Assembly: GCA_022821585.1 (NCBI GenBank)
Contig: JAJEDI010000100.1
Span: forward strand, 1-64,000
Reading direction: 5' to 3'
Source: Caldilineaceae bacterium
Lineage (GTDB): Bacteria; Chloroflexota; Anaerolineae; Caldilineales; Caldilineaceae
Length of the DNA stretch: 64,000 nucleotides
Shown: positions 1-64,000 of the stretch, piece by piece
Layout: each line of letters starts with the position of its first letter
How positions within the stretch are numbered: the first letter of the stretch is position 1
The notes under the pieces: generated by a model
What the model saw: only the letters and a program-made list of their open reading frames with translations
Told to the model about the DNA's origin: nothing
Database searches by the model: none
Made by a program: the position numbers and the translations under genes

Positions 1-28
1 ACTGTTCCCTGTTTTTTTTGGGGGGTGG

Positions 29-204
29 GGCATTTGCGGCCCTCCTTTGGGGGGGGGCTCCGCCCCCCCAACGCCCCCTCTCCTACAACATGCCTCGTCG
101 ACCGTGTGCCGGCATTCGCGACAGGTGCCCAATCGAGCGAGTTTCTTCCGACCAGGTCCCTCCAGTCCTATCAAATCCCTGTAGGGGCAGGCCTTGTGCA
201 CGCC
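29..204. repeat. Dispersed intergenic repeat, copy 1
   Basis: This stretch at the left edge aligns base by base with 32686-32862. Shared blocks include the GC palindrome GGGGGCTCCGCCCCC, then AACGCCCCCTCTCCTACAAC, then TGCCCAATCGA, then ATCAAATCCC and finally GTAGGGGCAGGCCTTGTGC. Between the blocks the copies have diverged by substitution. Neither copy has a credible reading frame: the short frames across it have no recognisable domain and are not shared between copies. It is probably a non-coding mobile or structural repeat. Its left end may lie slightly outside the stated limit because a G-rich run makes the edge hard to place. Confidence 0.8.
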
Positions 205-349
205 CTCGCACACCATCTAATCTACGGACCCCACGATAGGTCCCAGTCTGGCGGTGCCCTCCGTCTCTCCAAAAGCTGGCAGACAATTCTAGCCATCGCT
301 GGCATGAATTCCCCGCCAGACCCTTCCCGCCCCAAAACTGGGATGCACC
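205..349. other. Intergenic stretch, no gene seen
   Basis: No coding signal is visible between the repeat and the stop codon of the GH32-like gene. The last 23 bases (328-350) hold CGCCCCAAAACTGGGATGCACCC, which is found again as a diverged inverted copy at 32540-32562 (19 of 23 bases match). Confidence 0.5.
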
Positions 350-1900
350 CTAATCTGCCTTATCCGCCACCCGGAACGAGTAGAGTTCCGCGTCTTTCAT
401 ATAGAAGCGCAAGCGAGTGTAGCCAACGATTTCATTCACCGCCGACCGCCCCTCCCAGGTGACCACATGCTCGACCGAGTCACCGCTGAACCGGTCCGAT
501 TCCGCGCGCGTGAACCCGGCCCACGGCTCGTCCATCGGATCGGTGACTTCGACGTCGATGTATCCATTACCATGGCAACGGGCGTTAATGATCAGCTTCT
601 CGCCCGTTGAGAAGAACGGCTTTGTGCTGATAATCCCCTCGCGCAGCCCCGCATCCAACGACACGAATCCGTCAGCGCGCAGCACGGCCAGCCCCAGCCC
701 CTCGTTCAATTCACTGGGCGGCCGCTCCGCCTCGGGCGTATCCAGCCCCTGTGCTTTGCCAACGAACGCCCAGTCGTGATGAAAATCAGCCCCGCCATAG
801 AAGATGTAACTCTCATCGCCCACCCGCACCGGCGGAATCACCGTATCCACCTGGTACGCATCCCACGTCTCTTCACCCTCGCGGGGAACTACCCAGGGCC
901 CATGCGGATAGTGGTGCCATTCGATGCCGTCATGGCTGTAGACCAATTCAGTGTCCTTTGTATTGTCGACCGTGTGAAATACCGGCAGCAGCCCGCAGTG
1001 ATAGCGCCCCAGTCTGAAGTAGGACAGCGCGTAAAACTGGTCATCCAGATTGTGATGTGCCCCCGGCGCCAGCACCCGCTGAGCCGGAGTCCAGTCCAGC
1101 AGATTTTCGCTCTCCAGCCGGTAGACCGCCCGCTTAGGGAGCCACCCATACGGCTGCCCCGGAAAGTGCCGCGTGAACCATTGGTCGCCGGCCGGATTTC
1201 CCGTTTCGGCCGCATAATGCCCGCGGCCGTAGATCACATAGCGCGCCCGCTCCGCATCGTACGAAAGCGACAGAACGTCCCCACCCCAGATCAGATTTAC
1301 CGGATTAGCCGGCTCCTGGGTCCAGCCAATCCCGTCAGCGGAGTACGCGAAACAAAGACCCAACGAATGGGAGTGCGTAATCGTGCTGCGCTTGGGCACG
1401 TTGATATTCAGCTTCTCCGGCAGAAAGGCCATCTTGTAGCGGCGTTCCGGGTCCGGATCCACCGGATCCCGGATCACTGAGAGCGCAACCGGCGTCCCCA
1501 GCCTGTCGTCCCAGGCCAGTCTGTTTGTGTCGCGTCCGTCCACGATGACTGCGCCCAACTCCGGCTTGTCCCAGTGCACGCCGTCGCTGGACTCGGCATA
1601 ACTGAGCTTTGGCTTCCAAACCGCCTCTGCTCCCCCTTCAAATCCCAGATTGGTGAAGTCCATATACCAGCAGCGGAAGCGCCCGTCTTCGTCGCGCAGC
1701 GCCGTTACCGTCGTGTTGAAGTGGGGCCATACCTCCCAAGGCCGGTCACGGCGGATGACCGGGTTGGCTTCGTGTTTGTCGGCCGTGTGGTGCGTGCGCT
1801 TGACATTTTTCACCCACTCCAGCACCGTGTCATCCAGGAAGTACTGCGTCTGGTCGCCGAAGCGCTCGAAATGGGTCTCCGGGTTGTAGCCAACAATCAT
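350..1900 (-). CDS. GH32/GH43-like five-bladed propeller protein (paralogue A)
   Basis: This 516-residue protein has no signal peptide. It carries repeated SxDGxxW blade motifs, for example SSDGVHW near residue 105, SADGIGW, and SHDGIEW further on. It also has a DPxDPDPERRYKMAF segment (about 145-159) and a C-terminal beta-sandwich beginning near the motif DGFVSLDAG. This layout is typical of GH32-like beta-propellers with a sandwich domain, so it may be a glycosidase or sugar-binding protein; substrate unknown. A homologue lies at 4832-6373 and shares the FLDD N-terminal motif, the DPDPxRRYK segment and the FVSLDAG sandwich start. The ATG lies 4 bases after the stop of the truncated permease, with AAGGG upstream, so the two were one operon. 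The importer that served it is now broken. Confidence 0.8.
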   Translation of the reverse strand: MIVGYNPETHFERFGDQTQYFLDDTVLEWVKNVKRTHHTADKHEANPVIRRDRPWEVWPHFNTTVTALRDEDGRFRCWYMDFTNLGFEGGAEAVWKPKLSYAESSDGVHWDKPELGAVIVDGRDTNRLAWDDRLGTPVALSVIRDPVDPDPERRYKMAFLPEKLNINVPKRSTITHSHSLGLCFAYSADGIGWTQEPANPVNLIWGGDVLSLSYDAERARYVIYGRGHYAAETGNPAGDQWFTRHFPGQPYGWLPKRAVYRLESENLLDWTPAQRVLAPGAHHNLDDQFYALSYFRLGRYHCGLLPVFHTVDNTKDTELVYSHDGIEWHHYPHGPWVVPREGEETWDAYQVDTVIPPVRVGDESYIFYGGADFHHDWAFVGKAQGLDTPEAERPPSELNEGLGLAVLRADGFVSLDAGLREGIISTKPFFSTGEKLIINARCHGNGYIDVEVTDPMDEPWAGFTRAESDRFSGDSVEHVVTWEGRSAVNEIVGYTRLRFYMKDAELYSFRVADKAD

Positions 1901-1904
1901 TGCT

Positions 1905-2417
1905 CTATCCCTTCATGCCGGTCGTCGCGATACCCTCGACGAAATAGCGCTGCAGCAGAAGAAAGGTAACGACGATAGGGATGACCGCCGGAAACGATCC
2001 CGCCGTTAGCGGGCCGTACTCGGTCCAGTAAAGCCCCATGAACTTGGTCAACGTTAGAGATATCGTGAATTTCTCCTCCGAGTTGAGCACGATCAGAGGC
2101 CAGAAGAACCAGTTCCAATAGACCATCAGGTTGAGCAGGCTCAGCGCCCCGGCCGCCGATTTGGCCAGCGGCAGTGCGATCGACCAGAAGATTCTGAGTT
2201 CACTGCAACCGTCAAGTCGGCCAGAGTCAAGCAGCTCCGAAGGAATGCTGAACATGAACTGGCGCTTCAAAAAAATGCCGAAAGAGTTGTAAAGGGAAGG
2301 AACAATTAGCGCCGCATACGAAATCACCCAGCCGGGCGTAATGATCATCAGATAGAGCGGAATCGATATCACATAGAAGGGAAGCATCATCCCCGCCAGC
2401 CTGATCGTGAAGATCAC
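1905..2417 (-). pseudogene. 5'-truncated MalG-type sugar ABC permease
   Basis: Only the last 170 residues of a carbohydrate ABC permease remain; intact relatives in this window are 282-308 residues. The EAA-loop region (LLDSGRLDGCSELRIFW, about residues 62-78) and the final TTGMKG tail are intact. The first transmembrane segments, about 110-120 residues, are gone. The frame begins at GTG 2417, whose last two bases overlap the TGA of a 27-codon remnant of a Tat signal peptide (2414-2497). This is what a deletion would leave if it joined the start of an SBP gene to the middle of its second permease. It could still be translated by coupling, but a permease without its N-terminal helices is unlikely to work. 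Confidence 0.8.
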
Positions 2418-2497
2418 GTCGCACCCACGCCGCCTCCCAACTTGAGAAGATCGCGGCGATTCAACAGACCGTCTTTCCTGTCATGACTCCGGGACAT
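2414..2497 (-). pseudogene. Tat signal-peptide remnant of a solute-binding protein gene
   Basis: After a very good ribosome binding site (AAGGAGGA, 5 bases before ATG 2497), 27 codons read MSRSHDRKDG then LLNRRDLLKLGGGVGAT and stop. The NRRDLLKLGGG segment matches the twin-arginine signals of the SBPs in this window, such as SRRDFLKVSAGA at 42900. The frame ends in TGA exactly where the truncated permease frame opens (GTGA overlap). The rest of the SBP, the whole first permease and the start of the second appear deleted. Confidence 0.75.
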
Positions 2498-2748
2498 TTG
2501 AATCCTCCTTTGCGGATACATGTCCACTAGTTCAAAGGAAACGAGTCTGATCTGGTATTACGTTGCGAAATGTTCACCTCAACGGGAAAGGAAATAGAAA
2601 GACTAGAGAAGAGAGACAAGAATGTGCGGCACGGTCTCGGCCTTCTTACTTCGCCGCCGTGACGTTGCCAAGACCGAACTTCACGGCCCTACACCGACGC
2701 ACTCCGATATCCAGATCCTCCGCAGGGGAATTCCAATCGAAACCCGAA

Positions 2749-3762
2749 TCAAACCATAATGCATGCTGCCCTGTGCCCATCCCCCATCTGCCGCAGCTCC
2801 GGTTCTTCGTTCGCGCACTCCGGCTGAACCAGCGGACAGCGGCTCTGAAAGACACAGCCTGCCGGCAAGTCAATCGGACTGGGCACATCCCCCTCCAAAC
2901 GGATCCGTTTCCGCGTACGCGCCGCCGTCGGGTCCGTGATCGGCACCGCCGACAACAGCGCCTGCGTATAGGGATGGAGCGCATTGTCAAACAGCTCGTC
3001 GCAATCTGCGATTTCCACAATCCGCCCCAGGTACATGACCGCCACGCGGTCCGCGATATGCCGCACCATCCGCAGGTCATGCGAAATGAACAGATAGGTC
3101 AACCCCATCTGCCGCCGCAGCTTCTCCAAGAGATTGATCAACTGACCCTGGATCGAGACATCCATCGAGGAGATCGGCTCATCCGCCACCAGAAAACTCG
3201 GCGTGACGGCCAGAGCGCGCGCCAGCGCGATCCGCTGCTGCTGTCCCCCACTGAACTCATGCGGGTAGCGGTTGCGCAGGCCGGGATTCAAACCCACCGT
3301 CTGCAGGAGCTCGCTCACCCGGTCCTCTAACTCGCTACCGCTCGCCATCTTGTGAATGACCAGCGGTTCTGCAATCGCCTGCCCGATCGGCATACGCGGA
3401 TCCAGCGACGAATACGGGTCCTGAAACACAATCTGCATCTTGCGTCTCAGGGACCGCAGCTCTCCCATCCTGAGTTCCTGAATATCTTCGCCTTCGAAGA
3501 AGATCTGGCCGCTGGTCGGCGTGTAGAGATTGAGAATCGTCTGCCCGAGAGTCGACTTGCCGCAGCCGCTCTCTCCCACCAGCCCCAGCACCTCGCCCCG
3601 TCGAATTCTCAAATTGACCTTCTCGACCGCCCGCAGGATAGCCCTGCGACGCATTAGGCCCGGGCGCGGACCAGGAAAGTGTTTGCTCAGTTCCCTTGTC
3701 TCGACAAGGATCTCTTCTTCCGAATCCACCGGTGTCTGTCCATTTTCCCGAGGAGTGGTCAA
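2749..3762 (-). CDS. Peptide-family ABC importer ATPase (DppF/OppF type)
   Basis: This is one of two nucleotide-binding subunits of the importer encoded at 10254-2749. From TTG 3762 it has 337 residues: Walker A GESGCGKS (63-70), signature FSGGQQQ (170-176), Walker B FLVADEP (190-196), and the C-terminal oligopeptide domain with clustered cysteines (GCVFQSRCPLVQPEC). The TTG start is preferred because GAGGAGG sits 5 bases upstream and the preceding gene ends at 3773. A longer frame to 3876 would overlap that gene and add an N-terminus foreign to the family. The nearer ATG at 3767 is out of frame and stops at once. Last gene of its operon. Substrate is not evident; the adjacent GH32-like protein suggests a carbohydrate. 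Confidence 0.9.
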   Translation of the reverse strand: MTTPRENGQTPVDSEEEILVETRELSKHFPGPRPGLMRRRAILRAVEKVNLRIRRGEVLGLVGESGCGKSTLGQTILNLYTPTSGQIFFEGEDIQELRMGELRSLRRKMQIVFQDPYSSLDPRMPIGQAIAEPLVIHKMASGSELEDRVSELLQTVGLNPGLRNRYPHEFSGGQQQRIALARALAVTPSFLVADEPISSMDVSIQGQLINLLEKLRRQMGLTYLFISHDLRMVRHIADRVAVMYLGRIVEIADCDELFDNALHPYTQALLSAVPITDPTAARTRKRIRLEGDVPSPIDLPAGCVFQSRCPLVQPECANEEPELRQMGDGHRAACIMV

Positions 3763-3772
3763 TTCATCCTCC

Positions 3773-4756
3773 TCAACCTTCGATGTACAGGGGATGCCAG
3801 CAGGCCACAAGCCCATCGCCGCCGCTTCGCTCAAGTGCCGGCGCTTCCTCCACACAGCGTTCAGACGCATATTCACAGCGGGGGTGAAATGCGCATCCCG
3901 AAGGCATACGCGCCATATTGGGAGGCATCCCTTCTATCGTCTTCAGACTCTCCTGCCTGCGCTCCTCCAGTGTCGGCATCGAGTCCAGGAGTCCGGCCGT
4001 ATATGGGTGCCTCGGCCTCAGAAACAACTCCTCAACCGTTGCCTCTTCCACCACCTGACCCGCATACATCACCATCACGCGGTCGCACAGCTCAGCCACC
4101 ACGCCCAGGTCGTGCGTAATCCAAAGCACCGATTTGCCGACATCCTCCTTCAACTCCAGGACCAGGTCGAGCAACTGCGCCTGGATCGTCACATCCAGCG
4201 CCGTGGTTGGCTCATCTGCGATCAGCAGGTCCGGATTACAGCAGATCGCGATTGCGATCATCACCCGCTGGCGCATCCCGCCGCTGAACTGGTGGGGATA
4301 GTCGTCGAGCCGCTGCTCCGCCGCCGGGATGCCGACCCGGTCCAGAATCTCCGTTGCGTGCAAGGCGGCCTCCCCCCGGCTCATTCCCAGGTGCCTCTGC
4401 ATCGTTTCGGAGATCTGGTCGCCGACTCGCATCGTCGGATTTAGCGCGGTCGAAGCATCCTGAAAGATCATGCCCATATGCACCGAACGGCGTGTACGCA
4501 ATGTCCGGTCGTCCAACTGCAACAGGTCTTCCCCATCCAATCGGATCGCTCCGCCGACAATGCGGCCGGGCGGATTCGGCACCAGACCCATGATCGAGAG
4601 CGCAGTCATCGTCTTGCCGCAGCCGCTTTCACCGACCAGCCCGACCGTCTCCCCCCGACCGACATGAAATGAGACCCCGTTCACCGGTTTCAGCACACCC
4701 TCTTTGGTAAACAGGTGAGTCTCCAACTCCTCGACCTGCAGCAAAACTTCAGACAT
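3773..4756 (-). CDS. Peptide-family ABC importer ATPase (DppD/OppD type)
   Basis: This 327-residue ATPase pairs with the downstream DppF-type subunit. Visible motifs are Walker A GESGCGKT (42-49), signature FSGGMRQR (157-164), Walker B LLIADEP (177-183), and a C-terminal cysteine cluster ([14 protein letters not shown]). Length and motif order are normal for OppD/DppD. It lies between the GH32-like gene and the second ATPase, 10 bases from the latter. This operon and the fused ATPase at 24193-26373 are the only ATPase sources in the window. Confidence 0.92.
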
Positions 4757-4831
4757 GGTTCCCTGTCCGCTCAGTCTGTCATACCGGCCTCCGGTTACGG
4801 GCCGCCGCGGTCAACCTGAGAATACCTCCAA

Positions 4832-6373
4832 CTAACCATCCTCAATCCAATAGGAGTAGAAACTCGCATTCCGCGACTGGAAACGCAGACGCACCTCCTG
4901 CCCTTCTCGCGGCCCTGCTTCATCTTGCGACCAGACGACCCGCACGTCCGTCTCATCCCCGTTCACCGGCAATGAATTCGCCAGTTCTGTACCGTCTGCC
5001 GCCAGGACTTGCGCCTTCAATTCGCCCCCCGCAGCCTCCACATTGACGTGCAATGAACCCCCGGCCCACCGAAACGCCCTCGTGACCAGCTCCCCTTCTT
5101 CCTCCCCCGCGTCAAGCGACACGAAGCCGTCCCGCCGCAATACCCCTAGACAGACCGCGCCCTGGTCCCGAAATTTCAAACTGGCGATCGCATACGAGCG
5201 GATACCGGTATAGTAGAACCAGAGTTCCTCCCCGCGCCGAACAGGTGAAGCCGGTTGCCCCAGGCAAAGGGTGTCGTACGCGCCGCTGTCCAAACGCGAT
5301 GGGGTGAGAAAAGGCTGCCGGTCTCCCACCCGCTCCCAGGACTGCAGATCGCGGCTGCTCAACATCTGGATATGCCAGATACCGGTCCAGTCGCCCCCTC
5401 TTCGGACCGTCGCCAAGATCGGTTCCGGCAGGTCCATCTCGTCGAAACCGGGCCACTCCTTGGGCACGCGTGCGCTACGGTAAAACATCATCGCCAGACC
5501 CACGTACAGCCCTTCATAGCGGAATACGGACAGGTTGTAGACCTGGGCATTGTACGTTTCCGGCACATCGAACTCGGGCTGTCGCCGCGTCGGGTCGCCC
5601 AGGGTCTCTTCGATAGCCAGCCGCCCAATCTCCTGGTCCCGCTCATCCGCGAAAAAACTCATCTCCGGGACGGTCCAACTGGCGAAGTCGGTGCTCGTGC
5701 TCAGCGACGCCGCCCTGCTGTTGTGGCCGGCCTCGTCCCCGGGGATGTGGGGAGCGTCCGGCGGCAGGAAAATCGGACCGGGATGCTTCGTCTTGAGAAT
5801 GAACAACTGCTCCTGCTCGTCAAAAGAGAGGCTATGCGTGTCCTGGCTCGGAACGGCCGGCACGTCGTCCAGCCCGGTCCATCGCATCCCGTCCGGTGAC
5901 ACGGCAAAGCCGACGTCGTGCGTCCGCGAACTGAAGGTTGCCGACTTGTAACGGCGGCCAGGGTCCGGGTCGAGGGGATCATGAACGACGGTCGCCGGCC
6001 CTTCCCGGTAGCCCCGCAGCGCGTAGTCCACAAAGTGGTTGGCGCGCGATCCGCGATATTCGACCTGGTTCATCACCGGCTTATACCAGTGCAGGCCGTC
6101 ATCGCTCTCAAAATAGCCGCTTGCACTGACTGTGGTGGGAGAAGAGCACCACAGCTGCCAGACCTTGCGCTCCGCATCCCAGACCGGCGCGCTGTGCGTC
6201 TGGATCGAGTGCTGCTCGCGACCCGACAGCCCTGGTTCCGGACGGATGACCGCGCCCTTCTTGTCCGGCTGGTGCACCGTTCGGCTCAGCCCGTTCAGGC
6301 TCTCGATTCCGTGATCGTCAAGGAATAGCTGGCGTTGGCCGCCTGGTATGTGAAGAGTTTCCTGGTTGTTCAT
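4832..6373 (-). CDS. GH32-like propeller protein (paralogue B)
   Basis: The protein has 513 residues from ATG 6373, which has GGAGGA 8 bases upstream; the open frame extends to 6421 but without a better site. It begins with IPGGQRQLFLDDHGIESL and has ESDDGLHWYKP and SPDGMRW blade motifs. A DPLDPDPGRRYK segment and a C-terminal sandwich opened by DGFVSLDAG follow. It is homologous to the gene at 350-1900. No signal peptide is seen, so it probably acts in the cytoplasm on an imported oligosaccharide. It sits inside the importer operon between the DppC-type permease and the ATPases. Catalytic acids cannot be assigned with confidence, so a non-hydrolytic role remains possible. Confidence 0.8.
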   Translation of the reverse strand: MNNQETLHIPGGQRQLFLDDHGIESLNGLSRTVHQPDKKGAVIRPEPGLSGREQHSIQTHSAPVWDAERKVWQLWCSSPTTVSASGYFESDDGLHWYKPVMNQVEYRGSRANHFVDYALRGYREGPATVVHDPLDPDPGRRYKSATFSSRTHDVGFAVSPDGMRWTGLDDVPAVPSQDTHSLSFDEQEQLFILKTKHPGPIFLPPDAPHIPGDEAGHNSRAASLSTSTDFASWTVPEMSFFADERDQEIGRLAIEETLGDPTRRQPEFDVPETYNAQVYNLSVFRYEGLYVGLAMMFYRSARVPKEWPGFDEMDLPEPILATVRRGGDWTGIWHIQMLSSRDLQSWERVGDRQPFLTPSRLDSGAYDTLCLGQPASPVRRGEELWFYYTGIRSYAIASLKFRDQGAVCLGVLRRDGFVSLDAGEEEGELVTRAFRWAGGSLHVNVEAAGGELKAQVLAADGTELANSLPVNGDETDVRVVWSQDEAGPREGQEVRLRFQSRNASFYSYWIEDG

Positions 6374-6432
6374 TTGGAGTGTCCTCCAGGCGTAGCGATG
6401 TAGATTCTCTCTCCCCGGCATCCCTTCTCAAC

Positions 6433-7398
6433 CTAGCTCCGGATCTGCCGCGGGTTGAGCGCGTCATTCAATCCGTCGCCCAGAAAGTTGAATCCAAACA
6501 CACAGATGGCCAGCACAAGACTGGGCATTGCCACCAGATGAGGATAGACGCTCCACTGCAACATATTCTCAACAATCATCCTGCCCCAACTCGCGCCGGG
6601 AGGTTGTATGCCCAACCCCAGGTAGCTCAGCGATGACTCTAACACCATGGCGCCGCCGATACTTCCGCTGACCGCCACGATCAATGGACCGATCGCATTG
6701 GGAATCAAATGCAACGCCATGATCCGCCATCCGGGCGAGCCCATCGCCTCCTGGGCCTTGATGAACTCCCGTTCCCTTAGAGAGAGGATCTGTCCGCGCA
6801 CGAGTCGCGCAAGCCCCGGCCAGCCAATGAGACTGATCGCCCACAGCACAATCAGATAGTTGATTACCAGGGTGTTCTCGAAAAACGCAATCCCAGTGAG
6901 ATCGTATAGCCACAGGGAAACCAGACCGACAGGTCTCTTCATCGTCGCATTTACAAAGGCAACCAGCAAGAGACCAGGGAAGGCCATAAGGATGTCGGCG
7001 ATCCGCATGATGACCATGTCGACAATGCCGCCCGCGTAGGCCGAGAGCGCGCCCAGAGCAAGCCCCAACACCGTATTGATCACGGTTACGAAGACGGCTA
7101 CCATCACCGCCGTTCGCGCACCCTGCAGGATGCGGCTGAGCATGTCCCGCCCGATTTCGTCAGTCCCCATCGGATGCTCGAGCGACGGCGGCTCCGCCAG
7201 CGCCCTCATATCGATGTATTTGTAGTCGTAGGGGGCTAGGGCGGGGCCGAAGATTCCCAGTAACAATGTGAGCACTGCGATCGCAAGACCGATGACAGCC
7301 ATCCTGTTGCGCTGAAAGCGCTCCCAGGCATCCAGCCACAGGTTGCGCGGCGGCATCATCTCGTCAAGAAGGGCCGGACTACCGAATGCCTGTGTCAT
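6433..7398 (-). CDS. Peptide-family ABC importer permease (DppC/OppC type)
   Basis: This 321-residue inner-membrane permease has an N-terminal cytoplasmic segment (NLWLDAWERFQRNRMAV) leading into the first helix. The conserved GTDEIGRDMLSRILQGART follows, then the EAA-type loop FIKAQEAMGSPGWRI that contacts the ATPase. The C-terminus ends in the family's FLGDGLNDALNPR motif. It forms the translocation pore with the DppB-type protein encoded 119 bases upstream. Confidence 0.93.
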   Translation of the reverse strand: MTQAFGSPALLDEMMPPRNLWLDAWERFQRNRMAVIGLAIAVLTLLLGIFGPALAPYDYKYIDMRALAEPPSLEHPMGTDEIGRDMLSRILQGARTAVMVAVFVTVINTVLGLALGALSAYAGGIVDMVIMRIADILMAFPGLLLVAFVNATMKRPVGLVSLWLYDLTGIAFFENTLVINYLIVLWAISLIGWPGLARLVRGQILSLREREFIKAQEAMGSPGWRIMALHLIPNAIGPLIVAVSGSIGGAMVLESSLSYLGLGIQPPGASWGRMIVENMLQWSVYPHLVAMPSLVLAICVFGFNFLGDGLNDALNPRQIRS

Positions 7399-7517
7399 TA
7401 CGCTCTGGCAACCTGCAATTCTCTAATGTGGGAGTTGACGACTGGGTAAGGCCTATCTGTTCTGCTTGACGCATCTGCCGGCAACGGCGAACGGCCCGCC
7501 ATCGGCTGCCGCCGTCC

Positions 7518-8459
7518 CTACTCGTACCGCACGCGAGGATCAAGCACACCATAAAGAAGGTCGGTAATCAGATTCGCTGCGATGACCAGGACTGCGCCAA
7601 TGAGGGTCGTGGCCATAATAACGTTATAGTCGTTGGCCGTCAGCCCCTGAACAGCCATGTAACCGTAACCGGGAATCGCAAATGCCGACTCGATGAAGAG
7701 TGATCCCGTCACCATTCCGCTTACAGCCAGCCCCAGAAACGTAACCGTGGAAATCAAGCCGTTCTTCACGACGTGACGCAGGATCACCAACCGCTCAGGC
7801 AGTCCTTTGGCCCGGGCCGTGCGAACATAGTCCTGGCTCAATACCTCAATCAATCCATTGCGCGCAAACCGTATGGGACTGATCCATCCCGTCACCGAGA
7901 AGAGCAGGATCGGCAGGATCGCCTTTGCGCTGAAAATTCCATCCCAGCCTAGCGTGCTGGGTAACAGCTTGAGCCAGAGTATCACCATGATGATCAAGAG
8001 GGGAGCGAGGACAAAAATCGGAAAAGAACTGATGAATAGCGCCGAACCGACGATAAAGTGATCGATCCACGTATTCTGCTTAAGCGCCGCCAGCGTGCCC
8101 AGCAACACGCCCCCTATCGCCAGTATTACGAAACCGGCCGCCCCCAGCTGGGCTGAAATCGGCAACCGGTAGGCAATCGCGGGTCCGATGTCGGTACGCG
8201 TTGCAAAGCTCTTCCCAAAGTCACCGCGCAGTATTTTGCCTACCCAATCTCCCCACTGCACTAGAAAAGGACGGTTCAACCCGTAGACCTCGCGCAGCCG
8301 CTCAATCGTCTCCTGATCGGCGAGACGGGGATTTACGCGCATCACCTGGGTCTGAATCGGGTCGCCCGGCCCAAGGTATCCCATCGTGAAGGTGATGAAA
8401 AGGACGGCAATGACTGTAGGAATGAAGAGAAGCACGCGCTTTATAGCATAAGTTAGCAT
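7518..8459 (-). CDS. Peptide-family ABC importer permease (DppB/OppB type)
   Basis: This 313-residue permease starts MLTYAIKRVLLFIPTVIAV. It carries GPGDPIQTQ and the ATPase-contact loop YVRTARAKGLPER, and ends in LLYGVLDPRVRYE, all hallmarks of DppB/OppB. It follows the SBP gene after a hairpin at 8485-8518. Confidence 0.93.
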   Translation of the reverse strand: MLTYAIKRVLLFIPTVIAVLFITFTMGYLGPGDPIQTQVMRVNPRLADQETIERLREVYGLNRPFLVQWGDWVGKILRGDFGKSFATRTDIGPAIAYRLPISAQLGAAGFVILAIGGVLLGTLAALKQNTWIDHFIVGSALFISSFPIFVLAPLLIIMVILWLKLLPSTLGWDGIFSAKAILPILLFSVTGWISPIRFARNGLIEVLSQDYVRTARAKGLPERLVILRHVVKNGLISTVTFLGLAVSGMVTGSLFIESAFAIPGYGYMAVQGLTANDYNVIMATTLIGAVLVIAANLITDLLYGVLDPRVRYE

Positions 8460-8484
8460 TTCTGTTTTGCCCGTTCAATGTAGA

Positions 8485-8518
8485 TGTCGCCGGCCCCGGA
8501 CATCCGGAGCCGGCGACA
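8485..8518 (-). promoter_or_regulatory. Intercistronic hairpin after SBP gene
   Basis: TGTCGCCGGC (8485-8494) pairs with GCCGGCGACA (8509-8518); CCGG-type bases inside can pair further. There is no T-tract, so it is more likely an mRNA-stabilising 3' structure or attenuator than a terminator. It lies between the SBP stop (8536) and the DppB start (8459). Confidence 0.75.
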
Positions 8519-8535
8519 ATCAACAAACTTGCCTC

Positions 8536-10254
8536 TTAGCGTTCGGCGACGTATACAATGTTCTCCAGACCGGTGACGAAGAATCCGGTCCGTGGCACCA
8601 ACGCATTCTTTATCCACGGTTTGATCAGGAAAACGCGGCGCTGGTCGAACAGAGGCACGTAGTGGAAGTCCTCGTTTATCGCATCCTCGGCCGCGTTGAT
8701 CGCCTCACAGTAGTTGGGACTGTTCGGCGTCAGGCCGTCCAGCTGCGCGACCAGCTCGTCGATGTGCGCATAGGCCTCGCGCTGCTCCACGCATTCGGGG
8801 CACTTGCTCTCGCAGATTTCGACGCCCTCAACGCCGCACATGACCGGCCCGTCTGACGGCCCGTACGACTTCAGGTACTCGATCGGATTGAGGTCGGAGT
8901 AACCGTCACTGACCCGGCCCAGATGGACAGTCTTTTCAAACTCGGCATCCCAAGCGCCCATCTGGTGTAAATTGACGTTGACACCCAATGTCTGGCTCCA
9001 CATCTGCTGGTAAAGTTGGGCAATCTTGGCCGGCAGAATGTCCTTTTGCCAGTAGCGCACGTTGATGGCCGGCAGATTTTCAGGTCCTCCGTACTTGGAG
9101 TCCGCCAGCTCCTGGACCGCCAGCTCAGGATCGTAGGTCCACGGTCGCTTCTCCTGATAGCAGTCGAAAGTCGGCGGCAAGACCTGGTACACGGGCAGCT
9201 GCGCCGGCGCATCGGCCAGTAGCGTCTCCACCACAAGATCGTAGTCGATCGCATGGATGAACGCCTTGCGCACGTTAATGTCGTCAAACGGCGGTTTGTT
9301 TGACTTGATCACCAGCACGTACCAGCCGCCGGTCGGATCCCAGAGCAGATCGTTCGCCGAAGGCGTGTTCTTGATCTGGTCCCACATGCCCGGATCCATG
9401 CCCATGAAGTCGAATTCGTCGTTGAGATAGGCCAGAACGCGGCTGCCGCGGTCCGCAATGTGCGGCGTGAACTCGATCTCGTCGATCTGCGGCGTCACAT
9501 CACCCCACCAGGTCGGGCTCCGCACCAGCAGAGCCGTGCCGGCCTCCGTATCATACTCCTGGTACATAAAGGGGCCCGCCCCGATCATCGTCTCCGGGAA
9601 AGCGGAAGGATCCGGGTTCTCCAGCACCGGCTCAGGCTTGAAGAGGAACATCGTCGGATGGTTCAGCCGGCTGAAGACCTGGGGCTTGGGGCGAGTAAAT
9701 TCAACGACCAGCGTATGGTCATCCGGTGCCTTGATGCCCGGAATGTCAGGGGCTACGCCCGGCTCCGCGTTTGCCCAGGCCTCGGCTTCACCGACTACGG
9801 CATTCATCATGAAGTGAGCGCCGCCCCAGCCGCACTGCAGCTCCGGTATGTAGCGGGCCTCCCAGGACCTTTTGATCTGGCCCGCAGTCACCGGCGTGCC
9901 GTCCGACCAGACCGCCCTCGGATCGATGTTGAAGGTCCAGGTCGAGAAGTCCTCGTTCGGCTCCCAACTGGCCGCCAGACCCGGTGCATAGTCCTGGCCG
10001 TCATCGGTGAAGTTTACGATCGGCCAGAATACAAGGCGCGTTGCCTGGGCTACGCCAAAGCCGCACGTACTCCCAAACCCGGCGTTCGGCTCGCCCATAA
10101 ACCGCATTCTCTGCACCTCCGCCGGCGTGTCATAGCTGGGCGGAGCTGCCATCGCCTCATCCGGCGCGTCCGCAGGCACACAACCCTGCAACATCAGCGC
10201 CAGCGAGAGCACAAACAGGAACAAATACGTCAAACTGCGTCTGTGTTTCTTCAT
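8536..10254 (-). CDS. Lipoprotein solute-binding protein, peptide family (SBP_bac_5)
   Basis: The 572-residue protein starts at ATG 10254, with AAGGAG 9 bases upstream. The track of positive residues, hydrophobic core and lipobox LQGC (22-25) mark a Sec-exported lipoprotein. The body carries the family's LAASWEPNEDFSTWTFNIDP segment and VWSDGTPVTAGQIKRSWEA. It also has VRKAFIHAIDYDLVVETLL and a C-terminal YVPLFDQRR. It captures the ligand for the DppB/DppC permease encoded next. Many members bind oligosaccharides rather than peptides, and the GH32-like partner points that way here. Confidence 0.92.
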   Translation of the reverse strand: MKKHRRSLTYLFLFVLSLALMLQGCVPADAPDEAMAAPPSYDTPAEVQRMRFMGEPNAGFGSTCGFGVAQATRLVFWPIVNFTDDGQDYAPGLAASWEPNEDFSTWTFNIDPRAVWSDGTPVTAGQIKRSWEARYIPELQCGWGGAHFMMNAVVGEAEAWANAEPGVAPDIPGIKAPDDHTLVVEFTRPKPQVFSRLNHPTMFLFKPEPVLENPDPSAFPETMIGAGPFMYQEYDTEAGTALLVRSPTWWGDVTPQIDEIEFTPHIADRGSRVLAYLNDEFDFMGMDPGMWDQIKNTPSANDLLWDPTGGWYVLVIKSNKPPFDDINVRKAFIHAIDYDLVVETLLADAPAQLPVYQVLPPTFDCYQEKRPWTYDPELAVQELADSKYGGPENLPAINVRYWQKDILPAKIAQLYQQMWSQTLGVNVNLHQMGAWDAEFEKTVHLGRVSDGYSDLNPIEYLKSYGPSDGPVMCGVEGVEICESKCPECVEQREAYAHIDELVAQLDGLTPNSPNYCEAINAAEDAINEDFHYVPLFDQRRVFLIKPWIKNALVPRTGFFVTGLENIVYVAER

Positions 10255-10680
10255 CGTGCGTTCTCCTTGAGTGTTTTGATTAGGCACTTTCCCGGGGCAC
10301 ACAATATGAAATCTGCACAGTAAACGAATGCTCCGTCAATCAATTGGTATTGTCTGTACGTCACCCCCTCAGTGAATTCGATATCCGCTTCCGAAGTATA
10401 GTCGCTAAGCCCTGCGACTGAGTGCGATTCTTGCCCTCATTATGAATCTTCCCGACAACTTGCAATCCCGGACGAAGTCCACTCCAACTGGAGCTGGCGG
10501 CGGGCAAATTATAGCATATTATCTGGCCGAAGTCAGGCGCGTTTTTTGGTCCCCGGACTATAGTTGATTTCGTTGTGATTTTCGTTGCGGGGTAAGGGGC
10601 TTGACAGGATGAGTCCTGGAGATGCTTTCAATATCGCGCCTCTCTCATCCGGTTAAAGTGCTCCGTTCCTGCTCCCTCCG
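10255..10680. other. Intergenic leader region with minus-strand promoter
   Basis: The region holds a promoter at 10508-10536 for the gene starting at 10254, leaving a leader of about 250 bases. No recognised riboswitch could be assigned by eye. The side towards 10680 (3' end of the PhyH gene) shows no clear terminator. Confidence 0.5.
10508..10536 (-). promoter_or_regulatory. Sigma-70-type promoter of the 10254-2749 importer operon
   Basis: On the minus strand CTGACT (-35, 10531-10536) and TATAAT (-10, 10508-10513) are separated by 17 bases. The -10 matches the consensus fully and the -35 matches at four of six positions. Confidence 0.65.
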
Positions 10681-11478
10681 TCACTTGAATCCCAACTCCA
10701 CCAGCTTGTCCACCATGCCCTGGATGCGCGGACTGTCGCTGTACAAAAAAGCATCTTCGTACACCCGTGCCGACTGCGTATACTGCATGTTCTTCACGTG
10801 CTCCAGGTTTCCCTGGTAGACCCGCTTCAGAAACTCGATGTCCTTTTCTCTCGAAGGCTGCGCGCCGAAATTCATCGTGAACATGCGCCGCCCCGTCCTG
10901 CCGCCGAACGCTGAATGCCACAGATTCTGGTTAAAGAAGACCACGTCGCCCGGCTCGGATTCGAGCGGAAAGCAAGGAAGGTCGCGACCGGCCGCGCCAA
11001 ACGCCGTCTCGTCCGGACTGTGCCGCTGCTGCCTGAGCGGGTCGAGCGCGGCGTGCAGCGGCAGCTGGTGCGATCCGGGAATCACCCGCAGGCAGCCCGT
11101 ATCCTCTGTCACCGCATCCAGGTAAAGGGCGACCTTGATGCGCCCGTAGTCTAGAACCGAGCCGTCCGGATGCCAGCCGGTGTCGCCAACATAGAGGTTA
11201 CCGTCCGACCCGATCCACACGAATCCGGGTCCGAGCAGCTGTTCGAGCGGCCCGTAGATGCGATCATCTTCCACCAGCGCGCTCAGCAGCGGCCTCTTCT
11301 CGATGAAGCCCAGCACGGCCTGCCGTTTTTCCCCGTCGAACGGCTTGCCCTGCCGGTCGTCTGTCAGCACTTCATCGAACGCGTCGCTGATATCCTCCAT
11401 CTCGCTCGCCGGGAAACACTGTCGCCGGACGACAAAGCCGAATGTCTCAAAATGGGCGATCTGTTCCGCAGTTAACAT
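10681..11478 (-). CDS. Phytanoyl-CoA dioxygenase family protein (Fe(II)/2-oxoglutarate oxygenase)
   Basis: This 265-residue protein from ATG 11478 begins MLTAEQIAHFETFGFVVRR, the usual PhyH opening. The iron ligands are visible as HPD (His103, Asp105) and a distal His in NQNLWHSAFGG. The downstream Arg-rich strand (GRRMFTMNFG) probably binds 2-oxoglutarate. SGSH-type sequence VIPGSHQLP is also typical. Such enzymes hydroxylate small organic substrates, and the substrate cannot be told from sequence. It is the last gene of the operon starting with the SBP at 17140. The frame to 11529 is longer, but the chosen start fits the family. Confidence 0.88.
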   Translation of the reverse strand: MLTAEQIAHFETFGFVVRRQCFPASEMEDISDAFDEVLTDDRQGKPFDGEKRQAVLGFIEKRPLLSALVEDDRIYGPLEQLLGPGFVWIGSDGNLYVGDTGWHPDGSVLDYGRIKVALYLDAVTEDTGCLRVIPGSHQLPLHAALDPLRQQRHSPDETAFGAAGRDLPCFPLESEPGDVVFFNQNLWHSAFGGRTGRRMFTMNFGAQPSREKDIEFLKRVYQGNLEHVKNMQYTQSARVYEDAFLYSDSPRIQGMVDKLVELGFK

Positions 11479-11608
11479 CTGGTGCCATTCCTTCCTGCTG
11501 CGCGGCAGCGTCTTTTCCTTGCATCGCAATCGAACGCGAGCAATGTCTGTGCTTCAAGCCGGAGCAATCCTCTTGCAGGATCCCGGTCAATGCGAAGGTC
11601 AACTAATT

Positions 11609-12697
11609 TCAAAGCAGACCGAACATGCGCGCAGCATTGCCGCCGAGAATCAGCGCCTTTTCTTCTTCCGAAAGAAACGCACAATGCACACGGATGTAGT
11701 CGATCGCCTGCTTGTAAGTACACCAGGAGCCGGAGCAATACGGCATGTCCGTCCCCCACATCAGTTTGTGAACGCCGATCTCTTCGCGCAGTTCCCTGAT
11801 CTTTTCCTGCGCGCCGGGGAACGGGTACTCCGGCCAGAACGCACAGAATAGCACCTCGACGTGCATGTTCGGCCGCTTGAGCAGCGTCATCAGCGCATCG
11901 GGAATCTCATAACGCTCTTCGCCGCGACGCATGCTAAATGTATCGATGCCATGCGTGAGCAAGGCAGGTATTTCGGGATGTGCCTCAGCCCAGCGGTCGA
12001 GTTCCGCCACGTGTTCCATGAACCCGCCAAGACGGTCGCGCTGACGGCTGTGCAAATACCACCACACGGGGATACCCAGCTCCCGCACCTTCTCCCACAG
12101 CGGTTCGAACTTGGCGTCGTCCAGGTGGTCGGCGTAATTGCTCAGCGCAAACGGCTCGACGCTGAAATAGAGACCCATGAGACCGTGTTCGCACACAGCC
12201 TGCTCCAGCCGTTCATGTTCCGCCGGGCTGTCCGCCTCCCATTCCCGCACCTGCGCCAGCCCAATGAAGCGGTTGGGAAAGCGCCGCATCTGCTCGCCAT
12301 AATACTCGTTCAACGCACCGTAGATGTGGTCGTGCTGCAGAACACCCATGTCCACGCCCACTAGATCCATCTCCCCGATCATGCGCTCGGGCGGCGCCTC
12401 ACAGTTAATCAGGCTTGGCGGGTACGCTTGCGTATAGTAATCGACGCCGTCAACGGTGATCTCCGCGCGGCCGAAGTCGGCCATGCGAAAACTGACCTCC
12501 GGCATCTCGTTGATGTCGTCCGAGTCCCACTGCAGGAACGGCTCGGGCACCGGCTCGTCATCGGCTTTGCGGCGGAAGCGGCTACTGTCGCGCATATGAC
12601 ACTGCCAGAACTTCATCCGCAGCGGCTGCAGCGGGTCATCCTCAACGGTTGCTCTGCCGAGCGGCGGAAAGATGTGAAAATGCGCGTCGATGATCAC
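11609..12697 (-). CDS. Amidohydrolase-family (PF04909-type) metal-dependent hydrolase
   Basis: The 362-residue protein starts MIIDAHFHIF with the HxH metal motif (His6, His8). Later come a His in LLTHGIDTF and the Asp in LMWGTDMPYCSG, as expected for a TIM-barrel amidohydrolase or decarboxylase of the ACMSD-like branch. Possible roles are lactone hydrolysis (as in LigI or fuconolactonase relatives) or decarboxylation. It sits between the MalG permease and the PhyH dioxygenase, suggesting that the three process one imported compound. Confidence 0.85.
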   Translation of the reverse strand: MIIDAHFHIFPPLGRATVEDDPLQPLRMKFWQCHMRDSSRFRRKADDEPVPEPFLQWDSDDINEMPEVSFRMADFGRAEITVDGVDYYTQAYPPSLINCEAPPERMIGEMDLVGVDMGVLQHDHIYGALNEYYGEQMRRFPNRFIGLAQVREWEADSPAEHERLEQAVCEHGLMGLYFSVEPFALSNYADHLDDAKFEPLWEKVRELGIPVWWYLHSRQRDRLGGFMEHVAELDRWAEAHPEIPALLTHGIDTFSMRRGEERYEIPDALMTLLKRPNMHVEVLFCAFWPEYPFPGAQEKIRELREEIGVHKLMWGTDMPYCSGSWCTYKQAIDYIRVHCAFLSEEEKALILGGNAARMFGLL

Positions 12698-12745
12698 GGT
12701 TGTTTTCCCTATCCTGGTCTCTTGGAAGGTTCGGGCCGAAAATCG

Positions 12746-13672
12746 CTAACCCTTCATTCCGCTCACGACCACACCCTGGATGAAGTGCCGCTGCGCAAAG
12801 AAGAAGACCATGACGGGCGGTAAGGCGATCAGCGTTGAAACGGCCATGATCGCCACCCACGGGACGTAGTGCATCGATCCCGCGCCGTGCGCAGTCTGTA
12901 CCCAGGTCGTCAGGGCGACGGCCAATGGCTGTGTCTCGAAACGGTTCAGATAGATGAGCGGCTCAAAAAAGGAGTTCCACTGGCTCATAAAAGTAAAGAT
13001 TGCCATTGTGCCCAGCGCCGGCTTCGACAGTGGCAGGATGATGCGCCAGAAAACCGAAAGCGTGCCGCAACCATCAATGCGAGCCGCATCATCGTAGTCC
13101 AGTGGAATCGTCAGAAAGAACTGCCGCAGCAGAAAAATGTAGAAGGCGCCGCCCCCAAAGAAACTGGGCACAATTAGCGGCTTGAACGAGTCCAGCCACT
13201 TCAGTTCCCGAAACAGTAGATACTGTGGGATCAGCGTCACGTGCGAGGGAATCATCATCGTGCTCAGCACCAGGATGAAGAGCGCGGTGCGCCCGGGAAA
13301 GCGCACACGCGCAAAACCGTAGGCAACCAGGCTCGCGCTCAGCACCGTCCCCACCATCACCCACACAACGATGATCATCGTGTTGATGGTGGAACGAACG
13401 AAGGGGAATTCGGTCAGCCCCATTACGTAGTTGCTCCACTGGACCGGATTGGGGATGAAACTTGGCGGGATAGCGAAGGCGTCGGTCTCGGTCTTCAGCG
13501 AACTGGAGACCAGCCAGATAAAGGGGACAGCCAGCATAAAGCCGACTGCGAGCAACAATAGGTATATCAAGGCCTGACCGGCAACCTGTTTTCCGCTCGC
13601 GCTCTGCAACCAGCCGGAGCTCCAACCGCCGGTCTGTCCATTCTCCGAGTCTACTCGCGCCTTTATGGTCAT
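12746..13672 (-). CDS. Sugar ABC importer permease (MalG type)
   Basis: This 308-residue permease has about six membrane segments. The EAA loop reads YDDAARIDGCGTLSVFWRI and the C-terminus ends VVSGMKG, as in MalG/UgpE. It is encoded about 100 bases downstream of its MalF partner. The operon has no MalK-type ATPase. Confidence 0.93.
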   Translation of the reverse strand: MTIKARVDSENGQTGGWSSGWLQSASGKQVAGQALIYLLLLAVGFMLAVPFIWLVSSSLKTETDAFAIPPSFIPNPVQWSNYVMGLTEFPFVRSTINTMIIVVWVMVGTVLSASLVAYGFARVRFPGRTALFILVLSTMMIPSHVTLIPQYLLFRELKWLDSFKPLIVPSFFGGGAFYIFLLRQFFLTIPLDYDDAARIDGCGTLSVFWRIILPLSKPALGTMAIFTFMSQWNSFFEPLIYLNRFETQPLAVALTTWVQTAHGAGSMHYVPWVAIMAVSTLIALPPVMVFFFAQRHFIQGVVVSGMKG

Positions 13673-13768
13673 TGTCGTCGCGCCCTAACCATTTATAAGC
13701 CCCAAACTATCGGCCTCAAGATCTTCAAAGTCGTCGCCGGCCAGCGCCGGACCACTGAGAAAAAGAGA

Positions 13769-14704
13769 CTATTTTACCGCCCCTTCGTAGTAAACATACC
13801 GTCCCGAAACGCGCAGAGAAATGAGTGTCAGCACAAAAATAATAGCGAAAAGAACCCAGGCCAGGCCGGCCGCATAACCCATCTTGAGGTAGTTCCAGGC
13901 ATTCTGATAGAGATAGAGAATGTAGAACAGCGAAGCGTCGGCCGGGCCGCCAGCGGTAATGACGTAGGCGCCAGTGAACACCTGGAATGTGCCGATCATG
14001 CCGGTAAGAAAGGTGAAGAAGATGACGGGGGAGGTCATGGGCAGGGTGACGTTTCGGAACTTGGCCCACGCGCCGGCCCCGTCCAGCATCGCCGCTTCGT
14101 AAAGTACGGTCGGTACCCCTTGCAAGCCGGCCAAATAGAGGATCATGTTGCCCCCCAACCCCCACAGACTCATGATGATGAAGCTGGGAATCACCCACTC
14201 ACGCGAAGCAAACCATTGCGGCCCTTCGATGTCAATGCTGGCCAGAAAGTTGTTGACCAGACCGATCTCCGGGTTGAGAATCCAGGCGAATAGATAAGAA
14301 GAGGCAATAGCCGGCGTAACCACCGGCAGGTAGAATACAGTGCGAAAGAAGCCAACCCCCTTTACCGCCTGGTTGAGCAGCAGCGCCAGCAAATAGCCGC
14401 CAACTGTGCCCAGCGGGACCAGGAGGACCGTGTAGATCACCGTCACCTTGAGCGACTGCCAGAACAAGGGATCGCCGCTCACCATCTTTGTGTAGTTGTC
14501 CAGGCCGATAAAGCGGGGCGGATCGAGGATCGTGTAGCGGCTGAAGGAGAGTACGAAGGAGGCGATAATGGGGAAAGCAGTGAAAATGATGAAGCCCAAA
14601 ACCCAGGGTGCGATGCAGATGTAGCCGTCAATCGCCTCGCGCAGGCGCAGTCGGGACATCCGTCTTCTGCGTCCGTTGCTGGCGGCCGGCGTGGCTACGC
14701 TCAC
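13769..14704 (-). CDS. Sugar ABC importer permease (MalF type)
   Basis: This 311-residue permease has a basic cytoplasmic start (SNGRRRRMSRLRLREA), then six membrane segments and the EAA loop LYEAAMLDGAGAWAKFRNV. The GTG at 14704 is chosen because GGAGG lies 7 bases upstream and it overlaps the TGA of the epimerase gene (GTGA), a common coupling arrangement. An ATG at 14722 is the alternative. A longer frame to 14746 is unlikely. Confidence 0.9.
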   Translation of the reverse strand: MSVATPAASNGRRRRMSRLRLREAIDGYICIAPWVLGFIIFTAFPIIASFVLSFSRYTILDPPRFIGLDNYTKMVSGDPLFWQSLKVTVIYTVLLVPLGTVGGYLLALLLNQAVKGVGFFRTVFYLPVVTPAIASSYLFAWILNPEIGLVNNFLASIDIEGPQWFASREWVIPSFIIMSLWGLGGNMILYLAGLQGVPTVLYEAAMLDGAGAWAKFRNVTLPMTSPVIFFTFLTGMIGTFQVFTGAYVITAGGPADASLFYILYLYQNAWNYLKMGYAAGLAWVLFAIIFVLTLISLRVSGRYVYYEGAVK

Positions 14705-15624
14705 GGCTGCGCCTCCATCCATTCCCGAAACTCGCTCTCCCGCCAAGTGTAACGGGGCTCGTATCCCAGCAGCTTGCGCGCCTTCGCCGTCGAGACAAAG
14801 CTGTCAAAGCCGGTCAGCGGGCGCCGCATGGGCACATCGCCATAGTGTCGGGCGGCCAGGGTCGGTGTCTCCTCCAGCGAGCAGGTGTCCTCCCCGTTTA
14901 TTAGGAAGACCTCATGTCCAATCGCTTCGTTCTCCACAGCCAACCTGAACGCACGTGCCGCATCGCGCGCGTCGGTGACAGTCCACAGGTTGGAGCGGCC
15001 CAGGTCGGAATCGACAATGTAGCGGCGGTATCCCTCCCACTGCTCCTCCACAGTGCGGTCCCGGCTCCAACCCGACCGCACCGCAACGGCCGCCCCGGCC
15101 CTGTCCAGATACCAATTGTGATTGATGCGCAAGCTGATGGTCTGAATGCCGTAGTCCTCAGTGTAGCGTTTACACGTGATCTCGTTGATCAGCTTGCTGA
15201 TCCCGTATTCGTTGCGCGGCTCGGCCGGGTGTTCCTCGTCGACGGGGAAGTAGCGCGGCCGCGTGTCGCTCCGTCTGTAGTCCGTGTTCATCGCCTCCTT
15301 GGAGGATCCAAAAATGACCTTCCGTGCGCCCGCGCCCACCGCGGCCTCCAGAACGGTATAGGTGCCCCTGTCGTTGACATACATCAGGCGTTCCGGCGTC
15401 GTGATCCCTGGCCCCGGAACCGCCGCCAAATGGACGATGGCCTCGTGATCCCCAGATGCTTCCCGCATCCGTTCCAAATCGGTGATGTCACCGTCGATAT
15501 GCCGCACCGGCTCGACGAACGGGGCGGTTTGGCTGTAGTTTGACACCGTGTGGCCAGCCGCCAGGAGTTCACATAGCACGTACCCTCCGATTTTGCCGCT
15601 GCCGCCGGTAACCAGAACATTCAT
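14701..15624 (-). CDS. NAD-dependent epimerase/dehydratase (extended SDR)
   Basis: The 307-residue protein begins MNVLVTGGSGKIGGYVL, a Rossmann GxxGxxG motif, and has the catalytic Tyr140-x3-Lys144 in NEYGISK with a serine in FGSSKEA. Length and motifs fit a UDP-glucose-4-epimerase-like or uronate-dehydrogenase-like enzyme acting on sugars. It lies between an SBP gene and its permeases, overlapping the MalF start by 4 bases. Confidence 0.88.
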   Translation of the reverse strand: MNVLVTGGSGKIGGYVLCELLAAGHTVSNYSQTAPFVEPVRHIDGDITDLERMREASGDHEAIVHLAAVPGPGITTPERLMYVNDRGTYTVLEAAVGAGARKVIFGSSKEAMNTDYRRSDTRPRYFPVDEEHPAEPRNEYGISKLINEITCKRYTEDYGIQTISLRINHNWYLDRAGAAVAVRSGWSRDRTVEEQWEGYRRYIVDSDLGRSNLWTVTDARDAARAFRLAVENEAIGHEVFLINGEDTCSLEETPTLAARHYGDVPMRRPLTGFDSFVSTAKARKLLGYEPRYTWRESEFREWMEAQP

Positions 15625-15690
15625 CTGAAGTTTAGGCCGCCCGCGTCCAGTGCATGCGCATCCAGCGCGCGCGGTCAGAGAGGGGTGTGT

Positions 15691-15719
15691 CCGGTGGCCG
15701 GCGACTCGCCGGCCACCGG
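15691..15719 (-). promoter_or_regulatory. Intercistronic hairpin after SBP gene
   Basis: CCGGTGGCCGGCGA (15691-15704) and TCGCCGGCCACCGG (15706-15719) form a near-perfect 29-base palindrome. It folds as a 13-bp stem with a 3-base loop. It has no T-tract and lies between the SBP stop (15743) and the epimerase start (15624). Confidence 0.85.
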
Positions 15720-15742
15720 GAAGCAGTCAATGCCGCCTGTGG

Positions 15743-17140
15743 CTATCCCTCTGCCAGGGCCGCGTCGATCTCTACCTTGGCGTCTGACATGGCCTGCTGC
15801 ATCGACTTCTCGCCCAGGAAGACCTTGTCATATTCGCGCCGCACCGTATCGGAGAAGAACCTTGCCTTCCGCCCGTACCATCTGGGCATCCAGAGCACGT
15901 TCTCCGCGGCCGATGGATGCGTGGTAAAGCGCTCGTCCCGGCTCAGGAAGACCTCGTAGAAGCGCCGCATCCATCCTTCCGGCAGAGCGGGTAGTTTATC
16001 GATAGCCTTCCGCATATCGTACCCGGTGAGATTGATATTGGGCGTAATCCAGTCGCTGATCGCTTCACTGGTAGTGGCCCAGATGGCGAATGTGGCGGAC
16101 GCGTCCGTATTCTCGCTCCCACTCCACACGCCCCAGGAGTTCGTGCCCATCATCTGGACGCGGTGCTCCCGCCACGGAACCGGCATGAACAAGAGTCCGA
16201 ACGCCTCCTGGTTCACACGCTGATCTCCAACGCCCGGGTGTCTGATTGAACAGAAAGCTTTGCCCGAATTAAACAGTCCGCCCTGAACTGCTTGCGCCTC
16301 GGCTGGCGTCGGTGCAACCTTGTCCACCAGCGTCAGATCGATGTAGTCCTGCAACGCTTGTACCGACTCCTCCGAGTCGATCAACGCCTCGGTCTCATTG
16401 TAACCCCACAGGTCGTCCAATGCCTGGGCGCCGTTGCTATACATGAAATAGAGCGAAGTGGCGCCAAATCGCGCCGTGCTGTTGGCAAGTCCCCACTGTT
16501 CCACTTCACCATCAGAGTTGACCTTCGTCGTCGCCTGCAGCAACTCGACCAGATCGGCCCAGCGCCATTCGTCGTAGTTCGCAGCCGGTCCGTCGTCGCC
16601 CCAATCGGGCAGATCAATTCCCTCCTGCTCGGCCAGCGTTCTGTTCACCACCAACTGCCAGTTAGGGCAGTAGACCTGGGAGAGGGAGTAGATCTTCCCA
16701 TCATTTCCGCACTGCATCCACGGATCCGCGTCCCATTTGCTGTTGTCCACGCCGTGCGCGTCCAGGGAGTCATCTAGTGGCAGAAGCACCTTGAACCATT
16801 CTCCCTGCCAGTAGCTGTCGACCATGACGACATCTGGCGCCACACCGCCCACCATCTGCGTCAGCAGCTTGGTCGAGTATTCGCCCCACGGCGTCGACTC
16901 GCTGATTGCAGTGATCTCTGGGTGCGCCTCGCCTATACCGTCACGAATCGGATCCCAGAAACCTCCATGCCAGTGGCTGAAACGAATTTCGACCGTCTCC
17001 ATCGATGGAGCCGCAGCCTCCTCCTCCGCCATTTCCGCTGCCGGCACAGCCGGTTGACAAGCTGCTGCTACAATGCCTGCAGATCCGGCTGCCGAAGCCC
17101 ACAGAAAATCCCGCCGGCTCATTCTTCGCTTTGCTGTCAT
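15743..17140 (-). CDS. Tat-exported lipoprotein sugar-binding protein (SBP_bac_1)
   Basis: This 465-residue protein has a twin-arginine signal (MSRRDFLWASAAG) followed by a lipobox-like AAACQP and an Ala/Glu-rich linker. The mature part has typical sugar-SBP segments such as RFSHWHGGFWDPIRDGI and STKLLTQMVGGVAPDVVMVD. It delivers ligand to the MalF/MalG pair encoded two genes later. It belongs with the epimerase, amidohydrolase and PhyH genes. Confidence 0.92.
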   Translation of the reverse strand: MTAKRRMSRRDFLWASAAGSAGIVAAACQPAVPAAEMAEEEAAAPSMETVEIRFSHWHGGFWDPIRDGIGEAHPEITAISESTPWGEYSTKLLTQMVGGVAPDVVMVDSYWQGEWFKVLLPLDDSLDAHGVDNSKWDADPWMQCGNDGKIYSLSQVYCPNWQLVVNRTLAEQEGIDLPDWGDDGPAANYDEWRWADLVELLQATTKVNSDGEVEQWGLANSTARFGATSLYFMYSNGAQALDDLWGYNETEALIDSEESVQALQDYIDLTLVDKVAPTPAEAQAVQGGLFNSGKAFCSIRHPGVGDQRVNQEAFGLLFMPVPWREHRVQMMGTNSWGVWSGSENTDASATFAIWATTSEAISDWITPNINLTGYDMRKAIDKLPALPEGWMRRFYEVFLSRDERFTTHPSAAENVLWMPRWYGRKARFFSDTVRREYDKVFLGEKSMQQAMSDAKVEIDAALAEG

Positions 17141-17491
17141 CGACTTTCTCCTTTGTTGGAAAACTGCGATTTCTTCACTCGCTTGTCTTTGCAGCAGCCC
17201 GACGTCAGGCTACCTCCATGGATCACCGCCGTTCAAGCCTCGCAACTACCTTCTAGGATTGAACTCTCCGACGATGCAAAACATGTCTCGAAAACAGGAC
17301 CGGGAAGCGTCATAAACTGATCCGACCGTCCCCGAGGTGGGCACAAGCATCCTGTGCCTGGGGTCAATCTGGCCCCTTGCAAAAGATAGATTTTCTATTG
17401 GTTATAGTACGCTACCCTCGTCATCCACCTATTAGGCGTCGGGAGGATGACCTGTTTCCACAAGCATCCTCACTCAATTGATCCGACAGTC
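17141..17491. other. Intergenic region with swapped short direct repeats
   Basis: Two short sequences each occur twice here in opposite order: TGATCCGACCGTCC (17318) then CACAAGCATCC (17342), and CACAAGCATCC (17459) then TGATCCGACAGTCC (17479). A small hairpin GGCACA/TGTGCC lies at 17340-17358. A possible minus-strand -10 (TATAAC) lies between the repeats, but no convincing -35 was found. This is the expected promoter region of the operon starting at 17140. Confidence 0.5.
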
Positions 17492-18340
17492 CTACCCCTT
17501 AATCGCGCCCATCGTCAGCCCGCCCGCCAGGAAACGCTGCACCACAAGAGCCAGCAGCAGCACCGGAAGCGTCACGACCGTGGCCGCCGCGCACAGCGCG
17601 CCCCAATTCACCTGGCCGTACGTGAGAAAGTTGTATACGGCCAGCGGCAGCGTCATCGTCTTCGAGCCGCCCAGAATCAGCACAAATATGAAGTTGTTCC
17701 ACGAGGAGATGAAGCTGAGGATCGCTACAGCCGTGATGCCGGGCAGGCTGAGCGGGATCATGACGCGGATCATCGTGCCCAGCTGCGAACAGCCATCAAT
17801 CAGCGCCGCGTCCAGAAGCTCGCTCGGCACGTCCTCGAAGAAACCGATCATGACCCACATGATCAGAGGCAACACCGTCAGAATGTGGGTGATCACGATC
17901 CCTGCGTGCGTGTCCAAGAGCCCAAGCCGCTTGTAAACGATGAAAAGGGGAACGAGAAAAGTGATCCCGGGCAGCATGCGCACCACCAGCAGCGCCAGGG
18001 CCAGCCCGTCCTGCTTGTACTTGGCGATGCTGTAGGCGGCCGGCAGGCCCACTACGAGCGACAGCCCCACAGAACTGACCGCGATCGTCAGGCTGTTGAA
18101 GAGGTACCTGGCAAACGGATTGCGCGCAAAGACCTCGCCATAGTGGTCCAACGTCGGGATGAAGAACCACACCGGAGGATCTTTGACGATCAACAAGTTC
18201 GGCTTGAACGAGGAGACGAACATCCAGACGAAGATAAACAAAAAGAAGACCAGAAAAATCGATAGGATGATCCAGAACAGTGAGTCCTGTATCCGCCTCG
18301 TCTTCCTCATTCCCAATGGCCTGAGAGAAAGTCTGTTCAT
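17492..18340 (-). CDS. Sugar ABC importer permease (MalG type)
   Basis: This 282-residue permease has six predicted membrane segments, the EAA loop LLDAALIDGCSQLGTMIRV and the terminal TMGAIKG. It is the last gene of the three-gene importer 20831-17492, 25 bases after the MalF gene. Confidence 0.93.
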   Translation of the reverse strand: MNRLSLRPLGMRKTRRIQDSLFWIILSIFLVFFLFIFVWMFVSSFKPNLLIVKDPPVWFFIPTLDHYGEVFARNPFARYLFNSLTIAVSSVGLSLVVGLPAAYSIAKYKQDGLALALLVVRMLPGITFLVPLFIVYKRLGLLDTHAGIVITHILTVLPLIMWVMIGFFEDVPSELLDAALIDGCSQLGTMIRVMIPLSLPGITAVAILSFISSWNNFIFVLILGGSKTMTLPLAVYNFLTYGQVNWGALCAAATVVTLPVLLLALVVQRFLAGGLTMGAIKG

Positions 18341-18365
18341 GTCATCTGCTCGTTAGCTTGGCGGC

Positions 18366-19379
18366 TCAAAGCCATGCCCGCTGTCGCAGTCTGATCAAGA
18401 CCGCGCTGATGACCAGGATGATCACCATGAAGACCAGAATCACAGCCGAGCCATAGCCCAAATCATAAAACTCGAACGCTGTAAGATAAGAGTAAATATG
18501 TAGCGTCTCGCTCCGTCTACCCGGCCCGCCGGCTGTCATGATCCAGATGGCATCGAATACTTTCAGCGTATCGATAGCCCGGAAGAGCATGGCGACGACG
18601 ATCGCCCCTTTAAGCAGCGGCAGCGTGATCAGAAAGAATTCCTGCAGCTTGCTCGCCCCGTCAATGCGCGCTGCCTCGAACGGCTCCGTCGGCAGGGAAC
18701 GCAACCCCGCCAGCAGGATCAACATCACGAACGGGACCCCGTGCCACGTATTGATCCAGACAAGGCTGGGTACCACCGACCTTTCGCCGGCCACCCACAA
18801 GCTCCGCGGCAGCCCCACTGCCTCCAGGAAAAAGTTTAGAATGCCGATCGAAGGCTCCATCATGATCAGCCAGATCACCGACGTCGCCGTCGGCGTCGCC
18901 ACCAGCGGCAGCAGGAACAGCGTGCGGATGACGCCCAGCCCCCGAAATGTCCTGTTCATCACCAGCGCCATGATCATCGCCAACACCAGTTCCAGCATGA
19001 GGCTGGCCACCGTAAAGTAAAGCGTAATCCAAAACGCACTCAGGAATCTGGCGTCTGCAGTGAGGACCTCTATCAGGTTTTCGGCGCCGACAAAAGTAAA
19101 GCGGGTCATCGTCACATTGACCCGCTGCAAACTCAACGATACCGTGTAAAAGAATGGATACCCCATCAACAGCAGGATTACGATGGCCGCCGGCGCGGGC
19201 AGTACGTAAGCCAGGTTGCGGTCTATCAGTGCAAAGGCACGCCCGAGCAGACCCCCGGGCGGGGCATACCCCGGCTTCTGATCTTCCTGCCTGCCGCCCC
19301 CGCTCTCGACGGGATGCTCAGGGGAACTGTCGGAAGTCTGCCCGGTCTGCTCTGAATTCGGCCCTGCTTTCTGCTGCAT
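18366..19379 (-). CDS. Sugar ABC importer permease (MalF type)
   Basis: This 337-residue permease starts at ATG 19379. A hydrophilic, Ser/Gln/Glu-rich stretch of about 50 residues precedes the first helix (LAYVLPAPAAIVILLLM). The EAA loop is PFEAARIDGASKLQEFF. The frame extends upstream to 19418, but that would run into the hairpin at 19405-19434. The ribosome site is weak, suggesting coupling or reduced expression relative to the SBP. Confidence 0.9.
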   Translation of the reverse strand: MQQKAGPNSEQTGQTSDSSPEHPVESGGGRQEDQKPGYAPPGGLLGRAFALIDRNLAYVLPAPAAIVILLLMGYPFFYTVSLSLQRVNVTMTRFTFVGAENLIEVLTADARFLSAFWITLYFTVASLMLELVLAMIMALVMNRTFRGLGVIRTLFLLPLVATPTATSVIWLIMMEPSIGILNFFLEAVGLPRSLWVAGERSVVPSLVWINTWHGVPFVMLILLAGLRSLPTEPFEAARIDGASKLQEFFLITLPLLKGAIVVAMLFRAIDTLKVFDAIWIMTAGGPGRRSETLHIYSYLTAFEFYDLGYGSAVILVFMVIILVISAVLIRLRQRAWL

Positions 19380-19404
19380 AGGCAACTCGCTTTTCAATCT
19401 GAGA

Positions 19405-19434
19405 GTGGCCGGCGGCACACACGCCGCCGGCCAC
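19405..19434 (-). promoter_or_regulatory. Intercistronic hairpin after SBP gene
   Basis: GTGGCCGGCGGC (19405-19416) and GCCGCCGGCCAC (19423-19434) form a perfect 12-bp stem with a 6-base loop. It starts 12 bases after the SBP stop and ends 26 bases before the MalF start. No T-tract follows. Confidence 0.85.
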
Positions 19435-19445
19435 CGGATTCTTCC

Positions 19446-20831
19446 TTACTCCTCCTGCTCTTCCAGCATCTCCAGCAGTTCCTGCTGGCTCTTCTGCGCC
19501 GCAGCCGCCACGTCGCCGCCCTCGATCGAAGTGACGATCACCTGCGCGATCGACTCGCGCGCCCGCATCAGGTTGATGATCGATGGCGGGGCCGGCGGCG
19601 AGAAGTCGCCAATCGCTCGCGAATCGAGCAATACCTGCACGAAGTCCAGGTCATCCTGCGTCGCCTGCGTCTTGTACGCTTCCGTCTCATACGGCGAGCG
19701 CCGCGGTACCGCGCCGCCATCGAGGACGTACTTCAGCATGCTCTCCTTGTTCGAAATGAACTGCAGCAGGTACCAGCTCGCCTCCTTCTTCTGCGAGAGC
19801 CCGCCCACAGTGATGCTCCAGCCCCCCGCCGACGCTCTCTGGCCGTTGGGACCTGCCGGCATCAGGAAATAACCGATATTGCCGGCCACCGTCGACTTGC
19901 TCGGGTCCTGGAAGTCCTTGCGGAAGACCGCGTCGTCGATGATCATGCCGGCCTTGCCCTGGCTGAATATGTTCACCGCACCGACATGGTCGATGTTGGG
20001 AGATCCCGGCGGACCGTACAGGCGCAGCAGTTTGCCGTAGAAGTCAAAGGCGGCGATCGCCTCCTCCGAGTCCATCAGCGGCACGCCGTCATCGTCCTCC
20101 CACATGATCCCCATACCGCCCAGGAACCCCTTGAAGACCGAGGTCGGCACCGGCGGCTTGCCGCGCATCGTGATGCCGAAAACATCCCCGCCGCTCTGCT
20201 CCTGAACCGTTGCCGCCGCGGCTTCAAGCTCTTCAAATGTTGTCGGCGGCCCGTCGATGCCATACTCCTCGAACAGGTCCTTGCGGTAGTAGCCGATCAT
20301 CGCGCTCATCTGCATTGGCACCGAGACCAGGCTGCCCCGCGACGAATAGCCAGCCATCAGGTAGTCGCGCCCCATGTCCTCCCACAGTTCGTAGTCCTCG
20401 TGGGTCATGCTCGGGTCGTCCACCCAGGGGCCGATGTCGTTCAACCAGCCGGCATCGAACCAGACATTTCGTTCCTCTGCACCCGCCGGCAGCTGGAAGA
20501 CATCCATGTCCTCGTTGCTCGCCATCAGTTCGACCCGGATCTTCTGCACCATCTGCGCCCACGGCAGGATCTCCGTGTTCACCTTGATCCCGGTCATCTC
20601 TTCAAACTTGGGCAAAATCGACAGTACGTGGTCGCTCAGCGGCTGTGTCTCGCCGACGTACCGCAGCTCAGTACCAGCATAGCGCTGCCAGTCGAAACCT
20701 TCCGGCTCCGCCATAGCCTCTTCAGCGGGCGCGCCCGCAGGGGCCGCAGGCACGCACGCGGTCAGGGCTGCCCCTGCCGTCCCCGCGCCCAGCACCCGCA
20801 ATAACTGTCGACGACTGATCTGTGATCGCAT
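19446..20831 (-). CDS. Tat-exported lipoprotein sugar-binding protein (SBP_bac_1)
   Basis: The 461-residue protein starts at ATG 20831 with GGAGAA 7 bases before it. The signal is SRRQLLRVLGAGTAG, followed by LTACVPA as lipobox. The mature protein has GTELRYVGETQPLSDHVLS and an acidic C-terminus rich in Glu and Gln (LLEMLEEQEE). Together with the next two permeases it forms a minimal importer lacking its own ATPase. A strong promoter lies upstream at 21018-21046. Confidence 0.93.
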   Translation of the reverse strand: MRSQISRRQLLRVLGAGTAGAALTACVPAAPAGAPAEEAMAEPEGFDWQRYAGTELRYVGETQPLSDHVLSILPKFEEMTGIKVNTEILPWAQMVQKIRVELMASNEDMDVFQLPAGAEERNVWFDAGWLNDIGPWVDDPSMTHEDYELWEDMGRDYLMAGYSSRGSLVSVPMQMSAMIGYYRKDLFEEYGIDGPPTTFEELEAAAATVQEQSGGDVFGITMRGKPPVPTSVFKGFLGGMGIMWEDDDGVPLMDSEEAIAAFDFYGKLLRLYGPPGSPNIDHVGAVNIFSQGKAGMIIDDAVFRKDFQDPSKSTVAGNIGYFLMPAGPNGQRASAGGWSITVGGLSQKKEASWYLLQFISNKESMLKYVLDGGAVPRRSPYETEAYKTQATQDDLDFVQVLLDSRAIGDFSPPAPPSIINLMRARESIAQVIVTSIEGGDVAAAAQKSQQELLEMLEEQEE

Positions 20832-21198
20832 GATAGGGTTCTCCTTCCCATCCTGTTTGAAACTACGCCTAAACAATTGGTTTCGATCTGTCCGTCCTTA
20901 AGATCTTGGAACAACCAAAACAAACCGATCCTTGTACCACAACAATCTGCCAGGTTGCTAACGATATTCTGCTGCCGTCTCTGCGAGAAACTCGAAAGGA
21001 ATAGAGGATTTTCTGGGAGTATAGATTCTTTGACGCGGCCTGTCAAAGAGGATTATTTCGCCCCGCCGTCGATTATCTAAGGGTAAGAGAACAATAGACG
21101 GGCCGAACGACTAGGCCGGTTGGCGAGGTTCGCACCGCATCGACCACCATCTTCAGTCCCGGGCAACGGCATCAGCCACTGCTCGGGCACAGGATGTA
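20832..21198. other. Intergenic region with promoter of the 20831 operon
   Basis: It contains the promoter at 21018-21046 and a leader of about 185 bases. No terminator with a T-tract was seen for the aminotransferase gene ending at 21199. Confidence 0.5.
21018..21046 (-). promoter_or_regulatory. Sigma-70 promoter, shared-type TTGACAGGCCG
   Basis: On the minus strand TTGACA (21041-21046), a 17-base spacer starting GGCCGCG, and TATACT (21018-21023) followed by CC. The -35 matches the consensus fully and the -10 at five of six positions. The same layout drives the SBP at 32357. Confidence 0.85.
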
Positions 21199-22533
21199 CT
21201 AGCTGACAAGACGGCGGAAAGGCTCCTGCGTCAAGTCGCATATCAGCAGGCTGTCAATGTCATCGGACTCAAGGCCCGATCGGATCACATCGAACGCTTC
21301 AGATGCCGCCTCAGCAGTCTTGCGGATAACCTCATCCGTGTGCGCCATGTTGAGGATGAATCCCATCGGGCAATGCACGCCGCGCCGCGCCATCTCCTGA
21401 ATGAACAGAGTATTGACCTTGGGGCGCAAAGTCTCGTCGGGCAAGGAAAGGGTGAGGCTCAGGGCCGTATGCAGACCCGTGTACTCGCCGGAAAGGCCCG
21501 CGTCCGCGATGCTCCCGTTCAGCGCTTGGCGCAGTTTCTCGCCGGTCTCTAGGAAGAAGGCCGCGGAATCACGCCGTTTCAGTTCACGAACTGTTGTGAG
21601 GGCCGCGGTCAATCCGATGTTGTCGCTCCAATAGGAACTGGATACGAACATGCGGCTCGCCGGCTCCATCACCTCCCGCGATCCCACAACCGCGCCCATC
21701 GGGTACCCGTTCGACATCGCCTTGGCCAGGACAGTCATGTCCGGCGTAACGCCCACGTACTCCTGAACGCCGCCCACTGAAAGGCGCCAGCCGCATGAAA
21801 CCTCGTCGAATATCAGAATCGCATCGTGCGCATGAGCAAGTTCCTTGACGCCTTCCAGAAACCCTGGCTCCGGCAGCGTGGAGCGAAGCGGCTCCATCAT
21901 CACGGCCGCGACCTCCCCCGCATGTTCATCCAGCAGTTCCCTAAGCGCATCCAAATCTCCGTATGGGAAAGGAATGACCGTGCCGGCCAGCACCTTGGGG
22001 ACGCCGATCGGCTCAATGCCTGCAAACGGAAACTCACCGGTTATTGGGTCAGCTTCGTAGTTCGCAGCCTGATACCAGTCATGCCAGCCGTGATAGCCGC
22101 AGAAGATAATTTTGTCCCGGCCGGTTGTCCCCCGGGCAATGCGCGCGGCGGCAGCACAGGCCTCCCCGCCCCCCTTTGTGTAGCGGACCATTTCAGCGCT
22201 CGGGATCGTATCGACCAGCTCCTCAGCCAGTTCGATCTCTAATGGGCTGTTCAACGAGGAAAGGCTGCCCCGCCTGATCTGCTCCTCGACTGCCCTGTCA
22301 ACCACATCGTCGGCATGCCCCAATATGACCGCCCCGACAGAGCTCATCCAGTCAATGTATTCGTTTTCGTCCACGTCAATGAAGCGGGAGCCCTTGGCGC
22401 TCTGCGCATAAACGGGGCTGATGCCATTGGCAAATCGGCTCGCCCTCCGGCTGATCAGCTGCGTCCGACCGGGGATCAGTTCGCCGGCGCGTTCGTAGAT
22501 CTCATAAGAACGGGTCACCGTATATCTGGACAC
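21199..22533 (-). CDS. Class III PLP-dependent aminotransferase (glutamate-1-semialdehyde aminomutase-like)
   Basis: The 444-residue protein has the class III signature: Asp243 in IFDEVSCGWR binds the PLP ring nitrogen and Lys271 in LAKAMSNGYP forms the Schiff base. GYHGWHDWY (146-154) is the aromatic clamp seen in HemL-like enzymes. As the last gene of a glycan-uptake operon it is unlikely to be housekeeping hemL; amino-sugar or amino-ketone metabolism is more plausible. Substrate unknown. Confidence 0.87.
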   Translation of the reverse strand: MSRYTVTRSYEIYERAGELIPGRTQLISRRASRFANGISPVYAQSAKGSRFIDVDENEYIDWMSSVGAVILGHADDVVDRAVEEQIRRGSLSSLNSPLEIELAEELVDTIPSAEMVRYTKGGGEACAAAARIARGTTGRDKIIFCGYHGWHDWYQAANYEADPITGEFPFAGIEPIGVPKVLAGTVIPFPYGDLDALRELLDEHAGEVAAVMMEPLRSTLPEPGFLEGVKELAHAHDAILIFDEVSCGWRLSVGGVQEYVGVTPDMTVLAKAMSNGYPMGAVVGSREVMEPASRMFVSSSYWSDNIGLTAALTTVRELKRRDSAAFFLETGEKLRQALNGSIADAGLSGEYTGLHTALSLTLSLPDETLRPKVNTLFIQEMARRGVHCPMGFILNMAHTDEVIRKTAEAASEAFDVIRSGLESDDIDSLLICDLTQEPFRRLVS

Positions 22534-22599
22534 GAGATATCTCCTTTACCAACGATAGATCGCCGCGCGGCCGGATGGCCAGCTCGGTCAACGACTCTC

Positions 22600-24153
22600 T
22601 CAATCGGCCCCATCGTCAGCCGACGGCCGCAGTATGGTCCCGTCAGGCAGACGCGCCGCAAACGCAAAACACCAGGCCCCCCAACTCAGGCTGCGGTGGT
22701 TGTTTAGCTTAAGAGCAATCCTGTTGCGGCCGCGTTTCAACGTTATCGTCACCTGCCGCGTATCGAAAAAGCGGTGATGAGTGCGCGGCAAGACAGTCTC
22801 ATCGTTCAGCTTGACGATCAGATCATCGTCCCAGGCAAGCTGTAAAACCGCCTCCGTATCCGCCGGGCTCTCCAGCCACGCAAGGCCGCACGCCGCCGCC
22901 GGCCATGTAGGCGCAACATCCTTATTGTCCGGCCGGAATACGTGTCCGAAATCAATGAAGCCGTCGATAGCATCGCGTCGCACCCAGCGCGCAATATGCT
23001 GTCCAGGCTTGATGATGGACGGCTGCCGCCACGGAGATTCCGCTTCAAAGCCCCCGTCCCACGTCGCGCCGGGATCAAACGCCTTTTCCGCCTCAAGCTC
23101 CCTGGCCATCGCCTGCCCGCTCGCATCCTCGAACGGCCCGCACAACCACCAACTGCCGGTCGTCTCCAGCGGCAGATCATACGTGCCGCGACGCAGTTCA
23201 AGTTCAGGCTCACCCGTCCGCAGAGTCAGTCCACTGATCGAGACAGGTTCGATCTGGCCCCACGGCGGCATGCGGAAAAATGGCCGGTGCGGTTCGGTCT
23301 GATACCAGTAGGCCGTGCTGCAAATGTCGTTGCCCACGCTCCCGAAGCGGAAATGCAGGTGCTCGCTGAACGGCACTGCATCCGTTTCAAAGAATCGGTA
23401 TGCCGCCAGACTATGGTAGGCTCGTGCCGGGCCAAGGTCTTCATGCACGTAATAGGGCATGCCCTGGTAAAGAGACGTATCCGGCTTGTGCAGCACGCCC
23501 CCACTGCCGACGCCGAATGTGTCCTCTCCACCGCTGCCTCTCAGGAAGGCCGGATCCTTCTCCCCGTCAATATAGATATTGTCTGCTCCCCCGTGAGACC
23601 AGCGCGCGGCGTCATCGCGAACGCGCACGCCATAGGTGAAGCCCAGAAGCCGCCCCTCGCCGGCCGCGTCGAGCACGAGATAGTCCTCGCCAAAGGCCTC
23701 ACAAGGGTACTCGCGCCGCCACTGCGCATGGAACCTTAGCGGCTCTTCGAGCGTGCCCTCAGGATATTCGTGCCATTCAATGTGCCAGAACAGGTCCATG
23801 CCCTTCGGGCTGACCTCAACCTCGATCCGCGCCTCCGAAGCAAATGGCATGGGAAAATAACTGGTGTACGTGTCTTGGTCCGAAGTGACGAGATAGAGGC
23901 TGCTGATCGAGTACATGACCACCCCGTGGCACAATCCGAAAAAGTCCCCGATTGGGGACTCGACGCTCGGCTCCTCTTCACCGTCCCAGTAGATGCGCAG
24001 AATCCCCTGGCGGTTTTGTCGTGACCCCATCCATATGCGCCGAATGCAGCCGGGCCCTCTTAGCGTGGCCAGCTCGATCCGGTCGCCCCTGACTTCGGGA
24101 ATCGTAGCCAGAATCCGCCTGGGTTTGAACACTTTGGGAAGTTGTAAGTCCAT
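22600..24153 (-). CDS. GH172-family (DUF2961) protein, long form
   Basis: The 517-residue protein starts MDLQLPKVFKPRRILATIPE at ATG 24153. It has the DUF2961 core features: LRGPGCIRRIWMG, YWDGEEEPSVESPIGDFFGL, IEWHEYPEG and GSGGEDTFGVGSGG. About 130 further residues form a C-terminal part including LAWDDDLIVKLNDE and KRGRNRIALKLNN, resembling a beta-sandwich accessory domain. GH172 enzymes studied so far act on fructofuranose or arabinofuranose linkages. Here the protein lies between the importer ATPase and the aminotransferase. It lacks a signal peptide, so a cytoplasmic role is likely. A shorter homologue is at 56701-57837. Confidence 0.85.
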   Translation of the reverse strand: MDLQLPKVFKPRRILATIPEVRGDRIELATLRGPGCIRRIWMGSRQNRQGILRIYWDGEEEPSVESPIGDFFGLCHGVVMYSISSLYLVTSDQDTYTSYFPMPFASEARIEVEVSPKGMDLFWHIEWHEYPEGTLEEPLRFHAQWRREYPCEAFGEDYLVLDAAGEGRLLGFTYGVRVRDDAARWSHGGADNIYIDGEKDPAFLRGSGGEDTFGVGSGGVLHKPDTSLYQGMPYYVHEDLGPARAYHSLAAYRFFETDAVPFSEHLHFRFGSVGNDICSTAYWYQTEPHRPFFRMPPWGQIEPVSISGLTLRTGEPELELRRGTYDLPLETTGSWWLCGPFEDASGQAMARELEAEKAFDPGATWDGGFEAESPWRQPSIIKPGQHIARWVRRDAIDGFIDFGHVFRPDNKDVAPTWPAAACGLAWLESPADTEAVLQLAWDDDLIVKLNDETVLPRTHHRFFDTRQVTITLKRGRNRIALKLNNHRSLSWGAWCFAFAARLPDGTILRPSADDGAD

Positions 24154-24192
24154 ATTCCTAGCCTGCCTTGACCTGAATGACTGCACCTGCTC

Positions 24193-26373
24193 TCAGTCGA
24201 TTTTGTCTACACCTGTAAGGGTCAACTCTTCTTGAAAATGGCAAGCCCCCCAGTAGCCCGGTCGTCCGGCTACCGGTCTCAACTGGGGCTCCTCCACCGT
24301 GCAGATTTCCTGACGATATGGACAGCGGGTGTGAAACCGACAACCGGCTGGCGGCGCGCTGGGATCGGGGAGCTCGCCCGTGGCAACTGCGAGGCTCGTC
24401 TGAACCCCCGGGTTGGGGAGTGGGATCGAAGCGAGCAGAGCTTCCGTGTAGGGATGTACAGGTGTCGAGCAGACGGCCGTTGTGTTGCCAATTTCGACAA
24501 TCTTGCCCAAGTACATCACCGCGATTCGGTCACTGATGTGGCGGACCACCGCAATGTCATGGGCGATAAACAGCATCGTCAGATCCAGCTGCTGCTGCAG
24601 GTCCATCAGAAGGTTCAGGACCTGTGACTGCACCGACACGTCCAGCGCCGAGACCGGCTCATCCGCCACCAGAAATGCCGGTTCAGTGGAAAGCGCCCTC
24701 GCAATTGCGATCCGCTGCCGCTGCCCGCCGCTGAACGCATGGGGAAAGCGGCTCAGGTGTTCCGCTCGCAGCCCCACCATCTCCAGTAAACTGCCTACGC
24801 GCGCATCGACCTCCTGCCCTCTGGCAATGTTATGCAGAATCAGAGGTTCACCCACGATATCGCGCACGTTCAGGCGTGGGTTTAGTGACGACAGCGGGTC
24901 CTGAAAGACCATCCCCATGTGGCGCCGCACACCCTTCATCGCCGGCTCCGGTATCCGCGTTATATCCTTGAGTTCACCGTCCATCCTGAACTGAATCCTG
25001 CCTGCCGTCGGATCGACCAGCCGCGTGATCAGTCGGCCCACCGACGTCTTGCCGCACCCCGATTCGCCCACCAGTCCGACAATTTCCCCCCGTCTGATCG
25101 TCAGATCAACGCCGTCTACAGCATGGACCGTGCCAACCTTTCGACGTACGATACCCTTGTAAATCGGGTAGTGAAGCGTCATATCCCTGACACGCACGCC
25201 GACGTCGCTTTCGCCCTGACTCCCGTCCTCCTTCGAGCTGACCGCGCTTGTCAGCCCGTTGGAAACAGCCTCCACGCCAGCGGTCGCCGCACGGCGTGCC
25301 GGCGCCCCGTTCGACAGCGACAACGTTCCGTCTTCCACGACCTCCCCCGCCTGGGATTGCGTTGTCTCAATCGTTATGCCGCCGGCCGGCTCCGGCGAAT
25401 CATAGAGCCAGCATTTGGCCTTGTGCTCTTCACTCAATGCGATGAGCGGCGGCGTCTCCTGGCACTTGGACATCACTTCCGGGCAACGGTCGGCAAAAAC
25501 GCAACCCTTCGGCGCCAAAGCCAGTTCAGGCACGACCCCTTCCAGCGACTGCAATGGCGTCTTTGGTTCGCTGTCCAGGCTGGGAATCGAAGCCAGGAGA
25601 CCTTGCGTATAGGGATGAGCCGCCTGCTCAAACACCTCCTGCACTGTGCCCGTCTCAACGATGACACCCAGATACATCACCGACACACGGTCGGCCTTGC
25701 TCGCCACGACCCCCATGTTGTGCGTGATTAACAGAACCGACATGCCAAGCCGGCTGCGCAGTTGCCCGATCAGATCCAGGATCTGCGCCTGTATGGTGAC
25801 GTCCAGCGCAGTGGTTGGCTCATCCGCGATCAGGAGCTGCGGATGGCAGGCCAGTGCCAGCGCAATCATCACCCGCTGACGCATTCCCCCCGACAACTCA
25901 TGCGGATACCGGCTCAGAAGCTGGCCCGGCTGCGGAAGCCCCACCATCTCCAGCATCTCTTCCGTCCGCGCGTACGCTTCTCTCAGACTGGTCTCCTCGT
26001 GTTCCAGAATCCCCTCAGCCACCTGGCTTCCTACCGTCATCATCGGATGCAGAGAGCGCATCGGCTCCTGAAAGATCATCGAAACCTCGCGCCCGCGTAT
26101 CCGCCGCAGCACGCGCTCATTCCCGCGGTTCACCAGCATATTGACCCGGCCTGCCCGCGTATCCAGCCAGATCTCGCCCCCCTCGAAAACGGCGGGCGGA
26201 GAGGGCACGAGTCCAACCACGCTCCGTGCCGTGACGCTCTTGCCGCACCCGCTCTCCCCTACAAGACCCACAATCTCCCCCGGCTGCACCGCGAGGCTCA
26301 CGCCGTTCACCGCCCGCGTTGTACCCACGACTGATTGGAAGCTCATCTGCAGGTCTCTGATCTCGAGAGTCAT
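24193..26373 (-). CDS. Fused double ATPase of a peptide-family ABC importer (DppD-DppF)
   Basis: This 726-residue protein holds two complete ATPase domains. The first has Walker A GESGCGKS (39-46), signature LSGGMRQR and Walker B LLIADEP, ending in the [14 protein letters not shown] cysteine cluster. A linker of about 60 polar residues follows (327-390). The second domain has Walker A GESGCGKT (436-443), signature FSGGQRQR and its own [14 protein letters not shown] cluster. Many relatives encode these as two genes. ATG 26373 is preferred as the family-like start; ATG 26427 directly after the OppC stop is an alternative without a visible ribosome site. It energises the OppB/OppC pair encoded upstream. 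Confidence 0.92.
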
Positions 26374-26427
26374 TCTGAATCCACCTGTTCGCCCCTGCAA
26401 CGGGGCGGGCGAGCCAGCGACCGTCAT

Positions 26428-27582
26428 TCAGAAACGGGAATGTGGGTCAACCGCATCGCGCAGGCCGTCTCCAACGAAGTTGAATGCCAGTACGGTCACG
26501 ATCACGAAGGCCACCGGTGATACCAGCCACGGCGCCACCCCCAATACGGAAACTTTCTGGGACGCCTGCAACAAGACCCCCCAGCTCACCGCCGGCGGCC
26601 GCAGTCCGAGCCCCAAAAAGCTCAACGCGGTCTCCCCCAGGATCATCTCCGGGACCGACAGCGTCGCCGCCACGATCGCATAGCTGAGGTTGGCGGGAAA
26701 GAAATGGCGTCGGATAATCCACCATCGGCCTCCGCCGCCCATGCGCGCCGACAGCACATACTCCTCATTCTTGACTGACAGCGTCAAGCCGCGCACAATG
26801 CGAGCCAAACTTCCCCAGTTCAATATCGATAGGATAATCGTTATGAAAAAGAAGATTCTGCGCGGGCTCCAATCAAGCGGTAGCAGCGCTGACAACGCAA
26901 GCCACAGTGGGATGCTCGGGAAGGAGAGAAGGACCTCTATCCCCCGTTGAATCGCCTGGTCGACGATTCCGCCAAGATAACCCGAGATCATGCCGATAAT
27001 GATGCCCAGTACCAAACTGATGGCGACGCCGCACAGCCCTATCGTCGTCGAGAGGCGCGCCCCATAGATCACGCGCGAAAAAAGATCCCTGCCTTGGTTA
27101 TCCGTTCCCAGCAGGAAAACTTCGGCCCCCTCGACGCCGAAGAGGTGCACGTTGCTCTTGATAAACAGGAACTCATACTCGTCGCCGCGGACAAAGAGGC
27201 CCAAGGGGTACCTCTCTGTTGTGTCCGCCACATACGTCCGTCTCAATGTCTCAGGATCCCTCCCCTTCTCATGGGCATAGACGAACGGCCGCAAGTGAAA
27301 TCTGCCGTCAGCGTCCACAAACCGGGGAAGCCGCGGCGGCGCCAATATATCCCCAAACCGGGTGATCTTGTCATAGGGGGCAAAAAACTCTGCGCCCAGC
27401 GCCACCACGTAGAGGATGGCGAGTATCCAGAATCCGGCAACCGCGAGTTTGTTCCTGAGGAACCGCAGATACAGCAGCTGTCGATAGGAGACCTGTTGCG
27501 ATACCAGGAGATCGGAAAGGTCTTCCGAACTGCTGCCGACCGTTGCCGTCTCAGTCTGTGTTCCTGGATCTGAATGACTCAT
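26428..27582 (-). CDS. Peptide-family ABC importer permease (OppC type) with long periplasmic loop
   Basis: This 384-residue permease is longer than the DppC-type protein at 6433 (321 residues). The extra length is a hydrophilic loop after the first helix, roughly residues 70-150, running from YDKITRFGDILAPPRLPRF to LLGTDNQGRDLFSR. The remaining helices, the VLSARMGGGGRWWIIRRHF contact loop and the terminal FVGDGLRDAVDP are normal. OppC proteins with such loops occur in some carbohydrate-linked Opp systems. The gene starts 1 base after the glycosidase-like gene. Confidence 0.92.
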   Translation of the reverse strand: MSHSDPGTQTETATVGSSSEDLSDLLVSQQVSYRQLLYLRFLRNKLAVAGFWILAILYVVALGAEFFAPYDKITRFGDILAPPRLPRFVDADGRFHLRPFVYAHEKGRDPETLRRTYVADTTERYPLGLFVRGDEYEFLFIKSNVHLFGVEGAEVFLLGTDNQGRDLFSRVIYGARLSTTIGLCGVAISLVLGIIIGMISGYLGGIVDQAIQRGIEVLLSFPSIPLWLALSALLPLDWSPRRIFFFITIILSILNWGSLARIVRGLTLSVKNEEYVLSARMGGGGRWWIIRRHFFPANLSYAIVAATLSVPEMILGETALSFLGLGLRPPAVSWGVLLQASQKVSVLGVAPWLVSPVAFVIVTVLAFNFVGDGLRDAVDPHSRF

Positions 27583-27583
27583 G

Positions 27584-29152
27584 TCAATCGAGCGGTTCGA
27601 AGAATGTCAGGTCAGCCCCAAAGTTTTCCATCGCTTCAACCTGATCCCCGCGTAGAAGCGTTCGGATCTGCCTCTCTCGTTGTTGGAGTACCATCTCCTG
27701 CCGAGGCAATGGAAACGCCAATGAGAGCATCCGACCAACAGGTGGGCTGGAAATTAACAGATAACCGTTCGTAAACTGCGGCTTACTGCTTCCACCAGCA
27801 ATCTCTATCTTCTCCTCCTCCACCCACGGCGGCACGCGCACAAAAAGTGGCCCCGGGCGCTTTACCCGGATGCGGAGCGCGGAATGCGTGTAGGGAGACT
27901 CGACCTTGATAGCATCTGTTTCATGGTCAAACAACAGATTGACCCAATGCCCGGCCTGGTCGAAGCGAGTAGCATCCCGATATGCTTCGCACAAAGAGCC
28001 GACCGCGCCCCCGACAATGTCCATGTTGAAACTGATCAGTGTCTTTCCCAGCGGCGCATGTCCGTACGGTGCGGGAAAGCCGAAGGCCCCACCATGTCGG
28101 GCAGCAACGTCCCGCTTGCCGTCCACGTTTTCCGGATTGGGGGGATCCTCAATAAAGGAAATGTCCCGCAGCTGCGACGGCAGCAGATGGCCTCTCAAGA
28201 TGCGTTCGGCGTCATGATAGTATTCTGGGTAACCCCATCGTCCCAGGATGAGCGCAGTTTCAAGAATGTCCCCCGTATTGTTCACCTCGCCGAGCTCGGA
28301 CGGCGCATCCGGCAGGCTGGACTCGATCACCCACCCCAGGTCATTACGGATCTCCCAAAGGCCGTTGTCATAGAACGCCCGCACGCGATTCATCAGCGCG
28401 GAGTCCATAGTCAAGTCAGCCAGCTGTGCCAGCGATGACATCACGCACGTTGTCGAATGTGTATGCGGGCCGAATCTGTCCCGATCGTAAGCGCCGTCTT
28501 CAGTAAAGAAACCGCTGATCGCTTTCTCTTTCAGAACAACCGCCAGCTCCAGCGCCGGCCCATACCCGGTGGCACGGTACAGCTTGACCAGCGGACCGAT
28601 AGCGCGGGCAATACCTACAATGAAAGACGATTCCGACAGGACGTTCAATCCCAGCTCTTCTCCGAGGCGCTTGCAGTCCCACCCGCGGGCCGAGTCCCAA
28701 TGAGTGAAAATCGCCGCGATACTCTCCTCTGCCAGCTCACGGGCCTGGGCCGATTCGCGAAACTTCGCCAGCGCATAGAGGGCGTGGAATCCTTCACGTA
28801 AGTGATGCGGACGAAAGTTTACGAGCCTGCCTCCGATTCCGTCACGATTCAGCGGCAACGGCAGCGGCCCGCTGTAGGAGAAGAACGCTGCATCAGCATG
28901 TTTTTTCACGCATTCGTCATCGATGACGATACCGGCAGCATTTTCAGCACTCAGCAGAGCATTCAAGTGCCGGCCCGGAACGTGGGCCTCACTGTTATAG
29001 GAGCTGAAGCTCAGCTTAGCCTCCGGAAGAACTGACGAACCAAAAAAAGGAATGTCGCTGTCATCGGCATTGAATACGCTGCACATCGTCTGACAGCCCA
29101 ACCGGATGGCGTCGAAGATGTCCGTCGAATTCACGTCGTTCAATCTCGTCAT
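27584..29152 (-). CDS. Six-hairpin glycosidase-like protein (possibly GH127/beta-L-arabinofuranosidase related)
   Basis: The 522-residue protein shows the alpha-helical repeat pattern of six-hairpin glycosidases, with motifs such as RLVNFRPHHLREGFHALYAL and NNTGDILETALILGRWG. A C-terminal beta domain follows (ALRIRVKRPGPLFVRVPPW). The overall plan resembles DUF1680/GH127 proteins, but the zinc-site residues could not be placed, so the family is tentative. It has no signal peptide. It lies inside the importer operon between the OppB and OppC permeases, a strong hint that it acts on the imported ligand. Confidence 0.65.
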   Translation of the reverse strand: MTRLNDVNSTDIFDAIRLGCQTMCSVFNADDSDIPFFGSSVLPEAKLSFSSYNSEAHVPGRHLNALLSAENAAGIVIDDECVKKHADAAFFSYSGPLPLPLNRDGIGGRLVNFRPHHLREGFHALYALAKFRESAQARELAEESIAAIFTHWDSARGWDCKRLGEELGLNVLSESSFIVGIARAIGPLVKLYRATGYGPALELAVVLKEKAISGFFTEDGAYDRDRFGPHTHSTTCVMSSLAQLADLTMDSALMNRVRAFYDNGLWEIRNDLGWVIESSLPDAPSELGEVNNTGDILETALILGRWGYPEYYHDAERILRGHLLPSQLRDISFIEDPPNPENVDGKRDVAARHGGAFGFPAPYGHAPLGKTLISFNMDIVGGAVGSLCEAYRDATRFDQAGHWVNLLFDHETDAIKVESPYTHSALRIRVKRPGPLFVRVPPWVEEEKIEIAGGSSKPQFTNGYLLISSPPVGRMLSLAFPLPRQEMVLQQRERQIRTLLRGDQVEAMENFGADLTFFEPLD

Positions 29153-29270
29153 TGCCGGATTCCTTAACTACGTTACTGTCACCAGAGCCGGGTCCCCGAA
29201 GGCTACCACATGCACCCAACAGAGAAGGGTCAGACTTCGGACCCTCACCGAGAAAAGTGATCTCAAAGGC

Positions 29271-30266
29271 TCAGTTTTCCAGACGGATCCGGGGATCCAG
29301 CCAGGCCAGGGTCAGGTCGGCCAGAAAATTGCCAATCACCAGGGCGAAAGTCAGCAATACGATGATCGTGCTCGCCAGATACATGTCTTCACTCATCAGT
29401 GCGTCCAACAGCAGAGGCCCCACCAGCGGCAGAAGCAGTACCAGCGAGACGATGGTCGCGCCGCTGATTATGCCGGGAAAGCTCAAACCAATACTGGAGA
29501 CAATCGGGTTGATGGCCACCCTCAAGCCATGCTTGAAATAGACTTTCGCGCTCGACAACCCCTTCATCCGCGCCGTATCCATGTAAGGCTCGCTCAATAC
29601 ATCCAACATCTGCGCTCGCATCACGCGAATAGTTCCGGCCGTTCCCGCCGTGCCAATGATAACCACGACGACCCAGATATGCTTCAGAAAGTCCACCAGC
29701 TTTGCCCACGACCACGGCGCAAACAGATACTCCGCCGAAAACAGCCCGCCGACACTGGTCGACCCGAACACCATGACCGACACAAAGAGAATGATCAGGG
29801 CCAGCAGAAAGTTGGGTGTGGCCATGCCGATGAAACCAATAACAGTGAACAGGTAGTCCCATCCCGAATACTGCTTTACGGCCGAAAACATGCCGATCGC
29901 GATTCCCACCACCATGACGAAAACCAGCGTGACAAAGCTGACTGCCATCGTCAGCGCCAGCCGCTCATTCAGCAGATCGCCGATCGGCTGTTTCATCACC
30001 ATCGAGTATCCGAAATCAAACGTGACAATGGACGTGAACCAGCGCCAAAACCGGACAGGCACGGGCTTGTCCAGTGCAAACCGCTCGATTACCGGCTTGA
30101 CCTGCGCCTCGATCTGCTCCGGCGCGAGCCGTTCCGCTTCAAGCTGCCCCCGCAAAACAGTCGAATAATCGCCCGGCGGCAACTCAACCACCACAAAGCT
30201 GATGATCGAGCTGAGCAGCAGGACCAGGAGCATGTTCAGCAACCGGCGGATGATGAACTGCTGCAT
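29271..30266 (-). CDS. Peptide-family ABC importer permease (OppB type)
   Basis: The 331-residue permease starts MQQFIIRRLLNMLLVLLLSS at ATG 30266, with AAGGA upstream; the longer frame to 30374 is just read-through of the 7-base repeat zone. It has the ATPase-contact loop YMDTARMKGLSSAKVYF and ends LTLAWLDPRIRLEN. It follows the SBP gene. Confidence 0.92.
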   Translation of the reverse strand: MQQFIIRRLLNMLLVLLLSSIISFVVVELPPGDYSTVLRGQLEAERLAPEQIEAQVKPVIERFALDKPVPVRFWRWFTSIVTFDFGYSMVMKQPIGDLLNERLALTMAVSFVTLVFVMVVGIAIGMFSAVKQYSGWDYLFTVIGFIGMATPNFLLALIILFVSVMVFGSTSVGGLFSAEYLFAPWSWAKLVDFLKHIWVVVVIIGTAGTAGTIRVMRAQMLDVLSEPYMDTARMKGLSSAKVYFKHGLRVAINPIVSSIGLSFPGIISGATIVSLVLLLPLVGPLLLDALMSEDMYLASTIIVLLTFALVIGNFLADLTLAWLDPRIRLEN

Positions 30267-30360
30267 CGTTGTCCTTTTTTGTACTTGGAAAAAGAGAGAA
30301 TGCCCACGAAGAGAGAAATGGGGAGCGAAGAAAGAAAAACTGTGAGGAGCGAGCAATGTT

Positions 30361-30409
30361 CTCCCCCTCCTCACTCCTCTTTCCTCACCCCTCTTTTCTT
30401 ACCCCTCAT
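30361..30409. repeat. Seven-base repeat array at the 3' end of an SBP gene
   Basis: The plus strand reads in 7-base steps: CTCCCCC, TCCTCAC, TCCTCTT, TCCTCAC, CCCTCTT, TTCTTAC, CCCTCAT. The last units overlap the final codons and the TAA stop of the SBP gene (30399). GTGAGGAG (30342-30349) can pair with CTCCTCAC (30367-30374), giving a stem within the transcript. Confidence 0.7.
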
Positions 30410-32357
30410 CAATCCAGAACTGGTGGAACCAGGTGTCCCCTTCGTCCGGATTGATGACTACGATCTCGTCAGTACCATAACGGCCCCAAACGCCGCGCAG
30501 CTTCTTGCTGACCCCAATAGGTTTGGGGCTGTTCTGCACAAACCCCATGCCGAAGAGCTGGTCGGCCAGCAGCAGCTTGTGGCGTCGCAGTGCATCGCTT
30601 CGCTCCGCCTCGTCGGTTGTCGTGAAGCAGATTTCCTCCAACTTAAACAGCTCGCGCAGTGCCCCCGTAGGCTCCACCCCGGGCCGTTCACCCTCCGGCT
30701 TGTCCCGGTTTCGCCACCACGAAGCGTTCGACGGGGCAAACCCGTGCGCGCCGGTGCCGATGATCAGGTCCCACAACCAGGTGCCGCCCCACCAGCCCAG
30801 GATATATACTTCAAAGTCCCGGTTCTTGATCCTCTCCGCCCGCACCGGATGCTGTACGCTCTTGGGGAGGGAGCGCACTCCCACTTCATTCCAGTACTCG
30901 GTGATGATCTCGAACGTATCGTCAGAGCCCGCCGGCCATCCCGATACGAAGTAGGCGATCAGGGTCATCTTCGTGCCGTCGGCAAACGTTCTGTACCCCT
31001 CGTCGTCCCGGTTGTCCAGGCCGATGGCATCCAACATTTCGGACGCTCTGTCCGGATCATAGTCGATCCACTTGCCATCGATCTCCGGGTCGTACTTGCC
31101 CGACTCGTTGATACCCTGCCCGACCTGGCCGAATCCACCGTATACCGTCTCCAGGATCAGACTCCGGTCGACTGCAATCGACAGTGCCCGCCGGAAGTCC
31201 GGTTCGCCAAGAACCTCTGCCCAGTTTGGATCGACGTGGGCTGTATTGAAGCCGATGCCCAGGTTGGTTTCCCGGACATATAGCAGCGTATCGATCTGCG
31301 ACTTCTCCTCGTTTTCCTTAAACAGGACGATGTCCGTCCCCGAGGTCACGCGGCGAATGTAATGCGTCTCGCCGGCCAGGAACTTGAGCCTCTCGGTCTC
31401 TCCGTCCGCATCGCCCAGCAGAAAGTTTTCGCAATAGTCCGTGTAAGGCAGCTGCCGGCCGTCCCTGTCAACCACCCAGTAGTACGGATTGCGCTCCAGG
31501 CGGACCAGCTGTCCCTCTTTGTAGTCCACAATGCGCCACGGCCACAGAACCGGTCGCTCCGGGTCCTCCAGGTAGCGCGGCAGCCGCAGCGCGTCGACCA
31601 TCTCCTGGAACTGCTCCTTGGGATCCTTGCCGTCAATCGGGTTGAAAGCCGGGTGGAACTGCTCCATGTAGTGCGGCGCACAGGAGTCAATCGGCGTGTT
31701 TTCACCCCCGGAGAAACCCTGCGTCTCCAAAAGGAAGAGTGGCTTGGACTTGCCGAAATTTACCTGAAGCGTGTAGTCGTCAACCGCAATCATGTCGTCC
31801 CCGGCAGGATCCAGGTTGTACATGCTCCACGGGGAGTCCGCGTACTCCGACTTAACAATGTTGTCCCACCACCAAACAATATCGGCGGTCGTGTAAGGCT
31901 CCCCGTCGGACCACCTTGCGCCCTTCCGCAAATAAAAGGTAATCGAGGTGGAATCATCCGAGAACTCCCATCCCTCGGCAAAGTGCGCCACAAATTCACT
32001 GCGATCGGAAAGCAGCCTTGCGTAGTTGATCTGGGCCAGCATATCGATGTCCTTGACATGGCCCAATTTCAACGTGCCGCCATACTGGCCTTCCTCCGGT
32101 TCGAGGATCTGAACATCCTTGGCGTCCCAAACCAGTGGATTGTCCGGTAGGCGCTCATCGAGCGGTGGCAACGTGCCGGCCTCCACCATCTCAGCCAGCA
32201 TTGGTGCTTCCGGTCCTGCAGCCGCGGCCGGCGCCGCCTCCACTTCTGCGGGTGCCGCTTCCTGCACCGCAGGCGCGCATGCCGCCATCACGGCGCCCGT
32301 CGTCGCTATCGCAGACAGACGCAAAAACGTTCGACGCGTAATCTCTCGTTCCAACAT
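30399..32357 (-). CDS. Tat-exported lipoprotein solute-binding protein, peptide family (SBP_bac_5)
   Basis: The 652-residue protein begins MLEREITRRTFLRLSAIATT at ATG 32357 after an excellent AAGGAGGA site. It has AACAP as lipobox and an Ala/Glu-rich linker. Length over 600 residues and segments such as TFYLRKGARWSDGEPYTTADIVWWWDN place it in the large cluster of SBP_bac_5 proteins that often bind oligosaccharides. It heads the operon 32357-21199 with two glycosidase-like genes. Its promoter is at 32495-32523. Confidence 0.92.
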   Translation of the reverse strand: MLEREITRRTFLRLSAIATTGAVMAACAPAVQEAAPAEVEAAPAAAAGPEAPMLAEMVEAGTLPPLDERLPDNPLVWDAKDVQILEPEEGQYGGTLKLGHVKDIDMLAQINYARLLSDRSEFVAHFAEGWEFSDDSTSITFYLRKGARWSDGEPYTTADIVWWWDNIVKSEYADSPWSMYNLDPAGDDMIAVDDYTLQVNFGKSKPLFLLETQGFSGGENTPIDSCAPHYMEQFHPAFNPIDGKDPKEQFQEMVDALRLPRYLEDPERPVLWPWRIVDYKEGQLVRLERNPYYWVVDRDGRQLPYTDYCENFLLGDADGETERLKFLAGETHYIRRVTSGTDIVLFKENEEKSQIDTLLYVRETNLGIGFNTAHVDPNWAEVLGEPDFRRALSIAVDRSLILETVYGGFGQVGQGINESGKYDPEIDGKWIDYDPDRASEMLDAIGLDNRDDEGYRTFADGTKMTLIAYFVSGWPAGSDDTFEIITEYWNEVGVRSLPKSVQHPVRAERIKNRDFEVYILGWWGGTWLWDLIIGTGAHGFAPSNASWWRNRDKPEGERPGVEPTGALRELFKLEEICFTTTDEAERSDALRRHKLLLADQLFGMGFVQNSPKPIGVSKKLRGVWGRYGTDEIVVINPDEGDTWFHQFWIDEG

Positions 32358-32494
32358 CGGTTTTCCTCCTTGTGATGATCTGCCGATGGTGATACTTTCG
32401 CAAAAATCACGGGAGTACGACGTGTTTGCAGGAGCGCCAAACAATAATTCGCTACTGTTTCTGCAATGTCGCCGGAGGAACGAGGGTTATATGG

Positions 32495-32523
32495 AGTATA
32501 AGTGTCGAATTACGGCCTGTCAA
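32495..32523 (-). promoter_or_regulatory. Sigma-70 promoter, shared-type TTGACAGGCCG
   Basis: On the minus strand TTGACA (32518-32523), a 17-base spacer beginning GGCCGTA, and TATACT (32495-32500) followed by CC. The first 11 bases and the TATACTCC block are identical to the promoter at 21018-21046. Confidence 0.85.
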
Positions 32524-32539
32524 TGACGATTCTTACACC

Positions 32540-32562
32540 GGGTGCATCCCAAAATGGGGGCG
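32540..32562. repeat. Inverted 23-base match to 328-350
   Basis: The plus strand reads GGGTGCATCCCAAAATGG then GGGCG. Its reverse complement matches 328-350 at 19 of 23 positions, including an unbroken GGGATGCACCC. Confidence 0.5.
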
Positions 32563-32640
32563 ACCTCTCCTACTTCTCTGGCAACAACCAAGCCACGGTC
32601 AGTTCACTTTCCAGTTTCCGCCAGAATAAGCGCCTTCACT

Positions 32641-32675
32641 GACTGCTAACTACTGACTACTAACTGCTGCACTTC
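32641..32675. repeat. Seven-base repeat array beside dispersed repeat
   Basis: Units are GACTGCT, AACTACT, GACTACT, AACTGCT, GCACTTC. It lies 11 bases before copy 2 of the dispersed repeat and, unlike the other arrays, is not at a stop codon. Confidence 0.65.
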
Positions 32676-32685
32676 TGGGCGGTCG

Positions 32686-32862
32686 GGCCTATTCGGCCCT
32701 CCCTTGTGCGGGGGCTCCGCCCCCGCAACGCCCCCTCTCCTACAACATGCCGAGTCGACCGGGTGTCGACATTGGTGACGAATGCCCAATCGAAAGTGTC
32801 CAGCCAGACCACGTCCCGCCGGTCCCATCAAATCCCCGTAGGGGCAGGCCTTGTGCCTGCCC
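32686..32862. repeat. Dispersed intergenic repeat, copy 2
   Basis: It aligns with 29-204 across its full length. This copy has a tidier GC palindrome (GCGGGGGCTCCGCCCCCGC) and ends with GGGGCAGGCCTTGTGCCTGC, an internal inverted repeat (GGGCAGGC/GCCTGCCC). No coding potential is shared by the copies. Confidence 0.8.
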
Positions 32863-33241
32863 AGCACCCCCAAAAGCAGCTTAACAATTTCAGCCTACCT
32901 CTGGGGAACTGTACCGGGATCCACAGCCGGATTCTCAGGACCACCCCAAATCCACGATGAACCCTCTTTCGCCCCACCGTCAATCTTTCGCTGGCCGGGA
33001 GACAACAGATTGCCCGCTCCTCAAGGCTCTACGCAGGAATCCGCGCCGCGCTGACCGCCAACCTCCGGGCGAAGGCAGTCTAGCGGCTATGCAGTTTTTT
33101 CGTTGAATTTCCCGCCGTAACGTTGCGAGCGGCGCGCCGCGCCTCGGGCGAGGAGCATGGGGAGGAAGGACTGAAAAGATTGTCAATCTCTGGTCTGGAG
33201 GTACGAATCAAACGACCAGATTCAACAGCAATCACAGAAGT
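32863..33241. other. Intergenic stretch, no gene seen
   Basis: No credible reading frame was found. Past the HlyD stop (33242) the minus strand can form CTGGTC/GACCAG across 33195-33225, without a T-tract, so termination there is uncertain. Confidence 0.4.
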
Positions 33242-34411
33242 CTAACGCTCGAAAACCTCCTCGTCCTCTTCCAAACCGGCCAGCACCTCAGTCCGTTCAC
33301 CATCGGTTACGCCCAGCGTAATGTCGACCTCGATCGTGCTCTCCCCCTCCTTGACCAGCGCGTAGCGCCGGTTGAAGTAGCTGTGAATCGCCACATTCGG
33401 TATCGTCAGAATGTCCTCTTTTCGCTCCACAACAATGCGCAGGTCTGCAAGGGACCCGATTTCCAACTCCATTTCGGGCGCAACGAACTCAACTCGAATC
33501 GGCAGACCTTCATCGGCGCCACCCGGCGTTGAGACCTGAATGAGCCGGCCCGTAACCTCGCTCTGCGGGTAGTCGCGGAAGCGGATTGTGACAGCCTGTC
33601 CAACCCGCAACTTCGGCAACGCCTCCTCGTTCGGACCCGAGCTCCTGATCTCGAGAGCGTCCGGTGCCGCCAGCCCCATCACCGGCGCGTACTCCGCCAC
33701 CAGTTGCCCTGCCTCTCCGTCAGTATAGCGCACCACCCCGTCGAAAGGCGCCAGCAGCTGCGCCTGCCCTATGCGGTCCCGCAGCATCTCCACGTCGATC
33801 CCCTTGAGTTCTGCCTCCGCCTGGTAGAGCGCAATCTCTCGGTCATGCTGGTCCCCCAGCAGTGCCAGTTTCGTCTCCGCCGCCGCCACCGCCAGCTCCA
33901 TGCGCGCAACATCGGCCTCCCCCGCACCGCCGCGCCCCTGCTCCAGCGTCAGCCTGCCCATCTCCAGGGACGCCTGCGCCTCCGCCAAGGCAAGCTCCTT
34001 GGCTCCCTGCGCCGTTTGCACCCTCAGCCGGGCGATCTCCAGCTGTTTCTCCGCTTTGGCAAGCTCATGCGGCAAGAATCCCACATCCAGTTCGGCCAAA
34101 ACCTGACCTGCCTCCACCAGATCGCCCGGTTCAACATGAAATCCGTTCAGCCGACCGCCGATCCGAAACGAAAGGTTCACCCGCCGCAGCGAGTCCGCCA
34201 TGCCCAACAGAGTCACGCTATCTACGATGTCGCCCCGCTCAATTCGATGGACCGCCTTGGGAATCGGCTCAGGCGTTGGAATGGGAGTAGGCGTAACCAA
34301 TACGTCACCGGGCAACTGTTCACATCCCGCCAAGGACCCTGCCAGCAGCAGTAAACAGCAGACTAGCAACGCCGTTCTTCGTTTCGCATAGTCCCTCCTG
34401 CTTTGAATCAT
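33242..34411 (-). CDS. HlyD/RND-type membrane fusion lipoprotein
   Basis: This 389-residue protein starts at ATG 34411. Its lipobox is LAGC, followed by a Pro/Thr-rich linker (VLVTPTPIPTPEPIP). A biotinyl-lipoyl-like half (GFHVEPGDLVEAGQVLAELD) follows, then an Ala/Glu/Leu-rich helical hairpin of about 100 residues. The second lipoyl half is APFDGVVRYTDGEAGQLV, followed by a beta-barrel. This is the standard plan of a periplasmic adaptor of an efflux or MacAB-type system, yet no MacB, RND pump or outer-membrane gene is adjacent. It is the last gene of the sugar operon starting at 44421. Confidence 0.85.
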   Translation of the reverse strand: MIQSRRDYAKRRTALLVCCLLLLAGSLAGCEQLPGDVLVTPTPIPTPEPIPKAVHRIERGDIVDSVTLLGMADSLRRVNLSFRIGGRLNGFHVEPGDLVEAGQVLAELDVGFLPHELAKAEKQLEIARLRVQTAQGAKELALAEAQASLEMGRLTLEQGRGGAGEADVARMELAVAAAETKLALLGDQHDREIALYQAEAELKGIDVEMLRDRIGQAQLLAPFDGVVRYTDGEAGQLVAEYAPVMGLAAPDALEIRSSGPNEEALPKLRVGQAVTIRFRDYPQSEVTGRLIQVSTPGGADEGLPIRVEFVAPEMELEIGSLADLRIVVERKEDILTIPNVAIHSYFNRRYALVKEGESTIEVDITLGVTDGERTEVLAGLEEDEEVFER

Positions 34412-34425
34412 CGTGAAGACCTTCT

Positions 34426-34453
34426 CAACCAACTGACCACTGACCACTGCAGT
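34426..34453. repeat. Seven-base repeat array at a stop codon (CTGACCA type)
   Basis: Units are CAACCAA, CTGACCA, CTGACCA, CTGCAGT on the plus strand, running into the TAA stop of the oxidoreductase gene at 34453. The same unit type, in the same position relative to a stop, occurs at 37273-37307. Confidence 0.7.
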
Positions 34454-35538
34454 TATGCCGTTTCCTCCGGCTTGACCTCGCGCCCCTCTCTCGCCGACAG
34501 CTGCGCCGCCCGACAGAATTGCAGCACCGCCTTCCCCTCCTTGCCGCTCAGCTCTGACTGCCGTCCTTCTGCAATTGCGTCAACAAAGTCATGCACGCCG
34601 GCAACAAAACTGGTCCCCCAGTCCGAATCCACTTCGGGAAACACCGTCGTTTCGCCGTCGCGATACATCTCCACCGCCGGCCTGTCCAGCAACATCGATG
34701 TGCAGCGATTCACCCAGATGAAGCCGCGTGAGCCCGTCAACTCGACCCACTCGTCCTCTGGCCGCCCGTACTTGGTCGGCACCAGAATGTCGTCGGAGGT
34801 GACCGCTTCATAGGAGCCGTACTTCTCCGCATCCTTGTACTTCCAGATGACCACGGCCGGGCTGTCTAGCATCCAGCCATGTTGTATGGGGCGGTGCGTG
34901 ATCCACGCAAAAACCTTTTCCGGCGCACCTATGAACCACTGCGCAATCGAGAAGAGATGGTATCCATAGTCGAGAATCACCCGCCCACCGCCGCCCCGGG
35001 CCGGGTCGAAGCGCCATTCCCAGCGCCTGTACGGTATCTCCCAGTCCTCTCCCGAGACGCCCTGTACGCACTTAATGCGTATCGAGAGCGGCTCGCCAAT
35101 TGCGCCTTCGTCGAGAAGCTGTTTGGCTTTGACCAGGGGCGGGTAGAAGCGAAAGTTCTCAAAAACGCGCATCAGCTTGCCAGCACGCCCCGCCGCCTCG
35201 ATCAACGCGTCGCACTCGGCAACCGTGATCGCCATCGGCTTCTGTATTGAAACGTGCTTGCCCGCCTCCAACGCGGCAATGCCCATCTCCGCATGCAGAT
35301 GATGCGGCGTGATCACCTCTACCGCGTCTACCTCGGGGTCGGCGAGCAGTTGCCGGTAGTCGGTGTACGTCTTCCCGATCTGCCACTCCGACGCGCGCCG
35401 TCGCAGCAGCGTCTCGTCGACGTCGCAGATAGCGTGAAGTTCCGCTTTGGGGTAGTCCTGGTAACCGAGGTAGTGCAGGTCGGTGATCGCGCCGGCGCCG
35501 ATAAAGCCGACGCGCAGCTTTTCCTCGCCGCCGCTCAC
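34453..35538 (-). CDS. Gfo/Idh/MocA-family NAD(P)-dependent oxidoreductase
   Basis: The 361-residue protein starts at GTG 35538, which overlaps the TGA of the preceding gene (GTGA) and has GAGG upstream; the frame to 35679 is read-through. It opens with LRVGFIGAGAITDLHYLGY, the Rossmann dinucleotide motif. The usual EKP motif appears as QKPMAI, with Glu replaced by Gln. Family members oxidise sugar or inositol hydroxyls, or reduce dicarbonyls. Coupled to a thiamine-diphosphate enzyme and GH36, it may handle a galactose- or inositol-derived intermediate. Confidence 0.88.
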   Translation of the reverse strand: MSGGEEKLRVGFIGAGAITDLHYLGYQDYPKAELHAICDVDETLLRRRASEWQIGKTYTDYRQLLADPEVDAVEVITPHHLHAEMGIAALEAGKHVSIQKPMAITVAECDALIEAAGRAGKLMRVFENFRFYPPLVKAKQLLDEGAIGEPLSIRIKCVQGVSGEDWEIPYRRWEWRFDPARGGGGRVILDYGYHLFSIAQWFIGAPEKVFAWITHRPIQHGWMLDSPAVVIWKYKDAEKYGSYEAVTSDDILVPTKYGRPEDEWVELTGSRGFIWVNRCTSMLLDRPAVEMYRDGETTVFPEVDSDWGTSFVAGVHDFVDAIAEGRQSELSGKEGKAVLQFCRAAQLSAREGREVKPEETA

Positions 35539-37175
35539 TGGTCCGCCTCGAACATGCGCGCCGACGGTTCCATGATCGGCCACGGCAGCGTTCCCGGCAG
35601 TTCGATCAGTGCGCTCCGATCCGCCTCGAGCGCCTTCGTCACCGCAGGGCCAAGCTGCTCGATCGATTCGACCCGGCATCCGTCCACGCCGAACGCACCC
35701 GCCAGCCCCATGAAATCGGGGTTCACCAGATCAACCTCGTGCGCAGCTCCGTAGCGGGCCTCCTGCTGCGGCCGCAGGACCCCGTATGCCGAATCATTGA
35801 AGACCAAGGTAACAATGGGCAAGCCTAGCTGCACCGCCGCCGCCAGCTCCTGGCAGTTGAACAAAAACCCACCGTCGCCGCAGAGCACAACTACCGGCCG
35901 GTCCGGCCTGGCTGCCTTTGCCCCGATCGCGGCCGGCAGCCCAAAGCCCAGCGTGCAAAACCCCCAAGGGTAAATGTTCGTTCGCGGTTCATAGATATCC
36001 AGTAAGCGACGGCACCAGTACGCGGCAACCGTCAGGTCGCTCACGATGATTGCCTCACGCGGCAGCGCCTTCCGTAGCGTCTGCACAAGCTCAACACCTT
36101 CAGGCGCCCGTTCCTGGCAGTACCTCCAGACCTTCTGCCGAAGCTCTGCGATCCCGGCGGCACTGCCGTTATCCTCCCGACTCGCATCCTGAAGCTGCGC
36201 GTTGATCTGCTGCAGAGCCGCGCGCGCATCCCCCAAAACGCCCACCGTGGCCTGGTAGTTGCGGTCGATCTCTTCAGGGTCGATCTCGATGTGGATAAGA
36301 GACTCCGGCAAGCGCAACCCCCAGCGATCACTTTCCTCCTCCGTGAATCGCGTGCCAACCGCCAGCATAACGTCAGATTCGGCCAGAAATGCCCGCGCGT
36401 GCGGATGTAAAATAGTTGCACCCGCGGCCAGCGGGTGGTCGTCCCGAACCGCGCCCTTTCCCAGCACTGTCGTGAAAATCGGCGCCTGCAACCGCTCGGC
36501 CAGTGCCTGCAGCTCTGCACCCGCCACACTCCCGATCACACCACCGCCCGCCCAGATCACCGGCCGTCGCGCCCCGCCCAATAGCCGCGCTGCCCGCTCC
36601 ACCTGCTCCTGGTCAGGCGTCGCCCGCTCAACCGCAGCTGGCGCCAAGATCGTCACGTCACCGCTCTCGTCCAGCGTATCGCACGGAATCTCCACCGCCA
36701 CCGGTCGCGGCCGTCCGCTCAGCATCTGCGCGAAAGCCTCCCGCATTACCCCGGGAATCTCCGCCACCGTATCCGCTCGCGCCCGCCACTTCGTCACCGG
36801 TGCAAAGCTCCCAAGCTGGTCCTCGCACTCGTGCAGATAACCCTTGCCCAGCCCGATTCCCTCAGCCGGGATCTGGCTGGCAATGCACAGGACCGGCGAG
36901 GAGTCGCTGTAGGCCGTCCCCAGCGACGCCAGCGTATTCAGAGCAGCCGGCCCTGTCGTACTCAGGCAAACGCCAACCTCGCCGCTTGCCCGCGCGTAGC
37001 CGTCGGCCATAAACGCCGCCCCCTGTTCATGCCGGGCAAGAATGTGCCGGATCCCGCCCATCTCCCGCAGCGCGTCGTAAATGCCCAGATTATGCGTCCC
37101 CGGAATGCCGAACACCGTGTCGACACCGTGCGCCTCAAGGGACCGAACGACGGCTTCACCACCGGTCATGCGCAT
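35535..37175 (-). CDS. Thiamine-diphosphate-dependent enzyme (acetolactate synthase large-subunit family)
   Basis: The 546-residue protein has the three-domain ThDP plan. The catalytic glutamate is in ARHEQGAAFMADGYARASG (Glu50). The cofactor-binding block is CGDGGFLFNCQELAAAV followed by LVFNDSAYG. It resembles acetolactate synthase catalytic chains and related 2-oxoacid decarboxylases; no small regulatory subunit is adjacent, which argues against branched-chain amino-acid synthesis. AGGAG lies 10 bases before ATG 37175. It overlaps the next gene by 4 bases, so both are probably made together. Confidence 0.87.
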   Translation of the reverse strand: MRMTGGEAVVRSLEAHGVDTVFGIPGTHNLGIYDALREMGGIRHILARHEQGAAFMADGYARASGEVGVCLSTTGPAALNTLASLGTAYSDSSPVLCIASQIPAEGIGLGKGYLHECEDQLGSFAPVTKWRARADTVAEIPGVMREAFAQMLSGRPRPVAVEIPCDTLDESGDVTILAPAAVERATPDQEQVERAARLLGGARRPVIWAGGGVIGSVAGAELQALAERLQAPIFTTVLGKGAVRDDHPLAAGATILHPHARAFLAESDVMLAVGTRFTEEESDRWGLRLPESLIHIEIDPEEIDRNYQATVGVLGDARAALQQINAQLQDASREDNGSAAGIAELRQKVWRYCQERAPEGVELVQTLRKALPREAIIVSDLTVAAYWCRRLLDIYEPRTNIYPWGFCTLGFGLPAAIGAKAARPDRPVVVLCGDGGFLFNCQELAAAVQLGLPIVTLVFNDSAYGVLRPQQEARYGAAHEVDLVNPDFMGLAGAFGVDGCRVESIEQLGPAVTKALEADRSALIELPGTLPWPIMEPSARMFEADQ

Positions 37176-37272
37176 CGGTCAATTACTCCTGTGAATTCCC
37201 AGCAGAGGATTGTACACGCAAGCTTGCGGTTTCAGTTGGACAGCGTCGAGCAAATGAGTAGCTCTTCGCCGT

Positions 37273-37307
37273 CACTGACCACTGACCACGAACCACTGAC
37301 CACTGCA
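37273..37307. repeat. Seven-base repeat array at a stop codon (CACTGAC type)
   Basis: Five units on the plus strand: CACTGAC, CACTGAC, CACGAAC, CACTGAC, CACTGCA. It ends 1 base before the TAA stop of the MalG gene (37309). Confidence 0.8.
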
Positions 37308-37308
37308 A

Positions 37309-38175
37309 TTAAGCCTTCAGGCCCGTCATCGCAATGCCGCGGATGAAGTAACGCGAGGCAAAGCTGTATATCACCATGACCGGAACAACCGTCAGCATAG
37401 AACCGGCCGCCCACATCTCGTAACGCGTCCACCACAAATTGCGTAGGCCGGCCAGCACCAGCGGTAGCGTCTGGTTATCCTGGCTGTTCAGGACGATGAG
37501 CGGCCACAAAAAACTGTCCCAGTTGAAGAGGTAGACAAAGACTGCAAGCGCCGACATCGGTGACAACGACATCGGCAGCACCAGAGTGAAAAAGATACGC
37601 CACTCGGACGCGCCGTCAATGCGGGCCGCATCGATCAGTTCGAACGGGATGCTTTCCATGAACTGGCGCATCAGGAAGATACCGAATGCCGTATAAAAGC
37701 CGGTTACGATGATGCCGCCCAAATGGTCGGCCAGTCCGAAACTGTTCGCAATCGTGATATACAGCGGAACCATGATCACCGCAAAGGGCACCATCATCGT
37801 CGACAAGATGATGGTGAAAAGTACCTCCTTGCCCACAAAACGATACTTGGAAAAGATGTACCCCATCACCGACGACGTGAAAACGGAAACGACCGTTACC
37901 GACACCGCCGATACGATGCTGTTGCGGAAAGCGGCTACAAAATTCACCCTGCCTAAAATCTCTTCATAGTTGCGCAATGTCCACGTCTCTGGCAGCAGCG
38001 CCCTTGACTCCACAAGCTCCTTGAAAGGCTTGAGTGAAGCAAAGATCATCCAGATGAAGGGGAAGATGGCGACTACGACCATGCCAAGCAGGAAAATCTG
38101 TATGAGACTTTGTGATATCAATATGCGCCTCGGCAGCCGGCGTCGCGCAGGTCGTGCCTCACTTATAACTGCCAT
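37309..38175 (-). CDS. Sugar ABC importer permease (MalG type)
   Basis: This 288-residue permease has six membrane segments, the EAA loop LIDAARIDGASEWRIFFTL and the terminal IAMTGLKA. It follows the MalF gene by 80 bases and serves the tandem SBPs encoded upstream. Confidence 0.93.
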   Translation of the reverse strand: MAVISEARPARRRLPRRILISQSLIQIFLLGMVVVAIFPFIWMIFASLKPFKELVESRALLPETWTLRNYEEILGRVNFVAAFRNSIVSAVSVTVVSVFTSSVMGYIFSKYRFVGKEVLFTIILSTMMVPFAVIMVPLYITIANSFGLADHLGGIIVTGFYTAFGIFLMRQFMESIPFELIDAARIDGASEWRIFFTLVLPMSLSPMSALAVFVYLFNWDSFLWPLIVLNSQDNQTLPLVLAGLRNLWWTRYEMWAAGSMLTVVPVMVIYSFASRYFIRGIAMTGLKA

Positions 38176-38255
38176 TACCGTCTCTCCTCCAATGTTAGGT
38201 CGCCGATTTCCATCGCCAGTGCTCGTTCCAAATGCATGTCACGTGCCGGGGACCG

Positions 38256-39212
38256 CTAGTATGACCACGACGGGCGGATCAACTTGATTTGCAAAACGCT
38301 GATCGCCAGAATGAACGCGAACTGCAGAAGGGACGCGGCCGTGGCCGTGCCGAAGCGGATGTCTAAGAAGGCCTCCTGGTAGATCAACATGTTGTACAGG
38401 TAAGTAGAGTTGCCCGGCCCCCCCTCCGAGCCAAACAAGACCGTGGGAAGCGTAAACTCCTGCAAAGAGCCGATCGCCAGCAGTACGGTAATCAGAAGGA
38501 TCGTATGGCCCATCAGGGGCATGGTTATGCGCCAAAACTGCTGCCACGGATTGGTTCCGTCAACCAGGGCAGCGTCGTACAGTTCCGACGGAATGTTCAT
38601 CATGCCTGCTGTCAGAATGACAACGTAAAAGCCAAGCCCTTTCCAGGTGGCGATGATAACTGCGGTTGGCAGTGCCGATGAGGAGCTGGAAAGCCACTGT
38701 AGTTCGGGCAACCCTACGCTGCTTAACAGCTTGTTCAGTTGCCCCACTTCCGGGTCCATCAACATCTTAAACAGCAAGGAAACTGCTACCAACGAGACAA
38801 CAACCGGAACGAAGATCAGCGCCTGATAGACGTTTCGCCCCCGCCTCACCTTGGACAGGAAGACGGCGATAAGCATGGCCAAAGGCAGATGGAATATGAA
38901 TGAATAAACGGCCCATAAGATCGTATTCTTCACCGAAACCAAAAATAGGGGATGCTGAGAAATCTTGAGGAAGTTACCTATACCCACAAATGGGCTATTG
39001 GCAGGATCCAGCAGCTTATACGCGACCGTCGACATGCGGAATGCCTGAATGATCGGCCAGAAGCTGAATATCCAGTACCAGATCAATAACGGCACAATCA
39101 TTGTGAAGCCAAACCAGAACTGCGGCTTGCGCAGCGTCTTCTTGACAACAAACCAGACGCCCGTCGTTTCAGCCCGGCCCGCGGCCCTGCTCCCATCAAC
39201 AATTGAAGTCAT
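38256..39212 (-). CDS. Sugar ABC importer permease (MalF type)
   Basis: This 318-residue permease has a cytoplasmic N-terminus of about 30 residues, six membrane segments, and the EAA loop LYDAALVDGTNPWQQFWRI. It lies between the GH36 gene and the MalG gene. Confidence 0.93.
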   Translation of the reverse strand: MTSIVDGSRAAGRAETTGVWFVVKKTLRKPQFWFGFTMIVPLLIWYWIFSFWPIIQAFRMSTVAYKLLDPANSPFVGIGNFLKISQHPLFLVSVKNTILWAVYSFIFHLPLAMLIAVFLSKVRRGRNVYQALIFVPVVVSLVAVSLLFKMLMDPEVGQLNKLLSSVGLPELQWLSSSSSALPTAVIIATWKGLGFYVVILTAGMMNIPSELYDAALVDGTNPWQQFWRITMPLMGHTILLITVLLAIGSLQEFTLPTVLFGSEGGPGNSTYLYNMLIYQEAFLDIRFGTATAASLLQFAFILAISVLQIKLIRPSWSY

Positions 39213-39267
39213 GTTCAGGTCCGTTCTCAGTCATGGTTGAGCGTATTTGTCGCCTTCCCAGCCCCAC

Positions 39268-41379
39268 CTAGTCTGCTGCTTCAACGATCAGCAACTCCGA
39301 GGTCAAAGCGGTTTCCAGGCGTGAAGCAATTCCTGTCCGTGTAAGCGTCATTCCGTCGACTTCGCAGCTCTCGGAACTGTTGTCAAAGATCACGCGATAT
39401 AGCCGGCCCGGATCGATCCCCCTGAACCGCAGCAAGTATTCCGGTTCGGCAGGGTCGCTGAGACGAAACAGTCCAGCAATGGCCCGCGTTCGGTCACGCG
39501 ACGCCAGTTCCAGCACGCCCCAGCCTTGCGGCTCGAATCCCTTGACCACCGGCGTATGGTGATAAATGCGGCTGGTCGCATGGATCGGGCGCACGAACTC
39601 CTTGTATATCCGCACGGCATTGCCGATGCGCGCCTGCTGGACCGCGTTGGGCGCGGCGTCCTTGAGATGGAACCAGTTCAGCGATGGATGTACGAACAGT
39701 TGCAGCCGGAACTGGAAATCCAGCTCAGCCGTTCGCTGCCCGGATTGGCCCATGCCCGCCAGCCGGTCCACCCGCTCCGGCGGCAGCGCCATCGACATCC
39801 CATTCGTAATCGAAAAGGCGCGCGGCGCAATCTGCCAGTCGGTTACCCAGGTATGGTCAAAGTAGCGGACCATGCCCACATCTGTCCGTGCGCCGCCGCT
39901 GGCGCAGTTCTGAAAGATTACATTCTTGTGGCGCGCAGAAAGCCGCGCATAAATGCCGTAGACCGCCTCGTAATAGCGCCAATAGGCGTTCTCAATAAAT
40001 CCTGACTGTTCACTGTACCCACCTGGGCCGATGTTGCCGACGTTGTAATCAAGACGGAAGAGGTCCAACTCGTGCTCCACGATCAGCCGGTCGATCTCGC
40101 TCTCCATCCATTCGGCCACGTCAGGCCTTGTGAGATCAATCATCCCGCCCAGCCCGCCCTCGTCACCGTAAGGCGTGGCCAGCCACTCAGGACGCTCCCT
40201 GGCAATTCTGCTTTCAGGCCCGACCCGCTCCCCGTCCATCCACAGTCCGAACTTCATGCCCTTGCCGTGCACATAGTCACGAAACGGCTTCAGGCCCCCC
40301 GGAAAACGCTCAAGACTTACCTGCCAGTCGCCCACCGTCGCATGCCAGCTGCCATGCGGCGGCGTGTACCAACTCGCATCGATCAGAAAGACCTCCGCGC
40401 CCGCGTCAGCGCAGGCGTCGATCTCGGAAAAAATGAGCTCAGGCGTAAGCTCCTGCTCTGGCCCGATGCCGCTCACGACCAGCCCGGCATGTTCGGGATT
40501 CTGTGGCGGGATGACGCTTGTCCGCAAGTGGTCATGCAGCGCCTGAATGCAGTCGTCGAAATCTCCGATCACGACGCCGAGGTGCATTTCCGGTGTGGTA
40601 ACCGTCTCGCCCGGCGCAATGACCCGCAACGGTGCTGGTCCGTCAGGTCCGGCACGAAACCAGAGCCGCGACCCCTCCCGACTATCCCCGTCGTCCACGT
40701 CAAACTCGAAAGCATACCCTCCCGACCATGCCAGCGTCCCCACGAACTGCTCGCCGCCCTGGTGATTGCGCACAACAAAGAAAGGATGTCTGTGGCGGCC
40801 CCGCCGGTAACGGCCGTCAATCCTGTAGCCCGCCCGCGGCAGCGCCCGCCAGTCGAAGTCGCCCTCATTGCCCCAGTGGGTATCGATAAAGTAACCCACC
40901 GAGTACGGAGACGCCTCATCATCGATGTCATACGCACACGTCTGCAGCACACCGCTCCACGGGAAAGCTGCCGAAAGCGCAGCCGGTTGCTCTGAGCAGT
41001 TCTCGATCTCCAGCCAGCGCGTCAGGACCGGCGTGCCGTCCAGAAGCGTGTGAATACGCACGACCACTGGACGAACCGTGTGCCGCAGTTCCAGTACCGC
41101 CTTCAACCCATCCTCTTCTTCAGTCTGCGAAAAGTCGCCCCATTCCCAGTGCGATCGCAGAAGCTGCCCATCCACTTCCACCCAGAACGCCTGCGGCGCC
41201 GGATGCGAAGCCGCGTCGAATCGTTCCGGTTCGGGATTCGTGTACCCCGAACCGTTCCAACCCCGCCCCACCAACTGCCCCTGGCTCAATGATTCCTGGT
41301 AGGCGGCCAGTCCAGACCGGTATGAAATCGTGGGATCCGGGTCGTTGGAAAGAAAGATATCAGCGAAAGTCTCTATCAT
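39268..41379 (-). CDS. GH36-type alpha-galactosidase
   Basis: The 703-residue protein has the GH36/clan-D layout: an N-terminal beta domain to about residue 290, then a TIM barrel. The barrel carries EVFLIDASWYTPP, MKFGLWMDGERVGP, the nucleophile Asp444 in LFRLDYNVGN and the acid/base Asp500 in NCASGGARTDVGM. A C-terminal beta domain follows. There is no signal peptide, so it should hydrolyse alpha-galactosides after uptake by the adjacent SBP/MalF/MalG importer. It does not keep the exact KWD nucleophile motif, so related specificities such as alpha-N-acetylgalactosaminidase cannot be excluded. Confidence 0.88.
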   Translation of the reverse strand: MIETFADIFLSNDPDPTISYRSGLAAYQESLSQGQLVGRGWNGSGYTNPEPERFDAASHPAPQAFWVEVDGQLLRSHWEWGDFSQTEEEDGLKAVLELRHTVRPVVVRIHTLLDGTPVLTRWLEIENCSEQPAALSAAFPWSGVLQTCAYDIDDEASPYSVGYFIDTHWGNEGDFDWRALPRAGYRIDGRYRRGRHRHPFFVVRNHQGGEQFVGTLAWSGGYAFEFDVDDGDSREGSRLWFRAGPDGPAPLRVIAPGETVTTPEMHLGVVIGDFDDCIQALHDHLRTSVIPPQNPEHAGLVVSGIGPEQELTPELIFSEIDACADAGAEVFLIDASWYTPPHGSWHATVGDWQVSLERFPGGLKPFRDYVHGKGMKFGLWMDGERVGPESRIARERPEWLATPYGDEGGLGGMIDLTRPDVAEWMESEIDRLIVEHELDLFRLDYNVGNIGPGGYSEQSGFIENAYWRYYEAVYGIYARLSARHKNVIFQNCASGGARTDVGMVRYFDHTWVTDWQIAPRAFSITNGMSMALPPERVDRLAGMGQSGQRTAELDFQFRLQLFVHPSLNWFHLKDAAPNAVQQARIGNAVRIYKEFVRPIHATSRIYHHTPVVKGFEPQGWGVLELASRDRTRAIAGLFRLSDPAEPEYLLRFRGIDPGRLYRVIFDNSSESCEVDGMTLTRTGIASRLETALTSELLIVEAAD

Positions 41380-41465
41380 AGCCCGACCTGAATTCGAGGA
41401 GCGTTACGATTGTAAAGTCCGGGGTGAGAAGCGAAAAGCAAGAGTCGGAGGCACTACGCCCCCAA

Positions 41466-41500
41466 CTCTCACTCCTCACTCCTATTCACTCTCTCCTCGA
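41466..41500. repeat. Seven-base repeat array at the 3' end of SBP gene A
   Basis: Units on the plus strand: CTCTCAC, TCCTCAC, TCCTATT, CACTCTC, TCCTCGA. It ends 2 bases before the TAG stop of the SBP gene at 41503. Confidence 0.65.
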
Positions 41501-41502
41501 AT

Positions 41503-42900
41503 CTAAGGTTCCATTCCCAACTCGCGGACGTCACTGACCCATTCCTCGTACTGTGCTTCGCACCGAGACTGAATCATCGCTACCGCTTCCTCGCTGCCGA
41601 TATTGCCCTGCCGTACTTCCGAGCACCCTTCACCTATGGCCGCGCCAATTTCGCCGATCGAGCCGAAACCCACACCCTCGAAAGTGGTCTGCGGCAGCAG
41701 GTGCTCCTGCAGAACTTTCGTCAGCTTTACCAGCGGACCATCCGGGTCGTTATCCACGAAATGGTCATAACTGCCGACCAGGCCCTTCCATGCAGTGTTC
41801 GGCTGTCCGCCGTAGATCATGGCGTATGACGTCTGTCCTTCATCCGTCACCAGCATGCGCAGGAACTCGATCGCCATATCGGGATTCTTCGCCTGCTTTA
41901 GCGAGATGAATCCCCATCCGCCTTCACCACAGAACATCGGCGCCTCACCTTCATGGATCATCGGTGCGCCTGCCATCCGGTAGGTATAGCCCAGGTCCCA
42001 GGCAATCGGCATTGAAGGCGTGCCGTTGCCGCGCGCCAGCGCCACCTTGCCGGCCAGTGCAGCATCGACGTGGTTCTGGTCCAACTGCGTCTCGATGCCC
42101 AATTCTACCGGTCCCTCAACAAACAGCCTCATCGCCTCCATACCCTCTTCGGTATTGATGTTGAACTGCTTGTTCTCAAGATCCCACCAGTCCATGCCCT
42201 TGGGGTTCAGCAGCGTGCGCAGGATGCCGAGATAGCTCATATCATCCCAGCCCTGGCTGCTCAGGCCCCACTTGGTCACTTTGCCGTCCTCTTCGACCTG
42301 CAAGGCCTTCCCCAGCTCCCACATGCTTTCGTAGCTCTCGAAGTAGACCTCACCGTTCAGCGGCGGATACTGGTCATCTAGCCCCAGCGCAATCACATCC
42401 TCGCTCGGCACATTGACCATGTTGCCCACGCCGTTACACTCGGTCGGCACGCCCCAGATCTCGCCCTGCCACATGTAGGCGCCGATCGCGTCGCCCACAA
42501 AGTCCTCGTCAGGATCGACATCCATGTGGTTGTAGACCTGCTCCGTGCACGGGACCAGGGCCTGGTGCAGGTGTAGGCTCGTCAACTGTTCACCCATAAT
42601 GCAGGCCACGTCAGGCTGCGTTCCCGCCGCCAACGCTGCAATCACCTTGGGCGGGATCGGCCAGGCCTGCGGCTGTACCTCAAACGTCCCCCCGCCCTGC
42701 GACGCGAACAGATCGGAAAGCCGCTGGTACGCCTCAACATGCGGGTCGTACTGCAGGCCCCACATCACACCCTGACGCTGTTCCTTCGGCACGGCTGCAC
42801 CGCCGCCCGCCATCTCCGTACCCGGCGCAACACACGCAGCTAGAAGACCGACTCCCGCCGCCCCCGCCGAGACTTTCAGAAAATCTCTTCGACTGTGCAT
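41503..42900 (-). CDS. Tat-exported lipoprotein sugar-binding protein (tandem copy A)
   Basis: The 465-residue SBP_bac_1 protein starts MHSRRDFLKVSAGAAGVGLL and has AACVAP as lipobox. Its mature part is nearly superimposable on copy B upstream; for example the stretch from PQAWPIPPKVIAALAAGTQP to LVPCTEQVYNHM is identical between them. Differences cluster around residues 280-320 and 360-390, which may alter ligand choice. The two genes are separated by 114 bases. It is followed by the GH36 gene. Confidence 0.93.
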   Translation of the reverse strand: MHSRRDFLKVSAGAAGVGLLAACVAPGTEMAGGGAAVPKEQRQGVMWGLQYDPHVEAYQRLSDLFASQGGGTFEVQPQAWPIPPKVIAALAAGTQPDVACIMGEQLTSLHLHQALVPCTEQVYNHMDVDPDEDFVGDAIGAYMWQGEIWGVPTECNGVGNMVNVPSEDVIALGLDDQYPPLNGEVYFESYESMWELGKALQVEEDGKVTKWGLSSQGWDDMSYLGILRTLLNPKGMDWWDLENKQFNINTEEGMEAMRLFVEGPVELGIETQLDQNHVDAALAGKVALARGNGTPSMPIAWDLGYTYRMAGAPMIHEGEAPMFCGEGGWGFISLKQAKNPDMAIEFLRMLVTDEGQTSYAMIYGGQPNTAWKGLVGSYDHFVDNDPDGPLVKLTKVLQEHLLPQTTFEGVGFGSIGEIGAAIGEGCSEVRQGNIGSEEAVAMIQSRCEAQYEEWVSDVRELGMEP

Positions 42901-42965
42901 CTTTCCCTCCTCTTTTAAGGGTCATTGACCAGATGAGATAGAAACACTCACAGACTGAAGATAAG

Positions 42966-43003
42966 GAGCGGAGAGCAAGAGGTGTTCTCTCTCCTCTCCG
43001 CTC
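42966..43003 (-). promoter_or_regulatory. Intercistronic hairpin between the tandem SBP genes
   Basis: GAGCGGAGAG (42966-42975) pairs with CTCTCCGCTC (42994-43003), a 10-bp stem with an 18-base loop. The right arm is made of 7-base repeat units. Confidence 0.6.
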
Positions 43004-43015
43004 TCTCCTCGCCCC
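42988..43015. repeat. Seven-base repeat array at the 3' end of SBP gene B
   Basis: Units on the plus strand: TCTCTCC, TCTCCGC, TCTCTCC, TCGCCCC, touching the TAG stop of the gene ending at 43015. Confidence 0.65.
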
Positions 43016-44421
43016 TACGGTTCCAGGCCCAATTCGCGCACGTCGCTCACATACTCCTGGTACTGAGCCTCGCAGCGCGTCTGGATCAACTCAACTGCCT
43101 CCTCGCTGCCGATGTTCCCCTGCCGCACTTCGGAAGCGCCTTCCGTAATTGCGGAACCGATTTCGGCAATCGAGCCGAATCCCACGCCCTCGAAAGTCGT
43201 TAGTGGCTGCAGATGCTCCTGCAGGATCCTTGCCATACCCACCTGAGGACCGTCAGGATCCGGGTGGGTGAAGTGATCGTAAACGCCGACCAAATCCTTC
43301 CAGGATGTATGGACTGCGCCGCCGTAGATCTTCGCGTATTCAAGCTGCCCTTCGTGCGTCACCAACATGCGCAGGAACTCGATTGCCATGTCGGGGTTAT
43401 GCGACTGCTTCAGCGAGATGAAGCCCCATCCGCCCTCTCCGGCGAACAGCGGCAGCTCGCCTTCAAAGACCATCGGCGCTCCGCACATTACGTACGTGTA
43501 GCCCAGTTCCCAGGACATCGGTAGCGATGGCGTGCCGTTGCCTCGTGCCAGCGCCACCTTGCCGGCCAGGGCCGCGTCGACATGCGACTGGTCCAGTTGG
43601 GTCTCGATACCCATCTCCACCGGTGTCTCGACGTAGAGACGCATCGCCTCCATGCCCTCTTCCGTATTGATGTTGAACTGCTTATTCTCCAGGTCCCACC
43701 AGTCCATGCCCTTCTTGTCAAGCAGGGTCCGCAGGATGCCGAGATAGCTCATATCGTCCCAGCCCTGGCTGCTCAGCCCCCACTTGGTTACCTTGCCGTC
43801 CTCTTCGACCTGCAACGCCTGCGCCAACTCCCACATGCTGGGATAGCTCTCGAAGAAAACTTCCCCGTTCAGCGGCGGATACTGGTCCTCCAACCCAAGG
43901 GCAATCACATCTTCGCTGGGAACGTTCACCATGTTGCCGACGCCGTTGGCCTCGGTCGGCACGCCCCAGATCTCGCCCTGCCACGTGTAGGCGCCGATCG
44001 CGTCACCCACAAAGGACTCGTCTGGGTCGACACCCATGTGGTTGTAAACCTGCTCCGTGCAGGGGACCAGCGCCTGGTGCAGATGCAAGCTCGTCAGCTG
44101 TTCGCCCATGATACAGGCTACGTCCGGCTGTGTCCCTGCCGCCAGCGCGGCAATCACCTTGGGCGGAATCGGCCAGGCCTGCGGCTGCACTTCGTACGTC
44201 CCGCCGCCCTGTGATTCGAACAAATCAGCAAGACGCTGGTACGCTTCTACGTGCGGGTCATACTGCAATCCCCACAACACGCCCTGCCGCTGATCGCTGG
44301 GTATCGCCGCCTCCCCGCCTGCCGGTGCCATCGGCGCCGCGCACGCAGCCAGCAGGCCAACGCCCGCCGCGCCCGCTGTCGTCCTCAATACTTCTCTGCG
44401 ACTGTACAACTTTCTGGACAT
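43015..44421 (-). CDS. Tat-exported lipoprotein sugar-binding protein (tandem copy B)
   Basis: This 468-residue SBP_bac_1 protein starts MSRKLYSRREVLRTTAGAAG with AACAAP as lipobox, after CAGGAGGGA. It is a close paralogue of copy A. It is the first gene of the 44421-33242 operon, so it should be the most highly expressed copy. Both copies share one MalF/MalG pair and no ATPase. Confidence 0.93.
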   Translation of the reverse strand: MSRKLYSRREVLRTTAGAAGVGLLAACAAPMAPAGGEAAIPSDQRQGVLWGLQYDPHVEAYQRLADLFESQGGGTYEVQPQAWPIPPKVIAALAAGTQPDVACIMGEQLTSLHLHQALVPCTEQVYNHMGVDPDESFVGDAIGAYTWQGEIWGVPTEANGVGNMVNVPSEDVIALGLEDQYPPLNGEVFFESYPSMWELAQALQVEEDGKVTKWGLSSQGWDDMSYLGILRTLLDKKGMDWWDLENKQFNINTEEGMEAMRLYVETPVEMGIETQLDQSHVDAALAGKVALARGNGTPSLPMSWELGYTYVMCGAPMVFEGELPLFAGEGGWGFISLKQSHNPDMAIEFLRMLVTHEGQLEYAKIYGGAVHTSWKDLVGVYDHFTHPDPDGPQVGMARILQEHLQPLTTFEGVGFGSIAEIGSAITEGASEVRQGNIGSEEAVELIQTRCEAQYQEYVSDVRELGLEP

Positions 44422-45011
44422 CTTGTCCCTCCTGAAAAATAGTGAGTTTGAACACAGTTGTTGCGTTCGAATGAGGAGATATTTATCGCAATTGCGGCCA
44501 TGTACAATGCAGCCAAATTACTGGCATGGCTGTAACTGCACCGGCCGCGATTGGGTTTGCGTTCCAAAGCGTCGCAGTTTGGCCTGAGAGGCATTCGACG
44601 AAAACTAGGCAATGTTCAATTCAGAACGGTGACCAGTGTTTGAGGCCTACAGCAAGCACTACAGCCGGCTCCGGTGACGGCTGCCCCGGTTCGTTATTTA
44701 TTCATGTACTACCGAGCATGGATGGATAAATCGTGAATTGACGTGTCTGGCCGATGTACTATACAATCGTTCCTGATTGTCGCCAACTACCGTAAAATTG
44801 CGTTACATCGACCCCGGAATGGCGGCGCTGCTATCTTATCACCGTCGTCAGCAATATCACAACAACAGGAAATCTGGTCGGTTGCCGCCGGGGGCGTTGC
44901 CCTCGCCCTCCTGATCCACCAGTTGGCCCAGTATCGCCAAGTGTAACCGGTGACATCTCAGGGCGTGGGAGGCGACCTATTGCTGACACGAAAAAAACCA
45001 GGAGGGAATCC
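44422..45011. other. Divergent promoter region
   Basis: The region separates the minus-strand GH36 operon from the plus-strand orphan SBP. A plus-strand promoter is proposed at 44738-44767. For the minus-strand gene no convincing -35/-10 pair was found, although the AT-rich GATAAATAT near 44468-44480 could be part of one. No reading frame looks real. Confidence 0.5.
44738..44767 (+). promoter_or_regulatory. Putative sigma-70 promoter of the orphan SBP gene
   Basis: TTGACG (44738-44743) and TACAAT (44762-44767) are 18 bases apart; TATACA one register earlier is an alternative -10. The leader to ATG 45012 would be about 240 bases. Confidence 0.5.
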
Positions 45012-46595
45012 ATGGTTCGGAAAACGACTTGGAGATGGATGACGTTAGTTCTCGTACTGGCCCTTGTCCTGTCAGGCTGTCAACCGGTACAACCGGCCGC
45101 CTCCGGCGACGATGCCGCAATGGCCGGCGAAGAAGTGGTCATCGCCGTCGGCATCGAGCCGGTCAGCCTCGACGCCTGGCGCTCCTTCGCCGGCACCGGC
45201 GGACCCGGCTTCCGCAACGCCATAGAACAGCTGATCAACCGCGATTTCACCACCGGTGAGTTCGTCCCCATCCTCGCCACCTCTTGGGAGAGACAGAACG
45301 ACACCACAATCCGCTTCACGCTCCGCGAGGGCGTCACCTTCCACGACGGCTCCCCCTTTAACGCGGAAGCCGCCGCCGCCAGCATCAACCACACATTCGA
45401 TGCGGACAACGCCTTCGACCTGCTCGACTTCCTTGGCACAATGAGCGCCGAAGCAGTTGACGAATACACTCTTGACATCTCCACGCCCGAGCCAGACCCG
45501 ATTTTGCTCGGCAAGGTCGAGTGGGTAGGCATCTCCTCAGCCAGGCAACTGGCCGAAGACCCTGACTCCTACCATACCGAACTAATCGGCACCGGCCCTT
45601 ACAAGTATGTCGAGTGGCGCAAAGGCGAGTCGATTACCTATGAGGCCAACCCCGACTGGTGGGGCCTGTCCAATCCCGACGACGCGCGCGGCGCGCAAAC
45701 CTTCAAGAATGTTACGATTCGATTCCTGCAGGAGGACCAGGTGCGGGTCGCCGCCGTACAGGCCGGAGAGGTCGATCTGGCCGCGTTCATCACGCCGGAA
45801 CAGTGCCAGCTTCTCGGTGACGAAGCTGACGCCAGCTGCGTGTCCGCCCCCAGCGTCGAGACGATTTTCATCCGCATGGATACCAACAGCCCTCTCTTGT
45901 CTGACCAGCGTGTTCGCCTCGCCTTCCAGCTGGCCATCGACAAAGAAGCCATCGTCGATAGCATCCTTGGCGGCGCGGCCACCGTCGCCAGCCAGATCGT
46001 CAACTCCTCCGCCACCGGCCACGACCCCAGCCTGGAGCCGTATCCCTACGACCCCGACCAGGCTCGTGAACTCCTGGCCGCCGCGGCCGCGGACGGCGTA
46101 CCCGTCGATATGGAAATCACGCTCGGCGCCCGCCATGCAGTCTTCCCCAGAATCGACGAGGTCATACAGGCCGTTGCCTCCATGCTCACCGATGTCGGCT
46201 TCAGCGTAACCACCACCTTCTACGATCCCGAAGGCTTCGGCCAGGTGATGCTGATCAACATCAAGGACGTTCCCGAAGATCGGAACTTCGTCGCCATCCA
46301 TCTGCATGGCAACGAGATCATGGACTACGCCTCCTCCTACCGCTTCTACTACTCCTGCGAGGGCATCCTCTCTGTCTACTGTAACGAGGAAGCTGACGCC
46401 GTCTGGACGAAGGCGCTTCCCCTCACTGGTGACGAGCGTGAAATGACGCTGCAGGAACTCAGTCGAATCGTGCACGAGGACGTCGCTATTGGTTACATAG
46501 GCCACCTCGATCTCGCTTACGGCCTCGGCGGCCGGGTCGAATGGGCGCCCCAGCTTGATCACCGCATCCTCGTCAAGGAGATGACTCTGAAGTAA
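45012..46595 (+). CDS. Orphan lipoprotein solute-binding protein, peptide/nickel family (SBP_bac_5)
   Basis: The 527-residue protein starts after AGGAGGG with MVRKTTWRWMTLVLVLALVL and the lipobox LSGC (about 19-22). It has EPVSLDAWRSFAG, FTLREGVTFHDGSPFNAEA and VRLAFQLAIDKEAIVDSIL, normal for the family. No permease or ATPase gene is adjacent on the plus strand, so it must work with a transporter encoded elsewhere or act as a sensor. Confidence 0.92.
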   Translation: MVRKTTWRWMTLVLVLALVLSGCQPVQPAASGDDAAMAGEEVVIAVGIEPVSLDAWRSFAGTGGPGFRNAIEQLINRDFTTGEFVPILATSWERQNDTTIRFTLREGVTFHDGSPFNAEAAAASINHTFDADNAFDLLDFLGTMSAEAVDEYTLDISTPEPDPILLGKVEWVGISSARQLAEDPDSYHTELIGTGPYKYVEWRKGESITYEANPDWWGLSNPDDARGAQTFKNVTIRFLQEDQVRVAAVQAGEVDLAAFITPEQCQLLGDEADASCVSAPSVETIFIRMDTNSPLLSDQRVRLAFQLAIDKEAIVDSILGGAATVASQIVNSSATGHDPSLEPYPYDPDQARELLAAAAADGVPVDMEITLGARHAVFPRIDEVIQAVASMLTDVGFSVTTTFYDPEGFGQVMLINIKDVPEDRNFVAIHLHGNEIMDYASSYRFYYSCEGILSVYCNEEADAVWTKALPLTGDEREMTLQELSRIVHEDVAIGYIGHLDLAYGLGGRVEWAPQLDHRILVKEMTLK

Positions 46596-46633
46596 GACGA
46601 TTCAGATCGATGTCGTCTGCTGCATGTGACAAG

Positions 46634-46703
46634 AGCGGCTTCTGCCGCTACAATGTCCGCACCAATTGACCGCGGCGCTGCCGCCAGCGTCGCGGTCGAT
46701 TTT
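46634..46703 (+). terminator. Tandem hairpins, probable terminator of the orphan SBP gene
   Basis: The first hairpin is AGCGGC-TTCT-GCCGCT (46634-46649). The second pairs GACCGCGGCGCTG (46668-46680) with CAGCGTCGCGGTC, one mismatch, and is followed by ATTTTC. Confidence 0.6.
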
Positions 46704-46805
46704 CGCAACAAACCGTTCCGCGCCCCGAGAACTGTTATCCTGGACGTAAAATGTACAAGCGCTTACGCGCCAAATGGATGGTGCCGGATATAGTGGAGAC
46801 TGACG

Positions 46806-47018
46806 ATGAAGGAAAGCGGCCGCACAGGAATCATTCTAGCAGGCATGATCGGAGGCGCGCTGCTGGGCGGCGTCTTTGCCTGGCTATCCAGCGCGCGTAC
46901 AGATGAGGACGGCGAGACAGCGCTCGGAACCATCGGCCCCGCCGAATACTTCCAAATCGGTATCGGCGTTCTCACCTTGGCCCGGCAGTTCCAGTCTCTG
47001 CTCCAACGAAAATTGTGA
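46806..47018 (+). CDS. Small glycine-zipper membrane protein
   Basis: The 70-residue protein has a hydrophobic, glycine-spaced segment GIILAGMIGGALLGGVFAWL (about 7-26), a polar turn, and a C-terminal amphipathic stretch. GGAGA lies 6 bases before the ATG. The pattern resembles short YtxH-like proteins, but no family can be named. It is 53 bases before the FprA gene. Confidence 0.6.
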   Translation: MKESGRTGIILAGMIGGALLGGVFAWLSSARTDEDGETALGTIGPAEYFQIGIGVLTLARQFQSLLQRKL

Positions 47019-47071
47019 TTTTCGCCGCCGTATTGTAGTTTGAACGCAGAAACGAATTCTAAAGGGAAATT

Positions 47072-48541
<1,470 letters not shown>

Positions 48542-48602
48542 CGTTCTGCAACAGGCGCTATTTGACTCCCGGTCGAGAAAGCTGCATTGGCAAGGCGATA
48601 CT

Positions 48603-50090
48603 TCAGCCTGTCTTGTCGTTGTCGTCTTCAGCCCGCGGTTCGAGAAGAGCGTCCATCTCCTGCGTCTCCTCTTCACTTACCCCACCCTCAGCTTGGCTCT
48701 TACCCGCCTGACTGTCCGCATCTGTTTGGAGACTTACACCTTCCGCGTCCATCACTTCCGCAGCGCCGTCTTCCGCTGTGGAATGCGCCTCTGATTCATC
48801 AAGCTCCCATGTTTCGTCATACTCCCAATCATCCGACTCGGGAGTCAAACTGACCGGAACGTGGGCAGGCAACGAGGCTTTGATCTCTGTGTCGGACCCA
48901 TCTCCCCAGTAGGAGGTCACCGACGCCAGCACGGGCAGATCATCCAGACTGAGCATTGAATTGGTTCGTTTTGGCACCGTCACCCTCTCTTCCAATTCCA
49001 CTGGGCGTTCTTTGATCTCAGGTTCCTGTCTTTCAGGCGCTGCCAGGAGCGCGTCCGGCCCTTCTGGCAGCTGGTTCATCTTCCTGTATAGCTGTGACAG
49101 CGCCGGGCCGACCGCATCCAGCGGAAGTTGGCTCCGCACCGGCGTGTCCGACGTCTCCCACAGTTCGGCCAGTTCCTCGAAATCCCACACTGCCGACAGC
49201 ACGCTTTCGCTGCGAAAGTTGGACGACTCCACAAGAATACCGCTTGCCCGCGGCGTAAGCTCCTGCGGCGCAAGCACCGACGAACGTCCCATGAATGGGT
49301 CCCGCTGGCGGCGGCTGAACTCATTATGGCCGACCAGAAAGCTGATCGCGGCGAACAACTGGTTGTCCTGCATGCGCGCCAGCATCCCGGCCCGCAGCTT
49401 CTCATACAACACCCTCTGTGTGGCCGCGCCCTGTCCGATCAGCAGCTCCGCACCCTGGTAGGCCAGAAGCCGCCCCACTTCCGGGTAGAGCAGGTCCCCG
49501 CCCAGCATCAACCCGATCCTGCCAACAGGCGACGGAATGACGTTCCACTCGTGGCCGGGTTGAGCCAGGTCCTCGTCCTCGGTATGCAGGACCCGTTTAG
49601 CCTGGTAGCCCAGCCGCTCCCCGCCGGGACCGTACACAACCGTCAGGTTCCGCAGCACCCCGTCCAGCGGGTCCGGCAGGTATGCGCTCGGCGCAACCAG
49701 CGTCACGTCAAACTCCTGCGCCAGCCCGCCGAAAACCTCGTCGTACGCATCCCACACCATTTCCGGCTGCGTCGTCAACAATGCCCCCGCCATCTGACGA
49801 AAGTCGGTGTTGAACCATCCGGCCACAGCTCCCGAAACGCCGCCGCTGATCTTCAACCACAGGCTTGACTGCCGCCGCCGCGCCATGTCCGCCCGCTTGA
49901 GCAGGTTCGCCTGGAATCCGCCCAGAAGAGGCGGGATCACCATCACCCCGGCCAGTTCCGGAAAGACCACCAGCCGCGCCCGCTTGTTCTCCGCCGCCCG
50001 TAAGAACCTGCGCAGGTCCTCGCGGTACTCCTCCAGCGTCTGCGGCAGCCGCATCTTCTGCTGTATGCACGCGACGATCAACGTCTTCAT
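48603..50090 (-). CDS. Nitrilase-superfamily homologue lacking the catalytic cysteine, with acidic tail
   Basis: The first 290 residues follow the carbon-nitrogen hydrolase fold: catalytic-type Glu45 in VVFPELAGV and Lys165 in GYQAKRVLH. At the usual nucleophile position (consensus IGxxICYDxxxPE) the sequence is IGLMLGGDLLYPE, with Gly197 where Cys is expected. The enzyme is therefore probably not an amidase. A variable tail of about 170 residues follows, rich in Glu, Asp and Ser (EEETQEMDALLEPRAEDDN). It converges with the FprA gene (61 bases apart). A possible -10 (TATTAT, 50187-50192, minus) lies upstream. Confidence 0.8.
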   Translation of the reverse strand: MKTLIVACIQQKMRLPQTLEEYREDLRRFLRAAENKRARLVVFPELAGVMVIPPLLGGFQANLLKRADMARRRQSSLWLKISGGVSGAVAGWFNTDFRQMAGALLTTQPEMVWDAYDEVFGGLAQEFDVTLVAPSAYLPDPLDGVLRNLTVVYGPGGERLGYQAKRVLHTEDEDLAQPGHEWNVIPSPVGRIGLMLGGDLLYPEVGRLLAYQGAELLIGQGAATQRVLYEKLRAGMLARMQDNQLFAAISFLVGHNEFSRRQRDPFMGRSSVLAPQELTPRASGILVESSNFRSESVLSAVWDFEELAELWETSDTPVRSQLPLDAVGPALSQLYRKMNQLPEGPDALLAAPERQEPEIKERPVELEERVTVPKRTNSMLSLDDLPVLASVTSYWGDGSDTEIKASLPAHVPVSLTPESDDWEYDETWELDESEAHSTAEDGAAEVMDAEGVSLQTDADSQAGKSQAEGGVSEEETQEMDALLEPRAEDDNDKTG

Positions 50091-50537
50091 CTGAGGCAGT
50101 CTGGCCGTTTCCAGGTCTCAGCGTCTGCCCGTATCGCAGCAAACTAGCGCAATCCAGACAACGTTTTCTGATTTGTATCAGGTTCCATAATACCATTAAA
50201 GGTATTCGAAACTTGAATCAGGTGGGGGGAACCACGGTGGAAATTCGAGGGGGAGTCGGTACTCTATAACAACTACCTTGTTTCTCAGACAGGTCTTGCT
50301 TTTCCAGTAACCCACTTTACACGCGTGCGCAGCAGTCACTGAGGCTCGCCTTCACCAAGAGACAACATCCTTGGTTTCCGTCTCTCTCAGGCCGCGATCC
50401 CTTGAAGCCTCCCCTCCCGGAGAGACACAACCCTTCGCCAGGACCTTCCCAGGCCGCTGACTCTCATCGCAAACGAATTGCCGACCCTGACCCGGAACTC
50501 CCAGCCAGCCTCCAAATTGCCCCGGTGGTGCCCCGGT
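50091..50537. other. Intergenic stretch, no gene seen
   Basis: It contains a small hairpin (CTGAT/ATCAG, 50169-50182), a possible weak minus-strand promoter for the nitrilase homologue, and a distant GTCTCTC/GAGAGAC pair near 50380-50426. No credible frame. Confidence 0.4.
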
Positions 50538-50586
50538 CACGCAACACGCATTACGCAATACGCAATACGCAATACGAACTACGCCT
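50538..50586. repeat. Perfectly phased seven-base repeat array abutting a stop codon
   Basis: Seven consecutive 7-base units on the plus strand: CACGCAA, CACGCAT, TACGCAA, TACGCAA, TACGCAA, TACGAAC, TACGCCT. The next base begins the TAG stop (as CTA) of the oxidoreductase gene. Confidence 0.9.
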
Positions 50587-51660
50587 CTACCCCTTATATG
50601 CCCCAATAATGTCAATGATCAACTTGACGTCCTTGCGTGCATGCTCCAGCGACGTGCGCGACGTCTTGTCGTTGACGATACAGTCGTGAAAGTGACGCAG
50701 TTCCTGTACAAACGCGCTGTCCCAGTCGATGTACGGCTCGGTCCGGTAGGTCCTGCCCTCGCCGTCGATCCCTTGTATCGACACCGTCGATAGGATGCCT
50801 CGCGAAAAACCGGTCGGGTACGCGACAGTGACCCGTTTGTCGTCTCCGTAGATCTCCAGCGTCTCCTTGAAATCCCACAGATCGGGCAGATCGATCCATG
50901 TGCCCACGCAGCGCGCGCCGTTTTCGTAGACCAGCGTGAATGTAACGGCCCGACCCTCCTGCCAGATCTCCGTATGTGACACCTCGACCGGCAGGCCCAT
51001 GATCTCGCGCAAGCCGTACAGGTCGTGGATCATGCTTCCCGCCAGCAGATGGAATGCGCGTTCTACGTGGGGAGGCGCCTCGCCGATCGCCTGCTCTCGG
51101 GCCGCCTGCCTCCCCTCCATCGCGCTCTCGATCGCCCCCTCCGGCAGGTCACCGAAGCTGCGCACGTCGAACTGCTGCAGATGCAACGCATTGTTCGGGT
51201 GCAGATGGTTGATCTGTACAAAGCGCACATCCATATCCGCCGCTTCCAGCTTCGCCCGCTCAAACGCCGGGTCATAGACCTTCATGTAGCCCGCCTGCCC
51301 CACCGTCCCCGCGCGCTTGCGCGCCTCGATCATCTCGTCGCACTCCTGCAGCGAGAAGCACACCGGCTTCTCCACGAAGGCATGCTTGCCCGCGTCAAAG
51401 GCGTCAACCGCCACCCCCTTCTTTGGGTCCGTCTGGCACAGCAGCACCGCCTCCACGTCAGATGCCAGCAGTTCGCGGTAGTCCGTAAAGTATTGGGGCA
51501 CGTGAAAGCGGTTGGCCACATACTGGGCCGCGCCCTCCGATACGTCGCACACTGCAGTCACCTCAAACTCGTCCTGCAACTCATTCAGGTTGGGCATATG
51601 ATGCACCTGGGCGATCGCTCCACATCCGATGACGCCTATTTTCACTCGTCTCACTTGCAT
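50587..51660 (-). CDS. Gfo/Idh/MocA-family NAD(P)-dependent oxidoreductase
   Basis: The 357-residue protein begins with the dinucleotide motif VKIGVIGCGAIAQVHHMPN and has the catalytic-type EKP (FVEKPVCF, about residue 97). A C-terminal alpha/beta domain follows. Its ATG is 51 bases from the cupin stop, and the GGAG ribosome site is supplied by the end of a 7-base repeat array. It is the last gene of the operon starting at 56347. Substrate unknown, probably a sugar or inositol derivative. Confidence 0.9.
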   Translation of the reverse strand: MQVRRVKIGVIGCGAIAQVHHMPNLNELQDEFEVTAVCDVSEGAAQYVANRFHVPQYFTDYRELLASDVEAVLLCQTDPKKGVAVDAFDAGKHAFVEKPVCFSLQECDEMIEARKRAGTVGQAGYMKVYDPAFERAKLEAADMDVRFVQINHLHPNNALHLQQFDVRSFGDLPEGAIESAMEGRQAAREQAIGEAPPHVERAFHLLAGSMIHDLYGLREIMGLPVEVSHTEIWQEGRAVTFTLVYENGARCVGTWIDLPDLWDFKETLEIYGDDKRVTVAYPTGFSRGILSTVSIQGIDGEGRTYRTEPYIDWDSAFVQELRHFHDCIVNDKTSRTSLEHARKDVKLIIDIIGAYKG

Positions 51661-51664
51661 TTCT

Positions 51665-51699
51665 CCGGTCGGTGGTCGGTGGCAGTCGGTGGTTCGGAC
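51665..51699. repeat. Seven-base repeat array between cupin and oxidoreductase genes
   Basis: Units on the plus strand: CCGGTCG, GTGGTCG, GTGGCAG, TCGGTGG, TTCGGAC. It occupies most of the 51-base gap between the two genes, and its end forms the CGGAG ribosome site of the oxidoreductase. Confidence 0.6.
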
Positions 51700-51711
51700 G
51701 TTGCAGACAAA

Positions 51712-52362
51712 CTATGAGCCGGTATATTCCTTGTCCTCAGTGCGCGAGGTAAAGCTGTTCCAGACATCTGCCAGCGCGAAGGCACGCCGGAAAGCCGGAT
51801 AAAGAGACGCCCACATCTCGTCGCGGGCCGCCAGGGCAGACTCTTCATCCCCTGCCTCTCGCGCCGCCCGAAAGGCCGCGATCTGTGACCGCTGCGTCTC
51901 GGTACTCGTCTCGACCGCGTCCAACCATGCTTCGGCTGCAGCCAACTGCTGGTCCAGCAACTCGTCGGTTGGTGTTTCGCGGTCTGGCTCAACGTCGTAG
52001 CTGGTATTCAGCACGAATCGGGGCGGCATCTTCGTGCCGTCCTCATTCCACATGGTATGTGTCGGCTGAATGTGCGGCGTGACCGACAGATACATGATGA
52101 CCGGCTCCTCGCCTACATTGCGCACCTGGTGCATCTCATCAGTGAGCGCAATACAGAGCTGTCCCGGCCCCAACACCTCCGCATGACCCTCGATTGTGAA
52201 CTCGGCCTGCCCCTGCAAAATCAGAAAAATCTCATGACCCAGATCATGCGTATGGCTTTGCGCAGTATGGCCTACGTCTACCTGCAAAAAGCGGGCGCGG
52301 ATCTCAGGCGTAGTCAACACATTGCGGATATCCTTATGGAAGTCCAGAACCTGGAAGGGCAC
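51712..52362 (-). CDS. Cupin-domain protein with C-terminal helical extension
   Basis: The 216-residue protein has the cupin metal motif SHTHDLGHEIFLILQGQAEF (about 36-55) and the second motif GPGQLCIALTDEMHQVRN. Residues from about 130 on are helical and charged (LLDQQLAAAEAWLDAVE). Such cupins may be isomerases, dioxygenases or sensors. It lies between the DppC permease and the oxidoreductase, so a catabolic or regulatory role for the imported compound is likely. Confidence 0.82.
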   Translation of the reverse strand: MPFQVLDFHKDIRNVLTTPEIRARFLQVDVGHTAQSHTHDLGHEIFLILQGQAEFTIEGHAEVLGPGQLCIALTDEMHQVRNVGEEPVIMYLSVTPHIQPTHTMWNEDGTKMPPRFVLNTSYDVEPDRETPTDELLDQQLAAAEAWLDAVETSTETQRSQIAAFRAAREAGDEESALAARDEMWASLYPAFRRAFALADVWNSFTSRTEDKEYTGS

Positions 52363-52457
52363 GGCGTTCTCCTTATTCGTGTCTGACTATCGGGGGCGAA
52401 GTCCTGGAAAATCGTGGGTGCTATTGAGAAGAAAAGTTCAACTACGGCTCCGCAGTC

Positions 52458-53387
52458 TCAATCAATCCGTCGCCGCAGCTTCGGATCGAGGAAGTCCCTG
52501 AAAGCGTCGCCAAAAAGGTTGGCGGCCATGATCGCAATCGTGATCGCCACGCCCGGAAAGATCACCAACCACCACGGCGGGCGAAACGCCGCCGCCAGCA
52601 CACCGCCCAGCATATTGCCCCAGCTCGGCGCCGGCGGCGGAATCCCCATCCCCAGAAAACTCAACGCCGACTCCGCAAAAATGGCGCCGCCCAGATGCAG
52701 CGTCGCCACCACCAGGATCGGCGCAACCGCCTGCGGCGCAACATGGCGCACCATGATCCGGACATTCGACGCCCCGATCATCTTGGCCGCTTCAACGTAC
52801 GAAGTCTCCTTGATCGAAAGTACCACCGCACGCGTGATCCGCGTTGCCGAGGGAATCCGCGTTACCGAGATGGCCACGATAACCGTAACCAGCCCCGCCC
52901 CCAGCACAACCAGCAACAGCAGCGCCAGGATCAGTCCGGGAAAAGACATCAGCACATCCACAACCCGCTGGCTGATCAGATCGAATCTCTGCCCTAGGTA
53001 GCCGCTCGCAATCCCCCACACAAAGCCGATCAGATCCCCAATTAATACGGCCGTGATACTCACGATTAGCGTAATGCGCGCACCGTAAATGATGCGGCTC
53101 AACAGGTCCCGCCCCAGTTGATCGGTGCCCAGAATGTGCTCTGCGGTCGGCGCGGCGCGAATCGCGGTGTAGTCGGCTTCCAATGGGTCGTAAGGGGAAA
53201 GCAGGGGCGCAAAAACAGCCATCACAAACATCAGCAGCCAGATGCCCACCGCCACCATCCCGATCGGCGAGGACTGCGCAAAGCGCCCCACAGCGCTGCT
53301 GAATCGAAGCAAAACATGCGGGCGCTGGCCCTCTATATCGAGAACGATACCTTCGGAATCGGCAGGCGCCGCGCTTGTTGTAGCCAT
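52458..53387 (-). CDS. Peptide-family ABC importer permease (DppC type)
   Basis: The 309-residue permease starts at ATG 53387 with AAGGAG 6 bases upstream. It has ILGTDQLGRDLLSRIIYGAR, the contact loop YVEAAKMIGASNVRIMVRH, and a terminal NLFGDAFRDFLDPKLRR. No ATPase genes accompany this importer. Confidence 0.93.
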   Translation of the reverse strand: MATTSAAPADSEGIVLDIEGQRPHVLLRFSSAVGRFAQSSPIGMVAVGIWLLMFVMAVFAPLLSPYDPLEADYTAIRAAPTAEHILGTDQLGRDLLSRIIYGARITLIVSITAVLIGDLIGFVWGIASGYLGQRFDLISQRVVDVLMSFPGLILALLLLVVLGAGLVTVIVAISVTRIPSATRITRAVVLSIKETSYVEAAKMIGASNVRIMVRHVAPQAVAPILVVATLHLGGAIFAESALSFLGMGIPPPAPSWGNMLGGVLAAAFRPPWWLVIFPGVAITIAIMAANLFGDAFRDFLDPKLRRRID

Positions 53388-53475
53388 GTCGGCTCCTTCA
53401 ATGTGTGGATAGTGGCCTGCATTCGCAGGGCAGCAGCTTCCATTTGCTGTGCCGCCGGCCACAGCTCCCTATCCA

Positions 53476-54435
53476 CTATTCGTAGCGAATGCGGGGATCG
53501 AGAAAGGCGTAACTCAGATCGACGAGAAGATTGATAATGACGTAAATCAAACCATACAGCAGAACGAGGTTCTGGATCATCATCCAGTCCCGCTCGGTCA
53601 TGCCCTGCACCAGCAGTTTACCAAGACCGGGCACCGCAAACGCCGTCTCGACCGACACCGCCCCGCCCAGCAAGCCGCCCAACGCCAGCCCCGTCGTGGT
53701 GACGACCGGCAGCATCGCGTTCTTGAAGACATGACGCCATACCACCAGTGTCTCCCGCAGCCCCTTGGCCCGCGCCGTCCGAATATAATCTTCGAACAAC
53801 ACCTCCAGCGCCGCCGAACGCGCCATGCGCGCTGTCGCCGCCGAAAGGCCCAACCCCAGCGCCATGGCTGGAAGTACCGTCATCGAAAGATTGCCTAACG
53901 GATCCTCCCACAGTTGGATTATCGTAATAGGAGGTCGCCAGGTAAAGACCAGAACGGAAAAAAGAATGATCAGCAAGCCCAGCCAGTAGCTTGGCACCGC
54001 GATAAAGACCGTAATACCGACGCGCGACAGATGGTCCATCAGTGAATTGCGCCACATCGCACTGAGCATCCCGATCGGCACCCCAATCAGCCATGAGAGC
54101 AGGACGGCCATAATAGCAATCTGCGCCGATATCGGACCCCTCCGCAAGATCATGCCGCTGATCGGCTCCTTGTTCCAGAAAGACGAGCCCATATCTCCGC
54201 TGATCACCTGCCGCATCCAATCGTAATATTGAATGTAATAGGGCTGATCCAATCCCAGACTGGCGCGCACCGCCTGCAGCTCTTCTTCACTCAGAACATA
54301 TATCCCGTCCGACTCAGACACGATCAACTGCAGCGGATCGCCTGGAATCACTCGCATCGCCAGGAAAATCAATACAGTGACGCCAAATATGGTCGGAATG
54401 GCGATCAGCAGGCGATTGAGAAGGTACTTTGACAT
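53476..54435 (-). CDS. Peptide-family ABC importer permease (DppB type)
   Basis: The 319-residue permease starts MSKYLLNRLLIAIPTIFGVT. It has the family contact loop YIRTARAKGLRETLVVW and ends LSYAFLDPRIRYE. No strong ribosome site precedes ATG 54435. A large hairpin (54465-54521) separates it from the SBP gene. Confidence 0.93.
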   Translation of the reverse strand: MSKYLLNRLLIAIPTIFGVTVLIFLAMRVIPGDPLQLIVSESDGIYVLSEEELQAVRASLGLDQPYYIQYYDWMRQVISGDMGSSFWNKEPISGMILRRGPISAQIAIMAVLLSWLIGVPIGMLSAMWRNSLMDHLSRVGITVFIAVPSYWLGLLIILFSVLVFTWRPPITIIQLWEDPLGNLSMTVLPAMALGLGLSAATARMARSAALEVLFEDYIRTARAKGLRETLVVWRHVFKNAMLPVVTTTGLALGGLLGGAVSVETAFAVPGLGKLLVQGMTERDWMMIQNLVLLYGLIYVIINLLVDLSYAFLDPRIRYE

Positions 54436-54464
54436 GAGCGTTTGGAGGGGTTCCGCTTTTCTTC

Positions 54465-54521
54465 ATCGAATGGGCGGCGCAACAGCCCGGCGACCGGGCA
54501 TCATCGCGCCGCCCATTCGAT
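54465..54521 (-). promoter_or_regulatory. Large nested hairpin after SBP gene
   Basis: ATCGAATGGGCGGCGC (54465-54480) and GCGCCGCCCATTCGAT (54506-54521) form a perfect 16-bp stem. Inside, GCCCGG-CGA-CCGGGC (54485-54499) forms a second 6-bp stem. No T-tract follows on the minus strand. It begins 30 bases before the DppB start. Confidence 0.9.
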
Positions 54522-54619
54522 CTTAAGCTGTTTGCAACCTTCACGGCTGACGAAGTCAGCGTACAGTGGCCGTAACTTGCATCTTCAAAGAACTCGGATC
54601 ACATGCAACGGTCGCTTTT

Positions 54620-56347
54620 CTATGCATCAGGGTCGATCCAGACCGTCTCCATGCGGCCCCACTCGGCGAAGATACGCCGGTCCAGCGCTAAGCCATGAAC
54701 GCGATTGTTCCACATTGGTAGGTGGTAAGTGTAGCCGACCAGGTACTCCGGCGGGTTCTCGTCCAGCAGATTCTGCGCATCGGCGATCTGCCCAACGCGA
54801 GTCTCGACGTCCAGTTCCACGTCAATGCTACCCAGCAGTGCGTCGAAGTCCGGGTTGCTGTAACCGCCGAAATTCTGTGAACCGCCAGTGGCCCACCACA
54901 GGTTTCCGCGCGGCGAAATGTCGGAGACACTGTGCCCGCGCGTGTGCACCATTAACTGGTAGTTGCCCGATTGCTGTTCCGAGCCAAGCAGTGCACGCTC
55001 GACAATCCGAATCTCCGTCTCGATGTTCAGATGGCGCTTGAGCATGTCCTGGAACGCCGGGGCCAGCAGCTCGCCCTGCGGCCCAGCTGCAGCCAGCAGT
55101 TCGACGCCCGAAAGGCCGTCACCGTATCCGGCATCGGCCATCAGTTGCTGCGCCGTCGCGATATCCTCATCCTTTTCCGCCCTGTAGCCGGGCATCGTCG
55201 ACAGTTCCTCTGGCGTAGTGGCGTAGGGATCACCTTGGGGTACCCAGCGCGTAATGTTGATCAACTCCTGCGTGCCGAATGCCGCTGCCAGATTCTGCTT
55301 GCTCACAGCCAGATGGATCGCCTTACGCACGCGGGGGTCGTCAAAAGGTGATTCGCGGTTATTGATGAAGACCCAATACGCGCCGAAGTTGGCGAGTTGG
55401 TTGGCCTGCACAGAGTCGGGGCGATTCTTGCCCTCGTCCCATGTCTCTTTGGCGACGTTCCACGACATGTCAGCCTGATCCGTAAGCACCGCCGTACCGC
55501 GGTCAGACCACGCCGGCACGTGTAGCAACTCGATCCCGTCCACGTAGGGAAGCTCCGGATCCCAGTAGTCCGGATTGGCCTCAAGTATCCACTTCTCCGC
55601 CGGCAGATGGTCGACAAAGCGGAACGCGCCCGTCCCCGGGGCGATGACCTCACGCAGATCGTAGTTGTGCTCTTCCAGTGACTTCTTCGAGTAGATCAGC
55701 GCATTCGTGGGCGTTAGAAGGTTAAGGAAGAACGGACGCGGCGAACTCAGGTTGAACCGCACCGTCATGTCATCCACAGCCTCGACCGAGTCCACAAAAG
55801 TGAAGTTGGCCTTCAGCGGGCTGACGATGCCTTCCGGCGGGTCGAGAATGCGGTTGAAGGTCGCTACCACGTCCTGTGCGGAGAACGCTTCGCCGTCATG
55901 GTACGTTACACCCTCGCGCAGGGCAAAGGTGTATGACAGACCGCCCTCTCCTACCTCCCAGCTCTCGGCCAGGTCGGGGATGATCGTGCGCAGTCCGTCA
56001 ACCAGGTTGTTGCGTACCAGGTTGTTGTACATGTGGCTAAGAACATGGGTGCCGCCGCCCTGGTGGGCGTCAAAGTGCGACATCGTCACACCGAAAGCAG
56101 TCCGCAGCGTGCCGCCGCGTACTGGGTTGCCTTCAGGCCGCATCATGCCGGCCCCGGCAACAGCCTCGGGTGTCGGTACTGCCGTCGGCGCAGCAGCGGG
56201 AGCAGCCACCTCAGCCGGCGCGCCGGCCGCACACGCGGCCAGTGCCGATGCGGCAGCGCCAGCTGCCATCATCTTCAGAAAAGTACGGCGGCCAACATTG
56301 CGAGCTTCGTTGTCCGCCTGCGGGGGCGTGTTCAACTTACTTGTCAT
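54620..56347 (-). CDS. Tat-exported lipoprotein solute-binding protein, peptide family (SBP_bac_5)
   Basis: The 575-residue protein starts at ATG 56347 (AGGAG 8 bases upstream). Its signal GRRTFLKMMAAGAAASAL is followed by AACAAG as lipobox and an Ala/Pro linker. Family segments include LAESWEVGEGGLSYTFALRE and VTYHDGEAFSAQDVVATFN, and the conserved RKAIHLAVSKQNLAAAFG. It is the first gene of the operon with DppB, DppC, a cupin and an oxidoreductase. Confidence 0.93.
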   Translation of the reverse strand: MTSKLNTPPQADNEARNVGRRTFLKMMAAGAAASALAACAAGAPAEVAAPAAAPTAVPTPEAVAGAGMMRPEGNPVRGGTLRTAFGVTMSHFDAHQGGGTHVLSHMYNNLVRNNLVDGLRTIIPDLAESWEVGEGGLSYTFALREGVTYHDGEAFSAQDVVATFNRILDPPEGIVSPLKANFTFVDSVEAVDDMTVRFNLSSPRPFFLNLLTPTNALIYSKKSLEEHNYDLREVIAPGTGAFRFVDHLPAEKWILEANPDYWDPELPYVDGIELLHVPAWSDRGTAVLTDQADMSWNVAKETWDEGKNRPDSVQANQLANFGAYWVFINNRESPFDDPRVRKAIHLAVSKQNLAAAFGTQELINITRWVPQGDPYATTPEELSTMPGYRAEKDEDIATAQQLMADAGYGDGLSGVELLAAAGPQGELLAPAFQDMLKRHLNIETEIRIVERALLGSEQQSGNYQLMVHTRGHSVSDISPRGNLWWATGGSQNFGGYSNPDFDALLGSIDVELDVETRVGQIADAQNLLDENPPEYLVGYTYHLPMWNNRVHGLALDRRIFAEWGRMETVWIDPDA

Positions 56348-56700
56348 TGCTTTGGCTCCTGTTCTCGTGGTGATTTGACCGATGTTCCGAACCGAGCGTC
56401 TCATGTTCGGATTTCTGTACTCTGATTGCGCCACCATCCAGGCTACAGCAACTGTCAATGAGCCTGGCGGGTTCGGCAATTCAAGAATTCAGATTTCCAG
56501 CGGGATTCACTCCGGTTCAGAGATCGTGGTACATTATAGGGGATGAGAAGATCAGCGCCAAAAACCTCTGTTCATTTTCTGCGGAACCACTCTGGACTTG
56601 AGTCGAAAAACTGGTCCCGCAACCATCACGACCCTTGCCGACTCCGTAACACCTTCTCACGACCAATCTCTCAACCACCACGCCACGGAGCACCAGACCC
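56348..56700. other. Divergent region between SBP operon and GH172 gene
   Basis: It contains the minus-strand promoter at 56533-56561. No clear plus-strand promoter was found for the GH172 gene; a TTGAGT near 56598 lacks a matching -10. Confidence 0.5.
56533..56561 (-). promoter_or_regulatory. Sigma-70-type promoter of the 56347 operon
   Basis: On the minus strand TTGGCG (56556-56561) and TATAAT (56533-56538) are 17 bases apart. The leader to ATG 56347 is about 180 bases. Confidence 0.7.
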
Positions 56701-57837
56701 ATGCTGGCAGACATCTCAACCATCACAAACGCGCGCACCGGCCGTGCCTCCTCCTGGGACACCACCGGCCGCAACCAGGATCGCTGGACCATACCCGCCG
56801 GCGAGTCGCGCGTCCTTGCTGACATCCGCGGCCCCGGCCTCCTTACCCACATCTGGATGACGCAGCGCAACCACTACCGCGACTGCCTTCTCAAGATCAC
56901 CTGGGACAACGCCGACCATCCCAGCGTGCTCACGCCCCTGGGCGACTTTTTCGGCCTCGGAAGCGGGATAGTGAACTCCTACCAGTCCCAGCTGTTTACA
57001 GCCTCCACGCGCTGGAACAACCAGTTCGAATCCGGATGCGCCCTCAACTGCTACGCGCCCATGCCCTTCCGCGAGCGCGCCCTCATCGAGCTAATCAACG
57101 AGAGCGCTGAAGAGCACATGCAGTACTTCTATTTCGATTACGAGCAGGTCGACCATCTGCCGGAAGCGCAGGGCTACTTCCACGCCGAATTCCGCCGCGC
57201 CAACCCCTTCGGCGGTTGGGGCCACGAGATCACCGTCAATACGCCGGAGTCCAATATCGTCAACAAGGAGAGGCAGGCTTGGGAGAACAACTACCTGATC
57301 CTGGAGACCCAGGGCCGCGGCCACTACATCGGCTGCACCCTGTCTGTTACCAACTTCCAGGGAACCTGGTGGGGCGAAGGTGATGATATGATCTGGGTGG
57401 ACGGATACAAGTGGCCGCCCGACATCCACGGCACAGGAAGCGAGGACTATCTTAATCAGGCCTGGGGCATGCAGAGAAACGCATTCCTCCGCAACGGCTC
57501 ATCCATTTTCGAAGAGGACACCGGCGGTTACCAGTCCTCCTACGTGCTCCACCTCGAAAATCCCGTTCGTTTCCGGAAAGAGGTTAAAGTCACCATCGAG
57601 CACGGCCACGGCAACCATCTCGCCAACGAAATGTCCTCCGTCGCCTACTGGTACGCGGCTGACCCTTCAAAGGTAGTCGACCCGCCGCCCGTGGCGCAGC
57701 GGCAACCCGTCCTGCGCGACAATCAGGGCAACTGGCTCTACGAGGAAAACAACCGGGTTCCCGGACGCACCGTCACCGTCAACGAGGAAATGCAGGCCAT
57801 GAAAAAACAGTGGGCGCAGACCAACCGCGCCGGATGA
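56701..57837 (+). CDS. GH172-family (DUF2961) protein, short form
   Basis: The 378-residue protein is the bare DUF2961 core. Motifs: LADIRGPGLLTHIWMTQRNH, CLLKITWDNADHPSVLTPLG followed by DFFGLGSGIVNSY, and IWVDGYKWPPDIHGTGSEDY with its conserved Gly-x-Glu-Asp. Characterised GH172 members are fructofuranosidase- or arabinofuranosidase-type enzymes and often form oligomers. No signal peptide. CGGAG precedes the ATG. It has no importer gene in its own operon but is divergent from the SBP operon at 56347. Confidence 0.88.
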   Translation: MLADISTITNARTGRASSWDTTGRNQDRWTIPAGESRVLADIRGPGLLTHIWMTQRNHYRDCLLKITWDNADHPSVLTPLGDFFGLGSGIVNSYQSQLFTASTRWNNQFESGCALNCYAPMPFRERALIELINESAEEHMQYFYFDYEQVDHLPEAQGYFHAEFRRANPFGGWGHEITVNTPESNIVNKERQAWENNYLILETQGRGHYIGCTLSVTNFQGTWWGEGDDMIWVDGYKWPPDIHGTGSEDYLNQAWGMQRNAFLRNGSSIFEEDTGGYQSSYVLHLENPVRFRKEVKVTIEHGHGNHLANEMSSVAYWYAADPSKVVDPPPVAQRQPVLRDNQGNWLYEENNRVPGRTVTVNEEMQAMKKQWAQTNRAG

Positions 57838-57843
57838 TCCGGT

Positions 57844-58341
57844 CTAACCCTCTTCCTGGGGCGTCATCTGCCGGTACTTCCCACCGTAGAACAGCACCGG
57901 CTCACCCGCATCGTGCTCCAGATACTCTACCTGCGCAATGTATAGCGTATGGTCGCCGGCGGGATGAGCATCCACCACCCTGCACACAAAGTAGGCCAGC
58001 GCGTCGGGCAGGACAGGGTATCCTTCGCGGCGCTCGAACTCGACCTCCAGGCCCTCCACCGGCCAGCCCGCGAAATGGCTGCTATAGTCTTCCTGGTCGT
58101 GGCGCAAAATACTGATCGCATAGCGGCCGGTCTGCTGCAACAGATCATGCAGCCTCGCATTATGCCCGACAGACACCACCAGCAGCGGCGGGTCCAGTGA
58201 GACCGACATGAATGCATTGGCCGTCATGCCATGCACGTCACCGTCCAATTCGGTCGTAACAACCGTGATACCCGTAGCGAACAGTCCGCAGGCATTCCGC
58301 AATTCTCGTGGGTCTATCTCGGTAGAGCTGTTTTCAGTCAT
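57844..58341 (-). CDS. Flavin reductase-like protein (FMN-binding split barrel)
   Basis: The 165-residue protein starts with an acidic tag, then LRNACGLFATGITVVTTELD, GMTANAFMSVSLDPPLLVVS and FVCRVVDAHPAGDHTLYIAQ, as in HpaC/NtaB-type flavin reductases. These supply reduced FMN or FAD to two-component monooxygenases; no such oxygenase is adjacent. It converges on the GH172 gene with 6 bases between stops. Confidence 0.9.
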   Translation of the reverse strand: MTENSSTEIDPRELRNACGLFATGITVVTTELDGDVHGMTANAFMSVSLDPPLLVVSVGHNARLHDLLQQTGRYAISILRHDQEDYSSHFAGWPVEGLEVEFERREGYPVLPDALAYFVCRVVDAHPAGDHTLYIAQVEYLEHDAGEPVLFYGGKYRQMTPQEEG

Positions 58342-58582
58342 CTGTTAGGTCCGTAACACCTTCTACGCGGTGAGCGCGACGCTGAGGCTCCGGTCTGCCG
58401 GCTGCGCAGCGCATGGGTTTTGCAAATCTTAATCGGTATCTGAGGTAAACTCAAATCTACCGTCAGAATTGACAAATGAAACGCCAGTGGTAGGATACCA
58501 CGAAAATGACCGGATGCCGGAGTCGGCAGAAACTCTCCTGCACCCGGACGAAAGGGCACACCGCAACACGCGAGCACGCATA

Positions 58583-59542
58583 ATGGCTGACGAACGTTTC
58601 TTTGTGACCGGAGCACTGGGCTGCCTGGGGGCTTGGGTCGTGCACAATCTGGTACGCGAAAACATCGATGTTACCGTCTACGACCTGGGGCATAGCACAC
58701 ACCGGCTCGAACTGCTGATGGAGCCGGATGAGATCGCCCGTATCCACTTCGTCAAGGACGATATTACCGACACTGACGCCGTCGCCCGCGCCGTCGCAGA
58801 TTGCGGAGCCAACCGCATCATCCATCTGGCCGCCCTCCAGGTGCCCTTCTGCAAGGCCAACCCCTCGCTCGGTGCCGCCGTGAACGTTGTCGGCACCGTC
58901 AACGTCTTCGAAGCCGCCAAGCAGGCCGGCATCGCGTCCGTCGTCTATGCCAGCAGCATGGCTGTCTACGGAGGCGCCGACCTCTACGGGCCCGAAGTGC
59001 AGGACGGCGATCTCCTCCACCCCCTCAATCTCTACGGAGTCTATAAGAGCGCCAACGAAGGCACAGCCCGCATCTACTGGCAGGACGACGGCATCGCCAG
59101 CCTCGCCCTGCGTCCCTACACCGTCTACGGACCCGCCCGCGATCAGGGCATGACCTCTACCCCCACCCAGGCCATGCTCGCCGCCGCCAAGGACGCAGCC
59201 TACCACATCTCCTTCGGCGGAACCTGCGGCTACCAGTACGCCGATGATGTAGCCCGTACATTCATCGAACTCTCCCGCCTTCCCTTCGAGGGCGCAGAGG
59301 TCTTCAACATCCGCGGCAGCGTCGCCCATATGTCTGACGTCGTCGACGCCATTGTCGCCGCCGAACCCAGCGCAGCCGGCCGCATCACCTATGAGGACAC
59401 GCCCCTTCCCTTCGCAGAGGCCCAAAATGAACAGCCCCTGCAGGACCTGCTCGGGGATGTGCCGTACACCCCCCTCAAAGAAGGCGTCGCCCGGACAATT
59501 GACCACTTCAAGCGAGCGCTCGTCACCGGCAAAATCCAGTAA
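58583..59542 (+). CDS. NAD-dependent epimerase/dehydratase (extended SDR)
   Basis: The 319-residue protein starts MADERFFVTGALGCLGAWVV at ATG 58583; the frame from 58469 adds residues unlike the family. It has the Rossmann motif, Ser in VYASSMAVYG and catalytic Tyr151-x3-Lys155 in YGVYKSANEG. Ninety-nine bases downstream is a fumarylacetoacetase-family gene. Such pairs often belong to sugar-acid or deoxysugar breakdown. Confidence 0.88.
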   Translation: MADERFFVTGALGCLGAWVVHNLVRENIDVTVYDLGHSTHRLELLMEPDEIARIHFVKDDITDTDAVARAVADCGANRIIHLAALQVPFCKANPSLGAAVNVVGTVNVFEAAKQAGIASVVYASSMAVYGGADLYGPEVQDGDLLHPLNLYGVYKSANEGTARIYWQDDGIASLALRPYTVYGPARDQGMTSTPTQAMLAAAKDAAYHISFGGTCGYQYADDVARTFIELSRLPFEGAEVFNIRGSVAHMSDVVDAIVAAEPSAAGRITYEDTPLPFAEAQNEQPLQDLLGDVPYTPLKEGVARTIDHFKRALVTGKIQ

Positions 59543-59641
59543 CCGTCGCCCCACCCGGGCCGAGCATCCCGCTCCAGTTCGGCAGGGGCTCACTCACCCT
59601 AAACAAACCCTTTCAAGTCCATTTGCCGAGGAGCAGAACAG

Positions 59642-60448
59642 ATGAGATGGTTGCGCTTTGAGCATAACGGAAAAACAGTCTACGGCGTCGCCAGCGGCGA
59701 CACCATCGAAGTCACCGACGCCACCTGGTGCGATATTCTCGCCGGCGAGACCGGTACCGTCACCGACTCCATCGACAGGAGCAGCGTAGACCTCCTCTGT
59801 CCCATGGACAGGCCAGGCAAGATCGTTGCTATAGGCCTCAACTACCTGGACCACTGCCGCGAGACCAACACGCCGCCCCCCGACCGCCCCGTCATCTTCA
59901 CCAAGTTCACCACCAGCATCGTCGGTCCCGGCGACGAGATAGTCTGGAGCCCGCAGCTCACCGCCGAGGTCGACTACGAAGCCGAACTGGCCGCCGTCAT
60001 CGGCAAGACCGCCCGCCACGTCAGCCGCGAAGACGCCCTCGACTACGTCGCCGGCTACACCTGCTCCAACGACGTCAGCGCCCGCGACCTCCAACTCGGC
60101 GACCCCCAATGGATCCGAGGCAAGAGCCTCGACACCTTCTGCCCCATCGGGCCCGCCTTCATCACCGCCGACGAGGTGCCCGATCCCCAGATTCTCGATA
60201 TCCGCTGCCTCCTCAACGGTGAAGTCATGCAAGAGAGCAACACCCGCGAAATGATCTTTGGCGTCGCCGAACTGATCGAGTTCAGCTCCAACGCCTTCAC
60301 TCTCGAACCCGGCGACGTCATCTTAACCGGCACACCTCACGGCGTCGGCATGGGCCGCGACCCAAAGGTCTGGATGAAGGACGGCGACACCGTCGTCATT
60401 GAAATCGAAAAACTGGGTCGCCTCGAAAACACCTGCCGCATGGTGTGA
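59642..60448 (+). CDS. Fumarylacetoacetate hydrolase-family protein
   Basis: The 268-residue protein has a small N-terminal domain, then IVAIGLNYLDHCRETNTPPP, the metal ligands within ELAAVIGKTARHVSREDALD, and YTCSNDVSARDLQ. It ends with the family's VILTGTPHGVGMGRDP segment. This is the common FAH plan that covers 2-keto-3-deoxy-sugar-acid hydrolases, acylpyruvases and decarboxylases. The exact substrate is not evident. It is followed by a terminator. Confidence 0.9.
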   Translation: MRWLRFEHNGKTVYGVASGDTIEVTDATWCDILAGETGTVTDSIDRSSVDLLCPMDRPGKIVAIGLNYLDHCRETNTPPPDRPVIFTKFTTSIVGPGDEIVWSPQLTAEVDYEAELAAVIGKTARHVSREDALDYVAGYTCSNDVSARDLQLGDPQWIRGKSLDTFCPIGPAFITADEVPDPQILDIRCLLNGEVMQESNTREMIFGVAELIEFSSNAFTLEPGDVILTGTPHGVGMGRDPKVWMKDGDTVVIEIEKLGRLENTCRMV

Positions 60449-60478
60449 TACCAACCGTCGCAACGATTCTGATGCAAG

Positions 60479-60511
60479 AAAGCCCTGGCAGTCGCCGGGG
60501 CTCTTTCTTTT
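60479..60511 (+). terminator. Rho-independent terminator
   Basis: AAGCCCTGGC, loop AGTC, GCCGGGGCT, then CTTTCTTTT. The stem is about 9 bp with one G-T pair and lies 31 bases after the FAH stop codon. Confidence 0.85.
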
Positions 60512-60687
60512 ACCCTCTTAGAAGGGGGCGTCTGTAAGTATCAGACACGATACAACGATACAATGTACTCCCTGCAGGCTCCTGTCCCCTTTGGGCGTCC
60601 TTTCTCTCCTCTTTGCTCTCTGCTTTTTCCTCTCTTAACCGGTCCATAACCAGGCTTTGCGCCGGCCTTAACAATTCTCAGCAACAC
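60512..60687. other. Intergenic stretch before the sugar importer promoter
   Basis: No gene. A pyrimidine-rich tract near 60598-60638 reads roughly in 7-base steps (TCCTTTC, TCTCCTC, TTTGCTC) but is too irregular to call an array. Confidence 0.4.
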
Positions 60688-60716
60688 TTATCAGCAGTGC
60701 TCTTTTGTGCTATAAT
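60688..60716 (+). promoter_or_regulatory. Sigma-70-type promoter of the right-edge sugar importer
   Basis: TTATCA (60688-60693), 17-base spacer, TATAAT (60711-60716). The leader to ATG 60793 is about 70 bases. Confidence 0.75.
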
Positions 60717-60792
60717 CGCACCATCAACAGAATGTGTTATCTGATTCGCGCAGACTCCGTGTTCCCCATCTAGTTCAATTAAGGAGGATCCA

Positions 60793-62229
60793 ATGAATCG
60801 TCAACGTCTTTGGCCGCTGGCGCTCGTGATCGCGCTTGCCCTGATCGTCTCCGCCTGCGGAACGACTGCGGCCCCCGTTCAGGTTGATACCGGCGCCGCC
60901 GCCGACGAGGCCCCGCCGGCCGTCGATGAGATCATGACCGTCAACCTCGTGGCCCGCTGCAAAGCCAGCCCGCCCTACGAGAACGGTCGCTGCGACAACC
61001 TGACCGCCGCCGTCGACGCCGTCAACGCTGTACTCGAAGACAGCGACGACAACCGCCGTATCACCCTCGAAACCATCCAGGACGACACCGGATGGGGTGA
61101 CTACAAGACCGAGTTTGAGCTGGCCTCCGACGCCGGCGAGGCGCCCGACATCATCGTCTCCGGCCACGAGCATATCGGCGACTGGGCCACCGCCGGCTAC
61201 TTGGTCGACATCTCCGAACAGGTCAACAGCGGTGAATTCGCCGAATTCGAAGATGTCATCGACTCCCTCTGGGAATCCACTATGCTCAACGGCAAAATCT
61301 GGGGAATCCCCCAGGACGCCGAAGCCCGCCCCCTCTACTTCAGCAAGACGCTCCTGAGCGAGCTGGGCTGGAGCGCTGAGGAGATCGAAGCCCTTCCGGG
61401 ACGCATCGAAAGTTGCGACTATACCTGGCAGGACATGTTTGACACCGCCCAGCAGGCAGTCGAAGCCGGGGTCGTCGCCGAAGGTGAGGGCTGGTGGCAT
61501 CGCCCCTCCAACGGGCCCGACTTCCTCTACTACTACTTCGCCGCCGGCGGCGAAATCGAGAGCGACCTGGACGCCCTCGTATTCGACACCGCCGCCGCAC
61601 AGACCGTCTATGAACTCCTCCACAACGCCGCCCACGAGCGCAAAATCATCACACCCAACAAGCTGGACGGCGATTGGGACTACCACAAAGAGTACACCTC
61701 CAGCTTCACCAACGTCATGTTCGTCTTCGAGGGCACCTGGCGCTGGGCCAGCTGGCACACCAACTATCTCCAGGACCAGGGCGGCGAGGCCTATCTCTTC
61801 GAGAACGTCGGCTTCGCGCCGATTCCCTGCATGGAAGGCGGCATAGGGAAACCCATCACTCTGACCCATCCGTTGGTCTATATGATCAGCACGCAGAGCG
61901 AACACCCGGACCTGGCGCTTCTCCTCCTCGCCAAGACGACCGTTAAGGAATTGAACACCCCCTACGCGGTCGAGAGCGGCCACCTGGGAATCCTCAAGTC
62001 TCAGGCCGACCACGACGCCTACACGAGCGCCGAGTTCCTGAGCGCCACCCTACCCCTGCTGGATCATACGACCTTCCTGCCTAACAGCCCGTACTGGAGC
62101 GCCTGGTCGGAGGCCTACTACCTGGGCATCCAGGCCGTCGAGTCCGGCGATCTCTCACCCTCTGAAGCGATTGAGGTCGTCGTCGAGCAGCTCCAGAACG
62201 AGCTTGGCGACAACGTGATTATTGAGTAG
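60793..62229 (+). CDS. Lipoprotein sugar-binding protein (SBP_bac_1)
   Basis: The 478-residue protein starts after AAGGAGGA with MNRQRLWPLALVIALALIVS and the lipobox VSAC (20-23), a Sec-type lipoprotein signal, unlike the Tat signals of the other sugar SBPs here. DDTGWGDYKTEFELASDAGE and APDIIVSGHEHIGDWATAGY are typical. The calcium-like acidic patches are not assigned. It feeds the MalF and MalG permeases that follow. Confidence 0.92.
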   Translation: MNRQRLWPLALVIALALIVSACGTTAAPVQVDTGAAADEAPPAVDEIMTVNLVARCKASPPYENGRCDNLTAAVDAVNAVLEDSDDNRRITLETIQDDTGWGDYKTEFELASDAGEAPDIIVSGHEHIGDWATAGYLVDISEQVNSGEFAEFEDVIDSLWESTMLNGKIWGIPQDAEARPLYFSKTLLSELGWSAEEIEALPGRIESCDYTWQDMFDTAQQAVEAGVVAEGEGWWHRPSNGPDFLYYYFAAGGEIESDLDALVFDTAAAQTVYELLHNAAHERKIITPNKLDGDWDYHKEYTSSFTNVMFVFEGTWRWASWHTNYLQDQGGEAYLFENVGFAPIPCMEGGIGKPITLTHPLVYMISTQSEHPDLALLLLAKTTVKELNTPYAVESGHLGILKSQADHDAYTSAEFLSATLPLLDHTTFLPNSPYWSAWSEAYYLGIQAVESGDLSPSEAIEVVVEQLQNELGDNVIIE

Positions 62230-62251
62230 CGTCAGACTGGAGAAACATAGT

Positions 62252-62285
62252 ATGGAGAGTGAGGCATTCCCCCCTTGCTCTCCAT
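62252..62285 (+). promoter_or_regulatory. Intercistronic hairpin after SBP gene
   Basis: ATGGAGAG (62252-62259) pairs with CTCTCCAT (62278-62285), an 8-bp stem with an 18-base loop. It lies between the SBP stop and the MalF start. Confidence 0.6.
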
Positions 62286-62309
62286 CTTTCCTTCCTCTGC
62301 AACCGACCC

Positions 62310-63737
62310 ATGTCGACGAACCTTACAGAATCGGCAACCCAGCCCCTCGGCGCCGGCCGCGGCCGCTGGCTGCTCTTGGCTGCCGGTCTGGTCCTTGTAG
62401 GCTGTTTCATTCTGCCCTGGCTGAGCTTCGTCATCACCGCCGACCAGCGCGTTGCCCTCTCGTTGACTGGGCTGCAAGCTGCAACCATTGGCCTCGTAGA
62501 GACAACCGACGGCGGACTCCTCTACCGTAGTTCGTTCTGGCTGTTCTTGGCCCCCTTAGCCGGCGTTGTCGGGCTGGCGCTGGGGGCGCTGAACCTGTTC
62601 CCAGGCCGTTCCGCCCCATGGCAGGGCCTCCTCGCCCTCTTCATCAGCGTAGCCTCGGCCGTAGCCGTGTGGGGCGCTTTCGCCGCCTCGCAGGAAGTAG
62701 CCCAAAAGGAAAAAGTAGCCGTCGAGGCCCAGTGGGGACTGTCTGTCGCCTTCATCGCGTTACTGCTTCTCCTCGTAGGCGCCCTCATCCTGCTGCGCGA
62801 GGCCAGCAGCCAGAAACCCGCCTTTCGCGCCGCGCTCGACGCGCTTAACTTTATGACCCCGGGCACGGTGCTCGTCATCGTCTTCTTCTTCCTGCCTGCT
62901 ATCATCCTCTTCATCCTCAGCCTCACCGATCTCTCCAGCGCCAACTTCAGCGAGCCCTGGACCTACGTCGGCTTCGACAACTACAAGCGTATGTTCAGCG
63001 ACCGCTTCTTCCCCAAGATCCTGCGCAATACCTTCCAATACGTCGCACTTACCCTTCTCTTTTTCAACGTCGGCCTGGCCCTTCTGCTCGCTCTTCTGAC
63101 CGCCCATGTCAGCCGCCGGGTCGGCTTCCTCTTCCGCCTGCTCTGGCTGCTGCCGCGTATCACCCCGTCCGTCGTCTACATCGTCATGTGGCAGCGTATC
63201 GCCCAGCAGCCTCCCTACGGCATCCTCAATCAGTTTCTCGGCTGGCTCGGCGTCGAAAACCAACCCTACTGGATCCCCGAAGCGCCATGGGTCTTCGTCG
63301 TGCTCGTCAACGGCTTCGTCGGCGCCTCATTCGGCATGATCATCTTCACCTCCGCCATCGAAGCCATCCCTGCCGACCTGATCATCGCCGCCAAAGTGGA
63401 CGGCGCCGGGGACCTCGCCCTCATCCGCGACATCACCCTGCCTCTGCTGCGCTGGCCCCTGCTCTTTGTCGTCACCTACCAGACCCTCTCGCTGCTCGTC
63501 TCCTTCGAGTATATCCTCCTGCTCACAAACGGCGGGCCGGGCCTCTTCACCACCGAAGTGTGGGCGCTCACAGCCTACAAGCGCGCCCTGCAGACCTATT
63601 TCGGCTCGAACCAGTGGGCATACGGCGCCGCCTGGGGTTTCGTTCTCGTCCTGATCGGCGCCATCCTGTCCGTAATCTATCTGCGCGTCTTCCGCTTCAA
63701 CGACCTTGTCCAGGAACCAAAAATCGATGTGTTGTAA
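62310..63737 (+). CDS. Sugar ABC importer permease (MalF type) with extra N-terminal membrane domain
   Basis: This 475-residue permease is some 140-160 residues longer than the other MalF-type proteins here. The added N-terminal part has about four membrane segments (for example WLLLAAGLVLVGCFILPWL and FWLFLAAPLAGVVGLALG-like). The standard permease follows from about residue 175, with the EAA loop LIIAAKVDGAGDLALIRDI. ATG 62310 lies after the hairpin; a GTG at 62259 in the same frame would be inside its left arm. No good ribosome site was seen for either. Confidence 0.88.
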   Translation: MSTNLTESATQPLGAGRGRWLLLAAGLVLVGCFILPWLSFVITADQRVALSLTGLQAATIGLVETTDGGLLYRSSFWLFLAPLAGVVGLALGALNLFPGRSAPWQGLLALFISVASAVAVWGAFAASQEVAQKEKVAVEAQWGLSVAFIALLLLLVGALILLREASSQKPAFRAALDALNFMTPGTVLVIVFFFLPAIILFILSLTDLSSANFSEPWTYVGFDNYKRMFSDRFFPKILRNTFQYVALTLLFFNVGLALLLALLTAHVSRRVGFLFRLLWLLPRITPSVVYIVMWQRIAQQPPYGILNQFLGWLGVENQPYWIPEAPWVFVVLVNGFVGASFGMIIFTSAIEAIPADLIIAAKVDGAGDLALIRDITLPLLRWPLLFVVTYQTLSLLVSFEYILLLTNGGPGLFTTEVWALTAYKRALQTYFGSNQWAYGAAWGFVLVLIGAILSVIYLRVFRFNDLVQEPKIDVL

Positions 63738-63821
63738 GGCGCCGAAGACTTATTTTCCCGAACGTAGCCAAAGAACATTCCGGATGGAACGAAAGCAAAA
63801 TGAGATGCGAAGGGACGGAAT

Positions 63822-64000
63822 ATGCGTAGTGGAGTAGGGCCGGTAAAGGTCTCGGGTACGCTCTCCACCGTCCAAATGACCCTCAGCTCCAGGCGTATTT
63901 CGCCCGGTCAGGCACTCCCCTATCTCCTGCTCACTCTCACGATCATTCCAATCCTCGCCGGTTATGCCTGGGTCCTTGTCGCCACCTTCTCCCAGCGCAC
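63822..64000 (+). CDS. Sugar ABC importer permease (MalG type), cut by the window edge
   Basis: The first 59 codons are present, read directly from the sequence: a polar N-terminus (MRSGVGPVKVSGTL) and the start of the first membrane segment (ALPYLLLTLTIIPILAGYAW). AAGGGACGGA precedes the ATG. The position after a MalF gene makes MalG the obvious assignment. Confidence 0.8.
   Translation, partial: MRSGVGPVKVSGTLSTVQMTLSSRRISPGQALPYLLLTLTIIPILAGYAWVLVATFSQR

Follow-up and report, generated by a model that had tools for sequence, protein, structure and literature searches.

The seven-base repeat array that adjoins the end of an oxidoreductase gene in a Caldilineaceae bacterium belongs to a genus-wide set of heptanucleotide simple sequences that are intergenic, are oriented by chromosome strand, and vary between orthologous slots. 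Stop-side heptads have already been described; the new feature is their near-absolute strand polarity along the chromosome.

We analyzed a stretch of 64,000 nucleotides (the window), which is contig C79 of a 5.49-Mb draft genome, called the own genome in the comparisons below. Its closest relatives are MAGs named Caldilineaceae, and the oxidoreductase of the nearest shares 97% protein identity with the one considered here. The focal array and its gene are as follows.

50538 to 50584, minus strand: focal heptad array, GCGTATT type on the sense strand, 6.6 units, 2 bp behind the stop codon.
50587 to 51660, minus strand: Gfo/Idh/MocA oxidoreductase gene (PF01408, E 7.4e-23), with its TAG at 50587-50589.

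A preliminary description had reported seven units in perfect phase that ended exactly at the stop codon. The array is real, being found by TRF at 50539-50584 (7-bp unit x 6.6, 84% matches) with a score of 64, the top score of the whole window, and by a lag-7 scan at 50538-50584, but neither its phase nor its end is so exact. Read in the sense of the gene the units drift (GCGTAGT, TCGTATT, GCGTATT, GCGTATT, GCGTAAT, GCGTGTT), and a gap of 2 bp separates them from the TAG. Folding with DNA parameters gave the focal array no structure above its shuffles (z 0.32), and it lacks the stable hairpin and following T-run of an intrinsic terminator. Searched against Rfam at gathering thresholds, the window returned no matches, and a plasmid search gave none either. 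Behind the same stop in 16 congeners, inspection by eye found clear heptads in eight, doubtful ones in three and none in five (G016, G008, G007, G010 and G004).

Repeats of periods 4 to 21 and 28 were scanned in 450 kb of the own genome and 400 kb of its complete relative G011, with genes from a home-made codon-usage caller whose stops are exact and whose starts are approximate. Intergenic DNA of the own genome held 16 arrays of period 7, 14 of period 14 and nine of period 21, with zero to four at other periods; the corresponding counts in G011 were 15, 13 and three, with zero to seven at other periods. No period-7 array occurred in the coding sequence of either sample, and block-shuffled intergenic DNA yielded one (own) and none (G011). 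Because period 7 and its multiples dominate the intergenic arrays, while coding sequence holds no period-7 array and shuffled DNA one at most, arrays of the focal type are not due to chance. A period-7 test of all intergenic DNA had been proposed; run on these samples, it gave a clear excess. Fifteen congener loci yielded six arrays of period 7 and eight of period 14, with zero to two at other periods. The arrays are thus heptameric simple-sequence repeats, in which 7-nt units are joined head to tail in non-coding DNA more often than chance allows.

The period is kept while the unit sequence varies, as the preliminary description had recognized, and this class of arrays is real. The YAGTNNY family makes up 52 of 74 arrays, with CAGGGGT, GAGGAGT and GCGTATT as minorities, and many arrays open with a common prefix, AACTG. 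For the commonest unit, CAGTRGT, the pattern CACTGACNACTGAC has 181 matches in the own genome and its reversed control has none. The pattern CAGTRGTCAGTRGT is matched in all 17 genomes of the genus (5 to 476 matches each), in one of 20 same-family genomes outside the genus and in three of 24 more distant genomes; a reversed control gave one match across the 17 genomes of the genus. The reversed control TGRTGACTGRTGAC has 33 matches in G030 and 13 in G035, which belong to another genus of the same family and in which it perhaps marks another heptad unit or family. Transitions account for at least 100 of the 163 changes counted inside arrays, and position 3 of the heptad (G) varies in 2.4%, against 6-18% at the other positions, a comparison biased by the choice of phase on AGT. 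Two candidate functions were rejected: a positional code of AGT every 7 nt, since variation depends only slightly on phase and AGT itself was used to pick the phase, and an all-frame stop function, since CAGTGGT and GCGTATT yield no stop codon on the array strand.

Position and polarity were counted in four skewed species (own, G011, G015 and G014), in which 83 arrays were kept after those with one base above 70%, those of nearly pure G+C and those mostly inside called genes had been dropped beforehand. The polarity test covered the 74 arrays in segments with a fourfold-site GC skew of size above 0.1, the nine at or below 0.1 being omitted. The G-rich strand of the array was the locally G-rich strand in 73 of these 74 (own 35/36, G011 26/26, G015 10/10, G014 2/2), and the sole exception lies in the window.

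51667 to 51682, plus strand: weak two-copy GGTCGGT heptad, its G-rich strand opposing the local skew.

When orientation was scored by the CAGT/TAGT motif instead of by G content, 52 arrays ran with the skew and two against it, and CAGTRGT units inside arrays followed the skew 105:0. Single CAGTRGT heptads outside arrays ran with and against the skew 57:18 in intergenic DNA (57/75) and 115:81 in coding sequence (115/196). Composition alone fails to explain the polarity, because background intergenic 30-mers of similar G-C imbalance agree with the skew in 74-81%, as against 105/105 for the CAGTRGT units inside arrays. The orientation of an array is set by the chromosome strand, not by gene direction: between co-directional genes, the array strand was the gene strand in 25 of 47 cases and opposed it in 22. 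A polarity that follows the skew independently of gene direction suggests replication rather than transcription or translation. In G004, which has almost no skew, period-7 arrays occur in both orientations. Loci L046 and L047 (G000:C11:80001-120000) have a very strong fourfold-site GC skew, of -0.68 and -0.71, with values near 0 in other parts of that genome.

On the complete G011 chromosome, 47 of the 50 matches of ACTGCAGTGGTCAGT are consistent with two switch points, which were placed after the data were seen and are separated by about half the chromosome. The resulting blocks are plus at 19-66 kb (3/3), minus from 171 kb to 2.68 Mb (22/22) and plus from 2.83 to 5.18 Mb (22/25). Among the 100 matches of CAGTRGTCAGTRGT listed, the same blocks appear, with mixing near the first switch (82 kb minus, 138 kb plus); its other 90 matches, beyond 2.99 Mb, divide into 62 forward and 28 reverse, so that the second arm is less uniform, and in all of these CAGTRGTCAGTRGT counts overlapping matches of one array are counted several times. 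G015 consists mostly of long one-way blocks, with exceptions present. One switch point lies near dnaA both in G011 (dnaA at 5.20 Mb) and in G015 (dnaA at 4.85 Mb). In G011, four DnaA-box-like sites with 1-2 mismatches fall within 62 bp (L256:9171-9232), about 470 bp outside the called dnaA frame on its 5' side; the frame was confirmed as dnaA, and exact DnaA box variants are absent beside it. Under the usual GC-skew rule, the G-rich strand is not the lagging one. Just right of the G011 box cluster the plus strand is G-rich (0.44), and if that cluster is the origin, the G-rich strand would be lagging over most of the chromosome, against the rule. Coding bases on the G-rich strand amount to 52-56% in the own genome, G011 and G014 and to 34% in G015; this weak gene-strand bias and the tRNA directions, judged by eye, do not decide between leading and lagging, and our claim is limited to arm polarity.

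Array abundance also appears to be linked to skew, although the evidence is suggestive. Across 16 congeners (G003, with a locus of 3.2 kb, was left out), the genome-wide pattern count correlated with synonymous skew at an orthologous locus with a rho of 0.81, and independent contrasts on a single-gene tree gave r 0.55 (p 0.03), with signs agreeing in only 8 of 15. G002, G006 and G016 have skew and few arrays. Within genomes, array density rises with the size of the skew in own (rho 0.38) and G011 (rho 0.47), and no such relation was found in G015 or G014.

KOPS and other arm-polarised motifs offer a mode of action to which the arrays can be likened, and a polar DNA signal that is kept by selection and recognized by a chromosome motor, the replisome or a nucleoid protein would account for near-absolute polarity and for the low variation of heptad position 3. 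We consider such a signal unlikely. Pattern matches range from 5 to 476 among congeners, coding sequence is without period-7 arrays, G004 carries its arrays in both orientations, and the unit sequence changes, while the effect at position 3 is biased by the phase chosen on AGT.

A tie to stop codons had been proposed for the arrays, and it is real but one-sided, holding only at the stops of genes whose sense strand is the G-rich strand of the array. The adjacency counts kept 58 of the 83 arrays, leaving out those linked to the core of a dispersed element described below, those without two called neighbours, and G004; the start of an array was taken on its G-rich strand, and expectations assume uniform placement. 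Of 23 arrays that start on the side of a co-oriented gene's stop, 13 began no more than 10 bp from that stop, where 1.8 would be expected, and five of the 23 overlap the end of the gene. At the stops of opposite genes, in contrast, only one of 21 arrays lay within 10 bp (2.6 expected), so that the enrichment near stops, checked in these four species, is confined to co-oriented genes. The starts of opposite genes had 2/35 arrays within 10 bp (2.8 expected) and 7/35 within 30 bp (6.1 expected), and none of 37 arrays ended within 30 bp of a downstream co-oriented start (5.7 expected).

Comparable arrays had been placed at five other gene ends of the window (30361, 34426, 37273, 41466 and 42988), in a list that omitted the array at 32638-32669. 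We find the following.

30368 to 30407, minus strand: GAGGGGT/GAGGAGT array of period 14 and 7, overlapping a gene end, with the gene's TAA inside the array.
32638 to 32669, minus strand: YAGTNNY array of period 14/7 inside the dispersed element, with the nearest called stop 572 bp away.
34432 to 34449, minus strand: CAGTGGT array, 2.6 units, 3 bp behind a stop.
37273 to 37305, minus strand: CAGTGGT array, 4.7 units, 3 bp behind the stop of a BPD_transp_1 gene.
41468 to 41483, minus strand: short GAGTGAG array, 2.3 units, belonging to a hairpin arm.
42989 to 43010, minus strand: GAGAG-rich hairpin arm without a period-7 array (fails the period-7 test; TRF unit 5).

The sites at 30361, 34426 and 37273 thus carry period-7 or period-14 arrays of 2.6 to 4.7 copies, whereas the one at 41466 has only 2.3 copies and the one at 42988 is no period-7 array and folds as a stem. 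Likewise, a fixed position at 3' gene ends describes a subset of the arrays and not others, such as that at 32638-32669. If the arrays were stop-linked terminators or other mRNA 3'-end elements, their 13/23 placement at co-oriented stops would be explained, and with DNA parameters three sites of the window do fold, the GA-rich arrays at 41468 (z -4.2) and 42989 (z -3.6) and the array at 37273, above its shuffles (z -3.2). Array orientation nevertheless follows the skew (73/74) and not the genes, which argues against this as a general explanation, as do the 25/47 agreement with gene strand between co-directional genes, the unstructured focal array (z 0.32, DNA parameters) and the lack of any Rfam match in the window; we regard it as very improbable. 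Both GA-rich arrays follow ABC solute-binding protein genes, and each supplies the 5' arm of a strong hairpin (41430-41505 and 42960-43017); these hairpins are perhaps terminators.

The closest published likeness is the GGGNATC heptads of Xanthomonas and Nostoc, which are intergenic 7-nt tandem arrays (Rehm et al., 2015; PMC4692102). As that paper describes them in the parts drawn on here, most of the arrays found downstream of an ORF are within 50 bp of its stop and on the coding strand, some overlap the stop, and gene context is conserved while array length varies between related species. The Caldilineaceae arrays share the intergenic 7-nt layout, the stop-side position on the coding strand (here 13/23 within 10 bp), the overlaps, and the conserved gene context with varying length. 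They differ in three respects. The GGGNATC repeats also crowd the start side of opposite ORFs (PMC4692102), whereas we see no excess there (7/35 within 30 bp, 6.1 expected); in the same parts of the paper they are G-quadruplex formers, whereas most units here, the focal one included, are free of G-runs, GCGTATT and CAGTRGT containing no run of three G and the CAGGGGT minority having one; and the xanthomonads are described there as without leading/lagging preference, whereas the arrays here are polarised (73/74 with the skew, and 47/50 in G011).

A second comparison is with the TAACTGA direct repeats of Beggiatoaceae, cyanobacteria and Bacteroidetes, which, in the passages of MacGregor (2015; PMC4679880) used here, lie for the most part immediately before start codons in the BOGUAY genome. 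These too are heptads, and TAACTGA reads CAGTTAT on the other strand, which fits YAGTNNY. Tandem TAACTGA itself, however, is absent from 2.45 Mb of five congeners, with two occurrences in 0.69 Mb of Poribacteria loci, and start-side placement is not seen in our arrays (opposite starts within 10 bp 2/35, 2.8 expected; co-oriented downstream starts 0/37). Heptanucleotides were found to be the most abundant long class of simple repeats in most genomes, and slippage set by the contact length of the polymerase was proposed (Mrazek et al., 2007, as cited in PMC4679880 and PMC4692102); the passages of those two papers on these long repeats make no mention of chromosome-arm polarity. Among the papers listed on such repeats in Chloroflexi, Caldilineaceae or Poribacteria, on the replichore orientation of tandem repeats, and on heptamers or STRR, none mentions arm-polarised heptads in its title or the opening of its abstract.

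The array at 32638-32669 lies inside a larger repeat.

32538 to 32873, minus strand (limits approximate): dispersed element, about 330 bp long, that contains GC-rich hairpins and a slot filled by heptads.

The order within the element is GC-rich hairpins, AGAACTG, the heptad slot and a tail. Besides the window copy, the own genome has 32 copies or fragments, G011 15, G015 29 and G014 11, a total of 87 in 2.45 Mb, with copies in L057, L213, L059 and other loci. BOX, REP and MITE elements are modular dispersed intergenic repeats with hairpins and a variable internal repeat. Our element has a comparable layout. Many draft contigs of G001 and G003 start within their first 100 bases with an array or element match, and the heptad repeats and the element probably break assemblies. 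In G011, a 32-nt heptad stretch occurs in three copies 161 bp apart with identical flanks (L080:9559-9920).

That the arrays are parts or remnants of this repeat, the heptads being the variable module of a mobile element that inserts via single-stranded DNA at the fork and so takes one orientation per arm, is a possible alternative. The polarity of the element equals the skew in 70 of 71 copies (segments with skew of size above 0.1), no copy lies mostly inside called genes, and none was found in a sampled 400 kb of the unskewed G004. Its slot is variously filled with CAGTRGT, CAGGGGT or GAGGAGT, and the AACTG prefix is common among arrays. Two species share one 32-mer of heptads, letter for letter, at loci that are unrelated, so array DNA is probably also copied between sites. 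Only 22 of 98 arrays are core-linked, however, most having no element core alongside; inspection by eye of 35 element matches showed none of the GCGTATT type, and no target-site duplication was evident by eye in the seven copies with both ends, the window copy included.

Orthologous slots bear on insertion as well. The preliminary description had suggested comparing relatives for empty sites, and the slots turned out to be neither simply empty nor filled: in G014, G003 and G016, most of those examined hold a differing array or its degenerate remains, which speaks against the mobile repeat. Full units at L057:15979, counted by eye, number 15 in own, five in G014, five in G003 and four in G016. 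The array at 34432 of the window is longer in G003 and G014 and nearly lost in G016; the unit at L057:12743 is CAGTTTT in own and G003 and CAGTGGT in G014; and at L046:14539, G016 has no array and its stop codon is at another place. Twelve of 14 slots gave 25 two-anchored comparisons, and two gave none. Length was equal in six, differed by a multiple of 7 in six and by other amounts in 13. The six multiples of 7 among 19 non-zero differences (2.7 expected, p 0.04) weakly support length change by whole units. The other 13 of the 19 are not multiples of 7 because the flanks change too; that multiples are so few weakens a slippage reading and strengthens the insertion alternative.

Of the explanations first suggested, we find that slippage fits best, that insertion may play a part and that an mRNA 3'-end element is improbable as a general explanation. 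Our preferred reading, to which we give a probability of roughly 0.45, is that strand-specific replication slippage together with dispersal shapes the arrays. One nascent strand would slip by 7 nt during replication of the chromosome, so that arrays lengthen and shorten, and this slippage would be linked to the process that gives these genomes their very strong GC skew. New sites would be seeded by copied array DNA, partly within the dispersed element; slippage alone does not explain the same few units at unrelated loci or the 32-mer shared by two species. Arrays that lie within coding sequence or on the start side of a gene would be removed by selection, so that many survive just behind co-oriented stops, the survivors concentrating where the sense strand of the gene is the G-rich strand; some arrays may extend into the end of the gene and provide it with another stop codon. 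On the slippage reading, the focal array would serve no dedicated purpose for the oxidoreductase gene.

Related arrays occur in the Poribacteria, which are described as sponge inhabitants in the part of the literature used here (PMC3909097). Their loci (n=43) gave 19 period-7 arrays, at least two of which are runs of N, whereas periods other than multiples of 7 gave 1-6. Once N is removed 24 arrays are left, of which 15 contain CAGT; CAGTTAT and CAGTTAC are among the units, and the skew is matched in only 8 of 11. Heptad arrays, TAACTGA-type included, are found at L101, L110, L111, L114, L116, L118, L123, L128 and L131, and some Poribacteria heptad arrays overlap called start codons. A bolder proposal, which we hold to be rather doubtful, treats heptad arrays as a fossil record, in sequence, of the direction of replication. 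In it, 7 nt would be the step of one strand-specific activity at the fork, and in several phyla that activity would have produced a widespread YAGTNNY family, with the TAACTGA repeats of Beggiatoaceae and cyanobacteria among its members. If the proposal is true, array polarity can map chromosome arms and inversions in uncultured genomes.

The dominance of heptamers among long bacterial simple repeats is a question standing since 2007 (cited in PMC4692102 and PMC4679880), and an arm polarity that is independent of gene direction bears on it in another lineage. For the Caldilineaceae themselves, this polarity accounts for the apparent tie to stop codons without a function at the level of the gene, and it makes the arrays a marker of strand history in draft genomes.
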